DNA of 52,091 bases from Elusimicrobiaceae bacterium (GTDB lineage: Bacteria; Elusimicrobiota; Elusimicrobia; Elusimicrobiales; Elusimicrobiaceae), in contig JAFUJU010000012.1 of the NCBI GenBank assembly GCA_017468055.1, positions 1 to 52,091 of the forward strand. Reading direction: 5' to 3'. The notes beneath the pieces were generated by a model, which was given only the letters and a program-made list of their open reading frames with translations, was not told the DNA's origin and searched no databases. Positions 1-52,091 of the stretch are shown here, in pieces. The position numbers and the translations under genes were made by a program. How positions within the stretch are numbered: the stretch's first letter is position 1; each line of letters starts with the position of its first letter.

Positions 1-1
1 A

Positions 2-502
2 AATCCTGAAGCCACCGCCAGTACGACCGGCTATCAGTTAATGCAATACTTTTTGGCCGTAGGCTCAGGTGGTTGGTTTGGAAAAGGATTAGGAAACAGT
101 GAACTAAAATTAGAATATCTGCCGGAGGCACATACAGATTTTATTTTTTCCATTATGTGTGAAGAATTGGGCTTATTTAGAGTGTTGATTATTTTGGCTT
201 TATTTTGTTGGTTGTTGGTGAGAGGGGTGTCTTTGGCACGCATTGCTAAAAACAGCTTCCACAGTTTGGTTATTTTCGGCATGACCTTAACGATATGTTT
301 GCAGGCCTTTTTTAATATGGGTATGGCAATCGGGCTTTTGCCTACCAAAGGGATTGCTTTGCCGTTTTTTTCATATGGCGGCTCTTCTGTGATTATGACC
401 TTGGTGATGATGGGGATTATCGTCAATATGGCTGCCAGTGAAACCCAAACCAAACGCCCCTATCAGGACGATTTTACAAATTACCGCAATAGGAATAAAT
501 AA
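2..502 (+). CDS. ftsW: Cell division protein FtsW, 3' part (truncated by window edge)
   Basis: C-terminal about 166 residues of a SEDS-family peptidoglycan glycosyltransferase, which polymerises lipid II at the division septum in the inner membrane. The frame is open from base 2, so the gene starts outside the window. Visible family signatures are GSGGWFGKGLGNS, the LPEAHTDFIF stretch and GLLPTKGIALPFFSYGGSS near the end, with hydrophobic membrane segments between them. FtsW is preferred over RodA because murG follows after one base, the usual order in division/cell-wall clusters. The stop TAA is at 500-502. Confidence 0.93.
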   Translation, partial: NPEATASTTGYQLMQYFLAVGSGGWFGKGLGNSELKLEYLPEAHTDFIFSIMCEELGLFRVLIILALFCWLLVRGVSLARIAKNSFHSLVIFGMTLTICLQAFFNMGMAIGLLPTKGIALPFFSYGGSSVIMTLVMMGIIVNMAASETQTKRPYQDDFTNYRNRNK

Positions 503-503
503 C

Positions 504-1598
504 ATGAACAAACGTTTTTTAATCGCCGCAGGCGGCACGGGAGGGCACTTTTACCCCGGTTTCTCATTAGGCCGCTTGCTTAACAAACAAGACTGCAGGG
601 TCTTGTTTATTGTACGAAAAAATGACCCTGCCGCCCAGGTATTAAAAGAACATAATCTGAAATATCGGGAAATTGATTTCTGTGCTTTGCCCCGTACCCT
701 AAATATTTTCAGATATTTTTCTTTTTTAAAAAAACTGGTGATAGCTCTTCTGCAAACGAAGCAGCTGATAGAAGAGTTCCAACCGGACGTAGCTGTAGGA
801 ACGGGGGGATATGTGTCCTTTCCGCTCATTTTTTCGGCCCATTTAAAAGGAATCAAAACGGCTGTGCATGATTCCAATACTAAGATCGGTCTTTCCAATA
901 AAGTTTGTTCCTATTTTACGGATTTATTTATGCTCGGGTTACCGGTCAATAAAAAAATACGCAATAGCCGTTTGGTGGGCACTCCGATTCGGCCGGAATT
1001 TGCAGAAAAAGTGGACCGGAGTAAGGTGTTAGGAAATTTAGCTTTGGATCCTTCTTTCAAAACGGTGCTTCTTTTTGGGGGGAGCCAAGGGGCCAAAGCG
1101 CTGAATAATGCACTGATTGACACGGTAAAACGTCTTGTGGCTGAAAATGATAATTTACAGTTTATTCACATCAGTGGGGAGCGGTGGTATCAAAATATTT
1201 CTAATAAATACGGTAAAACAAACCGGGTATTGGTGCTTCCTTATTCCAATGAAATATACGATCTTATTCATGCTTGCGATTTAGTGGTTTGCCGCAGTGG
1301 GGCAGGAACTTTGGCAGAGCTAATCTATTGCCAAAAACCGGCTATTTTGGTGCCGCTTCCTACGGCTGCAGCCAATCATCAGTTTTATAATGCCAAAGTT
1401 TTACAGAGTGTGGGCTGTGCCGCTTTGGTGGAAGAAAGAAAAGTGTTTTCTAAAGAGCTTTATTTGGTCATGGACCGTATTTTGAATGCGGCTAACGGAT
1501 CCATTTTGCAAACCATGCAGGAAAACTTTTCCAAATTGGACTTACCGGACCCGATGACGGCTTCGGAAAGAATTGCAGAAATATTAAAAAAGTTATAA
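504..1598 (+). CDS. murG: UDP-GlcNAc:undecaprenyl-PP-MurNAc-pentapeptide GlcNAc transferase MurG
   Basis: MurG adds GlcNAc to lipid I to form lipid II on the cytoplasmic face of the inner membrane. The start at 504 gives 364 residues, the usual family length. It opens with a hydrophobic strand and the glycine-rich GGTGGH loop (about residues 9-14), which marks the acceptor-binding N-domain. The second Rossmann domain contains LLFGGSQGAKALN and the CRSGAGTLAE donor-sugar motif. The reading frame is open further upstream (to 438), but that part overlaps ftsW and would put about 22 unrelated residues before the conserved N-terminus. It follows ftsW with a one-base gap, so the two are cotranscribed, and a strong bidirectional terminator follows. 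Confidence 0.97.
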   Translation: MNKRFLIAAGGTGGHFYPGFSLGRLLNKQDCRVLFIVRKNDPAAQVLKEHNLKYREIDFCALPRTLNIFRYFSFLKKLVIALLQTKQLIEEFQPDVAVGTGGYVSFPLIFSAHLKGIKTAVHDSNTKIGLSNKVCSYFTDLFMLGLPVNKKIRNSRLVGTPIRPEFAEKVDRSKVLGNLALDPSFKTVLLFGGSQGAKALNNALIDTVKRLVAENDNLQFIHISGERWYQNISNKYGKTNRVLVLPYSNEIYDLIHACDLVVCRSGAGTLAELIYCQKPAILVPLPTAAANHQFYNAKVLQSVGCAALVEERKVFSKELYLVMDRILNAANGSILQTMQENFSKLDLPDPMTASERIAEILKKL

Positions 1599-1601
1599 AA
1601 A

Positions 1602-1630
1602 ATACCCCGACAAATAGTCGGGGTATTTTT
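1602..1630. terminator. Bidirectional terminator between murG and mltG
   Basis: A 10-bp perfect stem (ATACCCCGAC/GTCGGGGTAT, 5-nt loop) is flanked by a T-run on the plus side and an A-run on the other. It can therefore end both murG (+) and the tyrS-mltG unit (-). Confidence 0.93.
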
Positions 1631-1637
1631 TATGAAT

Positions 1638-2609
1638 TTATTTCTTTTTTCGGTATTTGTTTTTCTTTAAAATATGTTCATTGTAGGTTCGGCTAAAATC
1701 ATGCCGGCCCGTATTGTCAGCCACAAAGTAAATAGCTTCAAAGTTAGGTTCCGGGTTTAATACCGCCTTCACGGATTCATAACTGGGGTTAGCAATCGGC
1801 CCCGGTGGCAGACCGCCATGCCGGTAGGTGTTGTACGGGGAAGGATTGCGCAAATCCCGATAGGTAAGGCCTTTCTTCCAATAACGGTTTTCTCTGAAAT
1901 TAAAACCTAAAGCATATTGTACGGTAGGATCTGCTTCTAACCGTTTACCGATTTTCAAACGGTTTAGATATACCGCTGCTATTTTGGGACGTTCATCGTG
2001 AAAAATTGCCTCCCGTTCCACAATGGAAGCCACCGTCAACACTTCTTTCTCCGTTAACTGAGTGGGATACTGCTTAAACAAGGGTTTTACTTTTCGGTTA
2101 TACTGATTGACCATAGCATCTATAACAGCCCAAGCAGGGGTATTTTCGGAGAAATGATAAGTAGAGGGAAATAGGTATCCTTCCAGTTGGCGTTTGCGTA
2201 CAATGTCTAAAAAAGCACGGGGATCGGTAATATTTTTTTCAGATAACATTTCAGCTATTTCTTCACTTCTCCAACCTTCCAAAGTGGTAAGCTTGGTCAG
2301 GTGTAGGCATTGGCCGCTTTTAATACAATTTAATACCGCTTCGGCCGGCATGTGGGTGCGTAAATCATATTTTCCGGCTTTCAAATCAGAAGCCGAGGCT
2401 GAAAGTCTGAAAATCAGCTTAAACCAAGTAGTGCTTTTGATAATTCCTTTTTCCTTGAGTTGGTAAGCTACTTGACCGACACTTTGACCGGATTTAATTT
2501 CAAAAACCACCGGGGTGCCTTTTTGGAAATAATGCAATTTAACAAACAGCGCACACGACGTAATGCCCACGAATACGATAAGTAAAAAAATCAATATGCG
2601 CTTGTTCAT
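1638..2609 (-). CDS. mltG: Endolytic transglycosylase MltG (YceG-like)
   Basis: MltG cleaves nascent peptidoglycan glycan strands at the outer face of the inner membrane and probably sets strand length. The 323-residue protein begins with one membrane anchor (about residues 4-24). A LysM-like region follows (FEIKSGQSVGQVAYQLKEKG). The catalytic YceG domain shows YLFPSTYHF, the catalytic-glutamate region VASIVEREA, EADPTVQYALG and SPYNTYRHGGLPPGPIANPS. It lies 8 bases downstream of tyrS on the same strand, so the two probably share a transcript. Confidence 0.95.
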   Translation of the reverse strand: MNKRILIFLLIVFVGITSCALFVKLHYFQKGTPVVFEIKSGQSVGQVAYQLKEKGIIKSTTWFKLIFRLSASASDLKAGKYDLRTHMPAEAVLNCIKSGQCLHLTKLTTLEGWRSEEIAEMLSEKNITDPRAFLDIVRKRQLEGYLFPSTYHFSENTPAWAVIDAMVNQYNRKVKPLFKQYPTQLTEKEVLTVASIVEREAIFHDERPKIAAVYLNRLKIGKRLEADPTVQYALGFNFRENRYWKKGLTYRDLRNPSPYNTYRHGGLPPGPIANPSYESVKAVLNPEPNFEAIYFVADNTGRHDFSRTYNEHILKKNKYRKKK

Positions 2610-2617
2610 TGCTTTGC

Positions 2618-3778
2618 CTAATGTGAGAGTTTAAAAAATGCTCTTTTTCCTGCTTGCAAAACATCTCCGTCTTGGAAAGAGAGGGGGCCATCCTGCAAGA
2701 TTTTTTCACCGTTGATACGCACGGCTCCCTGTTCTATAAGAGCACGGGCTTTATTCTTACTTTGGGCGGCTCCGGCTTCAAACAAAACAGCCGACAACAT
2801 AGCCCCTTGTGCCGGTTTAAGCAGTGGCATATCGTCAGGGTTTTCTTTTTTAGAAAATACTTTTTCAAAGTTTTCACGTGCGGCCAAAGCGGCTGCTTTA
2901 CCATGAAAACGCTCCGTTAAAAGACCGGCCAATTGTTTTTTGGCTTCCATGGGGTGCAGGGTCTTTACTGTAGCTAGATCTTGAGAGGTTAAAAGCTCAT
3001 AATAGCTCAACATCAATTCATCGGATACGGACATCAGTTTGCCGAACATATCATTGGGGGCATCGTTTAAGCCTACATAGTTGCCGTAGGATTTAGACAT
3101 TTTTTTCACGCCGTCCGTACCCACTAATAGCGGCACCGTGATGGCTACCTGCGGCTCTTGACCGTTTTGCTTTTGCAATTGGCGGCCTACGAGCAAATTG
3201 AAGATTTGGTCCGTTCCGCCCAATTCCACATCGGCCTTTAAAGCTACAGAGTCCTGCCCTTGAAATAAGCTGTACAATACTTCAAGCATACTAATGGGGC
3301 TTCCTGCTGCCATACGTTTTTTAAAATCGTCACGTTCCAATACCTGGGCTACGGTTACTTTTTGTAGGGTTTGCAGCAGTTCTTTTCCGCTGACAAAGGG
3401 ATCTAACCATTCGCTGTTAAAGCGGATTTCCGTTTTATTCGGATCTAATACTTTAAAGGCTTGGTCCGTATAGGTTTTGGCGTTCTCTAAAATTTGCTCT
3501 CTTCCCAGTACCGGACGGGTGGAATCGCGGCCGGAGGGATCACCCACAGCAGCCGTAAAATCCCCGATGACCAAGACGGCTGTATGCCCTAAGTCCTGAA
3601 AACGGCGCAATAGGGAAAGGGCCACGCTATGGCCTAAATGTAAATCAGCACTGGTAGGGTCACAACCCAGTTTCACTTTAAGTTTTTTGCCGCTTTCCAG
3701 TTTCTTTTGCAAACCTTCTACGTTTACAATATCCACGCAACCGCGTGTTAAAAATGAAATTTGTTCTTGAATCGTCAT
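2618..3778 (-). CDS. tyrS: Tyrosyl-tRNA synthetase
   Basis: Class I aminoacyl-tRNA synthetase that charges tRNA-Tyr. It has the HIGH-type motif as HLGH in PTSADLHLGHSVALSLLRR (about residues 42-60), the tyrosine/ATP pocket with VLVIGDFTAAVGDPSGRD, and the KMSKS loop in VKKMSKSYGNYVGL (about residues 224-237). A C-terminal S4 RNA-binding domain follows (KARALIEQGAVRINGEK). At 386 residues it is typical of the shorter bacterial TyrRS group. A good Shine-Dalgarno (AGAGGA) sits 8 bases before the ATG, and an extended -10 promoter lies upstream. It is the first gene of a tyrS-mltG unit. Confidence 0.97.
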   Translation of the reverse strand: MTIQEQISFLTRGCVDIVNVEGLQKKLESGKKLKVKLGCDPTSADLHLGHSVALSLLRRFQDLGHTAVLVIGDFTAAVGDPSGRDSTRPVLGREQILENAKTYTDQAFKVLDPNKTEIRFNSEWLDPFVSGKELLQTLQKVTVAQVLERDDFKKRMAAGSPISMLEVLYSLFQGQDSVALKADVELGGTDQIFNLLVGRQLQKQNGQEPQVAITVPLLVGTDGVKKMSKSYGNYVGLNDAPNDMFGKLMSVSDELMLSYYELLTSQDLATVKTLHPMEAKKQLAGLLTERFHGKAAALAARENFEKVFSKKENPDDMPLLKPAQGAMLSAVLFEAGAAQSKNKARALIEQGAVRINGEKILQDGPLSFQDGDVLQAGKRAFFKLSH

Positions 3779-3806
3779 AATAGTCCTCTAAAAAATATCT
3801 TTCTCT

Positions 3807-3815
3807 ATTTTAGCA
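3807..3815 (-). promoter_or_regulatory. Extended -10 promoter of tyrS
   Basis: On the minus strand the sequence reads TGCTAAAAT, an extended -10 (TGn plus TAAAAT), about 30 bases before the tyrS start. The same nonamer occurs before ftsK and msbA. Confidence 0.6.
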
Positions 3816-3858
3816 TAATAAGAACGCGTAAGAAAAAAGAGATTATTTTCCAATATCA

Positions 3859-5100
3859 CTAAGACAAATACTCAATCCATTTCGTAGAAATTTGTATTCC
3901 CGGCCAGGGAGCATTAAATTGTTCTCGCGGGGATATAGTTCGCTGTTGAGGATTTGCAATAGAGAAAGCAATGGGCTTAAATGAAGAATTAGGCTCAATA
4001 AATAACCAAAGAATGTAATCTTCAACCCCGGAAAATGATCTTGCGTAGTAAGGGTGTTTTTGTATTCCTATATCAAAAAAACGGATAGCATTCGTTTTGG
4101 TTTTAGCATAGATTTGTACCGGTTTCTTATTTTTTATCCGTCTAAATTCCAACCATGTTTTATTTTCATCAAACAGCACTGTTTCTACCAGTTCTCCTCT
4201 TTGCATTACCATTTGAGTCCATCCTTTTGCTTCCGGAATCCAAACAACATGTAATGTTTTTTGTCGGTCCATAGAGGGAACATATTTACACATGGAGCCA
4301 CAAGAGTGTTTCTGCCTTAAATCCCACGTTGTGGTATCGGCCAAAGTAGTGGTATCTGGCAAATCCCACTTCCAGACGGAGCGTTTGACAGAGGGATGAC
4401 TGTGTGGGTCCGAAACCCAAAACTCTCTACCAAAAGCCGGCTTCGTTTGGCCCTCATAACGGATCACATGGCCAGCAGAAGCGGGCGGAGCCGGAACATG
4501 CAAAGAAACAGCCATCGGATCTTCTTCTTTTTTTTCTTGATGTATAGATTCTCTTTGTTTCTCTTTTTTTTGCAATGTCTGTTGGATGCCGGGAAACACT
4601 GTCAATGTTTTAGGAGCATATTTTACTACTCCACTCAATAAAAATAATGCTAACAAAGGGGGCACGAATAGAAAAACAACTATCGATAAGTTCAGCTTAA
4701 AATAAGATTTGGGCAAAGGAAGTGGTGGTTGAGCATCTTTCTTAGCAGGGATTACACACAATAGAATCAGAAAAATAGCAGCAATAAAAAATCCTACAAC
4801 CGGAATATACATTGTTAGTGGCAGAAAGGCTAACAGAGGAGACCAACCGATATGTCGCAATCTTCTGGCCGAAGAACAAATTAACATAGCCAACGTAAAT
4901 AAAAACACAATACAAAAGACCAAATCATGCAAAGAAGGATGAGAAGTAGTGCCATATAAAAACTTAGAAAACATATCCCCAAACAGAAAAAAGATTCCGA
5001 CGGCTGGAGATGCAAATACCCACAGTAAGCAAACACCGATCATTTCTTTTCGACCGGCAATTCCTTTCCAAGAAAAAAATTGCTTAATGTAATTTTTCAT
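3859..5100 (-). CDS. DUF805-type membrane protein with a C-terminal soluble domain
   Basis: About 413 residues from the ATG at 5100, chosen because it has an AAGGAG Shine-Dalgarno. A longer frame to 5130 would overlap priA. The N-terminus (FFSWKGIAGRKEMIG) matches the opening of DUF805 inner-membrane proteins. Four hydrophobic helices follow at about residues 20-40, 60-80, 88-112 and 135-155. Residues from about 200 onward form a non-hydrophobic domain that I do not recognise; it contains a Cys pair in KHSCGSMCKYV. DUF805 proteins are normally near 120 residues, so the long tail is unusual. It is the last gene of the gmk-rpoZ-udg-priA operon, 16 bases after priA. Function unknown. Confidence 0.75.
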   Translation of the reverse strand: MKNYIKQFFSWKGIAGRKEMIGVCLLWVFASPAVGIFFLFGDMFSKFLYGTTSHPSLHDLVFCIVFLFTLAMLICSSARRLRHIGWSPLLAFLPLTMYIPVVGFFIAAIFLILLCVIPAKKDAQPPLPLPKSYFKLNLSIVVFLFVPPLLALFLLSGVVKYAPKTLTVFPGIQQTLQKKEKQRESIHQEKKEEDPMAVSLHVPAPPASAGHVIRYEGQTKPAFGREFWVSDPHSHPSVKRSVWKWDLPDTTTLADTTTWDLRQKHSCGSMCKYVPSMDRQKTLHVVWIPEAKGWTQMVMQRGELVETVLFDENKTWLEFRRIKNKKPVQIYAKTKTNAIRFFDIGIQKHPYYARSFSGVEDYILWLFIEPNSSFKPIAFSIANPQQRTISPREQFNAPWPGIQISTKWIEYLS

Positions 5101-5116
5101 TTTTATTCTCCTTAAA

Positions 5117-7078
5117 TTAATAAAAATCATAGGGGTCAGCTACAATTTTTACTTCTATTTTTTTGGTCACTTCCAACTGATCTAAGACTTTGACTAAATC
5201 AGGGTATTGATGAGAAGTGGTTTTAAACAAAAGATATTGTTTTTTAAGAATGTCTGTCTTTTTTCCGGTTAAAACAGGGCCCAATATTTCCATAGCAAAA
5301 GGGGCAGCCACGCTCATAATGCGTGAAGTTTCTGCTTGTAACAGGGTTTTATCTTTGCTTTTAAGCAGAAGCTTAATCAGTTTAATGAACGGAGGATACT
5401 GAAAACTTTCCCGAGCCAGCATTTCTTCTTCACTGCAGGCTTCATAATCTACCCTAAGAGATTCAAAAGGATAAATATCCGGCGAAGAACTTTGAATGAG
5501 CAGGCGGGAATTTTTCCGCTCGGCCAATAAATTTTTGAGTTTAAAAATAAGCTGTCCAAATTTTTCGGAAGCACGGAAATCGGGGCTGTCCAGCTCTAAA
5601 TCCGCATCCATAACAGCGGCTAGGCTAACCCTGCCGGAGAACGCCGCATCTAAAGCAAGACGGGTGCCTACCACCACGTCTGCTTGTCCACGATCCAATG
5701 CCGCGCGGACCTGATGGCCTTGGCCATCTTTATTTTTTAGGGTATCGGAATCCAAACGCAAAACACGTATATGAGGAAAAAGTTTATTGAGCTCAGTGAC
5801 AATTTTTTGGGTGCCGCCTCCGCGAGATTTAAAAATTTTGTTTTGGCACTGCGGACAAGTTTGCTCCAGCGGATATTTTTTTCCACATTTTTTACAAATT
5901 AAATAGTCTTCACCTTCAGCCGCTTTTTCCCTAGCTAAAATGGCCCCGCAACCTTGACACTTGGCATAAGTACCGCAATTTAAGCAGTAATAGGCATTGG
6001 AGTAGCCGCGGCGGTTTAAAATGAGTAAAGAAGCCTCTTTTTTTTCTAAATTTTCTTTTAACTGCTCTAATAATATGTCTGAAATTAAAGAAGATTTCTC
6101 TCCTTTTTTGGGGGTCACTTTCCACTGAAAAGCAGCAGAAGAGTGGGGGTACTCAAAAGGCATCTGTTCCGTTTGTTTTTGCTGCACGGAATAGAGCTGT
6201 TCTAAAGAGGGCGTATCTGAGCAGGCTACAAAAAGTGCCTCATGCTGAGCGGAGCGGAAAGCCAATAAATCCCTTACATGAAAATAAGGTTTATTTTCTT
6301 CTTGTTTATAATTATCATTTTCCTCTTCCAACATAGCAGCTAAACGAAGATTTTTGAAAGGGAGCAGACTGCCCGAACGGGCGGAAATAATCAGGCACGG
6401 CAAGCCGTTAGATACGCGGGAGAAGATTTTTTTCTTTTGGCTAATCAGCATGCGGCTATGCCAACAAAAAAGAATATCTTCGGTAAAGCGTTTTTTTAAA
6501 GAATGAGCAAAGTTTTGGGCGGATATAACATCCGGCAAGGTAATTAAGGCCTGTCCGAACCCCTGCAATACTTTTTGCGCCAAGGTTAAAATTATTTCTG
6601 TCTTTTCATTTCTATCAGGGCCGGAGAGTAAAACACGGTGATACCCGTTATTTAAATAAGAAGCAAGACGGGACAAATCTTTTTGCCGGTGTGCGGCAAG
6701 CGGGAGGGGGGGAGAGGAAAAACGCATCTCGCCCAGTGTTTCCGGCGGATTTACCTTAAAGAAGGCCTGCGGGGGAACGAGCGCAAATAAAATTTGACCA
6801 ATGGGGCCTCCCCACGTTTCTTTCATGAAAGCAGCTAAAGAAAATAAATCAGAACCAAAGACAGGTTTTTCATCTAATACAGAGGCAATTTTTTTGATTA
6901 AAATATTTTCAGGCAGGTGAGTCGTATCGGAAACGGCGGTTACCAAACCTGTGGTAAGCATACGTCCAAAAGGGGCCGTAACACGGATTCCGGGCATTAC
7001 CTTAGATTCCAACTCGGTTGGAATGGCATAGTCAAAATCCCGATCTAACGGAACATCAAAAACTACTTTGCAAAACAT
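5117..7078 (-). CDS. priA: Primosomal protein N' (PriA) with degenerate helicase motifs
   Basis: PriA recognises stalled replication forks and reloads the replicative helicase. I place the start at 7078 (653 residues): an AAGG lies 9 bases upstream and MFCKVVFDVPLDRDFDYAIP is the canonical N-terminal 3'-DNA-binding domain. The zinc-binding region is intact, with eight cysteines at about 365, 368, 374, 377, 395, 398, 408 and 411. The motor is not. Walker A reads GPDRNEKTE (153-161) instead of GxxGxGKTE, the DEEH box reads EEEN (251-254), the GSATPSLE motif reads CSDTPSLE, and the C-terminal AGRAGR arginine-finger motif is missing (KLKNLLAERKNS instead). It begins 2 bases after udg stops. The gene is full length, so it probably makes an ATPase-dead structural PriA. 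Confidence 0.92.
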   Translation of the reverse strand: MFCKVVFDVPLDRDFDYAIPTELESKVMPGIRVTAPFGRMLTTGLVTAVSDTTHLPENILIKKIASVLDEKPVFGSDLFSLAAFMKETWGGPIGQILFALVPPQAFFKVNPPETLGEMRFSSPPLPLAAHRQKDLSRLASYLNNGYHRVLLSGPDRNEKTEIILTLAQKVLQGFGQALITLPDVISAQNFAHSLKKRFTEDILFCWHSRMLISQKKKIFSRVSNGLPCLIISARSGSLLPFKNLRLAAMLEEENDNYKQEENKPYFHVRDLLAFRSAQHEALFVACSDTPSLEQLYSVQQKQTEQMPFEYPHSSAAFQWKVTPKKGEKSSLISDILLEQLKENLEKKEASLLILNRRGYSNAYYCLNCGTYAKCQGCGAILAREKAAEGEDYLICKKCGKKYPLEQTCPQCQNKIFKSRGGGTQKIVTELNKLFPHIRVLRLDSDTLKNKDGQGHQVRAALDRGQADVVVGTRLALDAAFSGRVSLAAVMDADLELDSPDFRASEKFGQLIFKLKNLLAERKNSRLLIQSSSPDIYPFESLRVDYEACSEEEMLARESFQYPPFIKLIKLLLKSKDKTLLQAETSRIMSVAAPFAMEILGPVLTGKKTDILKKQYLLFKTTSHQYPDLVKVLDQLEVTKKIEVKIVADPYDFY

Positions 7079-7080
7079 AA

Positions 7081-8010
7081 TTAGCCTTGCGGACGTTTCA
7101 GACCCATTTCCGCCATCACCATTTGCAAATCGGCCCATGCATCTTTTTTCCAGTTCGGATTACGAAGTAAGGCTGCAGGGTGGAAAGTGGCAATGATTTT
7201 AATGGGATTTTTAAGCTCTACGCTATCTAAGTGTAAAGTATGGAACTTACCACGTAAGGCACCTAAAGAATTGGTGTCGCTAATCAAGGCTTTTGCCGCT
7301 ACTCCGCCTAAAGCTACTACATATTTAGGAGAAATGGCTGCAATTTGCCGTTCAAGAAATTTACGGCAAACGGCTATTTCGCCGGCATTGGGAGCACGGT
7401 CATTGCCGTGAGCTTCCGGATTTTCCGGATTCACCATCGGATGGCATTTGGCTATATTGGCGATAAATACATCTTCTCTTTTCAGACCCATGGCGGCAAT
7501 CATTTTATCCAACAATTGCCCTGCTCGGCCGATAAACGGACGGCCTTTGTGATCTTCATCAAAGCCGGGGCCTTCTCCGATGAACATTAGCGTAGCATTT
7601 GGGTTTCCTTCTCCGGGGACGGCATTTAAGCGGGTGGAGCCTAACGGACAGCGCCGGCACGCCTTTATTTCTTCAGCGATTTGGTTTAAAAGGGTTTGTT
7701 TTTCTGCATCAGACATAACCGGCTCCTTAAAAGAAAAAGATGAATCATGGATCAAAGCGGCTTCTGCAGAGGTGTTGGTATTTGCCTCGGATACGGGGGC
7801 CGCGGAAGAAACAATTTTGGCGGATTTTTTGGATTCTCTTACAAATTCTACAGTCAAATGGTCCTGTCTTTCAGGGGTGGCCGTTGTGCGTGGCGGCTCA
7901 GACATGTGCGCGGCGGCCCGAGAACAGGCCGCCGGCGTTAAATCGTCTTCTTGCCGAGTGGAGAGGAATTGTTTAAATTCCGCTGCCAAAGCACGCACAC
8001 TATCTTTCAT
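7081..8010 (-). CDS. udg: Uracil-DNA glycosylase, family 4 (Fe-S type)
   Basis: Removes uracil from DNA at the start of base-excision repair. The long frame encodes 309 residues. The catalytic core from about residue 110 has the four Fe-S cysteines (C118, C121 in CRRCPLG, C189 in AKCHP, C215), the motif GEGPGFDED (145-153) and the C-terminal TFHPAALLRNP. Residues 1-98 are low-complexity and unlike the family. An internal ATG at 7716 (Met99) is preceded by a near-ideal AAGGAG with a 6-base spacer and would give 211 residues, the normal family length. The ATG at 8010 has no clear Shine-Dalgarno but sits 2 bases after rpoZ. Either or both starts may be used. Confidence 0.93.
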   Translation of the reverse strand: MKDSVRALAAEFKQFLSTRQEDDLTPAACSRAAAHMSEPPRTTATPERQDHLTVEFVRESKKSAKIVSSAAPVSEANTNTSAEAALIHDSSFSFKEPVMSDAEKQTLLNQIAEEIKACRRCPLGSTRLNAVPGEGNPNATLMFIGEGPGFDEDHKGRPFIGRAGQLLDKMIAAMGLKREDVFIANIAKCHPMVNPENPEAHGNDRAPNAGEIAVCRKFLERQIAAISPKYVVALGGVAAKALISDTNSLGALRGKFHTLHLDSVELKNPIKIIATFHPAALLRNPNWKKDAWADLQMVMAEMGLKRPQG

Positions 8011-8012
8011 GA

Positions 8013-8312
8013 TTATAATCTCATGGGTTCTTTAGCTTTGCGTTCAGCTTCTTTACGGGCTTCTTCTTGGGCTTTGAGTTCGGCTTCCAAGTTTTGGCGG
8101 CTGATTTCCAATACGGCATCTTTGCTCATTTTACCCGATAAAATATCGTCTAAAGCCACTTTGATGACCACGGCATGGGGTTGATTTTTGTACTCAGCTT
8201 GTTTTTTGAGTTCCTTTGCCCAAATGGAGGCCAATACTACTACGTCGTAGCGATCTCCATCAAAGTTCATGAGTTCGGACTCAAATTTCTTGTCAGTCTT
8301 ATTGTTAGCCAT
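8013..8312 (-). CDS. rpoZ: DNA-directed RNA polymerase omega subunit
   Basis: Small subunit that helps fold and hold the beta' subunit of RNA polymerase. 99 residues with the omega-like core DRYDVVVLASIWAKELKKQ, followed by the region that packs on beta' and a charged Glu/Lys/Ala-rich C-terminal helix. The sequence is divergent, so the call also rests on position: rpoZ directly downstream of gmk is a widely conserved gene pair. A strong Shine-Dalgarno (GAGGGAG) precedes the start. It lies 12 bases after gmk and 2 bases before udg. Confidence 0.82.
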   Translation of the reverse strand: MANNKTDKKFESELMNFDGDRYDVVVLASIWAKELKKQAEYKNQPHAVVIKVALDDILSGKMSKDAVLEISRQNLEAELKAQEEARKEAERKAKEPMRL

Positions 8313-8324
8313 TTTTTGCTCCCT

Positions 8325-8924
8325 CTAAATAACTTTGGATTGTTTTAAATCTTTCAAATTTCTATGTGTTTTCAACTGTTCCGCTCTTACAATAGCAGCA
8401 GTATCCAAAACTGCCTTTTTCAAATCATCGTTTAAAACCACATAGTCATAATGCCCAACTTCTTTAAGCTCTTTTTTAGCCGTCTTTAAACGCACTTCCA
8501 CATTTTGGGTATTGTCTTTACGAGCGGCAATACGTGCTTTTAACACATCTAGACTGGGCGGCAAAATAAAAATCTTTACTGCTTGCGGATATTTGGCCGA
8601 TACGGTTTTGGCCCCTTGAACATCTATTACCAATACGGGGCAAACCCCTTGTTTGATTAAGCCATCCACAGACTTTTTGGGAATGCCATAATAATTTACA
8701 TGTACTTTGGCCCATTCCAACATTTGGCCTTTTTTTACAGCAGACAGAAATTGCTTTTCCGTCCAAAAATGATAATCTTTCCCATCTTTTTCTCCGGTTC
8801 TGGGGGCACGCGTGGTGGCCGTGACTACACGGCAAAGCGTTTTATCTTTTTTTAACAAACGCTCCACTACGGTTGTCTTTCCACCGCCAGAAGGGGAAGA
8901 AATAATAATAGGAAAAGGCTTCAT
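8325..8924 (-). CDS. gmk: Guanylate kinase
   Basis: Phosphorylates GMP to GDP with ATP. 199 residues, the normal length. The P-loop SSPSGGGKTTVVERLL is at about residues 9-24. The GMP-binding region contains TTRAPRTGEKDGKDYHFW, followed by EWAKVHVNYYGIPK and VLVIDVQGAKTV. It heads the gmk-rpoZ-udg-priA-DUF805 operon. There is no Shine-Dalgarno. Instead a -10 hexamer ends 6 bases before the ATG, so transcription should begin at or next to the start codon (leaderless mRNA). Confidence 0.97.
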   Translation of the reverse strand: MKPFPIIISSPSGGGKTTVVERLLKKDKTLCRVVTATTRAPRTGEKDGKDYHFWTEKQFLSAVKKGQMLEWAKVHVNYYGIPKKSVDGLIKQGVCPVLVIDVQGAKTVSAKYPQAVKIFILPPSLDVLKARIAARKDNTQNVEVRLKTAKKELKEVGHYDYVVLNDDLKKAVLDTAAIVRAEQLKTHRNLKDLKQSKVI

Positions 8925-8959
8925 TTATATATTTTAGTAAATATTTCGGGCAGGGTAAA
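8924..8959 (-). promoter_or_regulatory. gmk promoter, predicted leaderless
   Basis: Minus strand: -35 TTTACC (8959-8954), 17-base spacer, -10 TAAAAT (8936-8931), then six bases to the gmk ATG at 8924. The expected start site is at or one base before the A of the ATG. Confidence 0.65.
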
Positions 8960-8968
8960 TACCCTGCC
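8949..8968 (-). other. Hairpin between the HExxH triplet and gmk
   Basis: Stem GGCAGGGT/ACCCTGCC with a 4-base loop, just after the stop of the last HExxH gene. The minus strand has no T-run after it, so as an intrinsic terminator it would be weak. It overlaps the gmk -35 box. Confidence 0.5.
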
Positions 8969-8978
8969 TTCTAAAAGG

Positions 8979-10316
8979 TTAAATATATCCGTCAGGTACT
9001 ACCGAGCGCGATTCTGGGCCGGCCATTTCGTCTAATAAGAGCACAACATCCGGCAAAATTGCGGTACAATTAAAATTCTTCTCTGCATATCTTGCCAATA
9101 CTTTTTGATAGAAAGATTCCATTTTTTTCAGTCTATCGGTTCGAGGAATAGCATAGGTACCTAAGGGCAAAATATTTTTTACAATTTTTGAGGGTAAATT
9201 ACTCTGTGAAATCAAAGCCTGCAGTTCACCTTGGACCGTATAAAAATAAAGACTGTATTTTTTATCAGAAGAAGGCAACGTATTTTTTAGAGATTCCCAA
9301 TTTTCCTTTTCTTTTTCGGATAAAGCATCTTCTCTATCTTGATAATACAAGGTAAAAAAGCGAAGGATATCTTGCGCCGTATAAAACCCTGCGTGAACAA
9401 GCTCTACGTTTTTTGCTTGTTCTTGATATTTCTCTTGAAGATCTGGAAATGCTTTTTGCAGAAGTAAAAAATCTTTCTGTGTAAATCTACAATCTTGGCA
9501 AGCAGGTCTTGGAAAAGCCGTTTTCAATACATCACAAAACAGTTCAACCTTGGAGTGGCCGCTCATAAGTGAAGCCCATTCCTTTACAAAAGGCAAAATA
9601 ACACACTCATTATATTCTGCAGTAAGAGTTCTGTATTGCTCTCCCAAGCGCTCCTGAGAAACACGAAAATCACGCACTCCCAAAAAAGCTGAATCAGATT
9701 GTGGAGTTTTTTTAACAGGCAACCCCCAAGTGTTCTGAGCTGCACAAGCAACAAATTCCGGTATTTCGTACTGTTTGCGGGAATGCGCTCCCTCATGAAT
9801 ACCTATATTGATCATTTGCACCGGTATTTTATTTGTAGCATGAAAACCGATGGTAATTTTTCTTCCATCCGGTTTGCTACATACACTTTTATAACAAGTA
9901 AAAAAATAAACTTTAGATAAATCCGTTCCCCATTCGTCAGAAATATATTTTGCGCCCAAATAGCCCCAAAATAAAGCATTATATTCTTCATCTTGTAAAT
10001 TACTAAACAGGTCTTTTAACAAAACACGTTTTTCATTCCATAAAATGGAGGTGTTATTTAAATCAGTTTGGTTTTTTTCTACCCATTTCAAAAAATCATC
10101 TACCCGATACCAGCCGGTAGATCGGGATGGGTCAGCAAAATCTGTTCTCTGGTAATAAGCAGTCATTTCCTGCCAAACAAACTGGTAAAGAGAAAGGTTT
10201 TTAAGCTGTTCCTCTTGAAAAGCCTTTTCTATGCGTGCCTCTACCTCTTGTGCATAGAGACAAGAGTAGCCAAGCAATACGGCAAGAAAAATCAGAAGTG
10301 TTTTTTTGAGAAACAT
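8979..10316 (-). CDS. Secreted HExxH protein, copy A (putative zinc metallopeptidase)
   Basis: 445 residues with a signal peptide (MFLKKTLLIFLAVLLGYSCLYAQ). Residues 174-178 are HEGAH within NIGIHE, a zincin-type HExxH motif, and Glu187 eight residues before AQN is conserved in all three copies as a possible third zinc ligand. Other blocks shared with copies B and C are WYRVDDFLKWVEKN, WGYLGAKY, AQNxWGLPV, GVRDFRVS and the extreme C-terminus AGPxSRSVVPDGYI. Its ATG overlaps the stop of copy B by one base (TAATG), so translation is coupled. I do not recognise a named family. The peptidase activity is inferred from the motif only. Confidence 0.72.
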   Translation of the reverse strand: MFLKKTLLIFLAVLLGYSCLYAQEVEARIEKAFQEEQLKNLSLYQFVWQEMTAYYQRTDFADPSRSTGWYRVDDFLKWVEKNQTDLNNTSILWNEKRVLLKDLFSNLQDEEYNALFWGYLGAKYISDEWGTDLSKVYFFTCYKSVCSKPDGRKITIGFHATNKIPVQMINIGIHEGAHSRKQYEIPEFVACAAQNTWGLPVKKTPQSDSAFLGVRDFRVSQERLGEQYRTLTAEYNECVILPFVKEWASLMSGHSKVELFCDVLKTAFPRPACQDCRFTQKDFLLLQKAFPDLQEKYQEQAKNVELVHAGFYTAQDILRFFTLYYQDREDALSEKEKENWESLKNTLPSSDKKYSLYFYTVQGELQALISQSNLPSKIVKNILPLGTYAIPRTDRLKKMESFYQKVLARYAEKNFNCTAILPDVVLLLDEMAGPESRSVVPDGYI

Positions 10317-11674
10317 TAAATATATCCGTCAGGTACTACCGAGCGCGACTGCGGGCCGGCCATTTCGTCTAAAAGTTTTACAGCTTCCGCCACCGTTTTT
10401 TCACAAGAAAAACCGGTTTTGTAAAAATGCCCGATAAGCCGCTTGTAAAATGGAATAGCCTCTACTGAATGGGCTAAAAGTTTATTCAGAGTCCAGTCAA
10501 AATGAGACTCAAAATTTTTCACTGGAAAAAAGGCAAACTCCATTTGGGGGCCGTTTTTATAGAGAAACGCTACATAGTGGTCCTGAGGATCTAAAATAGA
10601 CAAATCATCATTTACTTTTTTATTATAGAGCTCTATATCATCACCCAATTCTTTCCAATAGTGTTTAAAATATTGTTCATAGATCGGCTGAACGTCTTGA
10701 TAAGAATAGCGTTCTAATGCCACATATCCGTTTTCTTCAGCCTTTTGCTGGGCAATCTTCCATTTTTCCTCTCCGAAAAAATTCTTTAATAAGTTATCAT
10801 GTACTATGGGATCTAACCAATACTTTTCTGATAAGTGATAGAAAGGAACGGGGGGCTTAAACTGGTTTAAAAAATCACAAAAAGTTAGGCTTTTCTGATA
10901 TTGTTTTGCTTTAAAAATATCTTTTTTATATAAAGCCGTAGGTACCGTTTCGGCATATTCAGAGAGCAACTCCTTAGAAGATAATCCTCTTTGGTAAGAA
11001 ACACGAAAATCCCTTACACCGGCAAAAAAACCATTTTTGATATGTACGGGAAGACCCCATAAATTTTGTGCTTTACCGGTAGCTGATTCCGGCAGAGAAT
11101 CGGACGTTCCCTGTCTTTTGCTGTTTAACGGTAAAATATGGACCGCTTCATGCATGCCAATATTAAAAAATCCGACATAATCTGAGCGATGTGTAGCTCC
11201 CAAAGTAATGGAATTTTTAGAGGCAATGGCGTAGCATCTGTCTTCGGAACAAATAGAGAAGGGATAGTTTTCTAATAAATCTCCGTCTAATCCCATCTGT
11301 TCAAAAGCGTATCTAGCCCCCAGATATCCCCAAAAAATCTTTCGGTGCATGTCATCTTCCAAACTTAGATATAATTGATTTAAAGCAATTTTTTCATAGC
11401 CCAACAGTACACGGCTTTTCTTCAAAGCATCCTCATTTTGTTGTACCCACTTTAAAAAATTATCGACCCGATACCAACCGGAGGAATGATCCGGATCTTG
11501 AAAATACTGTCTATTATAATAAGACATAAGATCACGATTCACTCTATGATAGATACCAAAGAAATCAGCCGTTTGCTCTCTAAAAGACTGATCTATTCGA
11601 ACATCAAACCCCTCCGCCTGTAATAGGGGGGAAAACATAAATATAAACATCAGCGTCCATAATATTTTTTTCAT
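10316..11674 (-). CDS. Secreted HExxH protein, copy B (putative zinc metallopeptidase)
   Basis: 452 residues with an N-terminal signal peptide ending near LLQAEG. The HExxH motif is HEAVH (175-179), and the candidate third ligand Glu196 precedes AQN. Blocks WYRVDNFLKWVQQN, WGYLGARY, GVRDFRVS and the C-terminal AGPQSRSVVPDGYI align with copies A and C. The final roughly 50 bases are nearly identical to those of copy A (about three mismatches), while the rest has diverged. This suggests recent gene conversion or very strong constraint on the tail. It sits one base after copy C and overlaps copy A by one base. Confidence 0.72.
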   Translation of the reverse strand: MKKILWTLMFIFMFSPLLQAEGFDVRIDQSFREQTADFFGIYHRVNRDLMSYYNRQYFQDPDHSSGWYRVDNFLKWVQQNEDALKKSRVLLGYEKIALNQLYLSLEDDMHRKIFWGYLGARYAFEQMGLDGDLLENYPFSICSEDRCYAIASKNSITLGATHRSDYVGFFNIGMHEAVHILPLNSKRQGTSDSLPESATGKAQNLWGLPVHIKNGFFAGVRDFRVSYQRGLSSKELLSEYAETVPTALYKKDIFKAKQYQKSLTFCDFLNQFKPPVPFYHLSEKYWLDPIVHDNLLKNFFGEEKWKIAQQKAEENGYVALERYSYQDVQPIYEQYFKHYWKELGDDIELYNKKVNDDLSILDPQDHYVAFLYKNGPQMEFAFFPVKNFESHFDWTLNKLLAHSVEAIPFYKRLIGHFYKTGFSCEKTVAEAVKLLDEMAGPQSRSVVPDGYI

Positions 11675-11675
11675 A

Positions 11676-13022
11676 TTAAATATATCCTTCCGGTGTTACG
11701 TAACGAGATTGAGGACCGGCCAACTGATCCAACAGCTTCCCTGCTTCCGGTAATATTTCACTACAATTAAAACCATGCTCAGCATATTTGTTGAGTAAGA
11801 CTTCGTAGAAATGTTCTATTTTTTCATTTTTTAACGTCGTTTGCAAAGAGCGCATAATTTTACGCAAAGGTAACTCACTGGAAGAAATAAGAGCCACCAC
11901 TTCACCGTCAACCCTATCTAAATAAAGCTCATACTCATAAGCATATTGGGCGGCATCTTCGCCTAATTCTTCTTTCAATATCTTTAAATCCTGATTTACT
12001 TTTTCAGCCACTTCATCTGCAGACAAGACACTTTCCCAAATTTTATGTTCTTGCTGGTAGTAAAGAGTGAAAAAATCAATCACGTCTTTATAAGAATATG
12101 TGCCCCCATGCACAAAACGGCCTTCTTTCGCCTTGTCTACTGCTGCCAAAATTGACTTGCCGAAAAAATGGGAAAGAAGATCTAGCTCCGTGCCTGAAAA
12201 CACACATGCTTCGCACGCAGTATCCGGAAAAGCATCTTCAATAATATTACAAAAAGTATGGCCAGATTTATAATTTACGGGAATATGAAAAGCTTGATTG
12301 GCATATAAAGGCGCGATGATACACTCATTATATTCATTATTTAAATACCATGCCATACCTCCCAGCCGTTGCAAAGAAAGCCTAAAATCACGCACACCCA
12401 AGAAAATAATTTGTTGATGAGCCGCCAGTTTGACAGGTAAAGCCCATTTATTCTGTGCCGTACAAGTGGCTATTTCAGACAATAGCCTGCCCTCTTCATA
12501 CAAAAGCAAATGAGTGGCTTCATGGATACCGATATTAAAAAATCCGATATGATTGGTTTGATAAATATCCCCCAAGATAATGGAATTATCAGCTCCATTA
12601 GCATAACAATTATGATCGGAGCAAAGAGAAAAAGTAATATCCGGAAAGTCCTTTCCGAATTTATCAAAAAGATAACGCGCTCCCAAATAGCTCCACAATA
12701 AATTTTGGTCTTTTTTATCCGCGGAGGAAAGCAATTGGGAAACGGGGATAGAATTTTGTCCCAAATGAATAAGCGCATTTTGTAAAGAAGCTTGATTCTT
12801 TTCCAGAAATTTCAAAACATCAGCCACTCTATGCCACTCGGGAGAGGAGAAATCCGTTTTATTATAATATTCAAACAGAGAAGATTGTACCAGATTAAAT
12901 AAAGGTTGGACTTGGACTTGCTGTTCCAAGACGGACCAATCCGCTGCCTTTGATTGCTTGGCAACCGCAGGCATACCCAGTAAAATAAAGGTCAATACTA
13001 CCAACCATACTTTATTTTTCAT
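11676..13022 (-). CDS. Secreted HExxH protein, copy C (putative zinc metallopeptidase)
   Basis: 448 residues, the first gene of the three-gene unit. It has a signal peptide (about residues 1-21, ending MPAVA). HEATH (167-171) within NIGIHE is the candidate zinc site, with Glu183 in SEIATCTAQN as the possible third ligand. The C-terminus AGPQSRYVTPEGYI is the most divergent version of the shared tail. A TATAAT-like -10 lies roughly 55 bases upstream on the minus strand, and only a weak AAGAG precedes the ATG. Two cysteine pairs in this and copy A suggest disulphides after export. Substrate unknown. Confidence 0.72.
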   Translation of the reverse strand: MKNKVWLVVLTFILLGMPAVAKQSKAADWSVLEQQVQVQPLFNLVQSSLFEYYNKTDFSSPEWHRVADVLKFLEKNQASLQNALIHLGQNSIPVSQLLSSADKKDQNLLWSYLGARYLFDKFGKDFPDITFSLCSDHNCYANGADNSIILGDIYQTNHIGFFNIGIHEATHLLLYEEGRLLSEIATCTAQNKWALPVKLAAHQQIIFLGVRDFRLSLQRLGGMAWYLNNEYNECIIAPLYANQAFHIPVNYKSGHTFCNIIEDAFPDTACEACVFSGTELDLLSHFFGKSILAAVDKAKEGRFVHGGTYSYKDVIDFFTLYYQQEHKIWESVLSADEVAEKVNQDLKILKEELGEDAAQYAYEYELYLDRVDGEVVALISSSELPLRKIMRSLQTTLKNEKIEHFYEVLLNKYAEHGFNCSEILPEAGKLLDQLAGPQSRYVTPEGYI

Positions 13023-13110
13023 AAATAAACTCTTGTATTGATAAATTTTTTAAAATCTACCCTATTATCTATATTATAAAAGCTAATGTCTAAAAAACAA
13101 GTAATATAAA

Positions 13111-13138
13111 AACCCCTTGCCGAAGCAAGGGGTTTTGT
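13111..13138. terminator. Bidirectional terminator downstream of ppdK
   Basis: Perfect 10-bp stem AACCCCTTGC/GCAAGGGGTT with a CGAA loop, placed just after the ppdK stop on the minus strand. T-rich sequence lies on both sides. Confidence 0.9.
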
Positions 13139-13151
13139 GTATCAAAACAAC

Positions 13152-15464
13152 TTATTTTTTCTTAGCCAATACTTCTTTGGCAGCGGCTTGAGCAGCAGCC
13201 AAACGGGCTATAGGTACGCGGAAGGCAGAGCAAGAAACATAGCTGAAGCCTTCGCGGTGGCAGAATTCCACACTTTCGGGGTCACCGCCGTGTTCACCAC
13301 AGATACCCACTTTAAGGTTGGGCTTCTGTTCGCGGCCTTCGGTGACGGCATGTTGAATGAGCATACCCACACCGCGCTGATCCAAGGTTTGGAACGGATC
13401 AGCTTCCAAGATGCCTTGTTTTAAGTATTCAGGCAAGAAGGATCCGATATCATCACGGGAGAAACCAAAGGTCATTTGGGTCAAGTCATTGGTACCGAAG
13501 GAGAAGAAGTCAGCTTCGCCGGCCACTTCATAGGCCAAAACGGCCGCACGCGGAATTTCAATCATGGTGCCTACGGAGTAGTTCAATTTTTTCACTTTCG
13601 TTTTGGCAACCACTTCTTCATAGACGCGGCGGATAATGGCTTTTTGTTTCACAATTTCATTGACATCGCAGGTCAACGGAATCATTACTTCCGGCACAGC
13701 TTTGACACCTTCTTTAATCAGTTCGGCAGCCGCTTCAAAGATAGCGCGGGATTGCATTTCGGTAATTTCCGGATAGGTAACACCCAAGCGGATACCGCGG
13801 TGGCCCATCATCGGGTTGACTTCATGCAAGCCGGCGGCACGTTCTTGGAACGTAGCCATAGAGATTTTTAAGGCTTTGGCCAATTCTTGTTGTTTGGCAG
13901 GCAAGGTCGGCACGAACTCATGCAAGGGGGGATCCATCAAACGAATGGTTACACTGTACGGAGCCATGGCTTTGATGGTGGCCTTGATGGATTTTTTCAT
14001 GAACGGGAAAAGTTCCGCCACGGCGGCTTTACGTTCTTCTTCGCTTCCGGCCAAAATCATTTTGCGCAAAATGAACAAAGGTGCTTCGGAATTTTTGCCG
14101 TAGAACATGTGTTCAATACGGAATAAACCGATACCTTCTGCACCGAATTTACGGGCATTGGCAGCATCTTCGGCAGTGTCGGCATTGGCACGTACTTTCA
14201 TGGTGCGGATAGAGTCAGCTAATTTGAGGAAAGCAGCCAAGTTTTTATTGCCTTCGCCGGCTTCCAACATTTTCAAAGCGCCGTCATATACCCAACCGCG
14301 GGTACCGTTTAAGGTAATGCTATCGCCTTGTTTATAGGTTTTGCCACCCATTTTAACGGTCTTTTTGACATTGTCCAGTTCCAATTCGCTGCAACCTACG
14401 ATACAGCATTTACCCCAACCGCGGGCTACCAAGGCCGCGTGAGAGGTCATACCGCCGCGTTGGGTCAAAATACCGGCAGCAGCGCGCATACCTTCAATAT
14501 CTTCGGGATTGGTTTCTTCACGGATTAAAATGGCATTTTTGCCGGCTTCTTGTAATTTAATAGCATCATCAGAGTTAAATACGATTACACCGCAAGCGCC
14601 ACCCGGGCCGGCCGGCAAACCTTTAGCAATCGGTTTGGCATTGGCTTCGGCTTTGGGATCAATGGCAGGCAGCAAGAGTTCGCCCAACTGAGCCGGTGTC
14701 ACACGCAAGACAGCCGTTTCTTTATTAATAAGGCGTTCTTTAAGCATGTCCAAAGCCATTTGTACGGCCGCGGTACCGTTGCGTTTACCTACGCGGCATT
14801 GCAACATCCACAATACACCGTTTTCAATGGTAAATTCAATATCCAACATGTCGCGGAAGTGTTTTTCCAAGCGTTTTTGGATAGCGTCCAATTCTTTGTA
14901 GGCTTTGGGCATGGTCTTGTCCAAGGTGGGCAAGTGAGCAGAATGGGCGTTAGAAGACCATTTGTTCATCGGAGAAGGAGTGCGGATACCTGCCACCACG
15001 TCTTCACCTTGAGCATTGATCAAGTATTCGCCATAAAAGTGGCTGTCACCGTTACCGGGGTTACGGGTAAAGGCCACACCGGTAGCGCTGTTTTCGCCCA
15101 TGTTACCGAATACCATGGTTTGTACGTTAACAGCAGTACCCCAATCATGCGGAATGTTTTCAATATTACGATAGGCAATGGCGCGTTTACCGTTCCAAGA
15201 GGCAAATACGGCACCGATGGCACCCCAGAGTTGTTCACTCGGGTCATCGGGGAATTCTTTGCCCAATACCTTTTTAACGGTTTTCTTAAATTCTACACAT
15301 AATTTTTTCAGTTCTTCGGCTGTAATAGCAGTATCATCAGTCACGCCAAGTTTCTTTTTCAAGTCGGCCAATTTTCCGTCTAAAATTTTGCGGATACCTT
15401 CGCCGTCTTTGGGTTCAATACCGGCGGCTTTTTCCATTACCACATCGGAGTACATCATAATCAA
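13152..15464 (-). CDS. ppdK: PPDK, downstream fragment (rest of ATP-grasp, phosphohistidine and PEP domains)
   Basis: About 770 residues that continue directly after the in-frame stop. It includes the remainder of the nucleotide-binding domain (FTRNPGNGDSHFYGEYL), the swivelling domain with the catalytic histidine in GGMTSHAALVARGWG (His about residue 342 of this piece), and the TIM-barrel PEP/pyruvate domain ending with GICGEHGGDPESVEF, which carries the catalytic cysteine. Possible starts (TTG 15464, ATG 15458) lack a Shine-Dalgarno. Without the N-terminal part of the ATP-grasp domain this piece alone should not be an active dikinase. Confidence 0.85.
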   Translation of the reverse strand: MIMMYSDVVMEKAAGIEPKDGEGIRKILDGKLADLKKKLGVTDDTAITAEELKKLCVEFKKTVKKVLGKEFPDDPSEQLWGAIGAVFASWNGKRAIAYRNIENIPHDWGTAVNVQTMVFGNMGENSATGVAFTRNPGNGDSHFYGEYLINAQGEDVVAGIRTPSPMNKWSSNAHSAHLPTLDKTMPKAYKELDAIQKRLEKHFRDMLDIEFTIENGVLWMLQCRVGKRNGTAAVQMALDMLKERLINKETAVLRVTPAQLGELLLPAIDPKAEANAKPIAKGLPAGPGGACGVIVFNSDDAIKLQEAGKNAILIREETNPEDIEGMRAAAGILTQRGGMTSHAALVARGWGKCCIVGCSELELDNVKKTVKMGGKTYKQGDSITLNGTRGWVYDGALKMLEAGEGNKNLAAFLKLADSIRTMKVRANADTAEDAANARKFGAEGIGLFRIEHMFYGKNSEAPLFILRKMILAGSEEERKAAVAELFPFMKKSIKATIKAMAPYSVTIRLMDPPLHEFVPTLPAKQQELAKALKISMATFQERAAGLHEVNPMMGHRGIRLGVTYPEITEMQSRAIFEAAAELIKEGVKAVPEVMIPLTCDVNEIVKQKAIIRRVYEEVVAKTKVKKLNYSVGTMIEIPRAAVLAYEVAGEADFFSFGTNDLTQMTFGFSRDDIGSFLPEYLKQGILEADPFQTLDQRGVGMLIQHAVTEGREQKPNLKVGICGEHGGDPESVEFCHREGFSYVSCSAFRVPIARLAAAQAAAKEVLAKKK

Positions 15465-15470
15465 GCGGCG

Positions 15471-15953
15471 TTAAGCATCATATACAAAGCGTTCATAGCC
15501 GGTTTTGGCAATCATACCCGGAATGGTTTTTTCGGTCAAACCGATGTTCAAAATGGTTTCCATCATACCCGGCATGGAAGCACGAGCGCCGGAGCGGACG
15601 GATACCAAGAGGGGATTTTTTTCAGAACCGAATTCTTTTTTGGTGATTTTTTCAACTTTTTTAAGGTTAGCTTCTACATCTGCTTTTAAGGTTTTGGGGT
15701 AGGATTTTTTATTATTCCAATAATAGGTACAAACTTCGGTGGTAATGGTAAAACCCGGAGGAACGGGGAGCTTTAATTGTCCGGCCATTTCGGCTAAGTT
15801 AGCCCCTTTACCGCCTAACAGTTCTTTCATCTTACCGTTTCCGTCAGCTCTTCCGCCGCCGAAAGCATATACTAATTTGCTGGTTTTTACAGCTTTCTTT
15901 GCCGCCGGCTTTACTACTTTCTTGGCGGTCTTTTTTGCAGTTTTTTGTGCCAT
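15471..15953 (-). CDS. ppdK: PPDK, N-terminal fragment with a Lys/Ala-rich tail
   Basis: About 160 residues from the ATG at 15953. An in-frame ATG at 15971 is also possible but has no Shine-Dalgarno, whereas GGAG precedes the second one at a longish spacing. Residues 1-26 are a histone-H1-like run of AKK/PAAKK repeats that PPDK normally lacks. Typical PPDK sequence follows: [40 protein letters not shown], and [22 protein letters not shown]. The piece ends at the TAA at position 15471. It contains only the first part of the ATP-grasp domain. Confidence 0.82.
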
Positions 15954-15971
15954 GTTTTTCTTTTTCTCCAT

Positions 15972-16256
15972 AAATAAATAGCGTGCGGGACGACGATCAT
16001 CACCCCGTAAAACAGGTTTTGCACTCTCATATTGTATTATATTTCCAAGGTTTTTTCTTCATTTTTTTTCATTTGGGTCCAAAGACCTATTTTGGCATTG
16101 GGTCTTGCCTAAGGGAAGGTGGGTCCGGGGGGATAAAAAGAGCTGGGTCCAAAAAATCCTACAAATTGGGTCCAATGACCCTGGTAGATGAAAAACAGAA
16201 AAGTTATCCTATGGTATAAGCTAAAAACGTCAAAAAACTCAAAAGGAGGTCCGCTT
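15972..16256. promoter_or_regulatory. Intergenic region with a five-copy TGGGTCC array
   Basis: The region separates ppdK (-) from the 57-aa gene (+). TGGGTC(C/T) occurs at 16074, 16099, 16120, 16144 and 16167, all on the same strand and spaced 21-25 bases (about two helical turns). The first and last copies are followed by an inverted partner (GGTCCAAAGACC and GGGTCCAATGACCC). AT-rich sequence with TATAAT and TACAAT-like boxes at about 16025-16050 on the minus strand probably contains the ppdK promoter. I see no gene here. Confidence 0.6.
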
Positions 16257-16430
16257 ATGAACAAACAAGTAATGCCTACACGTAAAGTACAAGTAATGAA
16301 AAAACGCCGTTTAGAGCGGGAAATCTCTTGGGTAAAGCGCGAATTTCATGACTTTACCACTTTGAGCGATATTGACCTTTATAATACAGAGCGGTATGCC
16401 GCTTTGCATTTAGGGATTAGCTTTATCTGA
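16257..16430 (+). CDS. Small basic protein, 57 aa, function unknown
   Basis: The ATG at 16257 follows an excellent Shine-Dalgarno (AAAGGAGGT, 7-base spacing), and a strong terminator follows the gene, so this is very probably expressed. The N-terminal half is rich in Lys/Arg (TRKVQVMKKRRLEREISWVKREF), and the C-terminal half is mixed and weakly hydrophobic. The frame is open back to 16188, but only the downstream ATG has a ribosome-binding site. I do not recognise it. A nucleic-acid-binding or adaptor role would be a guess from charge alone. The GGGTCC array lies directly upstream. Confidence 0.7.
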   Translation: MNKQVMPTRKVQVMKKRRLEREISWVKREFHDFTTLSDIDLYNTERYAALHLGISFI

Positions 16431-16462
16431 TTTTATCCATCATATCTCCTCCTACAAAACTT

Positions 16463-16496
16463 ATGCCTGCCGTTCTATTCGGCAGGCATTTTTTCT
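16463..16496 (+). terminator. Terminator after the 57-aa gene
   Basis: Perfect 10-bp stem ATGCCTGCCG/CGGCAGGCAT with a 7-base loop, followed by a run of T. Confidence 0.93.
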
Positions 16497-16525
16497 TGAA
16501 AATTTCTTATTCTTTATGCTAGGAT
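16496..16525 (+). promoter_or_regulatory. Promoter of the MORN-repeat prepilin
   Basis: -35 TTGAAA (16496-16501), 18-base spacer, -10 TAGGAT (16520-16525) with a TGC extension. The start codon is at 16549 after an AAGGAGGA Shine-Dalgarno. Confidence 0.55.
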
Positions 16526-16548
16526 AAATTTTAGCAAGGAGGAGTCTT

Positions 16549-17850
16549 ATGTGCCGAAAAGGTTTTACGATGATAGAAATGCTGGTGATAGTCCTCATTA
16601 TAGGGATATTGGCAGCCGTAGCGTTGCCCATTTATAATAATGCGGTAGCGCAGAGCCGTTTTTCCGCTTTAATGCCGAACGCAAAAGCTCTTAAAGAAGC
16701 CCAAGAGCGTATGTTTTTAAGCAGCAGTAAATATACAGATTCTTTTGATAATCTGGACCTTTCCTTTTCCGGTACGGTGACGAATGGAAAACTGGTAAGC
16801 GGTGATGAGATTTTTTCTATTGAGAATACCTCCGAAGACAGTTCCGCCAAAAATACAATTGTGGCCAGCCACGCCAAAGTGCCTAATGTGAACTTGGTGA
16901 TGTATTTGTCGCGTAGCCCCAATTTTGCCGAAGATGTGCATTGTGAAGCCAAATCTTCTGATGAAAAAGCCAATCACCTTTGCCAGTTGCAAAATGAAAA
17001 TATGATTGGTACTCGTGACGGGTACAATGTCTATTTAATGTCCGGCAGCGGAGAGGGGAAATTAAACTCTTGGCCCAAGACCGGAGAGTGTCAAACAAAT
17101 GCCCAATATGGCAACTGCCAACGTCACACCAACGAAGACGGAAGCTATAACGAAACTTTCATCAAAAACGGCCGTGAAATGGACTACCATTATGATAAAG
17201 ATGGGAACCTTACTTATGCTACACAAAATGTCACGGAGCAGGGGATGTTTGTGGAGGCCTGGTTTGAAAACGGCAACCGTATAAAACAAACCCAAACGTA
17301 TGAAGATGGTCGCGTAGCTACGTGGACCTATGATGAAAATGGAAACAAGATTGATATGAAAGGGTATGAAAACGGAAATTTAAAGCAACTCAATACGTAC
17401 GATGAAAACGGGGCTCAAACCTCCACCGTTGTTTATTGGTCCGATAATCCCGGCAAAGTACAATTTTATAATACCTATGAAAACGGAGAATATGTGGCGC
17501 AAACCAAATATTGGCCGGACGGCAGTGTGCGCGGATATTACACGATAGTAAACGGAAAAGATGATGGGCAAATTGCTGTTGAGTACAACAAAGACGGGAG
17601 TGTAAATTATACGTCAGAATACAGTTCTCCCGGTGTAGTAGATAGAAAATACTACTATAATGCCGACGGAACGTGGGTTTCTAAGCCTAATTCAGACTCC
17701 GTCAATGACCAATCCACTTGGACTTACGGAACTTATACAACAGGAAATAATGGAGATATTACCCGTTCTGATGGTGTTACAATACCGGGTAGTGCCAATT
17801 ATCCCAACCTTTGCACCTCCCATCCTGACCAAGGCCAATGTGCTGCTTAA
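16549..17850 (+). CDS. Prepilin-like protein with a C-terminal MORN/YD-type repeat domain
   Basis: 433 residues. The N-terminus MCRKG|FTMIEMLVIVLIIGILAAVALPIYNN is a class III/type IV prepilin signal, cleaved after Gly5 with Glu5 of the mature protein conserved. A pilin-like helix and globular region follow to about residue 150. Residues about 190-375 hold tandem 15-20-residue units with the pattern YDENGN, YENGxL, YWPDGS, YNKDGS, resembling MORN-type or YwqK-like repeats. A typical pilin is 130-180 residues, so the extra domain is an add-on that would be displayed outside the cell or at the pilus tip. It is monocistronic, with its own promoter, a strong AAGGAGGA and a terminator. Confidence 0.83.
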   Translation: MCRKGFTMIEMLVIVLIIGILAAVALPIYNNAVAQSRFSALMPNAKALKEAQERMFLSSSKYTDSFDNLDLSFSGTVTNGKLVSGDEIFSIENTSEDSSAKNTIVASHAKVPNVNLVMYLSRSPNFAEDVHCEAKSSDEKANHLCQLQNENMIGTRDGYNVYLMSGSGEGKLNSWPKTGECQTNAQYGNCQRHTNEDGSYNETFIKNGREMDYHYDKDGNLTYATQNVTEQGMFVEAWFENGNRIKQTQTYEDGRVATWTYDENGNKIDMKGYENGNLKQLNTYDENGAQTSTVVYWSDNPGKVQFYNTYENGEYVAQTKYWPDGSVRGYYTIVNGKDDGQIAVEYNKDGSVNYTSEYSSPGVVDRKYYYNADGTWVSKPNSDSVNDQSTWTYGTYTTGNNGDITRSDGVTIPGSANYPNLCTSHPDQGQCAA

Positions 17851-17857
17851 GCCTTTT

Positions 17858-17893
17858 AGCTCCCTGCGGAAAATTCCCACAGGGAGCTTTTTA
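17858..17893 (+). terminator. Terminator after the MORN-repeat prepilin
   Basis: Stem AGCTCCCTG/CAGGGAGCT with internal GGAA/TTCC pairing, followed by T-rich sequence. Confidence 0.88.
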
Positions 17894-17898
17894 TTTGG

Positions 17899-18019
17899 TA
17901 TAATTACCGAGTAGTGTAGTAAAAATATTAAAAAAGGAGAAGGTTGGACTTCGGCTCGGTGTAACCTAAGGTGATGGTGCACTTGGTCGTATTAGTCTTC
18001 AGCCTAAGTGTAAAATAAG
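17899..18019 (+). promoter_or_regulatory. rpsO promoter and structured leader (possible S15 autoregulatory element)
   Basis: A TATAAT -10 (17899-17904) predicts a start near 17911 and a leader of about 109 bases. The only good Shine-Dalgarno, AAAGGAG at 17933-17939, is about 80 bases before the rpsO ATG. Between them ACTTCGGCT (17948-17956) can pair with AGCCTAAGT (18001-18009), and CCTAAGGTG can pair with CACTTGG inside that, giving a multi-branched fold. A 14-codon frame (17974-18018) also ends one base before the rpsO start. S15 is known to bind three-way junctions and repress its own translation, so autoregulation is plausible here but not shown. Confidence 0.5.
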
Positions 18020-18289
18020 ATGGTACTTTCTTTACAAGACAGAAAAGATATTATTGGTAAATTCCAGAGCAAACCGGGTGATACGGGTTCTGCCGCTGTA
18101 CAAATTGCTTTGATTACCGAACGCATCAGCTATATCTCTAACCACCTCAAATCCAATCCGAAAGATTTCGCCGGTGAACGCGGCTTGAATAAATTGGTTG
18201 GACAACGCAAACGCTTGCTGGCCTACTTGAAAAAATCTGACTTTGAAAAATATCAGCAAGTGACCAAAGAACTCAAATTGAGGAAATAA
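18020..18289 (+). CDS. rpsO: Ribosomal protein S15
   Basis: 89 residues, full family length. It is a primary 16S-binding protein of the 30S subunit. Signatures include KPGDTGSAAVQIALITERI and ISNHLKSNPKDFAGERGLNKLVGQRKRLLAYL, the four-helix S15 core. No Shine-Dalgarno lies close to the ATG, in contrast to most genes here, which suggests that its long leader controls initiation. pnp follows after 5 bases, the classic rpsO-pnp pair. Confidence 0.98.
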   Translation: MVLSLQDRKDIIGKFQSKPGDTGSAAVQIALITERISYISNHLKSNPKDFAGERGLNKLVGQRKRLLAYLKKSDFEKYQQVTKELKLRK

Positions 18290-18294
18290 TTTAA

Positions 18295-20406
18295 ATGGAA
18301 AATTTTAACCATAATTTTGACATCCACTCTGTAGACGTGGAAGTCGGCGGTCAGACAATTACCTTGCAAACCGGTTTAATTGCCAGACAATCTGACGGAG
18401 CCATTATGGCCACGATGGGCGATACCAAAGTATTAGCCACCGCCGTCAGTACTAAAGAGCAAAAACCGGGCTTGTCTGATTTTATGCCCTTGACCGTCAA
18501 CTATAAAGAACGCACCTATGCGGCCGGTAAAATTCCGGGCGGCTTCTTTAAAAGAGAAGGTCGCGCCAGCAAAAAGGAAACGCTTTGCTCCCGCATTATT
18601 GACCGTACACTTCGTCCGATTTTTCCTGAAGGTTTTGCTTGCGAAACCAACGTTACGGCCATGGTGCTTTCTTACGAAGAAGAACGCGGTGCCGATATTT
18701 TAAGCGTACTCGCCTCTTCTGCCGCGTTGGTAGTCTCTTCCATTCCGTTTAACGAGCCTGTAGCCGCTGTGCGCATCGGCCGTGTGAACGGGGAATACAT
18801 CGTCAACCCCACCAAAACCCAAGAAGAAGAAGGTGATATGGACTTAGTGATCGCCGGTTCCGCTCAAGGGCTTTTGATGGTAGAAGGCGGTGCTAAAGAA
18901 GTGGAAGAAGAAGCCATTATCAAAGCCATGGAAGTGGCCAAACCGGAAATTGACAAACTTTGTGCCGTACAGCTCAAATTACGTGAATTAGCCGGCAAGC
19001 CGAAATTTGCCTACACGGTAGAAAAATTACCGCAAGAAGTGGCAGATTTGGCCAATGGCAAATTCCGCGAAGAAGCCAAAAAGATTTTGCATACCTTTGC
19101 TGACAAACAAACTCGCGACTTACAGGTGGCCCAACTGAAAGCCTCTTTCACCGAAGAATTGACCGCCAATTATGGCGACAATGCTGCCACCTATGCCGCT
19201 TTTGCTTTGGAAAACATCATGTATGAAGAATCCCGCAATATGGTGCTGCATGAAAATGTGCGTGTGGACGGCCGCAAACCGGACGAAATCCGCCCGCTCA
19301 GCTCCATGGTGGGGCTCTTGCCGCGTGCCCATGGTTCTGCCTTGTTCACCCGCGGTCAAACCCAATCTTTAGCCGTTGCCACTTTGGGTACGCCCGATGA
19401 CCAGCAAATGGTAGAAGGATTGGACGAAACCAGCTATGAACGCTTTATGTTGCATTACAACTTCCCGGGTTTTGCTACCGGTGAATGCAAACCGGACCGC
19501 AGCCCCGGCCGCCGCGAAATCGGCCATGGGGAATTGGCCCGCAGAGCTTTATTGCCTTTGATCCCGTCTGAAGCGGACTTCCCGTACACCATTCGCGTGG
19601 TATCTGATATTATGGAATCCAACGGTTCCTCTTCTATGGCCAGCGTATGTGGCGGTTCCTTGTCCTTGTTTAATGCCGGCGTGCCGATGAAAGCGGCCTG
19701 CTCCGGTATTGCTATGGGTGCCATTTCCGGTGACGGGAAATTTGTCGTATTGTCCGACATTATGGGCTTAGAAGACCACTTGGGTGATATGGACTTTAAA
19801 TTAACCGGTTCCCGCCAAGGTATTACGGCCTTCCAAATGGACGTAAAACTTAAAACGGGTATCCCGTTGGATATTTTACGCCAAGCCATTGCCCAAGCGA
19901 CCCGTGGCCGCTTGCACATCATGGATCATATGGAAAAAACCATTGCCGAGCCGAATAAAAACGTTTCCCGCTTTGCTCCGGTCATTTTCAAAATGAGAAT
20001 TCCGGTAGATAAAATCGGTATGTTAATCGGCCCTGGCGGTAAAAACATCAAACGTATTACCGAATCCACAGATACCAAAATTGATATCCAAGAGGACGGT
20101 ACGGTAACCATTGCTGCCGGAAACGGTGACAAATTGGACCAAGCCAAAGCGGAAATTGAAATGATTACTGCCGAAGCCGAAGTAGGCAAAATCTACAAAG
20201 GCAAAGTGGTATCCATTCAGCCGTTTGGTGCGTTTGTGGAAATTTTACCGGGAAAAGACGGTTTGTTGCATATTTCTCAAATTGAAAAACACCGCATTAA
20301 CAAGGTGGAAGATGTCCTCCACATGGGTGATGAAGTGGAAGTCAAATGTATTGAAATTGACAACAACGGTAAAATCCGCTTATCCAGAAAAGACTTGTTG
20401 AAATAG
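18295..20406 (+). CDS. pnp: Polynucleotide phosphorylase
   Basis: 3'-5' phosphorolytic exoribonuclease for RNA decay and a degradosome component in many bacteria. 703 residues contain two RNase PH domains (the first with KIPGGFFKREGRASKKE, the second with GSALFTRGQTQSLAVATLG), then a KH domain (IGMLIGPGGKNIKRI, about residues 570-585) and an S1 domain (GKVVSIQPFGAFVEILPGKDGLLHISQI). The order and length match the family. GAGGA precedes the start, within the rpsO 3' end. It is cotranscribed with rpsO and ends at a strong terminator. Confidence 0.98.
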   Translation: MENFNHNFDIHSVDVEVGGQTITLQTGLIARQSDGAIMATMGDTKVLATAVSTKEQKPGLSDFMPLTVNYKERTYAAGKIPGGFFKREGRASKKETLCSRIIDRTLRPIFPEGFACETNVTAMVLSYEEERGADILSVLASSAALVVSSIPFNEPVAAVRIGRVNGEYIVNPTKTQEEEGDMDLVIAGSAQGLLMVEGGAKEVEEEAIIKAMEVAKPEIDKLCAVQLKLRELAGKPKFAYTVEKLPQEVADLANGKFREEAKKILHTFADKQTRDLQVAQLKASFTEELTANYGDNAATYAAFALENIMYEESRNMVLHENVRVDGRKPDEIRPLSSMVGLLPRAHGSALFTRGQTQSLAVATLGTPDDQQMVEGLDETSYERFMLHYNFPGFATGECKPDRSPGRREIGHGELARRALLPLIPSEADFPYTIRVVSDIMESNGSSSMASVCGGSLSLFNAGVPMKAACSGIAMGAISGDGKFVVLSDIMGLEDHLGDMDFKLTGSRQGITAFQMDVKLKTGIPLDILRQAIAQATRGRLHIMDHMEKTIAEPNKNVSRFAPVIFKMRIPVDKIGMLIGPGGKNIKRITESTDTKIDIQEDGTVTIAAGNGDKLDQAKAEIEMITAEAEVGKIYKGKVVSIQPFGAFVEILPGKDGLLHISQIEKHRINKVEDVLHMGDEVEVKCIEIDNNGKIRLSRKDLLK

Positions 20407-20423
20407 TTTTTTCAACTGATTAG

Positions 20424-20453
20424 AACCCCCGGGCATAAGCTCGGGGGTTTTTG
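20424..20453 (+). terminator. Terminator after pnp
   Basis: Stem AACCCCCG/CGGGGGTT with an inner GC pair, followed by TTTTT. Confidence 0.92.
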
Positions 20454-20466
20454 TTATAATAAGGTA

Positions 20467-20501
20467 TTGAAATAAGTTCTAAAAAAGCTATACTTATAGT
20501 A
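20467..20501 (+). promoter_or_regulatory. Promoter placing transcription start on the ATG at 20501
   Basis: -35 TTGAAA (20467-20472), 16-base spacer, -10 TATACT (20489-20494). The expected start, about 7 bases after the -10, coincides with the A of the ATG, and no Shine-Dalgarno is present. This predicts a leaderless mRNA. Confidence 0.65.
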
Positions 20502-22063
20502 TGAAAAAATATATCAAATTCTTTATCCTTTTCCTCTTTTTCTTTTCTGCCCTCGGCATCTTTGCTGCGGAGTGGGCATTTATGCGAGGTTATGAAGAAC
20601 ACGAAGAAAGCAACCGTGAAATTGTTTGGGCTGTCGATAAATTCATATCCGGTCAAAAGATTTCTTACTATTTAGAGTATGATTTCACAGTCAATTTACA
20701 AATGGATATGAAATATACCCAAATAGTAATGGAAGCTTTCAAAATATGGCCTGATTTCACTCGTCAGCGGATCATTGATTCCGGCAGAGCCCAAGAATTT
20801 GCCGATATTATGCCCTTGCTGGAACGGGGTGTCCTTCTCCAAAAAGTTTCTACCGGAACCCCGTTTGATATAAAAATTCTTTTTAAAGCCAACTCCCCAA
20901 TATCCGCCTCTTGCGGTGAAGGGGCGGAGGGGTGTTTCCATAAATATTATAAAAGAATTACAAATCCTGCCTTGCGTGCTAACTATGCCAATGAGCATGA
21001 GGTGATAGGTGTCCTTGTTCATGAATTAGGGCATTTTTACGGATTGGGTGACCAATATCGGGAGGGAGTTGAAAATGCTTCCCTCACCCACTCTACTTCT
21101 GACCGTATTGATGGAACAGATAGTATTATGTCTTCCGGATACGATCTGAGGTGTGATGATGTGGACGGTTTTATTAATCTCATAGATTTCGCTTTATTCA
21201 AGCGTCAGGGGACCTATAGTGCGCGTGCTAAACAGGGCTGGAAGAGCTTTTGCGATAACACGATGTACAAAAATGCCAAAGTACTTAATAAAAAAGACTA
21301 TGTGCTAAAAAACACAACCTATAAGTATGATGCTGAAGGTAATATTGCAAAAATTGAAAGCTATAATCCTTTTCTCCTGCCAAATGGAAATTTTAATTAT
21401 ACCAGCGGGAAGCCCTTTTTGGATTATGAAAATAATTTCAAAGTTTTTTATACCCTCTTTAAAAATGCCTCTCCCAATCCGGTCTTTCAGGCTGTTGCTT
21501 TTCCTTTGCAAAAGGCAACCGGCCCGAAGTTTTCCGTATCGGCGGAGAGAGTTCCTGATGAGGAGGGTTTTTTCTGGCGGATACCTCATAACGAAGATAA
21601 TATTCTGCTGAATTTTACCAAAGACCAACAATGTAAAGTGGTGGATAAACATACCAATGATTTTTTCTTTACACCGGATAACCGCTTGCAGCAAAAAACT
21701 TATTCTTATTTTCAATTTGGTAAGGCCGAAAATCCTCCTCTAAATACGTTGCTGACGCACTTGCCCATTGACTGTTTTATGACGGCAAGCAGAAATGCCG
21801 AAGACGGCTTTTCCAGCAACTGTAATTTTTATTTGGAAGGGATAGACCAGGCCATCGTGTTTGAACAAAACCGCTTGGTTTCTTCTAAAAATGAGGATTT
21901 GGAAAAACTGGCCGGACAGTATGGTGTTTCTGCGCAGGATATAATTAGCTCTGCCCAACAGATGTGCCTGCAGTCCTACCCCATTACGAAAGAAGATACC
22001 AGTGATTACAGCCGTTTGTGTAGTTTCTTCTCTCACGTAGAAAACACTTCATTTCGTTACTAA
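20501..22063 (+). CDS. Exported metzincin-like zinc protease
   Basis: 520 residues with an N-terminal signal or anchor (MKKYIKFFILFLFFFSALGIFAAEW). HELGHFYGLGDQY at about 174-186 fits the metzincin zinc signature HExxHxxGxxD/H (His174, Glu175, His178, Asp184). SIMSSG around Met210 fits the downstream Met-turn. The region around 126-150 carries two cysteines, and the rest, about 300 residues after the catalytic core, is not recognised. It has its own promoter and terminator, so it is probably monocistronic. Substrate unknown. The family assignment is by motif, and activity is inferred. Confidence 0.75.
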   Translation: MKKYIKFFILFLFFFSALGIFAAEWAFMRGYEEHEESNREIVWAVDKFISGQKISYYLEYDFTVNLQMDMKYTQIVMEAFKIWPDFTRQRIIDSGRAQEFADIMPLLERGVLLQKVSTGTPFDIKILFKANSPISASCGEGAEGCFHKYYKRITNPALRANYANEHEVIGVLVHELGHFYGLGDQYREGVENASLTHSTSDRIDGTDSIMSSGYDLRCDDVDGFINLIDFALFKRQGTYSARAKQGWKSFCDNTMYKNAKVLNKKDYVLKNTTYKYDAEGNIAKIESYNPFLLPNGNFNYTSGKPFLDYENNFKVFYTLFKNASPNPVFQAVAFPLQKATGPKFSVSAERVPDEEGFFWRIPHNEDNILLNFTKDQQCKVVDKHTNDFFFTPDNRLQQKTYSYFQFGKAENPPLNTLLTHLPIDCFMTASRNAEDGFSSNCNFYLEGIDQAIVFEQNRLVSSKNEDLEKLAGQYGVSAQDIISSAQQMCLQSYPITKEDTSDYSRLCSFFSHVENTSFRY

Positions 22064-22072
22064 CTTTTGAGG

Positions 22073-22104
22073 ATATCCTCCGGCAATACCGGAGGATATT
22101 TTTT
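22073..22104 (+). terminator. Terminator after the metzincin-like gene
   Basis: Perfect 11-bp stem ATATCCTCCGG/CCGGAGGATAT with a 5-base loop and a T-run. Confidence 0.94.
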
Positions 22105-22206
22105 CTGCCATGAAAGACCTAAAGAGAAATAGGTCTTTTGGCCCTTGCGAAGTAAAAATGCAAATAATACAATAAATTAGAAATACCTGATTATTAGGAG
22201 AAAATA

Positions 22207-22998
22207 ATGAAAAAATACGTTGTCTTATTTGGTTTACTGGCTGTTTTATCCTCTTCTTTGTTTGCGCAAGAAGATTACTCGGATAGAATGGTTTTTATAG
22301 ACAGAGCCGCTACTAAAGCCTATTTGGAACAAGTGGAAAAATTGAAAAAATATGATTTGCAAGGTATAGATTCCGCTTTTTATCAAAGAATTATCAATAC
22401 CATAGAATCTAACCACTCTTCTGTTGTAAGCGTTACTAATTTAGGGACTATCAATCATTTATACGCACAATCGGTTGAAACACCCTCCGAAACATTTTTG
22501 TCTTACTACTTATTGGTAGTGGCCAAGAACCGCCAATCCGCTTATGATTACTTCTTTTATCAGGTAGATGTGTACCATAGAAGCGGGTGGGGGGATAGCC
22601 TTTATGAACTTACTAACCCGCGCTTACTCAATAGCCAAACAGATATTCAAGAGCTGCCCGCTGATTTAGCTCAAACATTAAAACAAAAACTGGCCCGTTT
22701 GCAAAGCAGCGTTTCCCAGTTTCATTCTCCGTTAAATTTTGCCGAAAAGACCGTTGCTTTGCCGCTTTTGCAGCTCTATCCTTTGACAAGCATTAAAGGT
22801 ATCAAATCCGTTGATACCCTCTCTATGGCTCCGGCTCAAGATGAATGTGATAGAGACATCTACCAAGTGGCCATCACCTTGGAAATGGAAAATGCTACTA
22901 CGAAATCTCACGTTTTGCTCGTGGAAAAAGAAGGGCCCAGCAAAGGGCATCTCTGGCATTTTTCCGCTCCCAGAGTTTCTTTGCCTGCCGGCAAATAA
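22207..22998 (+). CDS. Secreted protein of unknown function
   Basis: 263 residues with a clear signal peptide (MKKYVVLFGLLAVLSSSLFAQ). The mature part is soluble-looking, with no membrane segment and a single cysteine, and I recognise no motif. AGGAG precedes the ATG, a TACAAT-like -10 lies upstream, and a terminator follows, so it is a single-gene unit. It sits between two exported proteases. Regular alternation in DYFFYQVDVYHRSGWG and DIYQVAITLEMENATTKSHVLLVEKE suggests beta strands, but a fold call is not justified. Confidence 0.7.
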   Translation: MKKYVVLFGLLAVLSSSLFAQEDYSDRMVFIDRAATKAYLEQVEKLKKYDLQGIDSAFYQRIINTIESNHSSVVSVTNLGTINHLYAQSVETPSETFLSYYLLVVAKNRQSAYDYFFYQVDVYHRSGWGDSLYELTNPRLLNSQTDIQELPADLAQTLKQKLARLQSSVSQFHSPLNFAEKTVALPLLQLYPLTSIKGIKSVDTLSMAPAQDECDRDIYQVAITLEMENATTKSHVLLVEKEGPSKGHLWHFSAPRVSLPAGK

Positions 22999-23015
22999 CA
23001 AACATCTTTTTTTAT

Positions 23016-23043
23016 AAGGCACCTTCGAAGAGGTGCCTTTTTG
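23016..23043 (+). terminator. Terminator after the secreted unknown protein
   Basis: Stem AAGGCACCT/AGGTGCCTT with a 6-base loop and a T-run. Confidence 0.92.
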
Positions 23044-23075
23044 TTTATTCTTTTCATATAATGTAAAATGAAATT

Positions 23076-24436
23076 ATGAAGAATCTTTTCTCCCGTATTT
23101 TTGCTTTATTTTTATTACCTGTATTTATGTTGCAGGCGTGTACATATCAGGGGCTTTTCGCCGCGGCATTTATGAAAACCATGAAGATTTTAAAGATAAA
23201 ATCAATGCCCGCGTCATGGTAGTAAGGGATAAATACTATAAAAATGAAATTTACTTGGATAACGACCATATTTATACCTTTACATTAAAGGACGGATTGG
23301 CGGTAGGTGTGGCAGATGCTTTGGCTACGCTATTTACGGAAGTGGAAGTAAATGATTACAAATTTCGTAAAAACTATGATTATATTGTAGAAATAGACTA
23401 TGATGCCCGTGTAGATATGGGTTTAGCTCAGTACCGGCGAAAAGGGGTATTAACGGCGGACTATACCTTTAACCCCGTTCTCTCATCTTCTTTACAGCTG
23501 ACCGTACGCAATCCGCACAGCGGATATGCCGTCTCCCGTTACGATACCTTTGCGCAATCGCTTCTCCCCGGTTACCGTTTTGATGCGGCACTGGCTCTGA
23601 GCAATTTTTTGGCTATGATTACGCTGGGAGTGTTGTCCCCCATAAGCATACAGGTATATGGGAAAAAAGTACTTAAAAGTATTGAAAAAAATGTAGAGCT
23701 TTCTTTGGCAGAGAAAATTATGCCGGAAATGAAAGAAGACCGCATGAATTTTACTAAACACTCGCAAGCGCAAGAGCCCCATATCCGCATGGACGGAAAA
23801 TTTATTCCTTTTATGCAGGCTACCGTATTTATTCAGAACTCTACCGGTTCCGGCTCCGGCTTTTTGATTAGTCCGGACGGGTACATCATTACCAACCAGC
23901 ATGTAGTGGATAAAGACAGAGATGTATCAGTCGTGCTATATGATGAGCGTGCGTTACTGGATAGCGATAGCCCGAAAAATCCCTCTCACCCGGGATTTAA
24001 TCAAAACAAAGTACGTTTTGCCAAAGTCATCAAAACAAATAAAAGAAGAGATTTAGCATTAATAAAAATAGAGGGGGAAAACTTTCCTCATCTGGAATTG
24101 GAAACCAATAAAACCCGCTATACCACAGGTACAACGGTGGCCGCTATCGGAGCACCGCATAATTTGGAATGGAGTGTTTCGGAAGGGATTATCGGTGCTT
24201 TGCGCAATGATAACGGCCAGTACGTCGTGCAGACCGATGCCGCCATCAATCACGGAAACAGCGGCGGCCCTTTAATCAGCTTGGAAACCGGCCGAGTCAT
24301 GGGCGTAAATACCTATGGTCCTTCTAAAGACAAGACTGACAATTTGGCCTTTGCTATTTCTGCCTTTGAAGTGCAACGTACCTTGGAGTTTAGCCAACCC
24401 GTAAAGGAAGAATTTTTTCCGATTTCGGAAGATTAA
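23076..24436 (+). pseudogene. Trypsin-like serine protease lipoprotein; signal and body in different frames
   Basis: The body (frame from GTG 23138, 432 residues) is a trypsin/HtrA-like protease: His255 in TNQHVV, Asp305 in RRDLALIK, Ser375 in NHGNSGGPLI. There is no PDZ domain, and about 220 residues of unrecognised sequence precede the protease. No ribosome-binding site serves 23138. An ATG at 23076 in another frame encodes a textbook lipoprotein signal ending LLPVFMLQAC. Adding one T after that Cys codon (23141/23142) would join them as LQAC-YISGAF. The gene is therefore probably frameshifted by one base, by mutation or sequence error. A TATAAT box (23057-23062) lies 13 bases before the ATG. 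Confidence 0.72.
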
Positions 24437-24524
24437 TTTTAGCCAAATGTTTTCAAATTATGTAGAATATATGAGTTAGTGAAAGGCCCGAACGGGCTGG
24501 ATTTCAAAAGAGGGTATTTCCTTT

Positions 24525-25028
24525 ATGAAAAAAACTGTTAAGAAAGCCGCACCCAAAAAAGTAGCTGCCAAAAAAACAGCAGTGAACGAATCCCCGATTT
24601 TAAAAGATGTAAAACAATTGTATTCTTTTATGCAGGACAATAACATTGATACGATTGAATACGATCAAAATGGTTTGTACCTGCGCTTGGTCAAATCCAA
24701 GCCGGCCGTAATGCCCGTACCCGTAGCGGTAGGAGCTGCTGCCGGTGTAGCCGCAACGTCTGCTGTTGTCCCCGCCCAAGAACAATATAAAGAAACGATT
24801 AAAGCGCCTTTAATGGGTATTTTCTTCCGCGGTTCTTCTCCCAGTGCACCCCCGTTTGTAAAAGAAGGAGCACAAGTGAAAAAAGGGGAAGTAATTTGCT
24901 TGATTGAGGCCATGAAAGTTTTTAATGAAGTACGTGCAGACTTTAATTGCATCATTCAAAAAGTATTGGTAGAAAACGGCAAACCCATCAAACAAGGGGA
25001 TGCTTTGTTTGCCATTGAAAGGATTTAA
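24525..25028 (+). CDS. accB: Biotin carboxyl carrier protein of acetyl-CoA carboxylase
   Basis: 167 residues. The C-terminal biotinyl domain carries EAMKVFNEV (biotinylated Lys about 131; the usual form is EAMKMMNEI) with KAPLMGIFFRGSSP before it, and an Ala/Pro-rich linker at about 60-85. Residues 30-57 are the BCCP-type N-terminal region (LKDVKQLYSFMQDNNIDTIEY). Residues 1-20 are an extra Lys/Ala-rich tail (KKAAPKKVAAKK) resembling that on PPDK in this window. accC does not follow; a winged-helix gene does, 2 bases later. A hairpin with GCCC/GGGC stem at about 24486-24497 precedes the gene. Confidence 0.92.
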   Translation: MKKTVKKAAPKKVAAKKTAVNESPILKDVKQLYSFMQDNNIDTIEYDQNGLYLRLVKSKPAVMPVPVAVGAAAGVAATSAVVPAQEQYKETIKAPLMGIFFRGSSPSAPPFVKEGAQVKKGEVICLIEAMKVFNEVRADFNCIIQKVLVENGKPIKQGDALFAIERI

Positions 25029-25030
25029 TT

Positions 25031-25267
25031 ATGACTCCTCTACAAGAAACCATACAGGCCACCTGCGGACGCATGTTGGAGTTTTTACAAGATAAAAAAG
25101 AAGCCTCTTCTTGGCAGTTGAAATTGGCTTTGCATTTATCCAGTTCTGTTTTGTATATGTCTTTGGGGGTTTTGTTGAATCAAGGCAAAATCCGCCTAGA
25201 GGCAGACGGAATTAACTACAAAGTTTCACTCCCGCAACCGGACATTGAGCAGCAGCCTCAATTCTAA
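25031..25267 (+). CDS. Winged helix-turn-helix protein (DUF2582-like)
   Basis: 78 residues. The pattern QLKLALHLSSSVLYMSLGVLLNQGKIRLEADGINYKVSL fits a small winged helix: recognition helix, then a two-strand wing. It resembles DUF2582 proteins, which are often single-domain. It starts 2 bases after accB and ends at a strong terminator, so it is cotranscribed with the biotin carrier. A regulatory role in fatty-acid synthesis is a guess from position only. Confidence 0.68.
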   Translation: MTPLQETIQATCGRMLEFLQDKKEASSWQLKLALHLSSSVLYMSLGVLLNQGKIRLEADGINYKVSLPQPDIEQQPQF

Positions 25268-25270
25268 TTT

Positions 25271-25299
25271 AAAAGCCCCGTTTTAAAACGGGGCTTTTT
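25271..25299 (+). terminator. Terminator after accB and the winged-helix gene
   Basis: Perfect 14-bp palindrome AAAAGCCCCGTTTT/AAAACGGGGCTTTT followed by T. Confidence 0.93.
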
Positions 25300-25334
25300 G
25301 TTCTGCAAAATTGCTTTTATTTACGTGCTAAAAG

Positions 25335-25343
25335 TGCTAAAAT
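25335..25343 (+). promoter_or_regulatory. Extended -10 upstream of ftsK
   Basis: TGCTAAAAT, an extended -10. The expected start is about 25350, one or two bases before the ATG at 25352, and there is no Shine-Dalgarno. It suggests a leaderless message. Confidence 0.5.
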
Positions 25344-25351
25344 ATATGTAT

Positions 25352-27679
25352 ATGGCAAAGTACTATTACGCCCGTAAAAAATCCAAGAAAAAAACACAAA
25401 AACAATCTTCCGTCCGCTGGCTGGCGTCGGCTCTGTACATTTTGGGCTTTGCGCTGGATGCATGGTTGTTTGCCATGCTGTGGTTTGGCCGCACGAAAGG
25501 AATCGGAAGCGAAGTTATACACTCGTGGTTTTTTCAAGTTTTTGGGCAAGGTGCTCCACTCATTCCCCTGTTTTTAACTTATTGGCTGGTACGCAGTCTG
25601 GTAAAAAAGACAACAGCCTTTTTCTTCTTTTTATTCGGGGCTCTGATTACCCTTTCCTCATTCTCTTCCGTGCTGACTATGTTGAAACTGATTTTTACCC
25701 AGTCTCAGATCAATGGCGGAGCCGTGGGGGAAAAACTGTTCTATTGTTTCTCTGATTTTGCCGGTCCTGTAGGAGCTTCTTTATTTTCTTTAGCTCTTTT
25801 GCTGGTTGGATTGCACATGTTGGTGGCCATTCCGTGGAAAACCATGATCCAAAAATCTATTGAATTTTTACGTGATGATTTTCAAGGCTGGATGGAAGCA
25901 CGGGCCGAGCTGAAAGAAAAAGTAAGAGAAGCCAAAGAAGAAATGAAAAAAGAGCTTCCTTCCAAAAAAGAAGCTCTCTCTGCTGACGAAGATTCTGATT
26001 CAGAAGAAGAGCCTTCCAAGCCCACTATTTACCGTCCTTCTACCCAAATTAAAGTGCCGGTAGCCGGAATGGTGAAAGAGTTGCCCCGTGCCTCCCATGC
26101 TAAAACTAAAGAAGACAAGAAAAAACAAACTACTCAAGAAGAACCCGAACAGACCGAACTGAAACCTTTTGATCCGGCCACTTTCCAACTGCCTTCTTTG
26201 GATTTACTCTCGGATCCGATCAACAACGGTGTTGTGGGTCCTACCGATGAGGAAATTGCAGAAGCTACCAAACGTCTGGAACAGACCTTAAAAGATTTTG
26301 AAGTGGGAGCCCACGTAACAGGCGTGTCCCCCGGCCCTGTGGTGACCCGTTATGAAATTAAGCCGGACTCCGGTGTATCCATTTCCGCCATTGCCTCATT
26401 GGCACGTGATATTCAGGCCAGTATGGAGGCCCGTTCTGTACGTGTAGAAGCACCCATTCCGGGAAAGAATGCCGTCGGCTTTGAAATTCCAAACGCACGG
26501 CCGGTTATGGTGACCATGAAAGAAATCTTGCAATCTCCCGTCTATGCTTCTTCAAAGGCTGTTTTGCCTATTGCCTTAGGCCGCTATGCAGACGGGAACC
26601 CTGCCGGCTCCGTAGCGGAAAAATGGCCCCATATTTTGATTGCCGGTGCCACCAATAGTGGTAAATCTATTTGTTTACATACAATTATTATGTCGCTTTT
26701 ATTCAAGCACAAACCCGATGAAGTCAAATTTTTAATGATTGACCCTAAACGGGTGGAGCTGACGTTATATGAAGGAATTCCGCATTTGTATGACCCCAAA
26801 ACCTCTTGCGATGATGTATCCGTGGTAACCAATGCCAACGAAGCCGCTAAATCTTTGCAAATGTTGGTAAAAGTCATGGAAAAACGCCTCAATATCATGC
26901 AGTTGGCAAAGGTCAAAAATATTGAAGGGTACAACCAATGGGCTAAGGAGCACAACGAAGAAAAGATGTTCTACATTTTCGTTATTATTGATGAAATGGC
27001 AGACCTTATGTTGCAGACGAAAGCCTCTATTGAAGACTCGGTCCAACGCTTGGCACAAATGGGCCGCGCTTTGGGGATTCACCTTATTTTATGTACCCAA
27101 CGTCCTTCCGTTAAAGTTATTACCGGTAATATTAAGGCCAACTGTCCTTCCCGCATTGCTCTACAAGTAGCCTCCGGAATTGACTCTAAGGTCATTTTGG
27201 ATGCCATGGGCGCAGAAAACCTGTTAGGTAAAGGGGACATGCTCTATCAAAGCACCTCTGATAAGGACCCCTTGCGCATCCAAGGCGCCTATGTAAGCGA
27301 AGCGGAAATTACCGCTGTGGCGGATTTCTTACGCAGCCAAGGCGCGCCGGATTATCCGGTCCAAATCTTGGCAGACCACAGTACCGCTATGCGACCGCAA
27401 GACGGGTTGGGCACTTCACCGGAAGAACTCCTGCAAGCCTTAACATTGATTACGGAACGCAGACGTGTCTCTCAAGATTTATTAAAAGCCCACTTTGGTT
27501 CTTCCGCCCGTGCGACCAATATTTTAAGCGTGCTGGAAATGAAAGGTTTTATTACCAAGCCGGAAGGATCCAACCGCTGGGAAATTCATTATGATTTAAT
27601 AGAGGCACAAATCCAAGCGATCCAAAATAAAGATACCGATAAATATCAGGAGCCGGAATATGAAACGGTTTATAAATAG
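25352..27679 (+). CDS. ftsK: DNA translocase FtsK/SpoIIIE
   Basis: Pumps chromosome-terminus DNA through the closing septum and helps dimer resolution. About 775 residues from ATG 25352 (MAKYYYARKKSKKK). The frame is open to 25298, but the extended -10 lies between, so the longer form is unlikely. It has four membrane segments (about residues 24-170), a charged linker (about 180-300), and the RecA-like motor with Walker A GATNSGKS and Walker B FVIIDEMADLML. The C-terminal gamma winged helix (LLQALTLITERRRVSQDLLKAHFGSSARATNILSVLE) reads KOPS-like sites. The C-terminus overlaps lolA by 20 bases. Confidence 0.96.
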   Translation: MAKYYYARKKSKKKTQKQSSVRWLASALYILGFALDAWLFAMLWFGRTKGIGSEVIHSWFFQVFGQGAPLIPLFLTYWLVRSLVKKTTAFFFFLFGALITLSSFSSVLTMLKLIFTQSQINGGAVGEKLFYCFSDFAGPVGASLFSLALLLVGLHMLVAIPWKTMIQKSIEFLRDDFQGWMEARAELKEKVREAKEEMKKELPSKKEALSADEDSDSEEEPSKPTIYRPSTQIKVPVAGMVKELPRASHAKTKEDKKKQTTQEEPEQTELKPFDPATFQLPSLDLLSDPINNGVVGPTDEEIAEATKRLEQTLKDFEVGAHVTGVSPGPVVTRYEIKPDSGVSISAIASLARDIQASMEARSVRVEAPIPGKNAVGFEIPNARPVMVTMKEILQSPVYASSKAVLPIALGRYADGNPAGSVAEKWPHILIAGATNSGKSICLHTIIMSLLFKHKPDEVKFLMIDPKRVELTLYEGIPHLYDPKTSCDDVSVVTNANEAAKSLQMLVKVMEKRLNIMQLAKVKNIEGYNQWAKEHNEEKMFYIFVIIDEMADLMLQTKASIEDSVQRLAQMGRALGIHLILCTQRPSVKVITGNIKANCPSRIALQVASGIDSKVILDAMGAENLLGKGDMLYQSTSDKDPLRIQGAYVSEAEITAVADFLRSQGAPDYPVQILADHSTAMRPQDGLGTSPEELLQALTLITERRRVSQDLLKAHFGSSARATNILSVLEMKGFITKPEGSNRWEIHYDLIEAQIQAIQNKDTDKYQEPEYETVYK

Positions 27680-28304
27680 TTTGATTTTATGTACCTGTTG
27701 TGCGGTTTTTGTAGGTGCGGGGCAACAGGCGCCCGTTTCCGCTGGTCAAAAACCGTCCAAAGATTATGTAGCTTGCTTTGCCCAATGGGATCAAAAATTA
27801 AATACACTGCAAACTCATTTTGTGCAAACCACGCAATATGACGGTGTTTTGATTAGCCGGTCAGAGGGGCAGATATCCTACCAAAAGGCCGGAAGCAAAT
27901 TAAGGTTGGATAATTTAGACGGTAAAAATATCAGCCAAAGTGCTTTTACCGATAAGAAAAAGATTTGGATTTTGGACGAAAAAGGCAAGGAAATCTCCAC
28001 CTTATCGTGGCAAGAATGGAGTGCCGGGCAACCGAATAAAGCTTTGTTTGATTTCGGTAATTATGCTGCATTGATTGCCAAACATCATGCGGTTATTTTA
28101 GAATATAAGCAGGATACGGTATTGCTTCGCTTGACACCTAAACAAGAGGGGGAAAACTATACTCTTTATGTAACCGTGCAAGAGAAAAATTGCTTTCCGA
28201 CGGACATCCGTATCGTTTCCGATTTAATGCAAACCTCCGCCGTACTGACAAATGTACAGATAAATGCGGCGTTAAAAGAAGATTTATTCAAGGGGATCAA
28301 ATAA
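27660..28304 (+). CDS. lolA: Outer-membrane lipoprotein carrier protein LolA
   Basis: Periplasmic chaperone that ferries lipoproteins from the LolCDE exporter to the outer membrane. 214 residues with a signal peptide (about residues 1-27). The mature protein has the LolA opening WDQKLNTLQTHFVQTTQYDGVLISRSEGQISYQKAGSKLRLDN and repeating beta strands of the half-barrel. An AGGAG Shine-Dalgarno lies inside the ftsK 3' end, 9 bases before the ATG, so translation follows ftsK. It supports a diderm envelope. pgsA follows after 3 bases. Confidence 0.88.
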   Translation: MKRFINSLILCTCCAVFVGAGQQAPVSAGQKPSKDYVACFAQWDQKLNTLQTHFVQTTQYDGVLISRSEGQISYQKAGSKLRLDNLDGKNISQSAFTDKKKIWILDEKGKEISTLSWQEWSAGQPNKALFDFGNYAALIAKHHAVILEYKQDTVLLRLTPKQEGENYTLYVTVQEKNCFPTDIRIVSDLMQTSAVLTNVQINAALKEDLFKGIK

Positions 28305-28307
28305 AAT

Positions 28308-28928
28308 ATGATGACACTAGCTAATAAAATCACGCTCACTCGGGCTGCTTTATCCATTGTAATGTTTATTTTTATTTTACTGCCTTTTGCGTGGGCCCGT
28401 CTAACGGCTACGCTTATTTTTATTCTGGCAGCCAGTACAGATTGGGTTGACGGAAAAATTGCCCGCCAAACCAATACCACCACCCCTTTCGGCGCGATTG
28501 TGGATCCGTTTGTAGATAAAATTTTAGTAGCGGCGGCTCTGTTTGCTTTCGTAGGTATCAAAGAATTAGACGTTCCTATTTGGGCGGTATTTTTTATCCT
28601 ATTGCGTGAATTGATGATTTCCACCTTGCGTGTTATCGCTGCTTTAGAAGGTAAAGTGATGGCAGCCGAACGCTGGGGAAAGTTTAAAACGGTTATTCAA
28701 ATGGTAGCCGTAGGCACTATCTTTTTTGTTTTAGATTTATACCATCTTTCCCATATTTTAAAAGGCAATGCGCAAAATGTTTGCCAAATTGCCTTTTATA
28801 CCTTGCGTCAGATTCCTTATGCCATTACAGCTATTGCTGCTATCATTACATGGATCAGCGCTGTTTCTTATTTGAGAAATAATTGGGAATTGTTGAGAAA
28901 ATCTTGGAGTTTGCCGTGCAAAAAGTAA
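28308..28928 (+). CDS. pgsA: CDP-diacylglycerol-glycerol-3-phosphate 3-phosphatidyltransferase
   Basis: Integral membrane enzyme making phosphatidylglycerophosphate, the first committed step to phosphatidylglycerol and cardiolipin. 206 residues. The CDP-alcohol phosphotransferase signature DG-x2-AR-x8-G-x3-D-x3-D is fully present (from DGKIAR to DPFVDK, about residues 48-72). About five hydrophobic helices are visible. It overlaps the next gene, pgpA, which performs the next reaction, so both steps of PG synthesis are adjacent. Confidence 0.94.
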   Translation: MMTLANKITLTRAALSIVMFIFILLPFAWARLTATLIFILAASTDWVDGKIARQTNTTTPFGAIVDPFVDKILVAAALFAFVGIKELDVPIWAVFFILLRELMISTLRVIAALEGKVMAAERWGKFKTVIQMVAVGTIFFVLDLYHLSHILKGNAQNVCQIAFYTLRQIPYAITAIAAIITWISAVSYLRNNWELLRKSWSLPCKK

Positions 28929-29407
28929 TAAATGCCTTGGCAACCGGTTTTTTTATCAGTTATTTGCCGGCATTGGTAATTCCCTTTAAAAAGAATACAG
29001 GGGCCGGATTTTTAGGAACGGCACTGGCCGTGCCTTTTGTCTGCTTTTTTCCGCATCATGTTGCCTTGTATTTAGTTGTTTTATCAGCTTTTGTATTGCT
29101 TTGTATTTGGATTTGCAAAAATGCAAAATTAGGCGGAAATTTTAAAGGGCATGACAACCCTAAAATTGTGATTGATGAGGCGGCAGGCTATTTTACGGCT
29201 CTGATGTTTTTGCCGCGGACATGGCCCTACCTGTTGGCGGCATTTGTACTGTTTCGCACTTTTGACACCTTAAAGCCGTGGCCTGTTAAGTATTTTGACC
29301 GTATGCCCAATGCCTTTGGCGTTGTATTTGATGATGTGGCCGCAGGCTTGTTGGCCAATATTGTTTTGCAGATTTTTGTAATACTTTCCCACGCAGGTAT
29401 TTTTTAG
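28916..29407 (+). CDS. pgpA: Phosphatidylglycerophosphatase A
   Basis: Removes phosphate from PGP to give phosphatidylglycerol. About 163 residues from the GTG at 28916, chosen because GGAG lies 7 bases upstream and it gives the family N-terminus (ALATGFFISYLP); an upstream TTG (28883) is less likely. Signatures are GAGFLGTALAVP, the catalytic HDNPKIVIDEAAGY, FRTFDTLKPWPVKYFDR and VVFDDVAAGLLANI. It overlaps pgsA by 13 bases, so they are translationally coupled. Confidence 0.93.
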   Translation: MQKVINALATGFFISYLPALVIPFKKNTGAGFLGTALAVPFVCFFPHHVALYLVVLSAFVLLCIWICKNAKLGGNFKGHDNPKIVIDEAAGYFTALMFLPRTWPYLLAAFVLFRTFDTLKPWPVKYFDRMPNAFGVVFDDVAAGLLANIVLQIFVILSHAGIF

Positions 29408-29415
29408 TATATGCG

Positions 29416-29445
29416 TTTGCATTCTATCTGAATGCCGATTTATAA
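29416..29445 (+). promoter_or_regulatory. Promoter of the tolQ operon
   Basis: -35 TTGCAT (29416-29421), 18-base spacer, -10 TATAAT (29440-29445). A Shine-Dalgarno AAGGAGAT precedes the tolQ ATG at 29471. Confidence 0.65.
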
Positions 29446-29470
29446 TTAAGTAAAAAATAAGGAGATATGT

Positions 29471-30109
29471 ATGGACTTTTCCAATATGACCAATTTGCGC
29501 GAATTATTCGCCGCCGGAGGACCGGTGCTGATTGCTTTATTACTGCTTTCAGTTTATTCATTATCGGTCATTTTAGAACGTTTCTTTACCTTTCGCAAGA
29601 GCATCGGCATTTCCCGTAAGTTGATGAATTACTGCCGGCATCCGCTTCATTCTGATAATTATGAAAAAGTAAAAGATGCCTGCACCAGAGAAGTGACGAA
29701 AAATTCACCGGCTGCACAGGTAATTATGGTTTTAATTAGTAAGCTGGACCGCCCGAAAAGCGAATTAAAAGAAATTGCTTCTTCCACCATTGATTGGGAA
29801 ATTACTAAACTGCAGCGCAAACTGACCGTACTGGGTACTTTGGGCAGTATTACCCCGTTTATCGGCTTATTCGGCACGGTCATCGGGGTTATGCACGCAT
29901 TTAAAGATTTAGCCGGAGCTACGGCCTCTGCGGGGGGAGCCTCCGTCGTAGCGGCCGGTATTGCCGAAGCTTTGATCAATACGGCCGCCGGTCTGTTTGT
30001 GGCCATTCCGGCCGTTATCGCCTACAACTACTTTTTATCCAAAACCGAATATTTTGGAAAAGAATTAGAAAATATGGCCGACGATATTATTTTCCAACAC
30101 CGCGGATAA
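29471..30109 (+). CDS. tolQ: TolQ/ExbB-family proton channel protein
   Basis: Inner-membrane subunit of the proton-driven motor that powers TolA or TonB. 212 residues. Three membrane segments are visible (about 14-35, 120-145 and 168-190). The family motif region is LGTLGSITPFIGLFGTVIGVMHAF, followed by GIAEALINTAAGLFVAIPAVIAYNYF. ExbB is an equally good name. tolR-like and tonB/tolA-like genes follow with 3-base and 1-base-overlap junctions. Confidence 0.93.
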   Translation: MDFSNMTNLRELFAAGGPVLIALLLLSVYSLSVILERFFTFRKSIGISRKLMNYCRHPLHSDNYEKVKDACTREVTKNSPAAQVIMVLISKLDRPKSELKEIASSTIDWEITKLQRKLTVLGTLGSITPFIGLFGTVIGVMHAFKDLAGATASAGGASVVAAGIAEALINTAAGLFVAIPAVIAYNYFLSKTEYFGKELENMADDIIFQHRG

Positions 30110-30112
30110 ACT

Positions 30113-30514
30113 ATGGCTCATAAAAGAAAAACCGTTATGTCTGAAATTAACATGGTGCCTTTTATTGACATCACGTTAATTTTGTTGATTATTTTTATGG
30201 TTATGAGTCCTATGCTTGTACAAATGCAGATGAACGTAGATTTGCCTAAATCTAATGCAGTGAATACCACCGCCGAAGATGATGTTATCCGCATTGAAGT
30301 ACAGAAAAACGGATCCATTCGCATAGATAACCGCAGTTATACTTTAGCCAATCTTGAAAAGGAATTGGTATTGCGCATGGGAAAAGCGAACAAAAAAACC
30401 ATTATGGTAGAGGCCGATAAAAATGTGCCTATACAAACGGTGGTGGACGTTTTTGATATCGCTAAAAAACTTGGCGCAGCCAAACTGGGGATAGGAGTCC
30501 TCTCTAAAAACTAA
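30113..30514 (+). CDS. tolR: TolR/ExbD-family protein
   Basis: Partner of TolQ/ExbB. 133 residues: a short cytoplasmic start, one membrane helix with the essential aspartate (MVPFIDITLILLIIFMV; Asp about 18), then a periplasmic domain with the strand pattern of ExbD/TolR (IRIEVQKNGSIRIDN, KTIMVEADKNVPIQTVVDVFDIAKKLG). The stop overlaps the next gene's ATG by one base (TAATG). Confidence 0.94.
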   Translation: MAHKRKTVMSEINMVPFIDITLILLIIFMVMSPMLVQMQMNVDLPKSNAVNTTAEDDVIRIEVQKNGSIRIDNRSYTLANLEKELVLRMGKANKKTIMVEADKNVPIQTVVDVFDIAKKLGAAKLGIGVLSKN

Positions 30515-31257
30515 TGAATCGTTATTTTGCGCTTTCTTGCGGATTACATTTATCACTTGCCCTGCTGGTTATGTTGCTTTTGGCGCCTTCAGCCAAAAAG
30601 GCTAAGACAACCTATACCATTGACTTCATTGGCAGCGGAAAAGTGATGTCTATGCAGGCTTCTTCCAAGCCGGCCTCTTCCGTTTCCGCCGAAAAAGCAA
30701 AAACCGAAACTAAGAAAACGGTGGCCCAAGCGGCCCCCGCCAAAAAAGCGGAAACCCCCAAAAAAGCCGATAAAAAGGCCTATCAGTCCAAAAGTGAAAT
30801 CTCTACCAAAAAGCAAACTAAGAAAAAGGCTACCCCTGCGCCGGCTCCTTTGGCCGCACCCAGTATTTTAGATGAGGTGGACGATAATCCGAAAGTGGTG
30901 GATACCAATTCTTCCCAACCCGACGGAAACGGTGAAGGAGAATTTGAAGGGGGGAATATTCAAACGGATTTTGCCACCTTTCCTTATCCTTGGTATATTA
31001 CCCAAGTGCGCAACAGTCTTTGGAGCCAGTGGGAAAAGCGCCGCCCCGTGGGGGTCACGCTTGGTACGTTGGTGTCTTTTGCCATTGCACGTGACGGAAA
31101 AATAAAAGATTTGAATATTGAAAAATCTTCGGGAGATGACAGTTTTGATTTTGCGGCTAAATCGGCCGTGATTAACGCGGGGCCCTTCCCGCCGCTTCCT
31201 ATGTTGTATGAGAAAGATGAACTTACTGTAACGGTAGAATTTAAACAGGAGAAATAA
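30514..31257 (+). CDS. TonB/TolA-family energy transducer
   Basis: 247 residues: an N-terminal membrane anchor (about 8-24), a long Lys/Ala/Pro-rich periplasmic spacer (about 45-125), then a TonB C-terminal domain (FPYPWYITQVRNSLWSQWEKRRP, IARDGKIKDLNIEKSSGDDSFDFAAKSAV, PFPPLPMLY). It spans the periplasm and passes motor energy to the outer membrane. Because TolB and Pal are not nearby, it could serve either TonB-type receptors or the Tol system. It is translationally coupled to tolR. Confidence 0.88.
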   Translation: MNRYFALSCGLHLSLALLVMLLLAPSAKKAKTTYTIDFIGSGKVMSMQASSKPASSVSAEKAKTETKKTVAQAAPAKKAETPKKADKKAYQSKSEISTKKQTKKKATPAPAPLAAPSILDEVDDNPKVVDTNSSQPDGNGEGEFEGGNIQTDFATFPYPWYITQVRNSLWSQWEKRRPVGVTLGTLVSFAIARDGKIKDLNIEKSSGDDSFDFAAKSAVINAGPFPPLPMLYEKDELTVTVEFKQEK

Positions 31258-31258
31258 T

Positions 31259-31762
31259 ATGAACGGTTGGGCGAAATTCTTTTTATTAATTGTGTGTTGT
31301 ATTTTTACACTGATTTTGTGGCCGCAGTATGATAAGACCGGCTTACAATTTATGGGTATGCTGTGTTTGTTATGGACGTGTATCATTTTACTGGTATCTA
31401 TTGTCGGAAATATTTTCGCCCTATACAAGTTTGAGTTTTTAAACCGCTTGGTCAGTTTGGCTTTTTTGGCGGCATTGTTGGCCTCCTTAATTTATTATTT
31501 TCCGTTGAAAAACGACCAAACCCCTTATCTGCGTATGAAAAATAATATTTGGCCCACAATTGCCGATGCAAAAGCAGGTATCCAACGCTTAACTTTTAAT
31601 TTTGATTTTGTCCGTCGTAACGTTCATAGAGAGGACAATTACGTAAACCAACAATTAAACAAGGCGTCTGCCAGTAAGAAAAATATCCAAAAAGCTGTCC
31701 AAAAAACACAAGAGGTATTGGATATCATCGTTGAACCGGCCGATGAGGAGAACGCACAATGA
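31259..31762 (+). CDS. Membrane protein of unknown function
   Basis: 167 residues. Three hydrophobic helices are visible at about residues 5-20, 31-54 and 64-82, followed by a polar C-terminal half with a predicted helix (QLNKASASKKNIQKAVQKTQEVLDII). AGGAG precedes the ATG. It begins one base after the TonB-like gene and overlaps the epimerase gene by ATGA, so it belongs to the tol operon. I do not recognise the family. Confidence 0.75.
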   Translation: MNGWAKFFLLIVCCIFTLILWPQYDKTGLQFMGMLCLLWTCIILLVSIVGNIFALYKFEFLNRLVSLAFLAALLASLIYYFPLKNDQTPYLRMKNNIWPTIADAKAGIQRLTFNFDFVRRNVHREDNYVNQQLNKASASKKNIQKAVQKTQEVLDIIVEPADEENAQ

Positions 31763-32715
31763 AGAAGACGGTATTAGTAACGGGCGGAAACGGATTTATT
31801 GGTAAGAAACTAACAGATGCACTCTTACAGGAGGGGTTTAAAGTTAGAATTGTTTCCCGCCGCTTGCCTAAACAACAACCGCTCAATCCGGACGTCAGCA
31901 TTGTACAAGCTGACTATCAGAATGTGGATTCTTTATGCAAAGCTATGAAAGGTTGCCACTATGTTTATCACTTGGCAGCTGCAATCTTTGGTTTTCAATT
32001 TAACGATTTTCATCGGGCTAATACCGTTGCCACCCAAAACATGGTCCAAGCCTCCAATCAAACGGAAGGTTTGGAACGTTTTATTTATGTATCCAGTTTA
32101 GCCGCCAGCGGTTTTGCCCCTACGGCCACCCAACCGCGCACGGAATCTGATACGCCAACTCCTTGCTCTGATTATGGTATTACCAAACTGGGGGGAGAAG
32201 AAGCCGTTAAAACTCTAAAAGAAGGTATTTCTTGGACCATTGTCCGCCCGCCCATTGTGTACGGAAAGAATGATTCCGGTGTTTCCAAAATTGCTTCTTG
32301 GGTTCGCAGAGGCCTGATGGTAAATACTTCCGGAAAAGGCCTTTTTAGCTTTGTCTATGTAGAAGACTTAGTGAAAGCTTTAGTCCTGATTACTCAGTTG
32401 CAAGGTACACATAAAGAAACTTTTTTTATAAGTGAGGAGGCCACTTATTTATGGCCGGTTTTTATTGAAAAAATGGCCGCTGCTATGGGAGTGCGTAAAC
32501 CTTTTATGCCCAATGCTCCGTTATGGGTCCTTAAAATAGCTGCCAATATCTATTCCTTTTTTGCCCGTATATCCGGCAGTCAGCCCGCCCTTAACTATGA
32601 TAAGGTGAAAGAGGCCGTCATTGCCGGTCACTGGATTTGCTCCAGTGCCAAATGGCGCGAGCTTAGCCGGCAGGAATTTACTTCTTTAGACGAAGGATTG
32701 AAAAAAAGTTTTTAA
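31759..32715 (+). CDS. NAD-dependent epimerase/dehydratase (extended SDR)
   Basis: 318 residues. The nucleotide-binding TGGNGFIGKKL (about 8-18) is the GxxGxxG motif of extended short-chain dehydrogenases. The catalytic pair YxxxK is in SDYGITKLGGE, with the serine of VSSLAASG before it. A typical family member acts on a nucleotide sugar or a dihydroflavonol/sterol-like substrate, and the sequence alone does not say which. It overlaps the preceding gene by 4 bases. Last gene of the tol unit. Confidence 0.87.
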   Translation: MKKTVLVTGGNGFIGKKLTDALLQEGFKVRIVSRRLPKQQPLNPDVSIVQADYQNVDSLCKAMKGCHYVYHLAAAIFGFQFNDFHRANTVATQNMVQASNQTEGLERFIYVSSLAASGFAPTATQPRTESDTPTPCSDYGITKLGGEEAVKTLKEGISWTIVRPPIVYGKNDSGVSKIASWVRRGLMVNTSGKGLFSFVYVEDLVKALVLITQLQGTHKETFFISEEATYLWPVFIEKMAAAMGVRKPFMPNAPLWVLKIAANIYSFFARISGSQPALNYDKVKEAVIAGHWICSSAKWRELSRQEFTSLDEGLKKSF

Positions 32716-32790
32716 CTTTTTTCATAAAAAATAACAAAATACTTTCATTATTTGTTATAATATTTAAGTCGTAATAATAAAATCTTTTTT

Positions 32791-32881
32791 GGAGAGGTGG
32801 CCGAGAGGCTGAAGGCAGCGGTTTGCTAAACCGCCATACAGGTTAATTCCTGTATCGAGGGTTCAAATCCCTCCCTCTCCG
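32791..32881 (+). tRNA. tRNA-Ser (GCU)
   Basis: 91 bases. Acceptor stem GGAGAGG/CCTCTCC with discriminator G at 32881, D arm, anticodon stem GCGGT/ACCGC with loop TTGCTAA (anticodon GCT at 32825-32827), the long variable arm of class II tRNAs (CATACAGG...CCTGTAT), and T arm GAGGG-TTCAAAT-CCCTC. It reads AGC/AGU codons. CCA is not encoded. A strong TATAAT box lies about 30 bases upstream (32755-32760), and a terminator follows. Confidence 0.96.
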
Positions 32882-32882
32882 T
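32864..32882 (+). repeat. Direct repeat, copy 1 (tRNA-Ser 3' end; att-like)
   Basis: CAAATCCCTCCCTCTCCGT, the last 18 bases of the tRNA plus one flanking base. It recurs exactly at 33083-33101, as expected of an integrase attachment core. Confidence 0.85.
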
Positions 32883-32890
32883 ATGAATTT

Positions 32891-32920
32891 AAAAAAGCAC
32901 CCGAAAGGGTGCTTTTTTAA
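32891..32920 (+). terminator. Terminator after tRNA-Ser
   Basis: Perfect 12-bp stem AAAAAAGCACCC/GGGTGCTTTTTT with a GAAA tetraloop. Confidence 0.95.
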
Positions 32921-33082
32921 TTTATAATGAATGGCAGCGGCATAAACTGCTTTATGCCGCGTAGGGATTTGAAAACCGCAGCGATGTTTTTGTTTGAGCC
33001 GATTTAAAAGTTCCACTCGGCGAAAGGCAAAAACCGCGAGGCCGGACTGCAGGCGTTTTGAGTCAACAAAACGACCGGAAGG

Positions 33083-33101
33083 CAAATCCCTCCCTCTCCG
33101 T
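33083..33101 (+). repeat. Direct repeat, copy 2 (duplicated tRNA-Ser 3' end)
   Basis: Exact 19-base copy of 32864-32882. The rest of a tRNA is missing around it (no matching T-stem 5' side or acceptor 5' side), so it is not a second tRNA gene but looks like the far boundary of an integrated or excised element. Confidence 0.85.
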
Positions 33102-33118
33102 TTTACTATACAAATGAT

Positions 33119-33145
33119 TTCCCCGCCGAAAGCGGGGATTTTTTA
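33119..33145 (+). terminator. Second terminator after the duplicated tRNA end
   Basis: Stem TCCCCGC/GCGGGGA with a 5-base loop and a run of six T, directly after the second repeat copy. Confidence 0.88.
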
Positions 33146-33217
33146 TGCCTTTATCGTCGTAAAACATATAAAGATGTGTAAAGGTATGAAAAGGCAAATC
33201 AAGAAAAAATGAGAAAA

Positions 33218-33269
33218 AAGTGGGGGACGAAATGGGGGACGCATGATTTTTGAAAAGTGGGGGACAACA
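33218..33269 (+). repeat. Three GTGGGGGAC-type repeats
   Basis: (G/A)TGGGGGAC occurs three times in about 50 bases, between the duplicated tRNA end and the msbA promoter. It could be a remnant of a repetitive integrase-gene end or a protein-binding array; nothing decides which. Confidence 0.55.
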
Positions 33270-33327
33270 CTTCCCTTTTTTTACAAGATTCTTTTATTAC
33301 TTCTCCCGTATTAGACAATATAAAATA

Positions 33328-33336
33328 TGCTAAAAT
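33328..33336 (+). promoter_or_regulatory. Extended -10 promoter of msbA
   Basis: TGCTAAAAT, identical to the elements before tyrS and ftsK, about 49 bases before the msbA ATG. Confidence 0.5.
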
Positions 33337-33384
33337 TAGTCTATATATAGTATTAAATAACGGATTTGTCCTTTTGGAGTTTTT

Positions 33385-35160
33385 ATGATTAAAAAAATGA
33401 TTTCTAAAAATCAATTAGTCATCAATGCCAAGCGAATGTGGCCTTACATTAAGCCTTTTTGGTTTCGGGCATCGTTAGGGGTCTTCTTGACTATTCCCGT
33501 TGGGGGATTAGATGCAGCGGTAGCCATGTTCATGAAACCTTTTATGGACAAAGTGATGGTGGATAAACAGCCCAACTTCTCTGCCATGATTCCTTTTTTG
33601 ATCGTCGGATTTACTGTTTTGCAAGGGGTATTGCAATATGCCTCTAACTATCTAAATACATGGGTAGCCAACAAAATTACCATCGGTGTTAAACGCAAGC
33701 TTTATGCAAAACTACTCTGCATGGACAGCAGCTATTTTGATAACAACAATTCCGGCACCATTCTCTACCGATATTCCAACGACGCAGAAACCGCCTCCAA
33801 CGGTTTGGTGGAAAATACTAAAAAGTTTCTTTCCAAAACTTTTTCTTCCATTGCCTTAGCCATTGTCATGTTGTACAACTCGTGGCACTTGGCATTGATT
33901 GCCATTGCCGTATTGGGATTGTTCTTCTATCCTATCGTTTTTGTAAGAAAGAAAATGAAAGAAATTGTAAAGAAATCCGTAGTCAACCTTTCTTCTGTTA
34001 TGACTATTTACAACGAAACTTTCTCCGGCAACAAAACCATTCGTTCTTTTACTTTGGAGCCGGAATTTAGTAAACGCTTTCACCAAGCGACCGATACTAC
34101 CTTTGCTTTAGCTATGAAAATGGTCAAAACAACCAACTGGCTTTCCCCGTTAATGCATATTATTATGTCTGTAGGGATTGGGTTGGTAATCGGCTGTGGA
34201 AGTTATTTAATCGTCAGCGGACGCATTACCAGTGGTAACTTTGTGGCCTTTATCGCCGCGTTGATGATGCTTTACACTCCGTTAAAAGGGGTAGGAAATA
34301 ACTTTGTGGCCATTCAAAATTCCTTCTTAGCTATTGACCGTATTTTTGAAATTTTGGATTTGCAACCTGCCCTTAAAGATGCCAAAGATGCCAAAGAATT
34401 AGCAGAAATCAAAAAAGGTATTTTCTTTAAAAATGTACATTTTGAATATGTGGCAGGACGGGAAATATTACATGATATTAATTTGGAAATTCCGGTAGGA
34501 AGCACTGTAGCCTTGGTGGGGAATTCCGGAGGGGGAAAGAGTACCGTCTCTGCCTTAATTCCGCGCTTATATGACGTCACCAAAGGAAGCGTAACTATTG
34601 ATGATATGCCGGTAACAAAGCTGACCCAAAAGTCTTTGCGCCAGCAGATTGCCATGGTTTTCCAAGATAATTTTTTATTCTCCGGCACCATTAAAGAAAA
34701 TATTTTACTGGGCAATCCTCATGCGACGGAAAAAGAGATGTGGGCCGCCCTTAAAAATGCTTGTTTGGAAGAGTTTGTCAAAGAGCTTCCCAATGGATTA
34801 GATACCGAAATCGGAGAGAGAGGCCTATTACTTTCCGGCGGTCAAAAGCAACGTTTGGCCATTGCCCGGGCCTTCATCAAAGATGCGCCGATTGTTATCT
34901 TGGACGAAGCCACCAGTGCGTTGGATAACAAATCCGAGCGCGTAGTACAGGAAGCCTTGGATAACTTGATGAAAAACAGAACGGTTGTTGTAATAGCCCA
35001 CCGCTTGTCAACAATTCAAAATGCTACCAAAATTGCTGTCATTAACGACGGAAAAATAGTAGAAGAAGGCACCCATAAAGCCCTTTTGGCCAAAGGCGGT
35101 GCTTACTCTGCCCTATATGCTATGCAATTTAAAGAAAAAGAGAATAAGAAAGAAGATTAA
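33385..35160 (+). CDS. msbA: MsbA-like ABC exporter (lipid A/multidrug type)
   Basis: 591 residues, a full half-transporter. Six membrane helices occupy about residues 20-320, and the ATPase domain follows from about 345. The ATPase has Walker A GNSGGGKST, the ABC signature LSGGQKQRLAIARAF, Walker B IVILDEATSALD and the switch histidine in VVIAHRLSTI. MsbA is the likely family member in a diderm (flipping lipid A core across the inner membrane), but other homodimeric exporters look alike. GGAG precedes the ATG. It has its own promoter and terminator. Confidence 0.87.
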   Translation: MIKKMISKNQLVINAKRMWPYIKPFWFRASLGVFLTIPVGGLDAAVAMFMKPFMDKVMVDKQPNFSAMIPFLIVGFTVLQGVLQYASNYLNTWVANKITIGVKRKLYAKLLCMDSSYFDNNNSGTILYRYSNDAETASNGLVENTKKFLSKTFSSIALAIVMLYNSWHLALIAIAVLGLFFYPIVFVRKKMKEIVKKSVVNLSSVMTIYNETFSGNKTIRSFTLEPEFSKRFHQATDTTFALAMKMVKTTNWLSPLMHIIMSVGIGLVIGCGSYLIVSGRITSGNFVAFIAALMMLYTPLKGVGNNFVAIQNSFLAIDRIFEILDLQPALKDAKDAKELAEIKKGIFFKNVHFEYVAGREILHDINLEIPVGSTVALVGNSGGGKSTVSALIPRLYDVTKGSVTIDDMPVTKLTQKSLRQQIAMVFQDNFLFSGTIKENILLGNPHATEKEMWAALKNACLEEFVKELPNGLDTEIGERGLLLSGGQKQRLAIARAFIKDAPIVILDEATSALDNKSERVVQEALDNLMKNRTVVVIAHRLSTIQNATKIAVINDGKIVEEGTHKALLAKGGAYSALYAMQFKEKENKKED

Positions 35161-35180
35161 ACATTCTCTTTTTAGCTTTT

Positions 35181-35211
35181 ACCCCGGCATTTCTTAAATG
35201 CTGGGGTTTTT
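35181..35211 (+). terminator. Terminator after msbA
   Basis: 12-bp stem ACCCCGGCATTT/AAATGCTGGGGT with one G-T wobble, followed by TTTTT. Confidence 0.9.
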
Positions 35212-35340
35212 GATGCGTTTTAAAAAGCAAAATACACCTTATTTTCTGCTTTTTCCTGTTTTCAATAATTACCCCTTGCAGTTGTAACAAAAACCTCTTA
35301 AAAACAAAATATACAGTCTTAAACAAATATGTTTTTAACC

Positions 35341-35373
35341 ATAAAAATACCCCCGACTTCAAAATCGGGGGTA
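35341..35373 (-). terminator. Terminator of the RND efflux operon
   Basis: Minus strand: stem TACCCCCGA/TCGGGGGTA, then TTTTTAT. It lies 23 bases after the RND stop codon. Confidence 0.9.
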
Positions 35374-35395
35374 AGGAAAGCAGAAAAAGTTTTTC

Positions 35396-38300
35396 TTATT
35401 TTTCTGTTTGAATTTCTTGGGTTTTCTTTTGTTTCCGTTCTTCCCATTTATCTACCATGGTTTGTACTAAGATGTAGAATAAGGGAATTAAGAACAAGCC
35501 CGCAATAGTACCCAAAAGCATGCCGTAGAATACAGGTGTACCCAAAGAACGGCGGCTGGCGGCACCGGCGCCGGAGGCGATAATCATCGGAATCATACCC
35601 AAAATGAATGTGAATGCCGTCATGAGCACGGGGCGGAAACGTTGTGTTAATCCGTCCATAGCTGCATTATATACCGTAGCACCTTTTTCCCGTTCGTCTT
35701 TGGCAAATTCCACAATCAAGATGGCGTTTTTAGCCGCCAATCCGACTAGTAGCACCAACCCTAACTGGGCATAAATACTCAACGGCATATTGGTCAGCCA
35801 CATTCCCAGTAATCCGCCACCTACGGCGGCCGTTACAGACATTAGTACCGGCACAGGAATGGACCAACTCTCGTACTGGGCCACCAAGAATAAGTACGCA
35901 AACAAGACCGCTAATATAATCAAAATAAGCATTTGGCCTTGGTTTTGCTTTTCCTGATAACTCATACCCGTCCATTCATAGGAATAACCTTTGGGCAGAT
36001 TTTTCATCAGTTCTTCCGTTACTTGCATGGCTTCACCTGTGCTTTGGGTGGGCGTAGCCATAATAGTGGCGGCAGGATACTGATTATAGCGCATAATTTG
36101 GCGGGGGGATAAGATATAGCGCAAATTCACCAAAGAACGCAAGGGGACCATTTCTCCTTTCGTATTCATAACATACATTTTGTTAATATCTTCCGGTGTA
36201 AGGCGATATTTCCAATCCGATTGAATAATTACCTTATTAACCTGCGTCCCGAAGTTTACGTCGCCTACATAGGAAGAACCTAAATAGTTTTCCAACACGG
36301 CAAACACACTGGCCACGGGCACATGCATGGCTTCTGCTTTGGTACGGTCAACATCCAAATAAATATTGGGCGTATTGGCCTTAAAGGTAGAGAAAGCAAT
36401 CTGCATTGAAGGATCCATCATCATCTTATAAGCGGCTCCTTCCGTATTGCTTTGTAGTTTGTTATAGTCAAAGTCATTTAAAGACTGTATGCGCAAATCC
36501 AACCCGCTGGAAGTACCTAATCCGGGGATGGCTGGCATTTCCAGCAAACGGATATTAGCCTCGGCAATCCCTGCCAGTTTGGCATTTAACTGATTAAGCA
36601 AGGCAGACTGCTTAACAGAGGCATCTTTACGTTTACTCCAGTGCTCCAGAGAAATAAATCCCATGGCCACATTCTCCCCCGAACCACTGGTCAAACTGTG
36701 TCCGATAACAGAGGTCAAATGTTTCACACCCGGCATTTGGCGCACGATGGGGGTAACCTTTTTAATCACTTCCTGCGTACGAACAAAGGAGGCGCCTTCC
36801 GGCAGTTGAATATCCATAATGATAATCCCCTGATCTTCCAACGGAATAAAGGAGGTATCGGCAAACTTCAAAAAGGCACCATTTAGCAAGCACAAACCGC
36901 CAAACAGCAAGCCGATAATCAACATTTTACGAGCCACTTTACGTACAGCGGAGCGATAGGTGCGTGCCCCACGGTTGACCACCATATTAAACCAACGCAA
37001 CGGGAAGAATTTTGTTTCCGCAATCGGTTTTAACATCGTAGCACAAATGGCAGGAGACAAAGACAACGCATTAAGCGTAGAGAAACAAACAGCCAAAGAA
37101 ATGGTAACGGCAAACTGTTTGTAAATTTCGCCGGTAATACCGCCCAAGAAACAGATCGGCACGAAAATGGCTAAAAGCACCAAGGTCGTGGCGATTAATG
37201 CACCGGACAATTCGTCCATCGCCTGCAAAGATGCCTCTCGGGGGGATTTATGTTCCCTGTTCATCAGGTAAATGACACGCTCCACCACACAGATAGCATC
37301 GTCTACTACCACGCCGATGGCAAGCACCAATCCAAACAAGGTAAAGGTGTTAATGGAGTAACCCATCGCCAACATAATGGCAAAGGTTCCCAGTAAGGAC
37401 ACGGGAATAGTGGCCGCCGGTACCAAGGTAGCACGCCAGTCCTGCAAGAACACATAACATACCAAGATAACAAGCAGGAAGGTCATCAACAGGGTTTCTA
37501 CTACTTCTTTAATAGAGGCATTAATAAAGTCCGTCGTGTCTACAGAGAACTCATAATCCATATCGTCAGGAAAGAACTGGGATAAACGCTCCAGTTCGGC
37601 CCGAATGAGTTTCATGGTTTCTACGGCATTGGCCCCGGAAGCCAAGTTAATCATCATCGGCACAGAGGCTCCGGCATCAAATTCGGCCAAATGACTATAA
37701 CTTTCTTGCCCTTCGTCTACCTTGGCAATTTGTTTAAGTCTGACCAAACCGCCTTGGGCATCAGTACGAACAATGATGTTTTCAAAGTCTTTAGCATTGT
37801 TTAAACGGCCATCAGTCTGCAAAGCAAATACGGTCATTACTTTGCCGTCGCTGGGGCGAGCACCGATTTTACCTAAAGAAGGCTGATAGTTTTGGCTGGC
37901 AATAGCCGCCGTTACATCGGGTACGGAGATATTAAGTGCGGCCATTTTGTCTGCGTCTAACCATACACGCATACTTTTAGACGAGCCAAACACCATTGCA
38001 TCCCCTACGCCGGTAATACGGCTGATATTCTTTTGAACGTTATTATTTAAGTAGTCGCTTAACTCCAATTCCGAAACTGTCTTGTTGGGCGATACGAACG
38101 AAATAAAACCCAAAATGTTGGAGGATTTGCGAAATACGCTAATCCCCTGACGAGTAACATCTCCGGGGAGCAAGGCCTGGGCTTGAGCCACACGGTTTTG
38201 CACTTTTACCTGAGCTAAGTCCGGATCGGTACCGGTTTTAAAGGTAATCGTCAGACTGTAAGAACCGTCGGAAGAAGAGGAACTCATATACAACATATCC

Positions 38301-38521
38301 TCTACCCCGTTTACTTTACTTTCCAGCGGAATACCGACCGTTTTAGCAATTACCTCTGCACTGGCACCCGGATAACGGGCAATCACCACCACTTCAGGGG
38401 GAGTAACCTCCGGATACAGGGCAATCGGTAAGGAGAAAATAGAAATCAAACCCGCTAAACACAAAATAAGCGAAATAACGATAGCAAAACGCGGGCGGTT
38501 AATAAAAAATTTAGAAAACAT
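35396..38521 (-). CDS. RND efflux pump permease (HAE1, AcrB-like)
   Basis: 1041 residues, the full length of a hydrophobe/amphiphile efflux RND transporter. It shows the canonical start (MFSKFFINRPRFAIVISLILCLAG), two large periplasmic porter domains, and twelve membrane helices. The proton-relay residues are present: the Asp pair in GVVVDDAICVVERV (TM4) and Lys in GLAAKNAILIVEFA (TM10). It exports drugs or bile-type amphiphiles through the adjacent adaptor and outer-membrane channel. It starts 6 bases after the adaptor gene and is the last gene of the tetR-controlled operon. Confidence 0.96.
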   Translation of the reverse strand: MFSKFFINRPRFAIVISLILCLAGLISIFSLPIALYPEVTPPEVVVIARYPGASAEVIAKTVGIPLESKVNGVEDMLYMSSSSSDGSYSLTITFKTGTDPDLAQVKVQNRVAQAQALLPGDVTRQGISVFRKSSNILGFISFVSPNKTVSELELSDYLNNNVQKNISRITGVGDAMVFGSSKSMRVWLDADKMAALNISVPDVTAAIASQNYQPSLGKIGARPSDGKVMTVFALQTDGRLNNAKDFENIIVRTDAQGGLVRLKQIAKVDEGQESYSHLAEFDAGASVPMMINLASGANAVETMKLIRAELERLSQFFPDDMDYEFSVDTTDFINASIKEVVETLLMTFLLVILVCYVFLQDWRATLVPAATIPVSLLGTFAIMLAMGYSINTFTLFGLVLAIGVVVDDAICVVERVIYLMNREHKSPREASLQAMDELSGALIATTLVLLAIFVPICFLGGITGEIYKQFAVTISLAVCFSTLNALSLSPAICATMLKPIAETKFFPLRWFNMVVNRGARTYRSAVRKVARKMLIIGLLFGGLCLLNGAFLKFADTSFIPLEDQGIIIMDIQLPEGASFVRTQEVIKKVTPIVRQMPGVKHLTSVIGHSLTSGSGENVAMGFISLEHWSKRKDASVKQSALLNQLNAKLAGIAEANIRLLEMPAIPGLGTSSGLDLRIQSLNDFDYNKLQSNTEGAAYKMMMDPSMQIAFSTFKANTPNIYLDVDRTKAEAMHVPVASVFAVLENYLGSSYVGDVNFGTQVNKVIIQSDWKYRLTPEDINKMYVMNTKGEMVPLRSLVNLRYILSPRQIMRYNQYPAATIMATPTQSTGEAMQVTEELMKNLPKGYSYEWTGMSYQEKQNQGQMLILIILAVLFAYLFLVAQYESWSIPVPVLMSVTAAVGGGLLGMWLTNMPLSIYAQLGLVLLVGLAAKNAILIVEFAKDEREKGATVYNAAMDGLTQRFRPVLMTAFTFILGMIPMIIASGAGAASRRSLGTPVFYGMLLGTIAGLFLIPLFYILVQTMVDKWEERKQKKTQEIQTEK

Positions 38522-38527
38522 TTTTTA

Positions 38528-39736
38528 CTAAGCCTCCAGTTTGTTTTCTTTTTCGTCAACGGCAGGCACTTGGTCCGGCGTTACTTTGGCCATCGTATTT
38601 ACGGGCACGTTTTTTTCGCTGACATTCACTTTTTGGCCATTCTGCAATTTCTGATGGCCCACGGGCACCACTTTATCACCGTCTTCTAAACCGGATAAAA
38701 CCACATATTTGTTTTCTACGCTATCGCCGGTGGTAATATATTTTTGAACGACCACATTTTCTGCGTTTACGGTCATCACATACTGGCCGATGGCATCTTG
38801 CGCCACAGCCGTTTGCGGCACTAAAATGGCAGGGCGGAATTTATCCGTGCTAACCGTTACGTTCACATAGTTTCCGGGGACTAACTTGCTCTGAGCATTA
38901 TTTGTCTGTGCATAGACAGCCATGGTGGCCGTATCTGCATTGATTTCATTGTCAGAAAATACAGAGGCGGAAGGAATTTCTATGGTTTCGCCGTTCGGCA
39001 AAGCAATTTGAATATCCGGCTGTTGCGTAGTAAGTTGGTCCATACCGCTCAAGCGTTCTTTATCCGTGATAGAAAATACTACACGGATCGGGTCCATTTG
39101 AATGACACGGGCCAAACGGCTGGCGGCAGCATTGGTATAGTTTCCTTTGGTCATCAGAGCTTTCCCCACATAACCGCTAATGGGGGAGCGAACCTCCGTA
39201 TATTCCAAATCTAATTTTGCTAAATCCAAGCTGGCTTGCGCGGCCTTTACATTGGCTTGCGCGCTGGCTAAGTTGCTTTCAGCCAGTTCCAAATCCGCCT
39301 TGGAAAGCATTTTTTCCTTGTATAAGGAAAGCTGGCGTTTGTAGTCGCTTTCAATTTGTTTCAAGCTGGCTTTGGCTTTATCCAAAGAAGCCTCGGCAGA
39401 CGAAACCGCCGCTTTGTAACGGCTTTGGTCAATCACAAACAAGACATCTCCTTCTTTAACAAAAGAGCCGTCTTTGAAAAGCACCTTATCAATATAGCCC
39501 GATACCTGCGGAGTCACATCAGAAGCGTTAATGGCCTCTACTTTGGCAATAAACGTCTTACCCAAGGCCACAGGCCGCTTGTAAAGAGTTTCCGTCAACA
39601 CTGTCATTTGGCCGCCACCGCCAAATTGCATTTGGCCGGCGCCGGAAAGTTTGCCTTTAATGACAAACCCTAAAAACCCGCCTATTAACAGGACGAGCGT
39701 ATATTTAGTCCAGCGGACTACGGTTCTTTTCTTCAT
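38528..39736 (-). CDS. RND efflux periplasmic adaptor (membrane fusion protein, AcrA-like)
   Basis: 402 residues. It has an N-terminal signal or anchor (about 10-25) and barrel-sandwich halves (ALGKTFIAKVEAINASDVTPQVSGYIDKVLFKDGSFVKEGDVLFVID and RSPISGYVGKALMTKGNYTN) separated by a coiled-coil hairpin (about 110-175, rich in AEASLDKAKASLKQIE). Beta-barrel and membrane-proximal domains follow. It bridges the permease and the outer-membrane channel. Its ATG overlaps the upstream channel gene's stop by 4 bases. Confidence 0.94.
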   Translation of the reverse strand: MKKRTVVRWTKYTLVLLIGGFLGFVIKGKLSGAGQMQFGGGGQMTVLTETLYKRPVALGKTFIAKVEAINASDVTPQVSGYIDKVLFKDGSFVKEGDVLFVIDQSRYKAAVSSAEASLDKAKASLKQIESDYKRQLSLYKEKMLSKADLELAESNLASAQANVKAAQASLDLAKLDLEYTEVRSPISGYVGKALMTKGNYTNAAASRLARVIQMDPIRVVFSITDKERLSGMDQLTTQQPDIQIALPNGETIEIPSASVFSDNEINADTATMAVYAQTNNAQSKLVPGNYVNVTVSTDKFRPAILVPQTAVAQDAIGQYVMTVNAENVVVQKYITTGDSVENKYVVLSGLEDGDKVVPVGHQKLQNGQKVNVSEKNVPVNTMAKVTPDQVPAVDEKENKLEA

Positions 39737-41073
39737 AATTCATTCTTCCCGATACTTTTATATAGATTGGCTTTGCTTAAGAGTAAGCTATAGAAAGCCG
39801 TGATTTTGTTCTGACGGGCATCGGCCAGTTGGGCCACCGCCGTCAACAAATTGATAATATCGCCTTTACCTACTTCATAATAACGGAAGGCCACTCTTTC
39901 GTTTTCTTCAGCACTTTCCAGCACGGTTTGGCTGATTTCATAAGAGCGGAAAGCCGTTTTGTAATTTTGGTAGGCACTCCAAACTTCATTTTCAATTTGG
40001 CGTTTCAAATTTTCGGTTTGACTTTGGCTTTGCTTGTACTGATAAGAAGCCTGTGCCGTTTGATACATATTGGAAAAACCGGAAAACAACGGCCAAGATA
40101 CCATCAGCCCCGCTGAGTTGTCCACCCCATACGGATAGCTATGTTTCCAGTTATCCCCGTAGCTAGCGGAGGCATTGGCAACAATGCTGGGTAACATACG
40201 CGTTTTGGCAGAAGTTAAATTGGCTTTTTGCGCTTGGGCAGTGCTTTCTTGGGCTTGGATTTCGGGCCGTTTTGCCAAAGCGGTCTTCATCATTTCTTCC
40301 ACATCATCACTTTCAATTTGAATAAACTTTTCATCAAACTCCGGTTTGGCCAATTTGATTTGAGTGGAGGGGGTAAGGTTAAGGAGTACGGCCAAATTAC
40401 CACTGTATTGTTTTACTTGGTTTTCATGTTGCACCACCGTCAATAAGGCTTGCTCATAACGGGTTTTGGCTTGCAATTTATCACTCAAAGACACCATACC
40501 CAATTTATAGCGCTTTTGTGCTTCATCATAAGACTGCTTATAAGTATCTAAACTGGCCTTAGAACTTACCAACGATTCTTCCGCCGCCAACAGGCTCAAA
40601 TAGGCGGTCTGTACGGATAAGACTAAATTTTGCAAAGAAGCATTGTAACCAAAGTTAGCCGCGTCCAGATAGGCCCGCGTACGGCTGATACGTGCGCCAC
40701 GCCCGCCAAAATCAAACAATAGCCAAGAGGCTTCCGCTTTGCCGGAATAAGGCTCGTTTTGGGTATAAGAGCCTCCTTCAGGCCGTTCTCCGGTAATATT
40801 GCCGCTCCCCTTCAGGGTAATGCTGGGTAAATATTCCCCGCGGGAGGAACCCAACCCTGCTTCCGAAGCCTTAACCCCCATATAATCAGCAGCTAACGAC
40901 GGGTTAGTGCAAAGGCTGACCTGAATTAAATCCTCCAGCCCCATTTCTTCAGCGGTTACGTCTTTCTCTACGCAACCTTCGGGCGGACGGACTTTATAGA
41001 CTCCCAACGGGTCCAAGGCCGCCGCCGGCAGTGCTGCGCAAATGACCGCCAGTAGCAATAGATATTTTTTCAT
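39733..41073 (-). CDS. TolC-family outer membrane efflux channel
   Basis: 446 residues with a signal peptide (MKKYLLLLAVICAALPAAA). Two similar halves of about 190 residues each carry long amphipathic helices (ARISRTRAYLDAANFGYNASLQNLVLSVQTAYLSLLAAEESL and the ETLKR/NEVWSAYQNYKTAFRSYE region), typical of outer-membrane efflux proteins. It overlaps tetR by 4 bases (ATGA) and the adaptor gene by 4 bases, so the whole operon is translationally linked. Confidence 0.93.
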   Translation of the reverse strand: MKKYLLLLAVICAALPAAALDPLGVYKVRPPEGCVEKDVTAEEMGLEDLIQVSLCTNPSLAADYMGVKASEAGLGSSRGEYLPSITLKGSGNITGERPEGGSYTQNEPYSGKAEASWLLFDFGGRGARISRTRAYLDAANFGYNASLQNLVLSVQTAYLSLLAAEESLVSSKASLDTYKQSYDEAQKRYKLGMVSLSDKLQAKTRYEQALLTVVQHENQVKQYSGNLAVLLNLTPSTQIKLAKPEFDEKFIQIESDDVEEMMKTALAKRPEIQAQESTAQAQKANLTSAKTRMLPSIVANASASYGDNWKHSYPYGVDNSAGLMVSWPLFSGFSNMYQTAQASYQYKQSQSQTENLKRQIENEVWSAYQNYKTAFRSYEISQTVLESAEENERVAFRYYEVGKGDIINLLTAVAQLADARQNKITAFYSLLLSKANLYKSIGKNEL

Positions 41074-41723
41074 CTCTTTTTACTTCCTTTTTCGTATGAT
41101 TTTAAAATAGCGTATGTGTTATGCCATACAATATCTTTAATTTGTTGTTTGATCTGAGGTGTATAATCTTTTAATTTTAAAGAATGCAAAATAGCAAAAC
41201 GGTTAAAGTCCGAAATATGCACCTGCCGAAAGACGGCATTTGCCAATAAAATTAACTCACTGGAGCCTAACTTTAACCCCGTCAAATGATTTAAATGTCT
41301 AAAGAAAGGCCCGTCAAAATTAGCCACGTATTCCAACAACATTTTAACCATTTGACCGGAGTTTTCCATCTGGGCATGCTCAAAGATACGCTCTAACAAA
41401 ATATTTTTACGGTCAAAACTCATATCCAGCATCTTATTTAAAACTTTATGAAATAACGCTAATGATTCTTCGCGGGTAAGAGCGTCTATCTGTTGGGACA
41501 TATCCAACCCGTCCGGACCGCTGGCCAAAGATTTCTTGGTTTGCTCTACTAAATGGGCTACCGTAGCCAAATAAAGGCCTCTCTTATCGCCAAAATGATA
41601 ATGCACGGCGGCCACATTGGTTTTGGCAGCGGTGCTGATTTGGCGCACGGAAGTGCCGGAAAAACCGTTTTTGGCAAACAATCGGGCGGCAGTTTGTATG
41701 AGTTTGATACGGGTATCTTTCAT
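41070..41723 (-). CDS. TetR-family repressor of the RND efflux operon
   Basis: 217 residues from ATG 41723; an upstream TTG frame to 41735 is less likely. The N-terminal helix-turn-helix (TRIKLIQTAARLFAKNGFSGTSVRQISTAAKTNVAAVHYHFGDKRGLYLATV) is classic TetR. The C-terminal ligand-binding half resembles the CerR/DUF1956 type (VFRQVHISDFNRFAIL), tentatively. As the first gene of tetR-channel-adaptor-permease, with a palindrome over the promoter, it should repress itself and the pump and release on binding an effector. Confidence 0.93.
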   Translation of the reverse strand: MKDTRIKLIQTAARLFAKNGFSGTSVRQISTAAKTNVAAVHYHFGDKRGLYLATVAHLVEQTKKSLASGPDGLDMSQQIDALTREESLALFHKVLNKMLDMSFDRKNILLERIFEHAQMENSGQMVKMLLEYVANFDGPFFRHLNHLTGLKLGSSELILLANAVFRQVHISDFNRFAILHSLKLKDYTPQIKQQIKDIVWHNTYAILKSYEKGSKKR

Positions 41724-41750
41724 AAAAAAATCCAAAAAACCACTGTATAT

Positions 41751-41792
41751 ATTTTATCAAAACAAAAATAACTTTTCAAACAAATGTTTGAA
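41751..41792 (-). promoter_or_regulatory. Promoter and palindromic operator of the efflux operon
   Basis: Minus strand: -35 TTGAAA (41779-41774), 17-base spacer, -10 TAAAAT (41756-41751). A perfect inverted repeat TTCAAACA-AA-TGTTTGAA (41775-41792) covers the -35 box and the region just upstream, the expected place for a TetR operator. Confidence 0.72.
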
Positions 41793-41833
41793 TTTTTTAT
41801 AGTCGAAAGAAAGTTGAGAATAGAAAAAAGGAC

Positions 41834-41862
41834 AAAAAAATCCCCCGTTTCTAAACGGGGGA
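41834..41862 (-). terminator. Terminator of the Ala-rich protein gene
   Basis: Minus strand: 10-bp stem TCCCCCGTTT/AAACGGGGGA, then seven T. It sits 12 bases after the stop at 41874. Confidence 0.92.
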
Positions 41863-41873
41863 ATAAAAGAAGT

Positions 41874-42935
41874 TTATTTGGCTTGAGGCTTATTGGCTCC
41901 GGCATAAATTTCTTTATAGCTCTTTGCCACTTCTTTCGCAATTTCTTGCGTCAAGGCTTTATTTTCCGCACCTACAGCCGCACGGGCCTTACGGGCCGCT
42001 TCAGCAGCGGCAAGAGCCGCGGCATCGGCATTTTGTTTAGCGACCAAGGCAGATTGCGCAGTAGTTTTGGCTTTTATAGCTGCATCATCTGCCGCTTGTT
42101 TGGCAGTATCGGCAGCCACTTTGGCGGCGGCGGCAGAAGCAGCAGCCGTTTTGGCCTTGATTTCAGCCGCGGCAGCAGCGGCGGCAGTAGTATCGGCCTC
42201 TTTCTTAGCAGCAGCGGCAGAAAGGGCGGAAGCGTCTGCTTTCTTTTGGGCTTCTAAAGCTGTTTGCGCAGCGGCATTGGCGGCGGCAACAGCCTTAGCA
42301 GCTGTATTTTGGGCTAAGGCAGTGGCTGATTTGGAGGTAGCTTCTACCTGTTTTACAACACCGGGCCACCAATCACAAGAATCACTGATACGGTGGTTGG
42401 GGCAGCCGGTTTTTACTATTTTCAAAGCTTTATCCGCATCGGCTTTTACCTTATTGGCATCAGCCAAGGCTTGTGCGGCGGCTGTTTTGGAAGCATCTGC
42501 ATCGGCTTTAGCTTTGGCAGCGGCCGCTTTGGAAGCGTCAGCATCAGCTTTAGCTTTGGCAGCAGCCAACGCGGCTACTTTGGCCTTGGCGGCCGTATCA
42601 GCCGCAGCAACAGCGGAAATATCCGCATCGGTTTTAGCTTTGGCTGCGGCTTGGGCAGAAAGCTTGGCTTTGTTGGCCGTATCGGCCGCGGCAGCAGCGG
42701 AAATATCCGCATCGGCCTTGGCTTTGGCTGCAGCTTGGGCAGCCGTTTGGGCCTTGAGTTCTGCGGCGGCGGCCGCGGAAGAAGCTGCCTCTATCGCTCT
42801 TTTGGCTGAAGTACTGGCTCTAAACTGCAATTTGACTTGGGCTTGTGCTTTTTCAAGGATTTGTTGTTCTGTTTCCTCAGCGAAAACAGGTAAAACTACC
42901 AAAGAAAGAAGCAAGGGAATAACAATTTTTCTCAT
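41874..42935 (-). CDS. Exported Ala-rich coiled-coil protein (TolA-like low complexity)
   Basis: 353 residues with a signal peptide (MRKIVIPLLLSLVVLPVFA). Nearly all of the mature protein is Ala/Lys/Asp repeats in which AKAKADADxS-type units alternate with AAADTAAKAK, forming one long predicted helix. Around residues 170-190 a distinct segment (KTGCPNHRISDSCDWWPGVVKQ) has two cysteines and a Trp pair, perhaps a small disulphide-closed cap. Composition resembles TolA domain II and other periplasm-spanning helices, but there is no TonB/TolA C-terminal domain. Good Shine-Dalgarno (GGAGG). A structural envelope role is a guess. Confidence 0.68.
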   Translation of the reverse strand: MRKIVIPLLLSLVVLPVFAEETEQQILEKAQAQVKLQFRASTSAKRAIEAASSAAAAAELKAQTAAQAAAKAKADADISAAAAADTANKAKLSAQAAAKAKTDADISAVAAADTAAKAKVAALAAAKAKADADASKAAAAKAKADADASKTAAAQALADANKVKADADKALKIVKTGCPNHRISDSCDWWPGVVKQVEATSKSATALAQNTAAKAVAAANAAAQTALEAQKKADASALSAAAAKKEADTTAAAAAAAEIKAKTAAASAAAAKVAADTAKQAADDAAIKAKTTAQSALVAKQNADAAALAAAEAARKARAAVGAENKALTQEIAKEVAKSYKEIYAGANKPQAK

Positions 42936-42967
42936 AAAACCTCCGTTTGATGATCACATCTTTTTTT

Positions 42968-42996
42968 ATTGTAGGTATTTTTCTTTCTTTTTACAA
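42968..42996 (-). promoter_or_regulatory. Promoter of the Ala-rich protein gene
   Basis: Minus strand: -35 TTGTAA (42996-42991), 17-base spacer, -10 TACAAT (42973-42968). It is back to back with the promoter of the lipocalin-like gene. Confidence 0.6.
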
Positions 42997-43021
42997 GAGA
43001 TTTTGTAAAATAACTATAAGT

Positions 43022-43363
43022 ATGAAAAAAACTTTTATTGCGTTAATATTATTTTTTTCTTGGGCTTGTAATACCTCTGTTTCTGTGGAGGGGGAATGGA
43101 CCAAGCCCGTTCCTTTAAAAAAAGGAGAGTTTCACGGTATGGTATTTGAGAAGGGGGGCCAAGCTCACAGCATTAATATGCCAAATCTACAATATCAGAC
43201 ATGGACGCAAAAGGGCAACAACCCGACCTTAACGGGCAAAACCGTATATGGAGGGGAAAGCTTTGTTTTTACGGAAAGCTATACTGTCAAACAAGTCACG
43301 CCTGCCATGCTGGTTTTGATTAGCAATGACGGGGAAGAAATCGTCTATGCACGGAAAATGTAA
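43022..43363 (+). CDS. Lipocalin-like exported protein
   Basis: 113 residues. An N-terminal signal ends at a cysteine (FIALILFFSWAC), an imperfect lipobox. The mature part, EGEWTKPVPLKKGEFHGMVFEKGGQAHSINMPNLQYQTWTQKGNNPTLTGK, resembles small lipocalin-like proteins common in Bacteroidetes (Lipocalin_3-like), which bind unknown small molecules. The frame is open to 42947, but the ATG at 43022 gives the clean signal. A TAAAAT -10 at 43006-43011 puts the start site 3-4 bases before the ATG, so the mRNA is probably leaderless. Confidence 0.68.
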   Translation: MKKTFIALILFFSWACNTSVSVEGEWTKPVPLKKGEFHGMVFEKGGQAHSINMPNLQYQTWTQKGNNPTLTGKTVYGGESFVFTESYTVKQVTPAMLVLISNDGEEIVYARKM

Positions 43364-43380
43364 AGAACTTTCTACAAAGT

Positions 43381-43411
43381 AAAACCGCGCCTTTTTCAGC
43401 GCGGTTTTTTG
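43381..43411. terminator. Terminator between lipocalin-like gene and pilin 1
   Basis: Stem AAAACCGCGC/GCGCGGTTTT with an 8-base loop and a T-run. It serves the lipocalin-like gene (+) and, from the other side, pilin 1 (-). Confidence 0.88.
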
Positions 43412-43425
43412 ATTTTTAACTACTC

Positions 43426-43893
43426 TCAGAAATAGCAATAATTATTTGCAATATAAGAGCTGTCATTGCACAGCATTTTACATATTCTTTCCCCTAATTT
43501 TTCTCTTGCTGCATCTTCACTTCCAGCAAAACAATAATAGCTGCCATCAACCTTGTGACCTATTAAATAACCACCCTCTCTGCTGGTAGCCACAAAATAA
43601 GGTGGAGCTGGGGCATATATGTATATATATGTAAAATATTTATCATCTTCAATAGGACCAATATCCAACACATCAAGCGTAGATAAAGAGGAGGCCATTG
43701 CTGCTTGAGGATATTCTCCTGTTTCCATGTGATAACGTTTGAGCGATTCTATTCCAGCCTTGAGTTTTACAAAAGCTTGGCTTGTTTTACTACGCTCAAC
43801 CGATATTTGATATTTTGGCAAGGCCACTGCAGACAAAATACCAATGATTAGCACCACTACCAATAGTTCTATCAACGTAAAACCTTTTTTCAT
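43426..43893 (-). CDS. Prepilin-type protein, pilin 1
   Basis: 155 residues. MKKG|FTLIELLVVVLIIGILSAVALPKYQ is a type IV/pseudopilin signal: cleavage after Gly4, mature Glu5 conserved, hydrophobic helix for membrane and pilus core. The globular part carries three cysteines near the C-terminus (RICKMLCNDSSYIANNYCYF) plus one in YYCFAGS, typical of the D-region disulphide. AAAGGAG lies 6 bases before the ATG. Its promoter has an A12 tract in the spacer, and its leader matches that of pilin 2. It is monocistronic. It could be a major or minor pilin; no assembly genes are in the window. Confidence 0.9.
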   Translation of the reverse strand: MKKGFTLIELLVVVLIIGILSAVALPKYQISVERSKTSQAFVKLKAGIESLKRYHMETGEYPQAAMASSLSTLDVLDIGPIEDDKYFTYIYIYAPAPPYFVATSREGGYLIGHKVDGSYYCFAGSEDAAREKLGERICKMLCNDSSYIANNYCYF

Positions 43894-43966
43894 TTTTCTC
43901 TCCTTTTACACAGCTTTAAGGCCCAACAAACAACTCTTAAGACTTAGGCCTGATTACAACGCTGAA

Positions 43967-43994
43967 ATTGTAGCAAAAAAAAAAAACGTGTCAA
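43967..43994 (-). promoter_or_regulatory. Pilin 1 promoter with A12 tract in the spacer
   Basis: Minus strand: -35 TTGACA (43994-43989), 16-base spacer, -10 TACAAT (43972-43967). Twelve of the 16 spacer bases are one homopolymer (plus-strand A at 43975-43986). The leader is about 67 bases. Confidence 0.78.
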
Positions 43995-44029
43995 GTATGA
44001 GGACACTTTTCCTTCAGAAAACAGCCAGC

Positions 44030-44065
44030 AAAAAGAAACAGGGTAAAACGTAAAGTTTTACCCTG
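44030..44065 (-). terminator. Terminator of the outer-membrane protein gene
   Basis: Minus strand: perfect 11-bp stem CAGGGTAAAAC/GTTTTACCCTG with a 5-base loop, then TTTCTTTTT. Confidence 0.88.
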
Positions 44066-44092
44066 TGTAACAAATTCAAACAATTAAAATTA

Positions 44093-44977
44093 TTATTCTA
44101 CTTCTTGGGCTTTGATAAAGGTATGACTAAAGCCAAAAGAAATACCGATTTGTAAGTTTTGCCCGCGTTTTCCAAAAGCTCTGGCTTGGGCGGTGTAGTA
44201 TTGGATAAAAGGGGCAATGGAAATTTCTTTCATAACAGCCACGTCCAAGCGGGCGTCCACACCGGCTTCGTAGTCTATATCCGTGGCTTCCTTACGGCTA
44301 CGGTAGAGATAATTGCGAAACATACCGCTATACACGCCTTTGACACCTTCACGAATGGGCTGTTCTACACGAAGTAAGGCTTCCCAACCGTAATTCTCCG
44401 AAGAAGGGTCATACGTAAAATCATCTTCAGCAAATGCCGCTAACTGAAAGTTTTTAATATAAGTACCTTCAAATACTTTTACACCGGCCGCCGCACGAAG
44501 CACTTTTTTAAGAGGGGACTCCCCTTGGGAATTGAACTCCGTTTGATAAGATAAAGAGGCAAATGGACCCGCTTCAAAACCGCCCAAGGCATTTTCGGCT
44601 TTCCACAAACGGTGCGTATAAGAAGATGTAAATAAAATGCTGTCAGAAGTTTCGTTAGTAGTTCTTTCTCCGTCAACGGGTTTCAGGGTAGTTTTGCCAT
44701 AATCCAAGAGTAATTCGTTACCCCATACAAAGTTACGCGCAAAATAATTTCCGCTTAAGTGCAAATGTCCCTTGACCAAAGTTTCCGAGTCTGAGGTCAA
44801 TTTGGCATTTGGGAAGTCTTGATATTCTTTGGCATTTTTAACTTCGGTAGAGGACAGATCCAGCGAGGCTTTTTTCAAGTCCAGCTCCCATCCCCGTTTG
44901 GTGTTTTGGGCTTGCAAGTCAGCCGCTAAAACAGCCAACAGACCAGCACATAAGAGTATTGCTTTTATTTTATTCAT
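44093..44977 (-). CDS. Outer-membrane beta-barrel protein (DUF481/DUF3078-like)
   Basis: 294 residues with a signal peptide (MNKIKAILLCAGLLAVLAADLQAQ). The mature protein alternates short amphipathic strands ending in aromatic residues (HLHLSGNYFARNFVWGNELLLDYGKTTL, APFIQYYTAQARAF, LQIGISFGFSHTFIKAQ), as in small beta-barrels of the YdiY/DUF481 or DUF3078 kind. The C-terminal strand ends near Phe, as barrel-assembly signals do. Its ATG overlaps the 3' end of the AlaX-like gene by 8 bases, so they form one transcript. Function unknown. Confidence 0.72.
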   Translation of the reverse strand: MNKIKAILLCAGLLAVLAADLQAQNTKRGWELDLKKASLDLSSTEVKNAKEYQDFPNAKLTSDSETLVKGHLHLSGNYFARNFVWGNELLLDYGKTTLKPVDGERTTNETSDSILFTSSYTHRLWKAENALGGFEAGPFASLSYQTEFNSQGESPLKKVLRAAAGVKVFEGTYIKNFQLAAFAEDDFTYDPSSENYGWEALLRVEQPIREGVKGVYSGMFRNYLYRSRKEATDIDYEAGVDARLDVAVMKEISIAPFIQYYTAQARAFGKRGQNLQIGISFGFSHTFIKAQEVE

Positions 44978-45449
44978 ATTTATTTCCTTTTGTTTCTAAT
45001 TTAAATCGGATGCGAAGTCGCCCGTTTTCAAAAGCCCAAGAAGAAATGACAAACTGCCCCGTCTGAGACGTATTTTCCACATGTGCTCCGATACACGGGC
45101 AAGCATCATAATCACCCACAAACACGATGCGTAGCTCATTGCCGGCATCGGCAGGCAATTTGGAAAAATCCAACCCCGCCACCCGAGATGCTTCCTCTCG
45201 GGAAAGGATTTTTTGCGTAACGGGCAAATGTTGAGCTAAAACCTCATTTACTTTTTCTTGCAATTCCTGTATTTGTTCTGAAGTGGGAGCCTGAGAAAGA
45301 AAAAAATCACATTTGGATTTATTCTTTTCTATGTGGGCATTTTTGCTACGCGCACACCCAAACATACGCACCATGGTTTGGTTCAGTACATGCTCGGTGG
45401 TGTGCATAGGGGCAAAATAATCTTTTTTGGGGGTAAAAACAGGTTCCAT
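44970..45449 (-). CDS. AlaX-like alanyl-tRNA editing protein
   Basis: 159 residues from ATG 45449, chosen because a promoter ends 7 bases before it; the frame is open to 45491. Editing-domain signatures are HTTEHVLNQTM (HxxxH zinc ligands) and DACPCIGAHVENTSQTG (Cys...His, where AlaRS has CGGTHV). It should hydrolyse Ser (or Gly) mis-attached to tRNA-Ala. The middle holds an unusual Lys/Cys-rich stretch (KNAHIEKNKSKCDFF). There is no Shine-Dalgarno, so the mRNA is probably leaderless. The beta-barrel gene follows. Confidence 0.82.
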   Translation of the reverse strand: MEPVFTPKKDYFAPMHTTEHVLNQTMVRMFGCARSKNAHIEKNKSKCDFFLSQAPTSEQIQELQEKVNEVLAQHLPVTQKILSREEASRVAGLDFSKLPADAGNELRIVFVGDYDACPCIGAHVENTSQTGQFVISSWAFENGRLRIRFKLETKGNKYE

Positions 45450-45486
45450 ATATATTATTTTATCCCATTTGCCCCCTGCTTGTAAA
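45449..45486 (-). promoter_or_regulatory. Promoter of the AlaX-like gene, predicted leaderless
   Basis: Minus strand: -35 TTTACA (45486-45481), 18-base spacer, -10 TAAAAT (45462-45457), then seven bases to the ATG at 45449. Confidence 0.62.
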
Positions 45487-45554
45487 ACCAAGACAAAGAA
45501 GTGTATAAAATAATAAAATATGTAAGAATATTGAGAGAAAAAGAGGATAAGAAT

Positions 45555-46973
45555 ATGTTAGTTCATGAAACTTTCTGTAAAATTATTGCCACGGTTGGCC
45601 CGTCCAGCGAAAGTGCGCAAATGTTGGAAAACCTGATACACAGCGGTGTATCCGTTTTCCGCTTGAACTTTAGCCACGGAACCGAAGAAGAAATGACGCG
45701 CCGCGTGCAAACAATCCGCGATTTGGAGAAAAAATACGGCATTTCTCTGGGAATTTTAGCTGACTTACAAGGCCCGAAACTGCGTGTAGGAAACTTTAAA
45801 AACGGATCCGTCCAATTGCAAGACGGCCAAAAATTTACGTTGGACATGTCTGAAGAATTAGGAGACGAAACCCGCGTTTGTCTGCCCCACCCCGAAATTT
45901 TCCAAGCGATGAAGTCCGGCTTGGAGTTATTGTTAAATGACGGCTTGATCCGCTTACGGGTAGATACCCATTCGGAAACGTCCGCCCAAACCACCGTACT
46001 GGTGGGGGGAATTTTATCTAATCACAAAGGAGTCAACGTCCCCGGAGTGCAGTTGCCTATCAGTGCGCTCACCGTTAAAGACCGTAAAGATTTACAAACC
46101 GCTGAAAAGCTGGGGGTGGATTTTATAGGTCTGTCTTTTGTGCAAAGACCGGAAGATTTAAAGGAATTACGCAGTTTGATGACTTCCAAGGCACAAATCA
46201 TTGCTAAAATAGAAAAACCGTCTGCCGTGGAACATCTGGTAGAAATTGTAGAGTTGGCCGATGCCGTCATGGTAGCACGCGGAGATTTGGGAGTGGAAGT
46301 CAGCACTGAGATGGTGCCCGTATTACAACGGCGCATTGTAGACGTGTGCAGACAATCCGGCAAACCCGTCATTATTGCTACGCAAATGTTAGAATCCATG
46401 ATTACAAACGTCACACCGACCCGCGCTGAAGCTTCCGATGTGGCTAACGCCGTATACAACGGGGTAGATGCGGTCATGCTCTCCGGCGAAACAGCCGCAG
46501 GTAAATATCCGCAACAAGCTGTCAGCACCATGCATAATATTATTAAAAGTGTGGAAAAAGACCCCAGTTATCTTAAAAACTTAATCCGCCGAGACCCTAT
46601 CAACACCAGCACGGTGGAAACCGCTATTACAGCCGCCGCATGGGTGGCGGCCCGTGCTGTACAAACAGCCGACATTATTGTCAATTTTACCGACTCCGGC
46701 AAAACAACCCTCAAAACGGCCAAATACCGTCCTGCTTTGCCCATCTTGTCTTTAACACCCAAACTGACAACTGCCAGACACATGGCCTTAGTATGGGGGG
46801 TAACCTCTATTCTGGTGAAAGACTTGGAAAATTTTGATGATATATCCACCGAGGCCAAACGTGCCGCCTTGGCCAGCGGACTGGTAAAACCAGGACAAAA
46901 AATTGTAGTAACAGCAGGGATCCCCTTCGGCCATTCAGGAGAAACTAACCTGCTATATATCATCAATGCCTAA
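45555..46973 (+). CDS. pyk: Pyruvate kinase
   Basis: PEP + ADP to pyruvate + ATP. 472 residues from ATG 45555, which has a GAGG Shine-Dalgarno and gives the family start (KIIATVGPSS). The frame is open to 45501 without support. Domains: A/B barrel with RLNFSHG, LADLQGPKLRVG, the catalytic-lysine region AKIEKPSAVEHL, VARGDLGVEV, IATQMLESMI, and MLSGETAAGKYP; then the C-domain. It is probably the main glycolytic exit if PPDK is truly broken. Confidence 0.97.
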   Translation: MLVHETFCKIIATVGPSSESAQMLENLIHSGVSVFRLNFSHGTEEEMTRRVQTIRDLEKKYGISLGILADLQGPKLRVGNFKNGSVQLQDGQKFTLDMSEELGDETRVCLPHPEIFQAMKSGLELLLNDGLIRLRVDTHSETSAQTTVLVGGILSNHKGVNVPGVQLPISALTVKDRKDLQTAEKLGVDFIGLSFVQRPEDLKELRSLMTSKAQIIAKIEKPSAVEHLVEIVELADAVMVARGDLGVEVSTEMVPVLQRRIVDVCRQSGKPVIIATQMLESMITNVTPTRAEASDVANAVYNGVDAVMLSGETAAGKYPQQAVSTMHNIIKSVEKDPSYLKNLIRRDPINTSTVETAITAAAWVAARAVQTADIIVNFTDSGKTTLKTAKYRPALPILSLTPKLTTARHMALVWGVTSILVKDLENFDDISTEAKRAALASGLVKPGQKIVVTAGIPFGHSGETNLLYIINA

Positions 46974-46978
46974 GTTTC

Positions 46979-47007
46979 AAAGCCGCCTCCATAGGGCGGC
47001 TTTTTTA
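46979..47007 (+). terminator. Terminator after pyk
   Basis: Stem AAAGCCGCC/GGCGGCTTT followed by a T-run. Confidence 0.9.
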
Positions 47008-47064
47008 CAAACTACAGCCAATTATGGCACAATAAAGCAAAAGGACTTTTTAAGGAGGACGAAC

Positions 47065-48639
47065 ATGAAATTAATCTTCAGATGTTTTACACTGGCCGCA
47101 CTTTTTTGGGCCTTCTGTTCCCCGTCGGCTCTTGCTAAGGAAATTGCCCTCTATCACACCAGTGATATTCATGGGTACTTCTTTACCCGTGCCGATAAAA
47201 ACGGCCAAAATTACGGCGGTTTTGCCGCACTGGAATCGGTGCTTCAAGCAGAAGAGCGCCCTTTTATTTTGCTGGACTCGGGCGACTTTAGCAGCGGCAA
47301 CAAAGAGGCCAATGCTTCTGATGGTAAATTATCCATTGATTTAATGAACAGAGCGGGCAAAAGTGCACAAAATTTCAAAGGGCAAGGTTACGCAGCCTTA
47401 ACTATCGGCAATCATGATAGTGACTTTGGCGATGAACGCTTGGGCAATACTTTAAGCCATTTTAACGGTGATATTTTGTCCATAAATATCAAAGATTTCC
47501 AAATCCCCAACAAAACCTTAAAGCCCTATGCTTTTTATGAAGTGGGGGGGAAGAAATTGGCCGTTATCGGTTTTTCTTTAGACGGATCCGGTATGCGTGG
47601 TATGAGTTTGGTCAAAATTACGGGAGCAGATCTGGAAAAAACCATACAAGAGGTTCGGACGCATAAGCCCGATGCTGTGATATTTTTAATGCATGATTCT
47701 ATCGGAGATGCCCGCAAACCTTCCTCCTTCCTGCCTATTTTAGAAGGCGTAAAAACAGCACGGGAAAACATTGATGTGATTTTAGGTGGTCATGCCCATG
47801 TACTTCAAAACACCCGTAAATTGGGCGAAAAAGGCCCTTTATTTGTGGAAAGCGGAGCCATGCTGGAGGGCACCAGCCGTGTCATTTTTGATTTTGATGA
47901 TCAAAGTGGAGCATTAAAAAGTATAAAGGCCGAGTATGTTCGCTTAGACAGAGAGCAAGAGCCGGAAACGGCTGCCCTGTTAGAAACGTTAGAGGACAAG
48001 TCTTTGCGCGAAGTTTTTGCTACTGTACCCGTCTTACTCCCCAAATATCCCGCCAAAGGGGATGCTGCCCCTGCCGTGGCCCGCTTGGTGGCGGAAGAGA
48101 TGTATCAATGGGTTAGCGATCGGGAAAAAATTGATATGGCCATGTTTCAACTGCCGGGGATTCGGCGTGATTTACTGGCAGGCCAACTGACCGGCCGCGA
48201 TATGACGGAGTTGCTGCCTTATACGGAATATGTATCGACCTTTGATATATCGGGAAAACAGCTTAAAGATGCGATTGCCAAAAGTATCAAGCACGATAAA
48301 AATGGGGATTATTCTTTGTTTTCTTATTCTGAAAATGTAAAAATTTCCTATAAATATAATGCACAGAATAAGCAAAATCCCGTCAAAATTACTTCCTTCA
48401 AAATTAACGGGAAAAAAGTAAAGAATAAACGCATTTATCGGGTGGCAGCCATTGCCCACATTCCGCAAGGATACTATGAAGGGGCTCCCTTTAAAGTAAG
48501 TAACGAAAAACAAAAGATTTATGACCCCAAAACCAGCGGAGACTTGCTGTTTGATATCGTTGGAAAATTAAAAGGAAACACTCCTCAAGAAAAGCAATTA
48601 CTCGCTCCGGAAGGGGTGCAAATTAGGAAGAAAAATTAG
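47065..48639 (+). CDS. 5'-nucleotidase/metallophosphoesterase family protein (UshA-like)
   Basis: 524 residues from ATG 47065, preceded by AAGGAGGA; a frame back to 46966 crosses the pyk terminator and is unlikely. A signal peptide (about 1-24) directs it to the periplasm. The metallophosphatase domain has TSDIHGYF, DSGDFSSGN, IGNHDSDFG and GGHAHV, which are the dimetal ligands. The C-terminal 5'-nucleotidase domain is marked by GRDMTELLPYTEYVSTFDISGKQLKDAI. It hydrolyses nucleotides or related phosphoesters, probably for salvage; the exact substrate cannot be read from sequence. Single-gene unit. Confidence 0.9.
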   Translation: MKLIFRCFTLAALFWAFCSPSALAKEIALYHTSDIHGYFFTRADKNGQNYGGFAALESVLQAEERPFILLDSGDFSSGNKEANASDGKLSIDLMNRAGKSAQNFKGQGYAALTIGNHDSDFGDERLGNTLSHFNGDILSINIKDFQIPNKTLKPYAFYEVGGKKLAVIGFSLDGSGMRGMSLVKITGADLEKTIQEVRTHKPDAVIFLMHDSIGDARKPSSFLPILEGVKTARENIDVILGGHAHVLQNTRKLGEKGPLFVESGAMLEGTSRVIFDFDDQSGALKSIKAEYVRLDREQEPETAALLETLEDKSLREVFATVPVLLPKYPAKGDAAPAVARLVAEEMYQWVSDREKIDMAMFQLPGIRRDLLAGQLTGRDMTELLPYTEYVSTFDISGKQLKDAIAKSIKHDKNGDYSLFSYSENVKISYKYNAQNKQNPVKITSFKINGKKVKNKRIYRVAAIAHIPQGYYEGAPFKVSNEKQKIYDPKTSGDLLFDIVGKLKGNTPQEKQLLAPEGVQIRKKN

Positions 48640-48652
48640 TATTTAAAATACA

Positions 48653-48681
48653 AAAACCCCGCCAATTAGCGGGGTTTTTTA
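48653..48681. terminator. Terminator between the 5'-nucleotidase gene and pilin 2
   Basis: Stem AAAACCCCGC/GCGGGGTTTT with a 6-base loop. It serves the + gene and, from the other side, pilin 2 (-). Confidence 0.9.
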
Positions 48682-48693
48682 TAGGTCTAATTT

Positions 48694-49131
48694 TTATCGT
48701 ATTTTAGGAGAACCAACTGTCATAAGATTTTCAGTATAATCTTTGGTAAATCCCACTTTTGCACAGTCAGTTCCGTCACAATAAACAGTGGGTTTAGAAC
48801 CGGGGCCTGCGTCCTTATATAATCTATAAGTATCCCCTGTTCTTCTTGCCTCTAATGTTATATTTGTATCATCTCCGCCGACAGTGGTATAGGTAAAATT
48901 TTTAGATTCCGGAATAGAAATACTCCAATTATCCGTATCACCACAATTTGTACCGCCACCTGCTAATAAACATTCCTCAGCCGCTACACGCAAGCTAGCT
49001 AATACGGATTCTGCTTCGGCACATCTGCTTTTTTCCACCGCTTTGGTATATTGCGGCAAAGCCACAGATGACAAAATACCAATGATTAAAACCACTACTA
49101 AAAGTTCTATCAACGTAAAACCTTTTTTCAT
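48694..49131 (-). CDS. Prepilin-type protein, pilin 2
   Basis: 145 residues from ATG 49131 (AGGAG upstream); the longer frame to 49197 would put 22 unrelated residues before the signal. MKKG|FTLIELLVVVLIIGILSSVALPQYTKAVEKSRCAEAE is a type IV prepilin signal nearly identical to pilin 1. Five cysteines lie in the mature part, including one at the end of the N-terminal helix and a C-terminal pair (VYCDGTDCAKVG). The first 30 residues are conserved between the two pilins while the heads differ, as expected of variant surface pilins. Promoter and leader are shared in design with pilin 1. Confidence 0.9.
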   Translation of the reverse strand: MKKGFTLIELLVVVLIIGILSSVALPQYTKAVEKSRCAEAESVLASLRVAAEECLLAGGGTNCGDTDNWSISIPESKNFTYTTVGGDDTNITLEARRTGDTYRLYKDAGPGSKPTVYCDGTDCAKVGFTKDYTENLMTVGSPKIR

Positions 49132-49204
49132 TTTTCTCTCCTTATATGCGTCTTTAAGGCTAAACAAATACCCTTTAAGACTTGGCTCTGTATGCAACGG
49201 AAAA

Positions 49205-49232
49205 ATTGTATCAAAAAAAAAAAATGAGTCAA
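49205..49232 (-). promoter_or_regulatory. Pilin 2 promoter with A12 tract in the spacer
   Basis: Minus strand: -35 TTGACT (49232-49227), 16-base spacer, -10 TACAAT (49210-49205). Twelve spacer bases are a homopolymer (plus-strand A at 49213-49224), the same geometry as the pilin 1 promoter. Confidence 0.78.
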
Positions 49233-49365
49233 GTTTTTTCTATTTTTCCGTCGGAAAACAACAAATGAAAAACAAGTTCCCTTTGTTGTCATTGCGCAAG
49301 GTTTCTGTGCGCAATATAAAAGTGGTTACTAAAAGAAAACGGCATTATATCCCGCACAAAGACAC

Positions 49366-49450
49366 TGCGGGATGACGGTGGGGGGGTGTGCGGGATGACG
49401 GTGGGGGTGTGCGCGGAATGACGGAGGTGAGTGGAGTGGGATGACAGGGG
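49366..49450 (+). repeat. G-rich tandem repeat (about 23-bp units)
   Basis: Units beginning near 49366, 49389, 49410 and 49436 share GCGGGATGACGG-type cores followed by GTGGGGG-like tails. The first unit also forms a hairpin with 49349-49356. It is imperfect, with 21-26-base periods. Confidence 0.7.
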
Positions 49451-49651
49451 TAAAGACAAAAGCCGTTGCCGTTCGCAACAAATGAAAAACTATTGCCAGT
49501 AGCATGATTTTTCAGATTTATGATTTATTGTCTCCGCTAGTTGCCAAGGCAAGTACTGTCAGGTACGGCGCAGGCAAGGCGGAGGCAAGAAACTTAAATA
49601 TGGAAAATTGTTTGCCCAACTTCAAACCCGCAAATGAAAATGCCGTTATAT

Positions 49652-49679
49652 ATAAAAAAAAGCCCCGCTTTCGCGGGGC
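49652..49679 (-). terminator. Terminator of the MFS/sugar-kinase operon
   Basis: Minus strand: stem GCCCCGC/GCGGGGC with a 4-base loop, followed by a run of eight T. Confidence 0.93.
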
Positions 49680-49696
49680 CTCATCACTAGAAAAAA

Positions 49697-50860
49697 CTAG
49701 GCGATTTTTTTGATTTTGGTAATCAAGAACACCAAGTACACTACTGCCACCGTCATAACGGCTACAGAGCCTACTTGAGAGCCTATCGCATCAGAGGCAA
49801 AACCCATTAACAACGGGAATACCGTACCGCCTACTAAGCCCATAATCATCAAACCGGAGACTTCATTTTTCTTTTCCGGTAATTGGAGCAAGGCTTGGGA
49901 GAAGATGATCGGGAAAATGTTGGAGTTACCCAAACCGATCAAAGCGATACATACATAAAGCGGCCAGTGGCTTTGGAATACAAACAAACCGCCCATAGCA
50001 GCTAACATGAAAAATACGCTGACACCAAACACCACTTTCGCCGGCAATTTAGCCAACAAGAAAGAACCGGAGAAACAACCGATGGTGCGGAACATAAAGT
50101 AAATGCTGGTGGCATAGATGGCTTTTTCCAAGGGCCAGCCTAAGCGGTCCATCAAGATTTGCGGAGCAGCGGTATTGGTACCTACGTCAATACCTACGTG
50201 GCACATAATACCTACAAAGCACAACAAAATGGTGCCGTTACCCAACAAAGCCAAACATTCCGTAAAGGTAGAGGGTTTGCCGGTGATTTCTTCTTCTTTG
50301 ATGTCTTCTTTAGCCAAGAGGATAAAGGCAATCACACCTTCCACGGCAAATAAACCGTACATCAAGGCCCAGTTTTGATATTTGGCAGCAAACCAAGCGG
50401 CCAAAATCGGGGCGATGAAAGAAGCGATGGCTTTGACGAATTGACCAAAGGTCATGAAGCTGGCCAATTTGGCACCGCTTACAATGTTAGACACTAAGGG
50501 GTTCAAAGAAACCTGCATCAACGCATTACCGATACCCAACAAGGCAAAGGCAATCATCATGGTCGCAAAATTGTAAGAGAGCAAGGGAAGCACCAAAGCG
50601 GCAATGGTTACACCCAAGCTGATAAGTACCGTTTTGCGGCGGCCGATTTTGTTCATCAGCATGCCCGTAGGAACGGAACACACCAAGAACCAGAAAAACA
50701 CCATAGAGGGGCAGAGGTTGGCTACGGTGTTAGACAAACCGAAGCTTTCCTTTACGTAGTTAGTAGCGGTGCCGACGGAATCCACGAAACCCATGGCAAA
50801 GAACGCTAGCATTACCGGTACTAATTTTGCAACTAATGAAGATTCTTTCTTCTCAGTCAT
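49697..50860 (-). CDS. MFS transporter, probable sugar permease
   Basis: 387 residues and about twelve membrane helices. After the first loop it has the MFS motif A variant MLMNKIGRRKTVLI. The closest-looking group is the fucose/glucose-galactose permease type (FHS family), judged from the start (AFFAMGFVDSVGTATNYVKESFGLS) and the paired-domain layout. It probably imports a hexose by proton symport. It follows the PfkB-family sugar kinase by 12 bases with an AAGGAG site, so transport and phosphorylation are in one operon. The exact sugar is not determined. Confidence 0.87.
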   Translation of the reverse strand: MTEKKESSLVAKLVPVMLAFFAMGFVDSVGTATNYVKESFGLSNTVANLCPSMVFFWFLVCSVPTGMLMNKIGRRKTVLISLGVTIAALVLPLLSYNFATMMIAFALLGIGNALMQVSLNPLVSNIVSGAKLASFMTFGQFVKAIASFIAPILAAWFAAKYQNWALMYGLFAVEGVIAFILLAKEDIKEEEITGKPSTFTECLALLGNGTILLCFVGIMCHVGIDVGTNTAAPQILMDRLGWPLEKAIYATSIYFMFRTIGCFSGSFLLAKLPAKVVFGVSVFFMLAAMGGLFVFQSHWPLYVCIALIGLGNSNIFPIIFSQALLQLPEKKNEVSGLMIMGLVGGTVFPLLMGFASDAIGSQVGSVAVMTVAVVYLVFLITKIKKIA

Positions 50861-50872
50861 ATATTCTCCTTA

Positions 50873-51742
50873 TTAATTATAAGCAGGCCATGCGCCGGTT
50901 TTGGTACACACGAAAGCAGCCGTTTTGACAGCTTGTTCGTGGGATTCGCGCAGGGATTTGCCCGCTAAAATGCCGGCTACAAAAGCACCGGAGAAAGCAT
51001 CACCCGCTCCGACGGTATCGGCCACTTGCACTTTGGGGGTGTCAATGCGAGATACTTCGGTGGGGGAGTAAATGACGCTGTATTTATCGCCAGCCGTCAA
51101 TACGACATAGCGCAAATTATATTTTTCCAAGAACCACTTGCAAATGTCATCTTCAGAGCCTTCTAAGTTAAACATTTCTGTAATGACTTTGATTTCATCA
51201 TCATTGATTTTGAAAACATTGGCTTTAGAAAGGAGTTCTTCAATCAGTTCTTTGCTGTAGTAATGTTGGCGCAAGTTAATATCAAAGAAGCGCAAGGCAC
51301 TTGCGGGGGCATAACCCACCAAGGTTTCCACCGTTTCTTTGGAGTCGTTATTGCGCAAAGCCAAGGTACCAAAGCACACAGCATCGGCTTTTTTCACCAG
51401 TTCAATGGCTTTTTGGGAAAGGGGAATATGGTCCCAAGCTACGTCTTCAATAATGGTATAGCTGGGCTGACCGTTTTTCAGTTCTACTTTTACGCTACCG
51501 GTGGGGTAAGAAATAGTTTCGCAGAGATAGGCAATGTTATTTTTTTCTAACTCTTGGATAATTTCCGTACCGAACAAGTCATTACCTACCGCACTGATAG
51601 CATGACCTTCAGAACCCAATTGCGTAGCATGATATACAAAGTTGATCGGCGCACCGCCGGCCACTTTGCCGGTGGGGAAAACGTCCCACAGTAGTTCACC
51701 GATACCGACTACTACGGGCTTTTTGGTTGTATTTCCGTCCAT
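50873..51742 (-). CDS. PfkB-family carbohydrate kinase, probable fructokinase
   Basis: 289 residues. The N-terminal signature GIGELLWDVFPTGKVAGGAPINFVYHATQLGSEG is that of fructokinase-like PfkB enzymes. The C-terminal DTVGAGDAFSGAFVAG holds the catalytic aspartate and the anion hole. Members phosphorylate fructose or related sugars with ATP. AGAGGA lies 8 bases before the ATG. It is the first gene of a kinase-transporter operon. Confidence 0.9.
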   Translation of the reverse strand: MDGNTTKKPVVVGIGELLWDVFPTGKVAGGAPINFVYHATQLGSEGHAISAVGNDLFGTEIIQELEKNNIAYLCETISYPTGSVKVELKNGQPSYTIIEDVAWDHIPLSQKAIELVKKADAVCFGTLALRNNDSKETVETLVGYAPASALRFFDINLRQHYYSKELIEELLSKANVFKINDDEIKVITEMFNLEGSEDDICKWFLEKYNLRYVVLTAGDKYSVIYSPTEVSRIDTPKVQVADTVGAGDAFSGAFVAGILAGKSLRESHEQAVKTAAFVCTKTGAWPAYN

Positions 51743-51874
51743 AATGGTCCTCTTTTAAAATAAAATAAAACATCTAATCCATTCTATCAGATTTTACACA
51801 AAAGTACCACCTTTTTTTAAATATTTTTTCTTCGCGCGCGCGTACGATAATTTCTGCAAGAGAGGGGGAAAAAC

Positions 51875-51902
51875 AAATCCCCCGCTTTTGGCGGGGGATT
51901 TG
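51875..51902. terminator. Terminator at the right end
   Basis: Perfect 11-bp stem AAATCCCCCGC/GCGGGGGATTT with a 5-base loop. It ends the partial minus-strand gene at the window edge. Confidence 0.9.
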
Positions 51903-51917
51903 TGAATTTAAAACAGC

Positions 51918-52091
51918 TTAGTTGTTGGGGAGGGGATTGGTTAAGTCTATTTCTGGGATAGGATTGCCTTCATCTAAGTGGCTTTCAAATCCGCCATCAG
52001 CATCATTTCCAAACACATCACCCCAAGAAGCTTCACCTGAATACAATGCATCTAACGTGGCATCATCGGGTAAGAATGGCAAGGCATTATC
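51918..52091 (-). CDS. C-terminus of an acidic protein, truncated by window edge
   Basis: The last 57 codons of a minus-strand gene; stop TAA at 51920-51918. The visible peptide is acidic and rich in Asp, Gly and Asn (ALPFLPDDATLDALYSGEA, then DVFGNDADGGFESHLDEGN, then PEIDLTNPLPNN). The terminator follows 16 bases downstream. No family is recognised from this fragment. The reading frame is open to the window edge. Confidence 0.65.
   Translation of the reverse strand, partial: DNALPFLPDDATLDALYSGEASWGDVFGNDADGGFESHLDEGNPIPEIDLTNPLPNN

What the first reader, a model, noticed from the sequence alone, without database searches (positions are those of the whole stretch)
32864..33101. 219-bp structured segment bounded by exact copies of the tRNA-Ser 3' end
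Seen: 19 identical bases at 32864 and 33083, an inverted 11-base T-arm copy at 32963, two perfect hairpins, and a terminator at each end. Known: integrative elements recombine at tRNA 3' ends and duplicate the core. Inference: either a scar left by a larger element after excision, or a very small non-coding mobile element mobilised by an integrase in trans. The internal hairpins and inverted core favour something more organised than random scar DNA.
Basis: partly seen in the sequence, partly recalled or inferred. Interest (0 to 1): 0.6.

Follow-up and report, generated by a model that had tools for sequence, protein, structure and literature searches.

The report
tRNA-tracking structured repeat elements
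The short segment beside a serine tRNA gene is one copy of a previously unlisted family of roughly 200-letter, non-coding, strongly folded DNA elements that sit directly behind many different tRNA genes across the bacterial phylum Elusimicrobiota, each copy carrying a backward and a forward copy of the end of its own neighbouring tRNA; how they spread is unknown.

Summary
The 219-bp segment is one of about nine copies in this Elusimicrobiaceae genome. A covariance model (43 pairs, 31 with two-sided changes; 606 compensatory cells against 195 in shuffles) finds copies in 60 of 61 genomes of the genus and 113 of 295 genomes of the phylum. Of 179 distinct copies read, 160 lie directly, or in tandem, behind a tRNA gene of the same strand, covering 28 tRNA species. 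Each copy has a constant ~95-nt core with two arms, a hairpin hp1 (loop AACTGCTT), an antisense copy of its OWN tRNA (nt 54-64 and 66-72, either side of hp1) and a direct copy of its own tRNA 3' end from nt 56/57, often with the local terminator. Where the direct copy has drifted, the antisense still follows the tRNA (66 of 73). One relative has an empty site; some tandem arrays mix different core types. There is no ORF, Rfam match, or matching set of RT, IS110 or Y1 transposase. My best guess is a non-autonomous element whose folded single strand is a recombination site for an unidentified recombinase; an RNA guide is the main rival. DNA at 33102-33280 is a separate prophage attachment remnant.

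The parts
32790..32882 (+). tRNA-Ser(GCT), the gene the element follows; T54=32862, C56=32864
32864..32882 (+). left direct copy = real tRNA 3' end (nt 56 onward)
   Evidence: exact 19-bp repeat
32886..32923 (+). tRNA terminator hairpin; native-like (similar in the empty site L051), duplicated on both sides of the element in G023
32929..32936 (+). guide 1: position where other copies carry antisense of the tRNA acceptor strand nt 66-72; degenerate in this copy
   Evidence: by inspection in the window
32937..32960 (+). hp1 hairpin: 10-bp stem, conserved loop AACTGCTT, stem sequence variable with compensatory changes across copies
32963..32973 (+). guide 2: AGGGATTTGAA, exact antisense of own tRNA nt 54-64
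32974..33045 (+). core arm A (AGCGATGTTTTTGTTTGAG...GGCGAAAGGCAAAAACCGCGAG)
33046..33082 (+). core arm B (CGGACTGCAGG-hairpin with GTCA loop-ACCGGAAGG)
33083..33101 (+). right direct copy of the tRNA 3' end
   Evidence: R1 match 32934-33091
33102..33280 (+). NOT part of the element: remnant of prophage attachment DNA (terminator plus GTGGGGGAC-type repeats), integrase gene gone
   Evidence: 73% match to G007:C9:20520-20663, which lies next to a 391-aa integrase at tRNA-Ser(CGA)

Best explanation
Shown: this is one copy of a phylum-wide family of non-coding, array-forming elements locked to the 3' ends of tRNA genes. The unit is [tRNA nt 57-72 + terminator + antisense acceptor + hp1 + antisense T-arm + core], starting at the T-loop nt 56/57 step and followed by a full or partial next unit. 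Each copy's antisense and direct segments match its own tRNA. Inferred: the element acts at the DNA level. In single-stranded form the strand folds, tRNA-derived sense and antisense segments pair into a double-stranded stem with hp1 and the core arms as protein-recognition features, and a recombinase supplied in trans (host Xer-type, or on other mobile elements) exchanges that stem with the identical stretch of a tRNA gene. This inserts or excises ~200-bp circles and leaves the tRNA intact. Locus fidelity comes from the need for identity with the target. Homologous recombination between copies spreads cores among loci.
For: Own-tRNA matching: antisense T-arm 9.50/10 against 7.90 (sd 0.08) when shuffled, 71/107 perfect against 0.4% for other tRNA types; direct acceptor copy 6.48/7 against 4.53. 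At positions where the right copy drifted, the antisense matches the tRNA in 66 of 73 and the right copy in 3. Covariation: 606 two-sided cells against 195 shuffled, and it collapses when partners are slid. Empty site L051 and filled site G023 with a ~52-bp duplication from the T-loop to the terminator; 57 of 134 copies have the duplication extending 20 nt or more past the tRNA. Arrays join very different cores: 6 of 19 adjacent pairs under 85% identity. DNA-like folding: hp1 2 G-U of 429 paired cells, arm B 3 of 588, against 36 of 651 (5.5%) in tRNA acceptor stems. Guide:tRNA mismatches show no wobble bias (G-U 40, A-C 52). No promoter-like site was found in the window copy's region, which lies between two terminators.
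Against: No recombinase was identified. Tyrosine-recombinase number does not track copy number, and zero-copy genomes carry them too. Excision or circles were not observed. Orthologous copies are better conserved than their flanks, so the element may be under selection for some function. Arm A keeps an invariant U-G/U-G step, and within the core pairs other than that step G-U modestly exceeds A-C, as an RNA would. Left modules can stay with a locus while cores differ (Cys loci in G011, G015, G079), which plain circle insertion does not predict. The right ends of arrays are ragged.
Confidence: 0.45

Rival explanations
1. A guide-RNA element: the top strand is transcribed (by read-through of the tRNA terminator), folds as modelled, and its bipartite antisense pairs with the tRNA or tRNA gene, guiding an unknown nuclease or recombinase, or regulating the tRNA.
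For: Tight covariation on the tRNA-sense strand and invariant loops; arm A conserved U-G pairs and G-U above A-C in the core; the antisense follows the tRNA rather than the right copy; copies conserved better than flanks.
Against: No promoter-like site in the window region and a terminator on each side; stems with variable sequence almost never use G-U; no wobble bias in guide:tRNA mismatches; no IS110 in the own genome.
Confidence: 0.25
2. No dedicated mobility: old, locus-bound inverted and direct repeats of tRNA ends, kept in register with the tRNA by template switching at inverted repeats and by recombination among cores.
For: Left modules persist at a locus while cores change; Leu and Ser copies of G079 share a right flank, showing recombination through cores; ragged array ends.
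Against: Does not explain how the same core reached 28 tRNA species, hp1 fixed at tRNA nt 65, patchy presence, or an empty site in a relative.
Confidence: 0.17
3. A host function as decoy attachment site: extra tRNA 3' ends absorb phage and island integrases.
For: In the window a prophage attachment remnant abuts the right copy; a 13-kb island in G011 is bordered by element copies.
Against: In G007 and G011 the integrating element used the true tRNA, not the decoy; the structured core and antisense would be needless.
Confidence: 0.06
4. Excision scar or end of one particular island.
For: Classic direct repeat of a tRNA 3' end; prophage remnant next door.
Against: The same unit recurs at 28 tRNA species, in tandem and mostly without islands.
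Confidence: 0.03

Closest known systems
Integron cassettes and attC sites
   Same: Conserved fold with variable, strictly paired stems; tandem arrays of different units behind a fixed platform; strand-specific folded single-stranded DNA is the recombination substrate there (PMC6393395, PMC3053210)
   Different: No gene in the unit; platform is any of many tRNA genes; the attC R-box GTTRRRY is absent (the tRNA gives GTTC); no integron integrase identified
REP/BIME palindromes with RAYT (Y1) transposases
   Same: Small, non-coding, hairpin-forming, multicopy intergenic repeats (PMC2817692)
   Different: Locked to tRNA 3' ends with tRNA-matched antisense; Y1_Tnp absent from 9 of 10 high-copy genomes
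tRNA-integrating islands and prophages
   Same: Direct repeat of the tRNA 3' end starting in the T-loop, tRNA kept intact
   Different: About 200 bp, no integrase, covarying fold, antisense copy of the tRNA, dozens of tRNA targets for one family
IS110 elements with bridge RNA
   Same: Target and structured non-coding part are matched by sequence
   Different: No IS110 transposase in the own genome; both guide parts are antisense to one strand around a hairpin
Retrovirus-type primer binding sites (complement of the tRNA 3' end)
   Same: Antisense of the last tRNA nucleotides that matches the tRNA used
   Different: Interrupted by hp1 at nt 65; no reverse transcriptase in the own genome or in 7 of 10 high-copy genomes

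Membership tests
Integron attC/cassette | R'/R'' boxes GTTRRRY and RYYYAAC | tested here: not met
   The tRNA side reads GTTC and the antisense GAA is followed by A or G in nearly all copies
Integron attC/cassette | Folded hairpin with paired arms of variable sequence | tested here: met
Integron attC/cassette | Integron integrase (IntI) in the genome | tested here: inconclusive
   XerC/D plus 1-7 other tyrosine recombinases per genome, not assigned to IntI
REP/RAYT (IS200/IS605 Y1) | Y1 transposase available in cis or trans | tested here: not met
   PF01797 absent in 9 of 10 high-copy genomes
IS110 / bridge RNA | IS110 transposase available | tested here: not met
   PF02371 absent in own genome, 86.6% complete; other genomes not tested
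Retron, group II intron or other retroelement | Reverse transcriptase available | tested here: not met
   PF00078 absent in own genome and in 7 of 10 high-copy genomes
tRNA-integrating island | Direct repeat of the tRNA 3' end at both borders | tested here: met
tRNA-integrating island | Encodes its own integrase | tested here: not met
   No ORF of 90 aa or more in 32716-33384
Known structured RNA family (Rfam 15) | Covariance-model match at the gathering score | tested here: not met
   Only the tRNA in the window; nothing near threshold in the segment
TnpB/IscB omega RNA | TnpB or IscB nuclease available | not tested

The most novel reading that the evidence does not exclude
A new class of minimal mobile element, widespread in one phylum: no gene, a ~95-nt core, and a bipartite, locus-matched address complementary to the tRNA 3' end split around a hairpin at nt 65. 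It would insert at tRNA genes by nucleic-acid-directed recognition using an unidentified recombinase, and its address would be rewritten when it moves to another tRNA.
Probability: 0.3. Interest if true: 0.92.

Novelty: categorically new. Interest (0 to 1): 0.78.

Why it matters
If mobile, this would be among the smallest site-specific elements known and, as far as I could find, the first described to carry an address complementary to each target tRNA, which would point to an unknown recombinase or RNA-guided activity. If not mobile, it is still an undescribed structured element family conserved across a phylum and tied to tRNA genes. It also adds tRNA 3' ends that phage and island integrases can use. 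The copies are easy to find, so both readings are directly testable.

Tried and rejected
Rfam, including a permissive search: only chance matches, mostly to the terminator. Viral contigs: generic att-core and core-motif matches were unrelated; stricter patterns gave nothing or one contig, L041, where the elements lie in what looks like host flank. RT, IS110, Y1 and a dedicated tyrosine recombinase as mobiliser: not supported. tRNA-like RNA (antisense pairing with the right copy to rebuild acceptor and T stems): rejected because the antisense follows the tRNA where the right copy drifts. Tracking the tRNA by simple retargeting of whole elements: weakened, since cores recombine between loci and left modules can stay put. 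A precise right-hand border at the antisense of nt 57: seen in a few arrays (L270, L304, L200) but ends are ragged overall. Literature: no description found in the open-access library searched.

Full report
What is in the window. A tRNA-Ser(GCT) gene lies at 32790-32882. Nineteen bases of its 3' end recur exactly at 33083-33101, and the 11-base reverse complement of tRNA nt 54-64 lies at 32963-32973. The neighbours are an epimerase-type gene (31759-32715) and an MsbA-like ABC transporter gene (33385-35160). The nearest named relatives of the transporter are Elusimicrobiaceae MAGs from ruminant gut (89 and 85% protein identity).

It is a repeat family. The segment 32884-33105 has several more copies in the same genome at 75-84% identity, and a search of 61 related genomes gave matches in nearly all. 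Reading the copies showed the main point: they lie directly behind different tRNA genes, and each carries the 3' end of its own tRNA. I aligned 15 copies and built a covariance model, R1 (43 pairs). R1 finds 1-24 copies in 60 of 61 genomes of the genus and matches in 113 of 295 genomes over the phylum, including several other families. Nothing in Rfam corresponds.

Anatomy. In the orientation of the tRNA: (i) the tRNA 3' end and its terminator; (ii) a segment antisense to the acceptor strand nt 66-72; (iii) hp1, a 7-10 bp hairpin with loop AACTGCTT and freely varying stem; (iv) a segment antisense to tRNA nt 54-64; (v) a ~95-nt core with arm A and arm B; (vi) a direct copy of the tRNA 3' end from nt 56/57, often followed by a copy of the local terminator. 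tRNA nt 65 is matched in only 5% of copies; hp1 sits there. On 90 distinct sequences 96.2% of cells pair, 31 of 43 pairs show two-sided changes, and covariation exceeds all 500 shuffles and collapses when partners are slid. Of 179 distinct copies, 139 lie within 110 bp of a same-strand tRNA and 21 more further along (mostly tandem); 12 have no tRNA and 7 are at a contig or locus start. At least some of those without a tRNA sit at the far end of an island or prophage that separated them from it: G007 and G011. The associated tRNAs cover 28 species.

The address is specific to the neighbour. Permutation over 107 copies gives own-tRNA antisense T-arm scores of 9.50/10 against 7.90 (sd 0.08), and direct acceptor copies of 6.48/7 against 4.53. 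Where the right copy has drifted, the antisense agrees with the tRNA in 66 of 73 positions and with the right copy in 3. The antisense was located by best match to the tRNA, which biases this comparison somewhat towards the tRNA. So the antisense tracks the tRNA, not its partner inside the element.

Movement and exchange. The relative L051 has the tRNA and terminator but no element. G023 has a 98.7% identical element at the same locus, flanked by a ~52-bp duplication from the T-loop to the terminator poly-T. Across loci 57 of 134 copies have a left/right repeat running 20 nt or more past the tRNA. Tandem arrays join nearly identical cores (7 of 19 pairs at 99% or more) or very different ones (6 of 19 below 85%). 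Nearly the same core occurs with different addresses: Val in G036 against Met in G028 differ by 2.1%. However, the Cys loci of three species share the left module but carry different cores, and Leu and Ser copies in G079 share one right flank. Recombination through cores therefore contributes, and I do not claim that each change of address is a transposition event. Orthologous copies are conserved better than their flanks, so there is selection on the sequence or preferential exchange.

DNA or RNA. The tRNA-sense strand is the better-folding strand. Yet variable stems almost never use G-U: 2 of 429 cells in hp1 and 3 of 588 in arm B, against 5.5% in acceptor stems of the adjacent tRNAs. Address mismatches show no wobble bias. 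No promoter-like site was found in the window region. This favours a DNA hairpin over an RNA, but arm A retains an invariant U-G step, so the question stays open.

Enzyme. The own assembly (86.6% complete) has XerC- and XerD-like recombinases only, and no RT or IS110 transposase. Among ten high-copy genomes RT is absent from seven and Y1 transposase from nine. Extra tyrosine recombinases occur in carriers and in zero-copy genomes alike. The mobiliser, if any, is unidentified.

Next to the element. Window 33102-33280 resembles, at 73%, the DNA between tRNA-Ser(CGA) and a 391-aa integrase in G007.

Conclusion. The existence of the family and its tRNA-matched address are firm. Mobility is likely but indirect. 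The folded-DNA recombination-site mechanism is my best guess at 0.45, the RNA-guide reading 0.25. I found no described element with this combination in the open-access literature searched, which misses subscription papers.

Noticed in passing
window 33102-33280: Prophage attachment remnant with several GTGGGGGAC-type repeats (likely integrase arm sites) and a terminator, integrase gene missing; the homologous intact arrangement is in G007 next to a 391-aa integrase.
   Followed up: partly
L227 (G011:C34:133000-152000): 13-kb island at tRNA-Val(GAC) with a 334-aa integrase, a Rep-like protein, a Fic-like protein and a 726-aa ATPase-like protein; it carries a truncated copy of the element at its left end, so islands may transport these elements.
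   Followed up: partly
L270, L180, L271, L289 (G011): A second small repeat family (containing GCGCGCACCTAGTTCACTAGGCACGCGC, ending GCACCTTGCCAACCCCAG) inserted at the start of the element core, apparently four copies.
   Followed up: no
L274 (G079), L275 (G072), L276 (G015): A third repeat type (CGGATACCTCCGCGCTA...) that truncates element cores in several genomes.
   Followed up: no
L041, IMG/VR contig 3300033463_005745, 2836-3319: A contig classed as viral carries three tandem copies of the element at its end, beside bacterial genes; probably host flank of a prophage.
   Followed up: partly
right copies at tRNA nt 58-61 in many loci (for example L129, L184, L168): Right-hand tRNA copies are often altered exactly at nt 58-61 while the rest stays intact; could reflect a joining footprint or protection from re-cutting.
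   Followed up: no
L016, L282, L295, L298, L311: Several array ends join the right copy directly to the hp1 stem, as if the acceptor/terminator/antisense hairpin had been deleted by slippage, which suggests that this hairpin forms in DNA.
   Followed up: no
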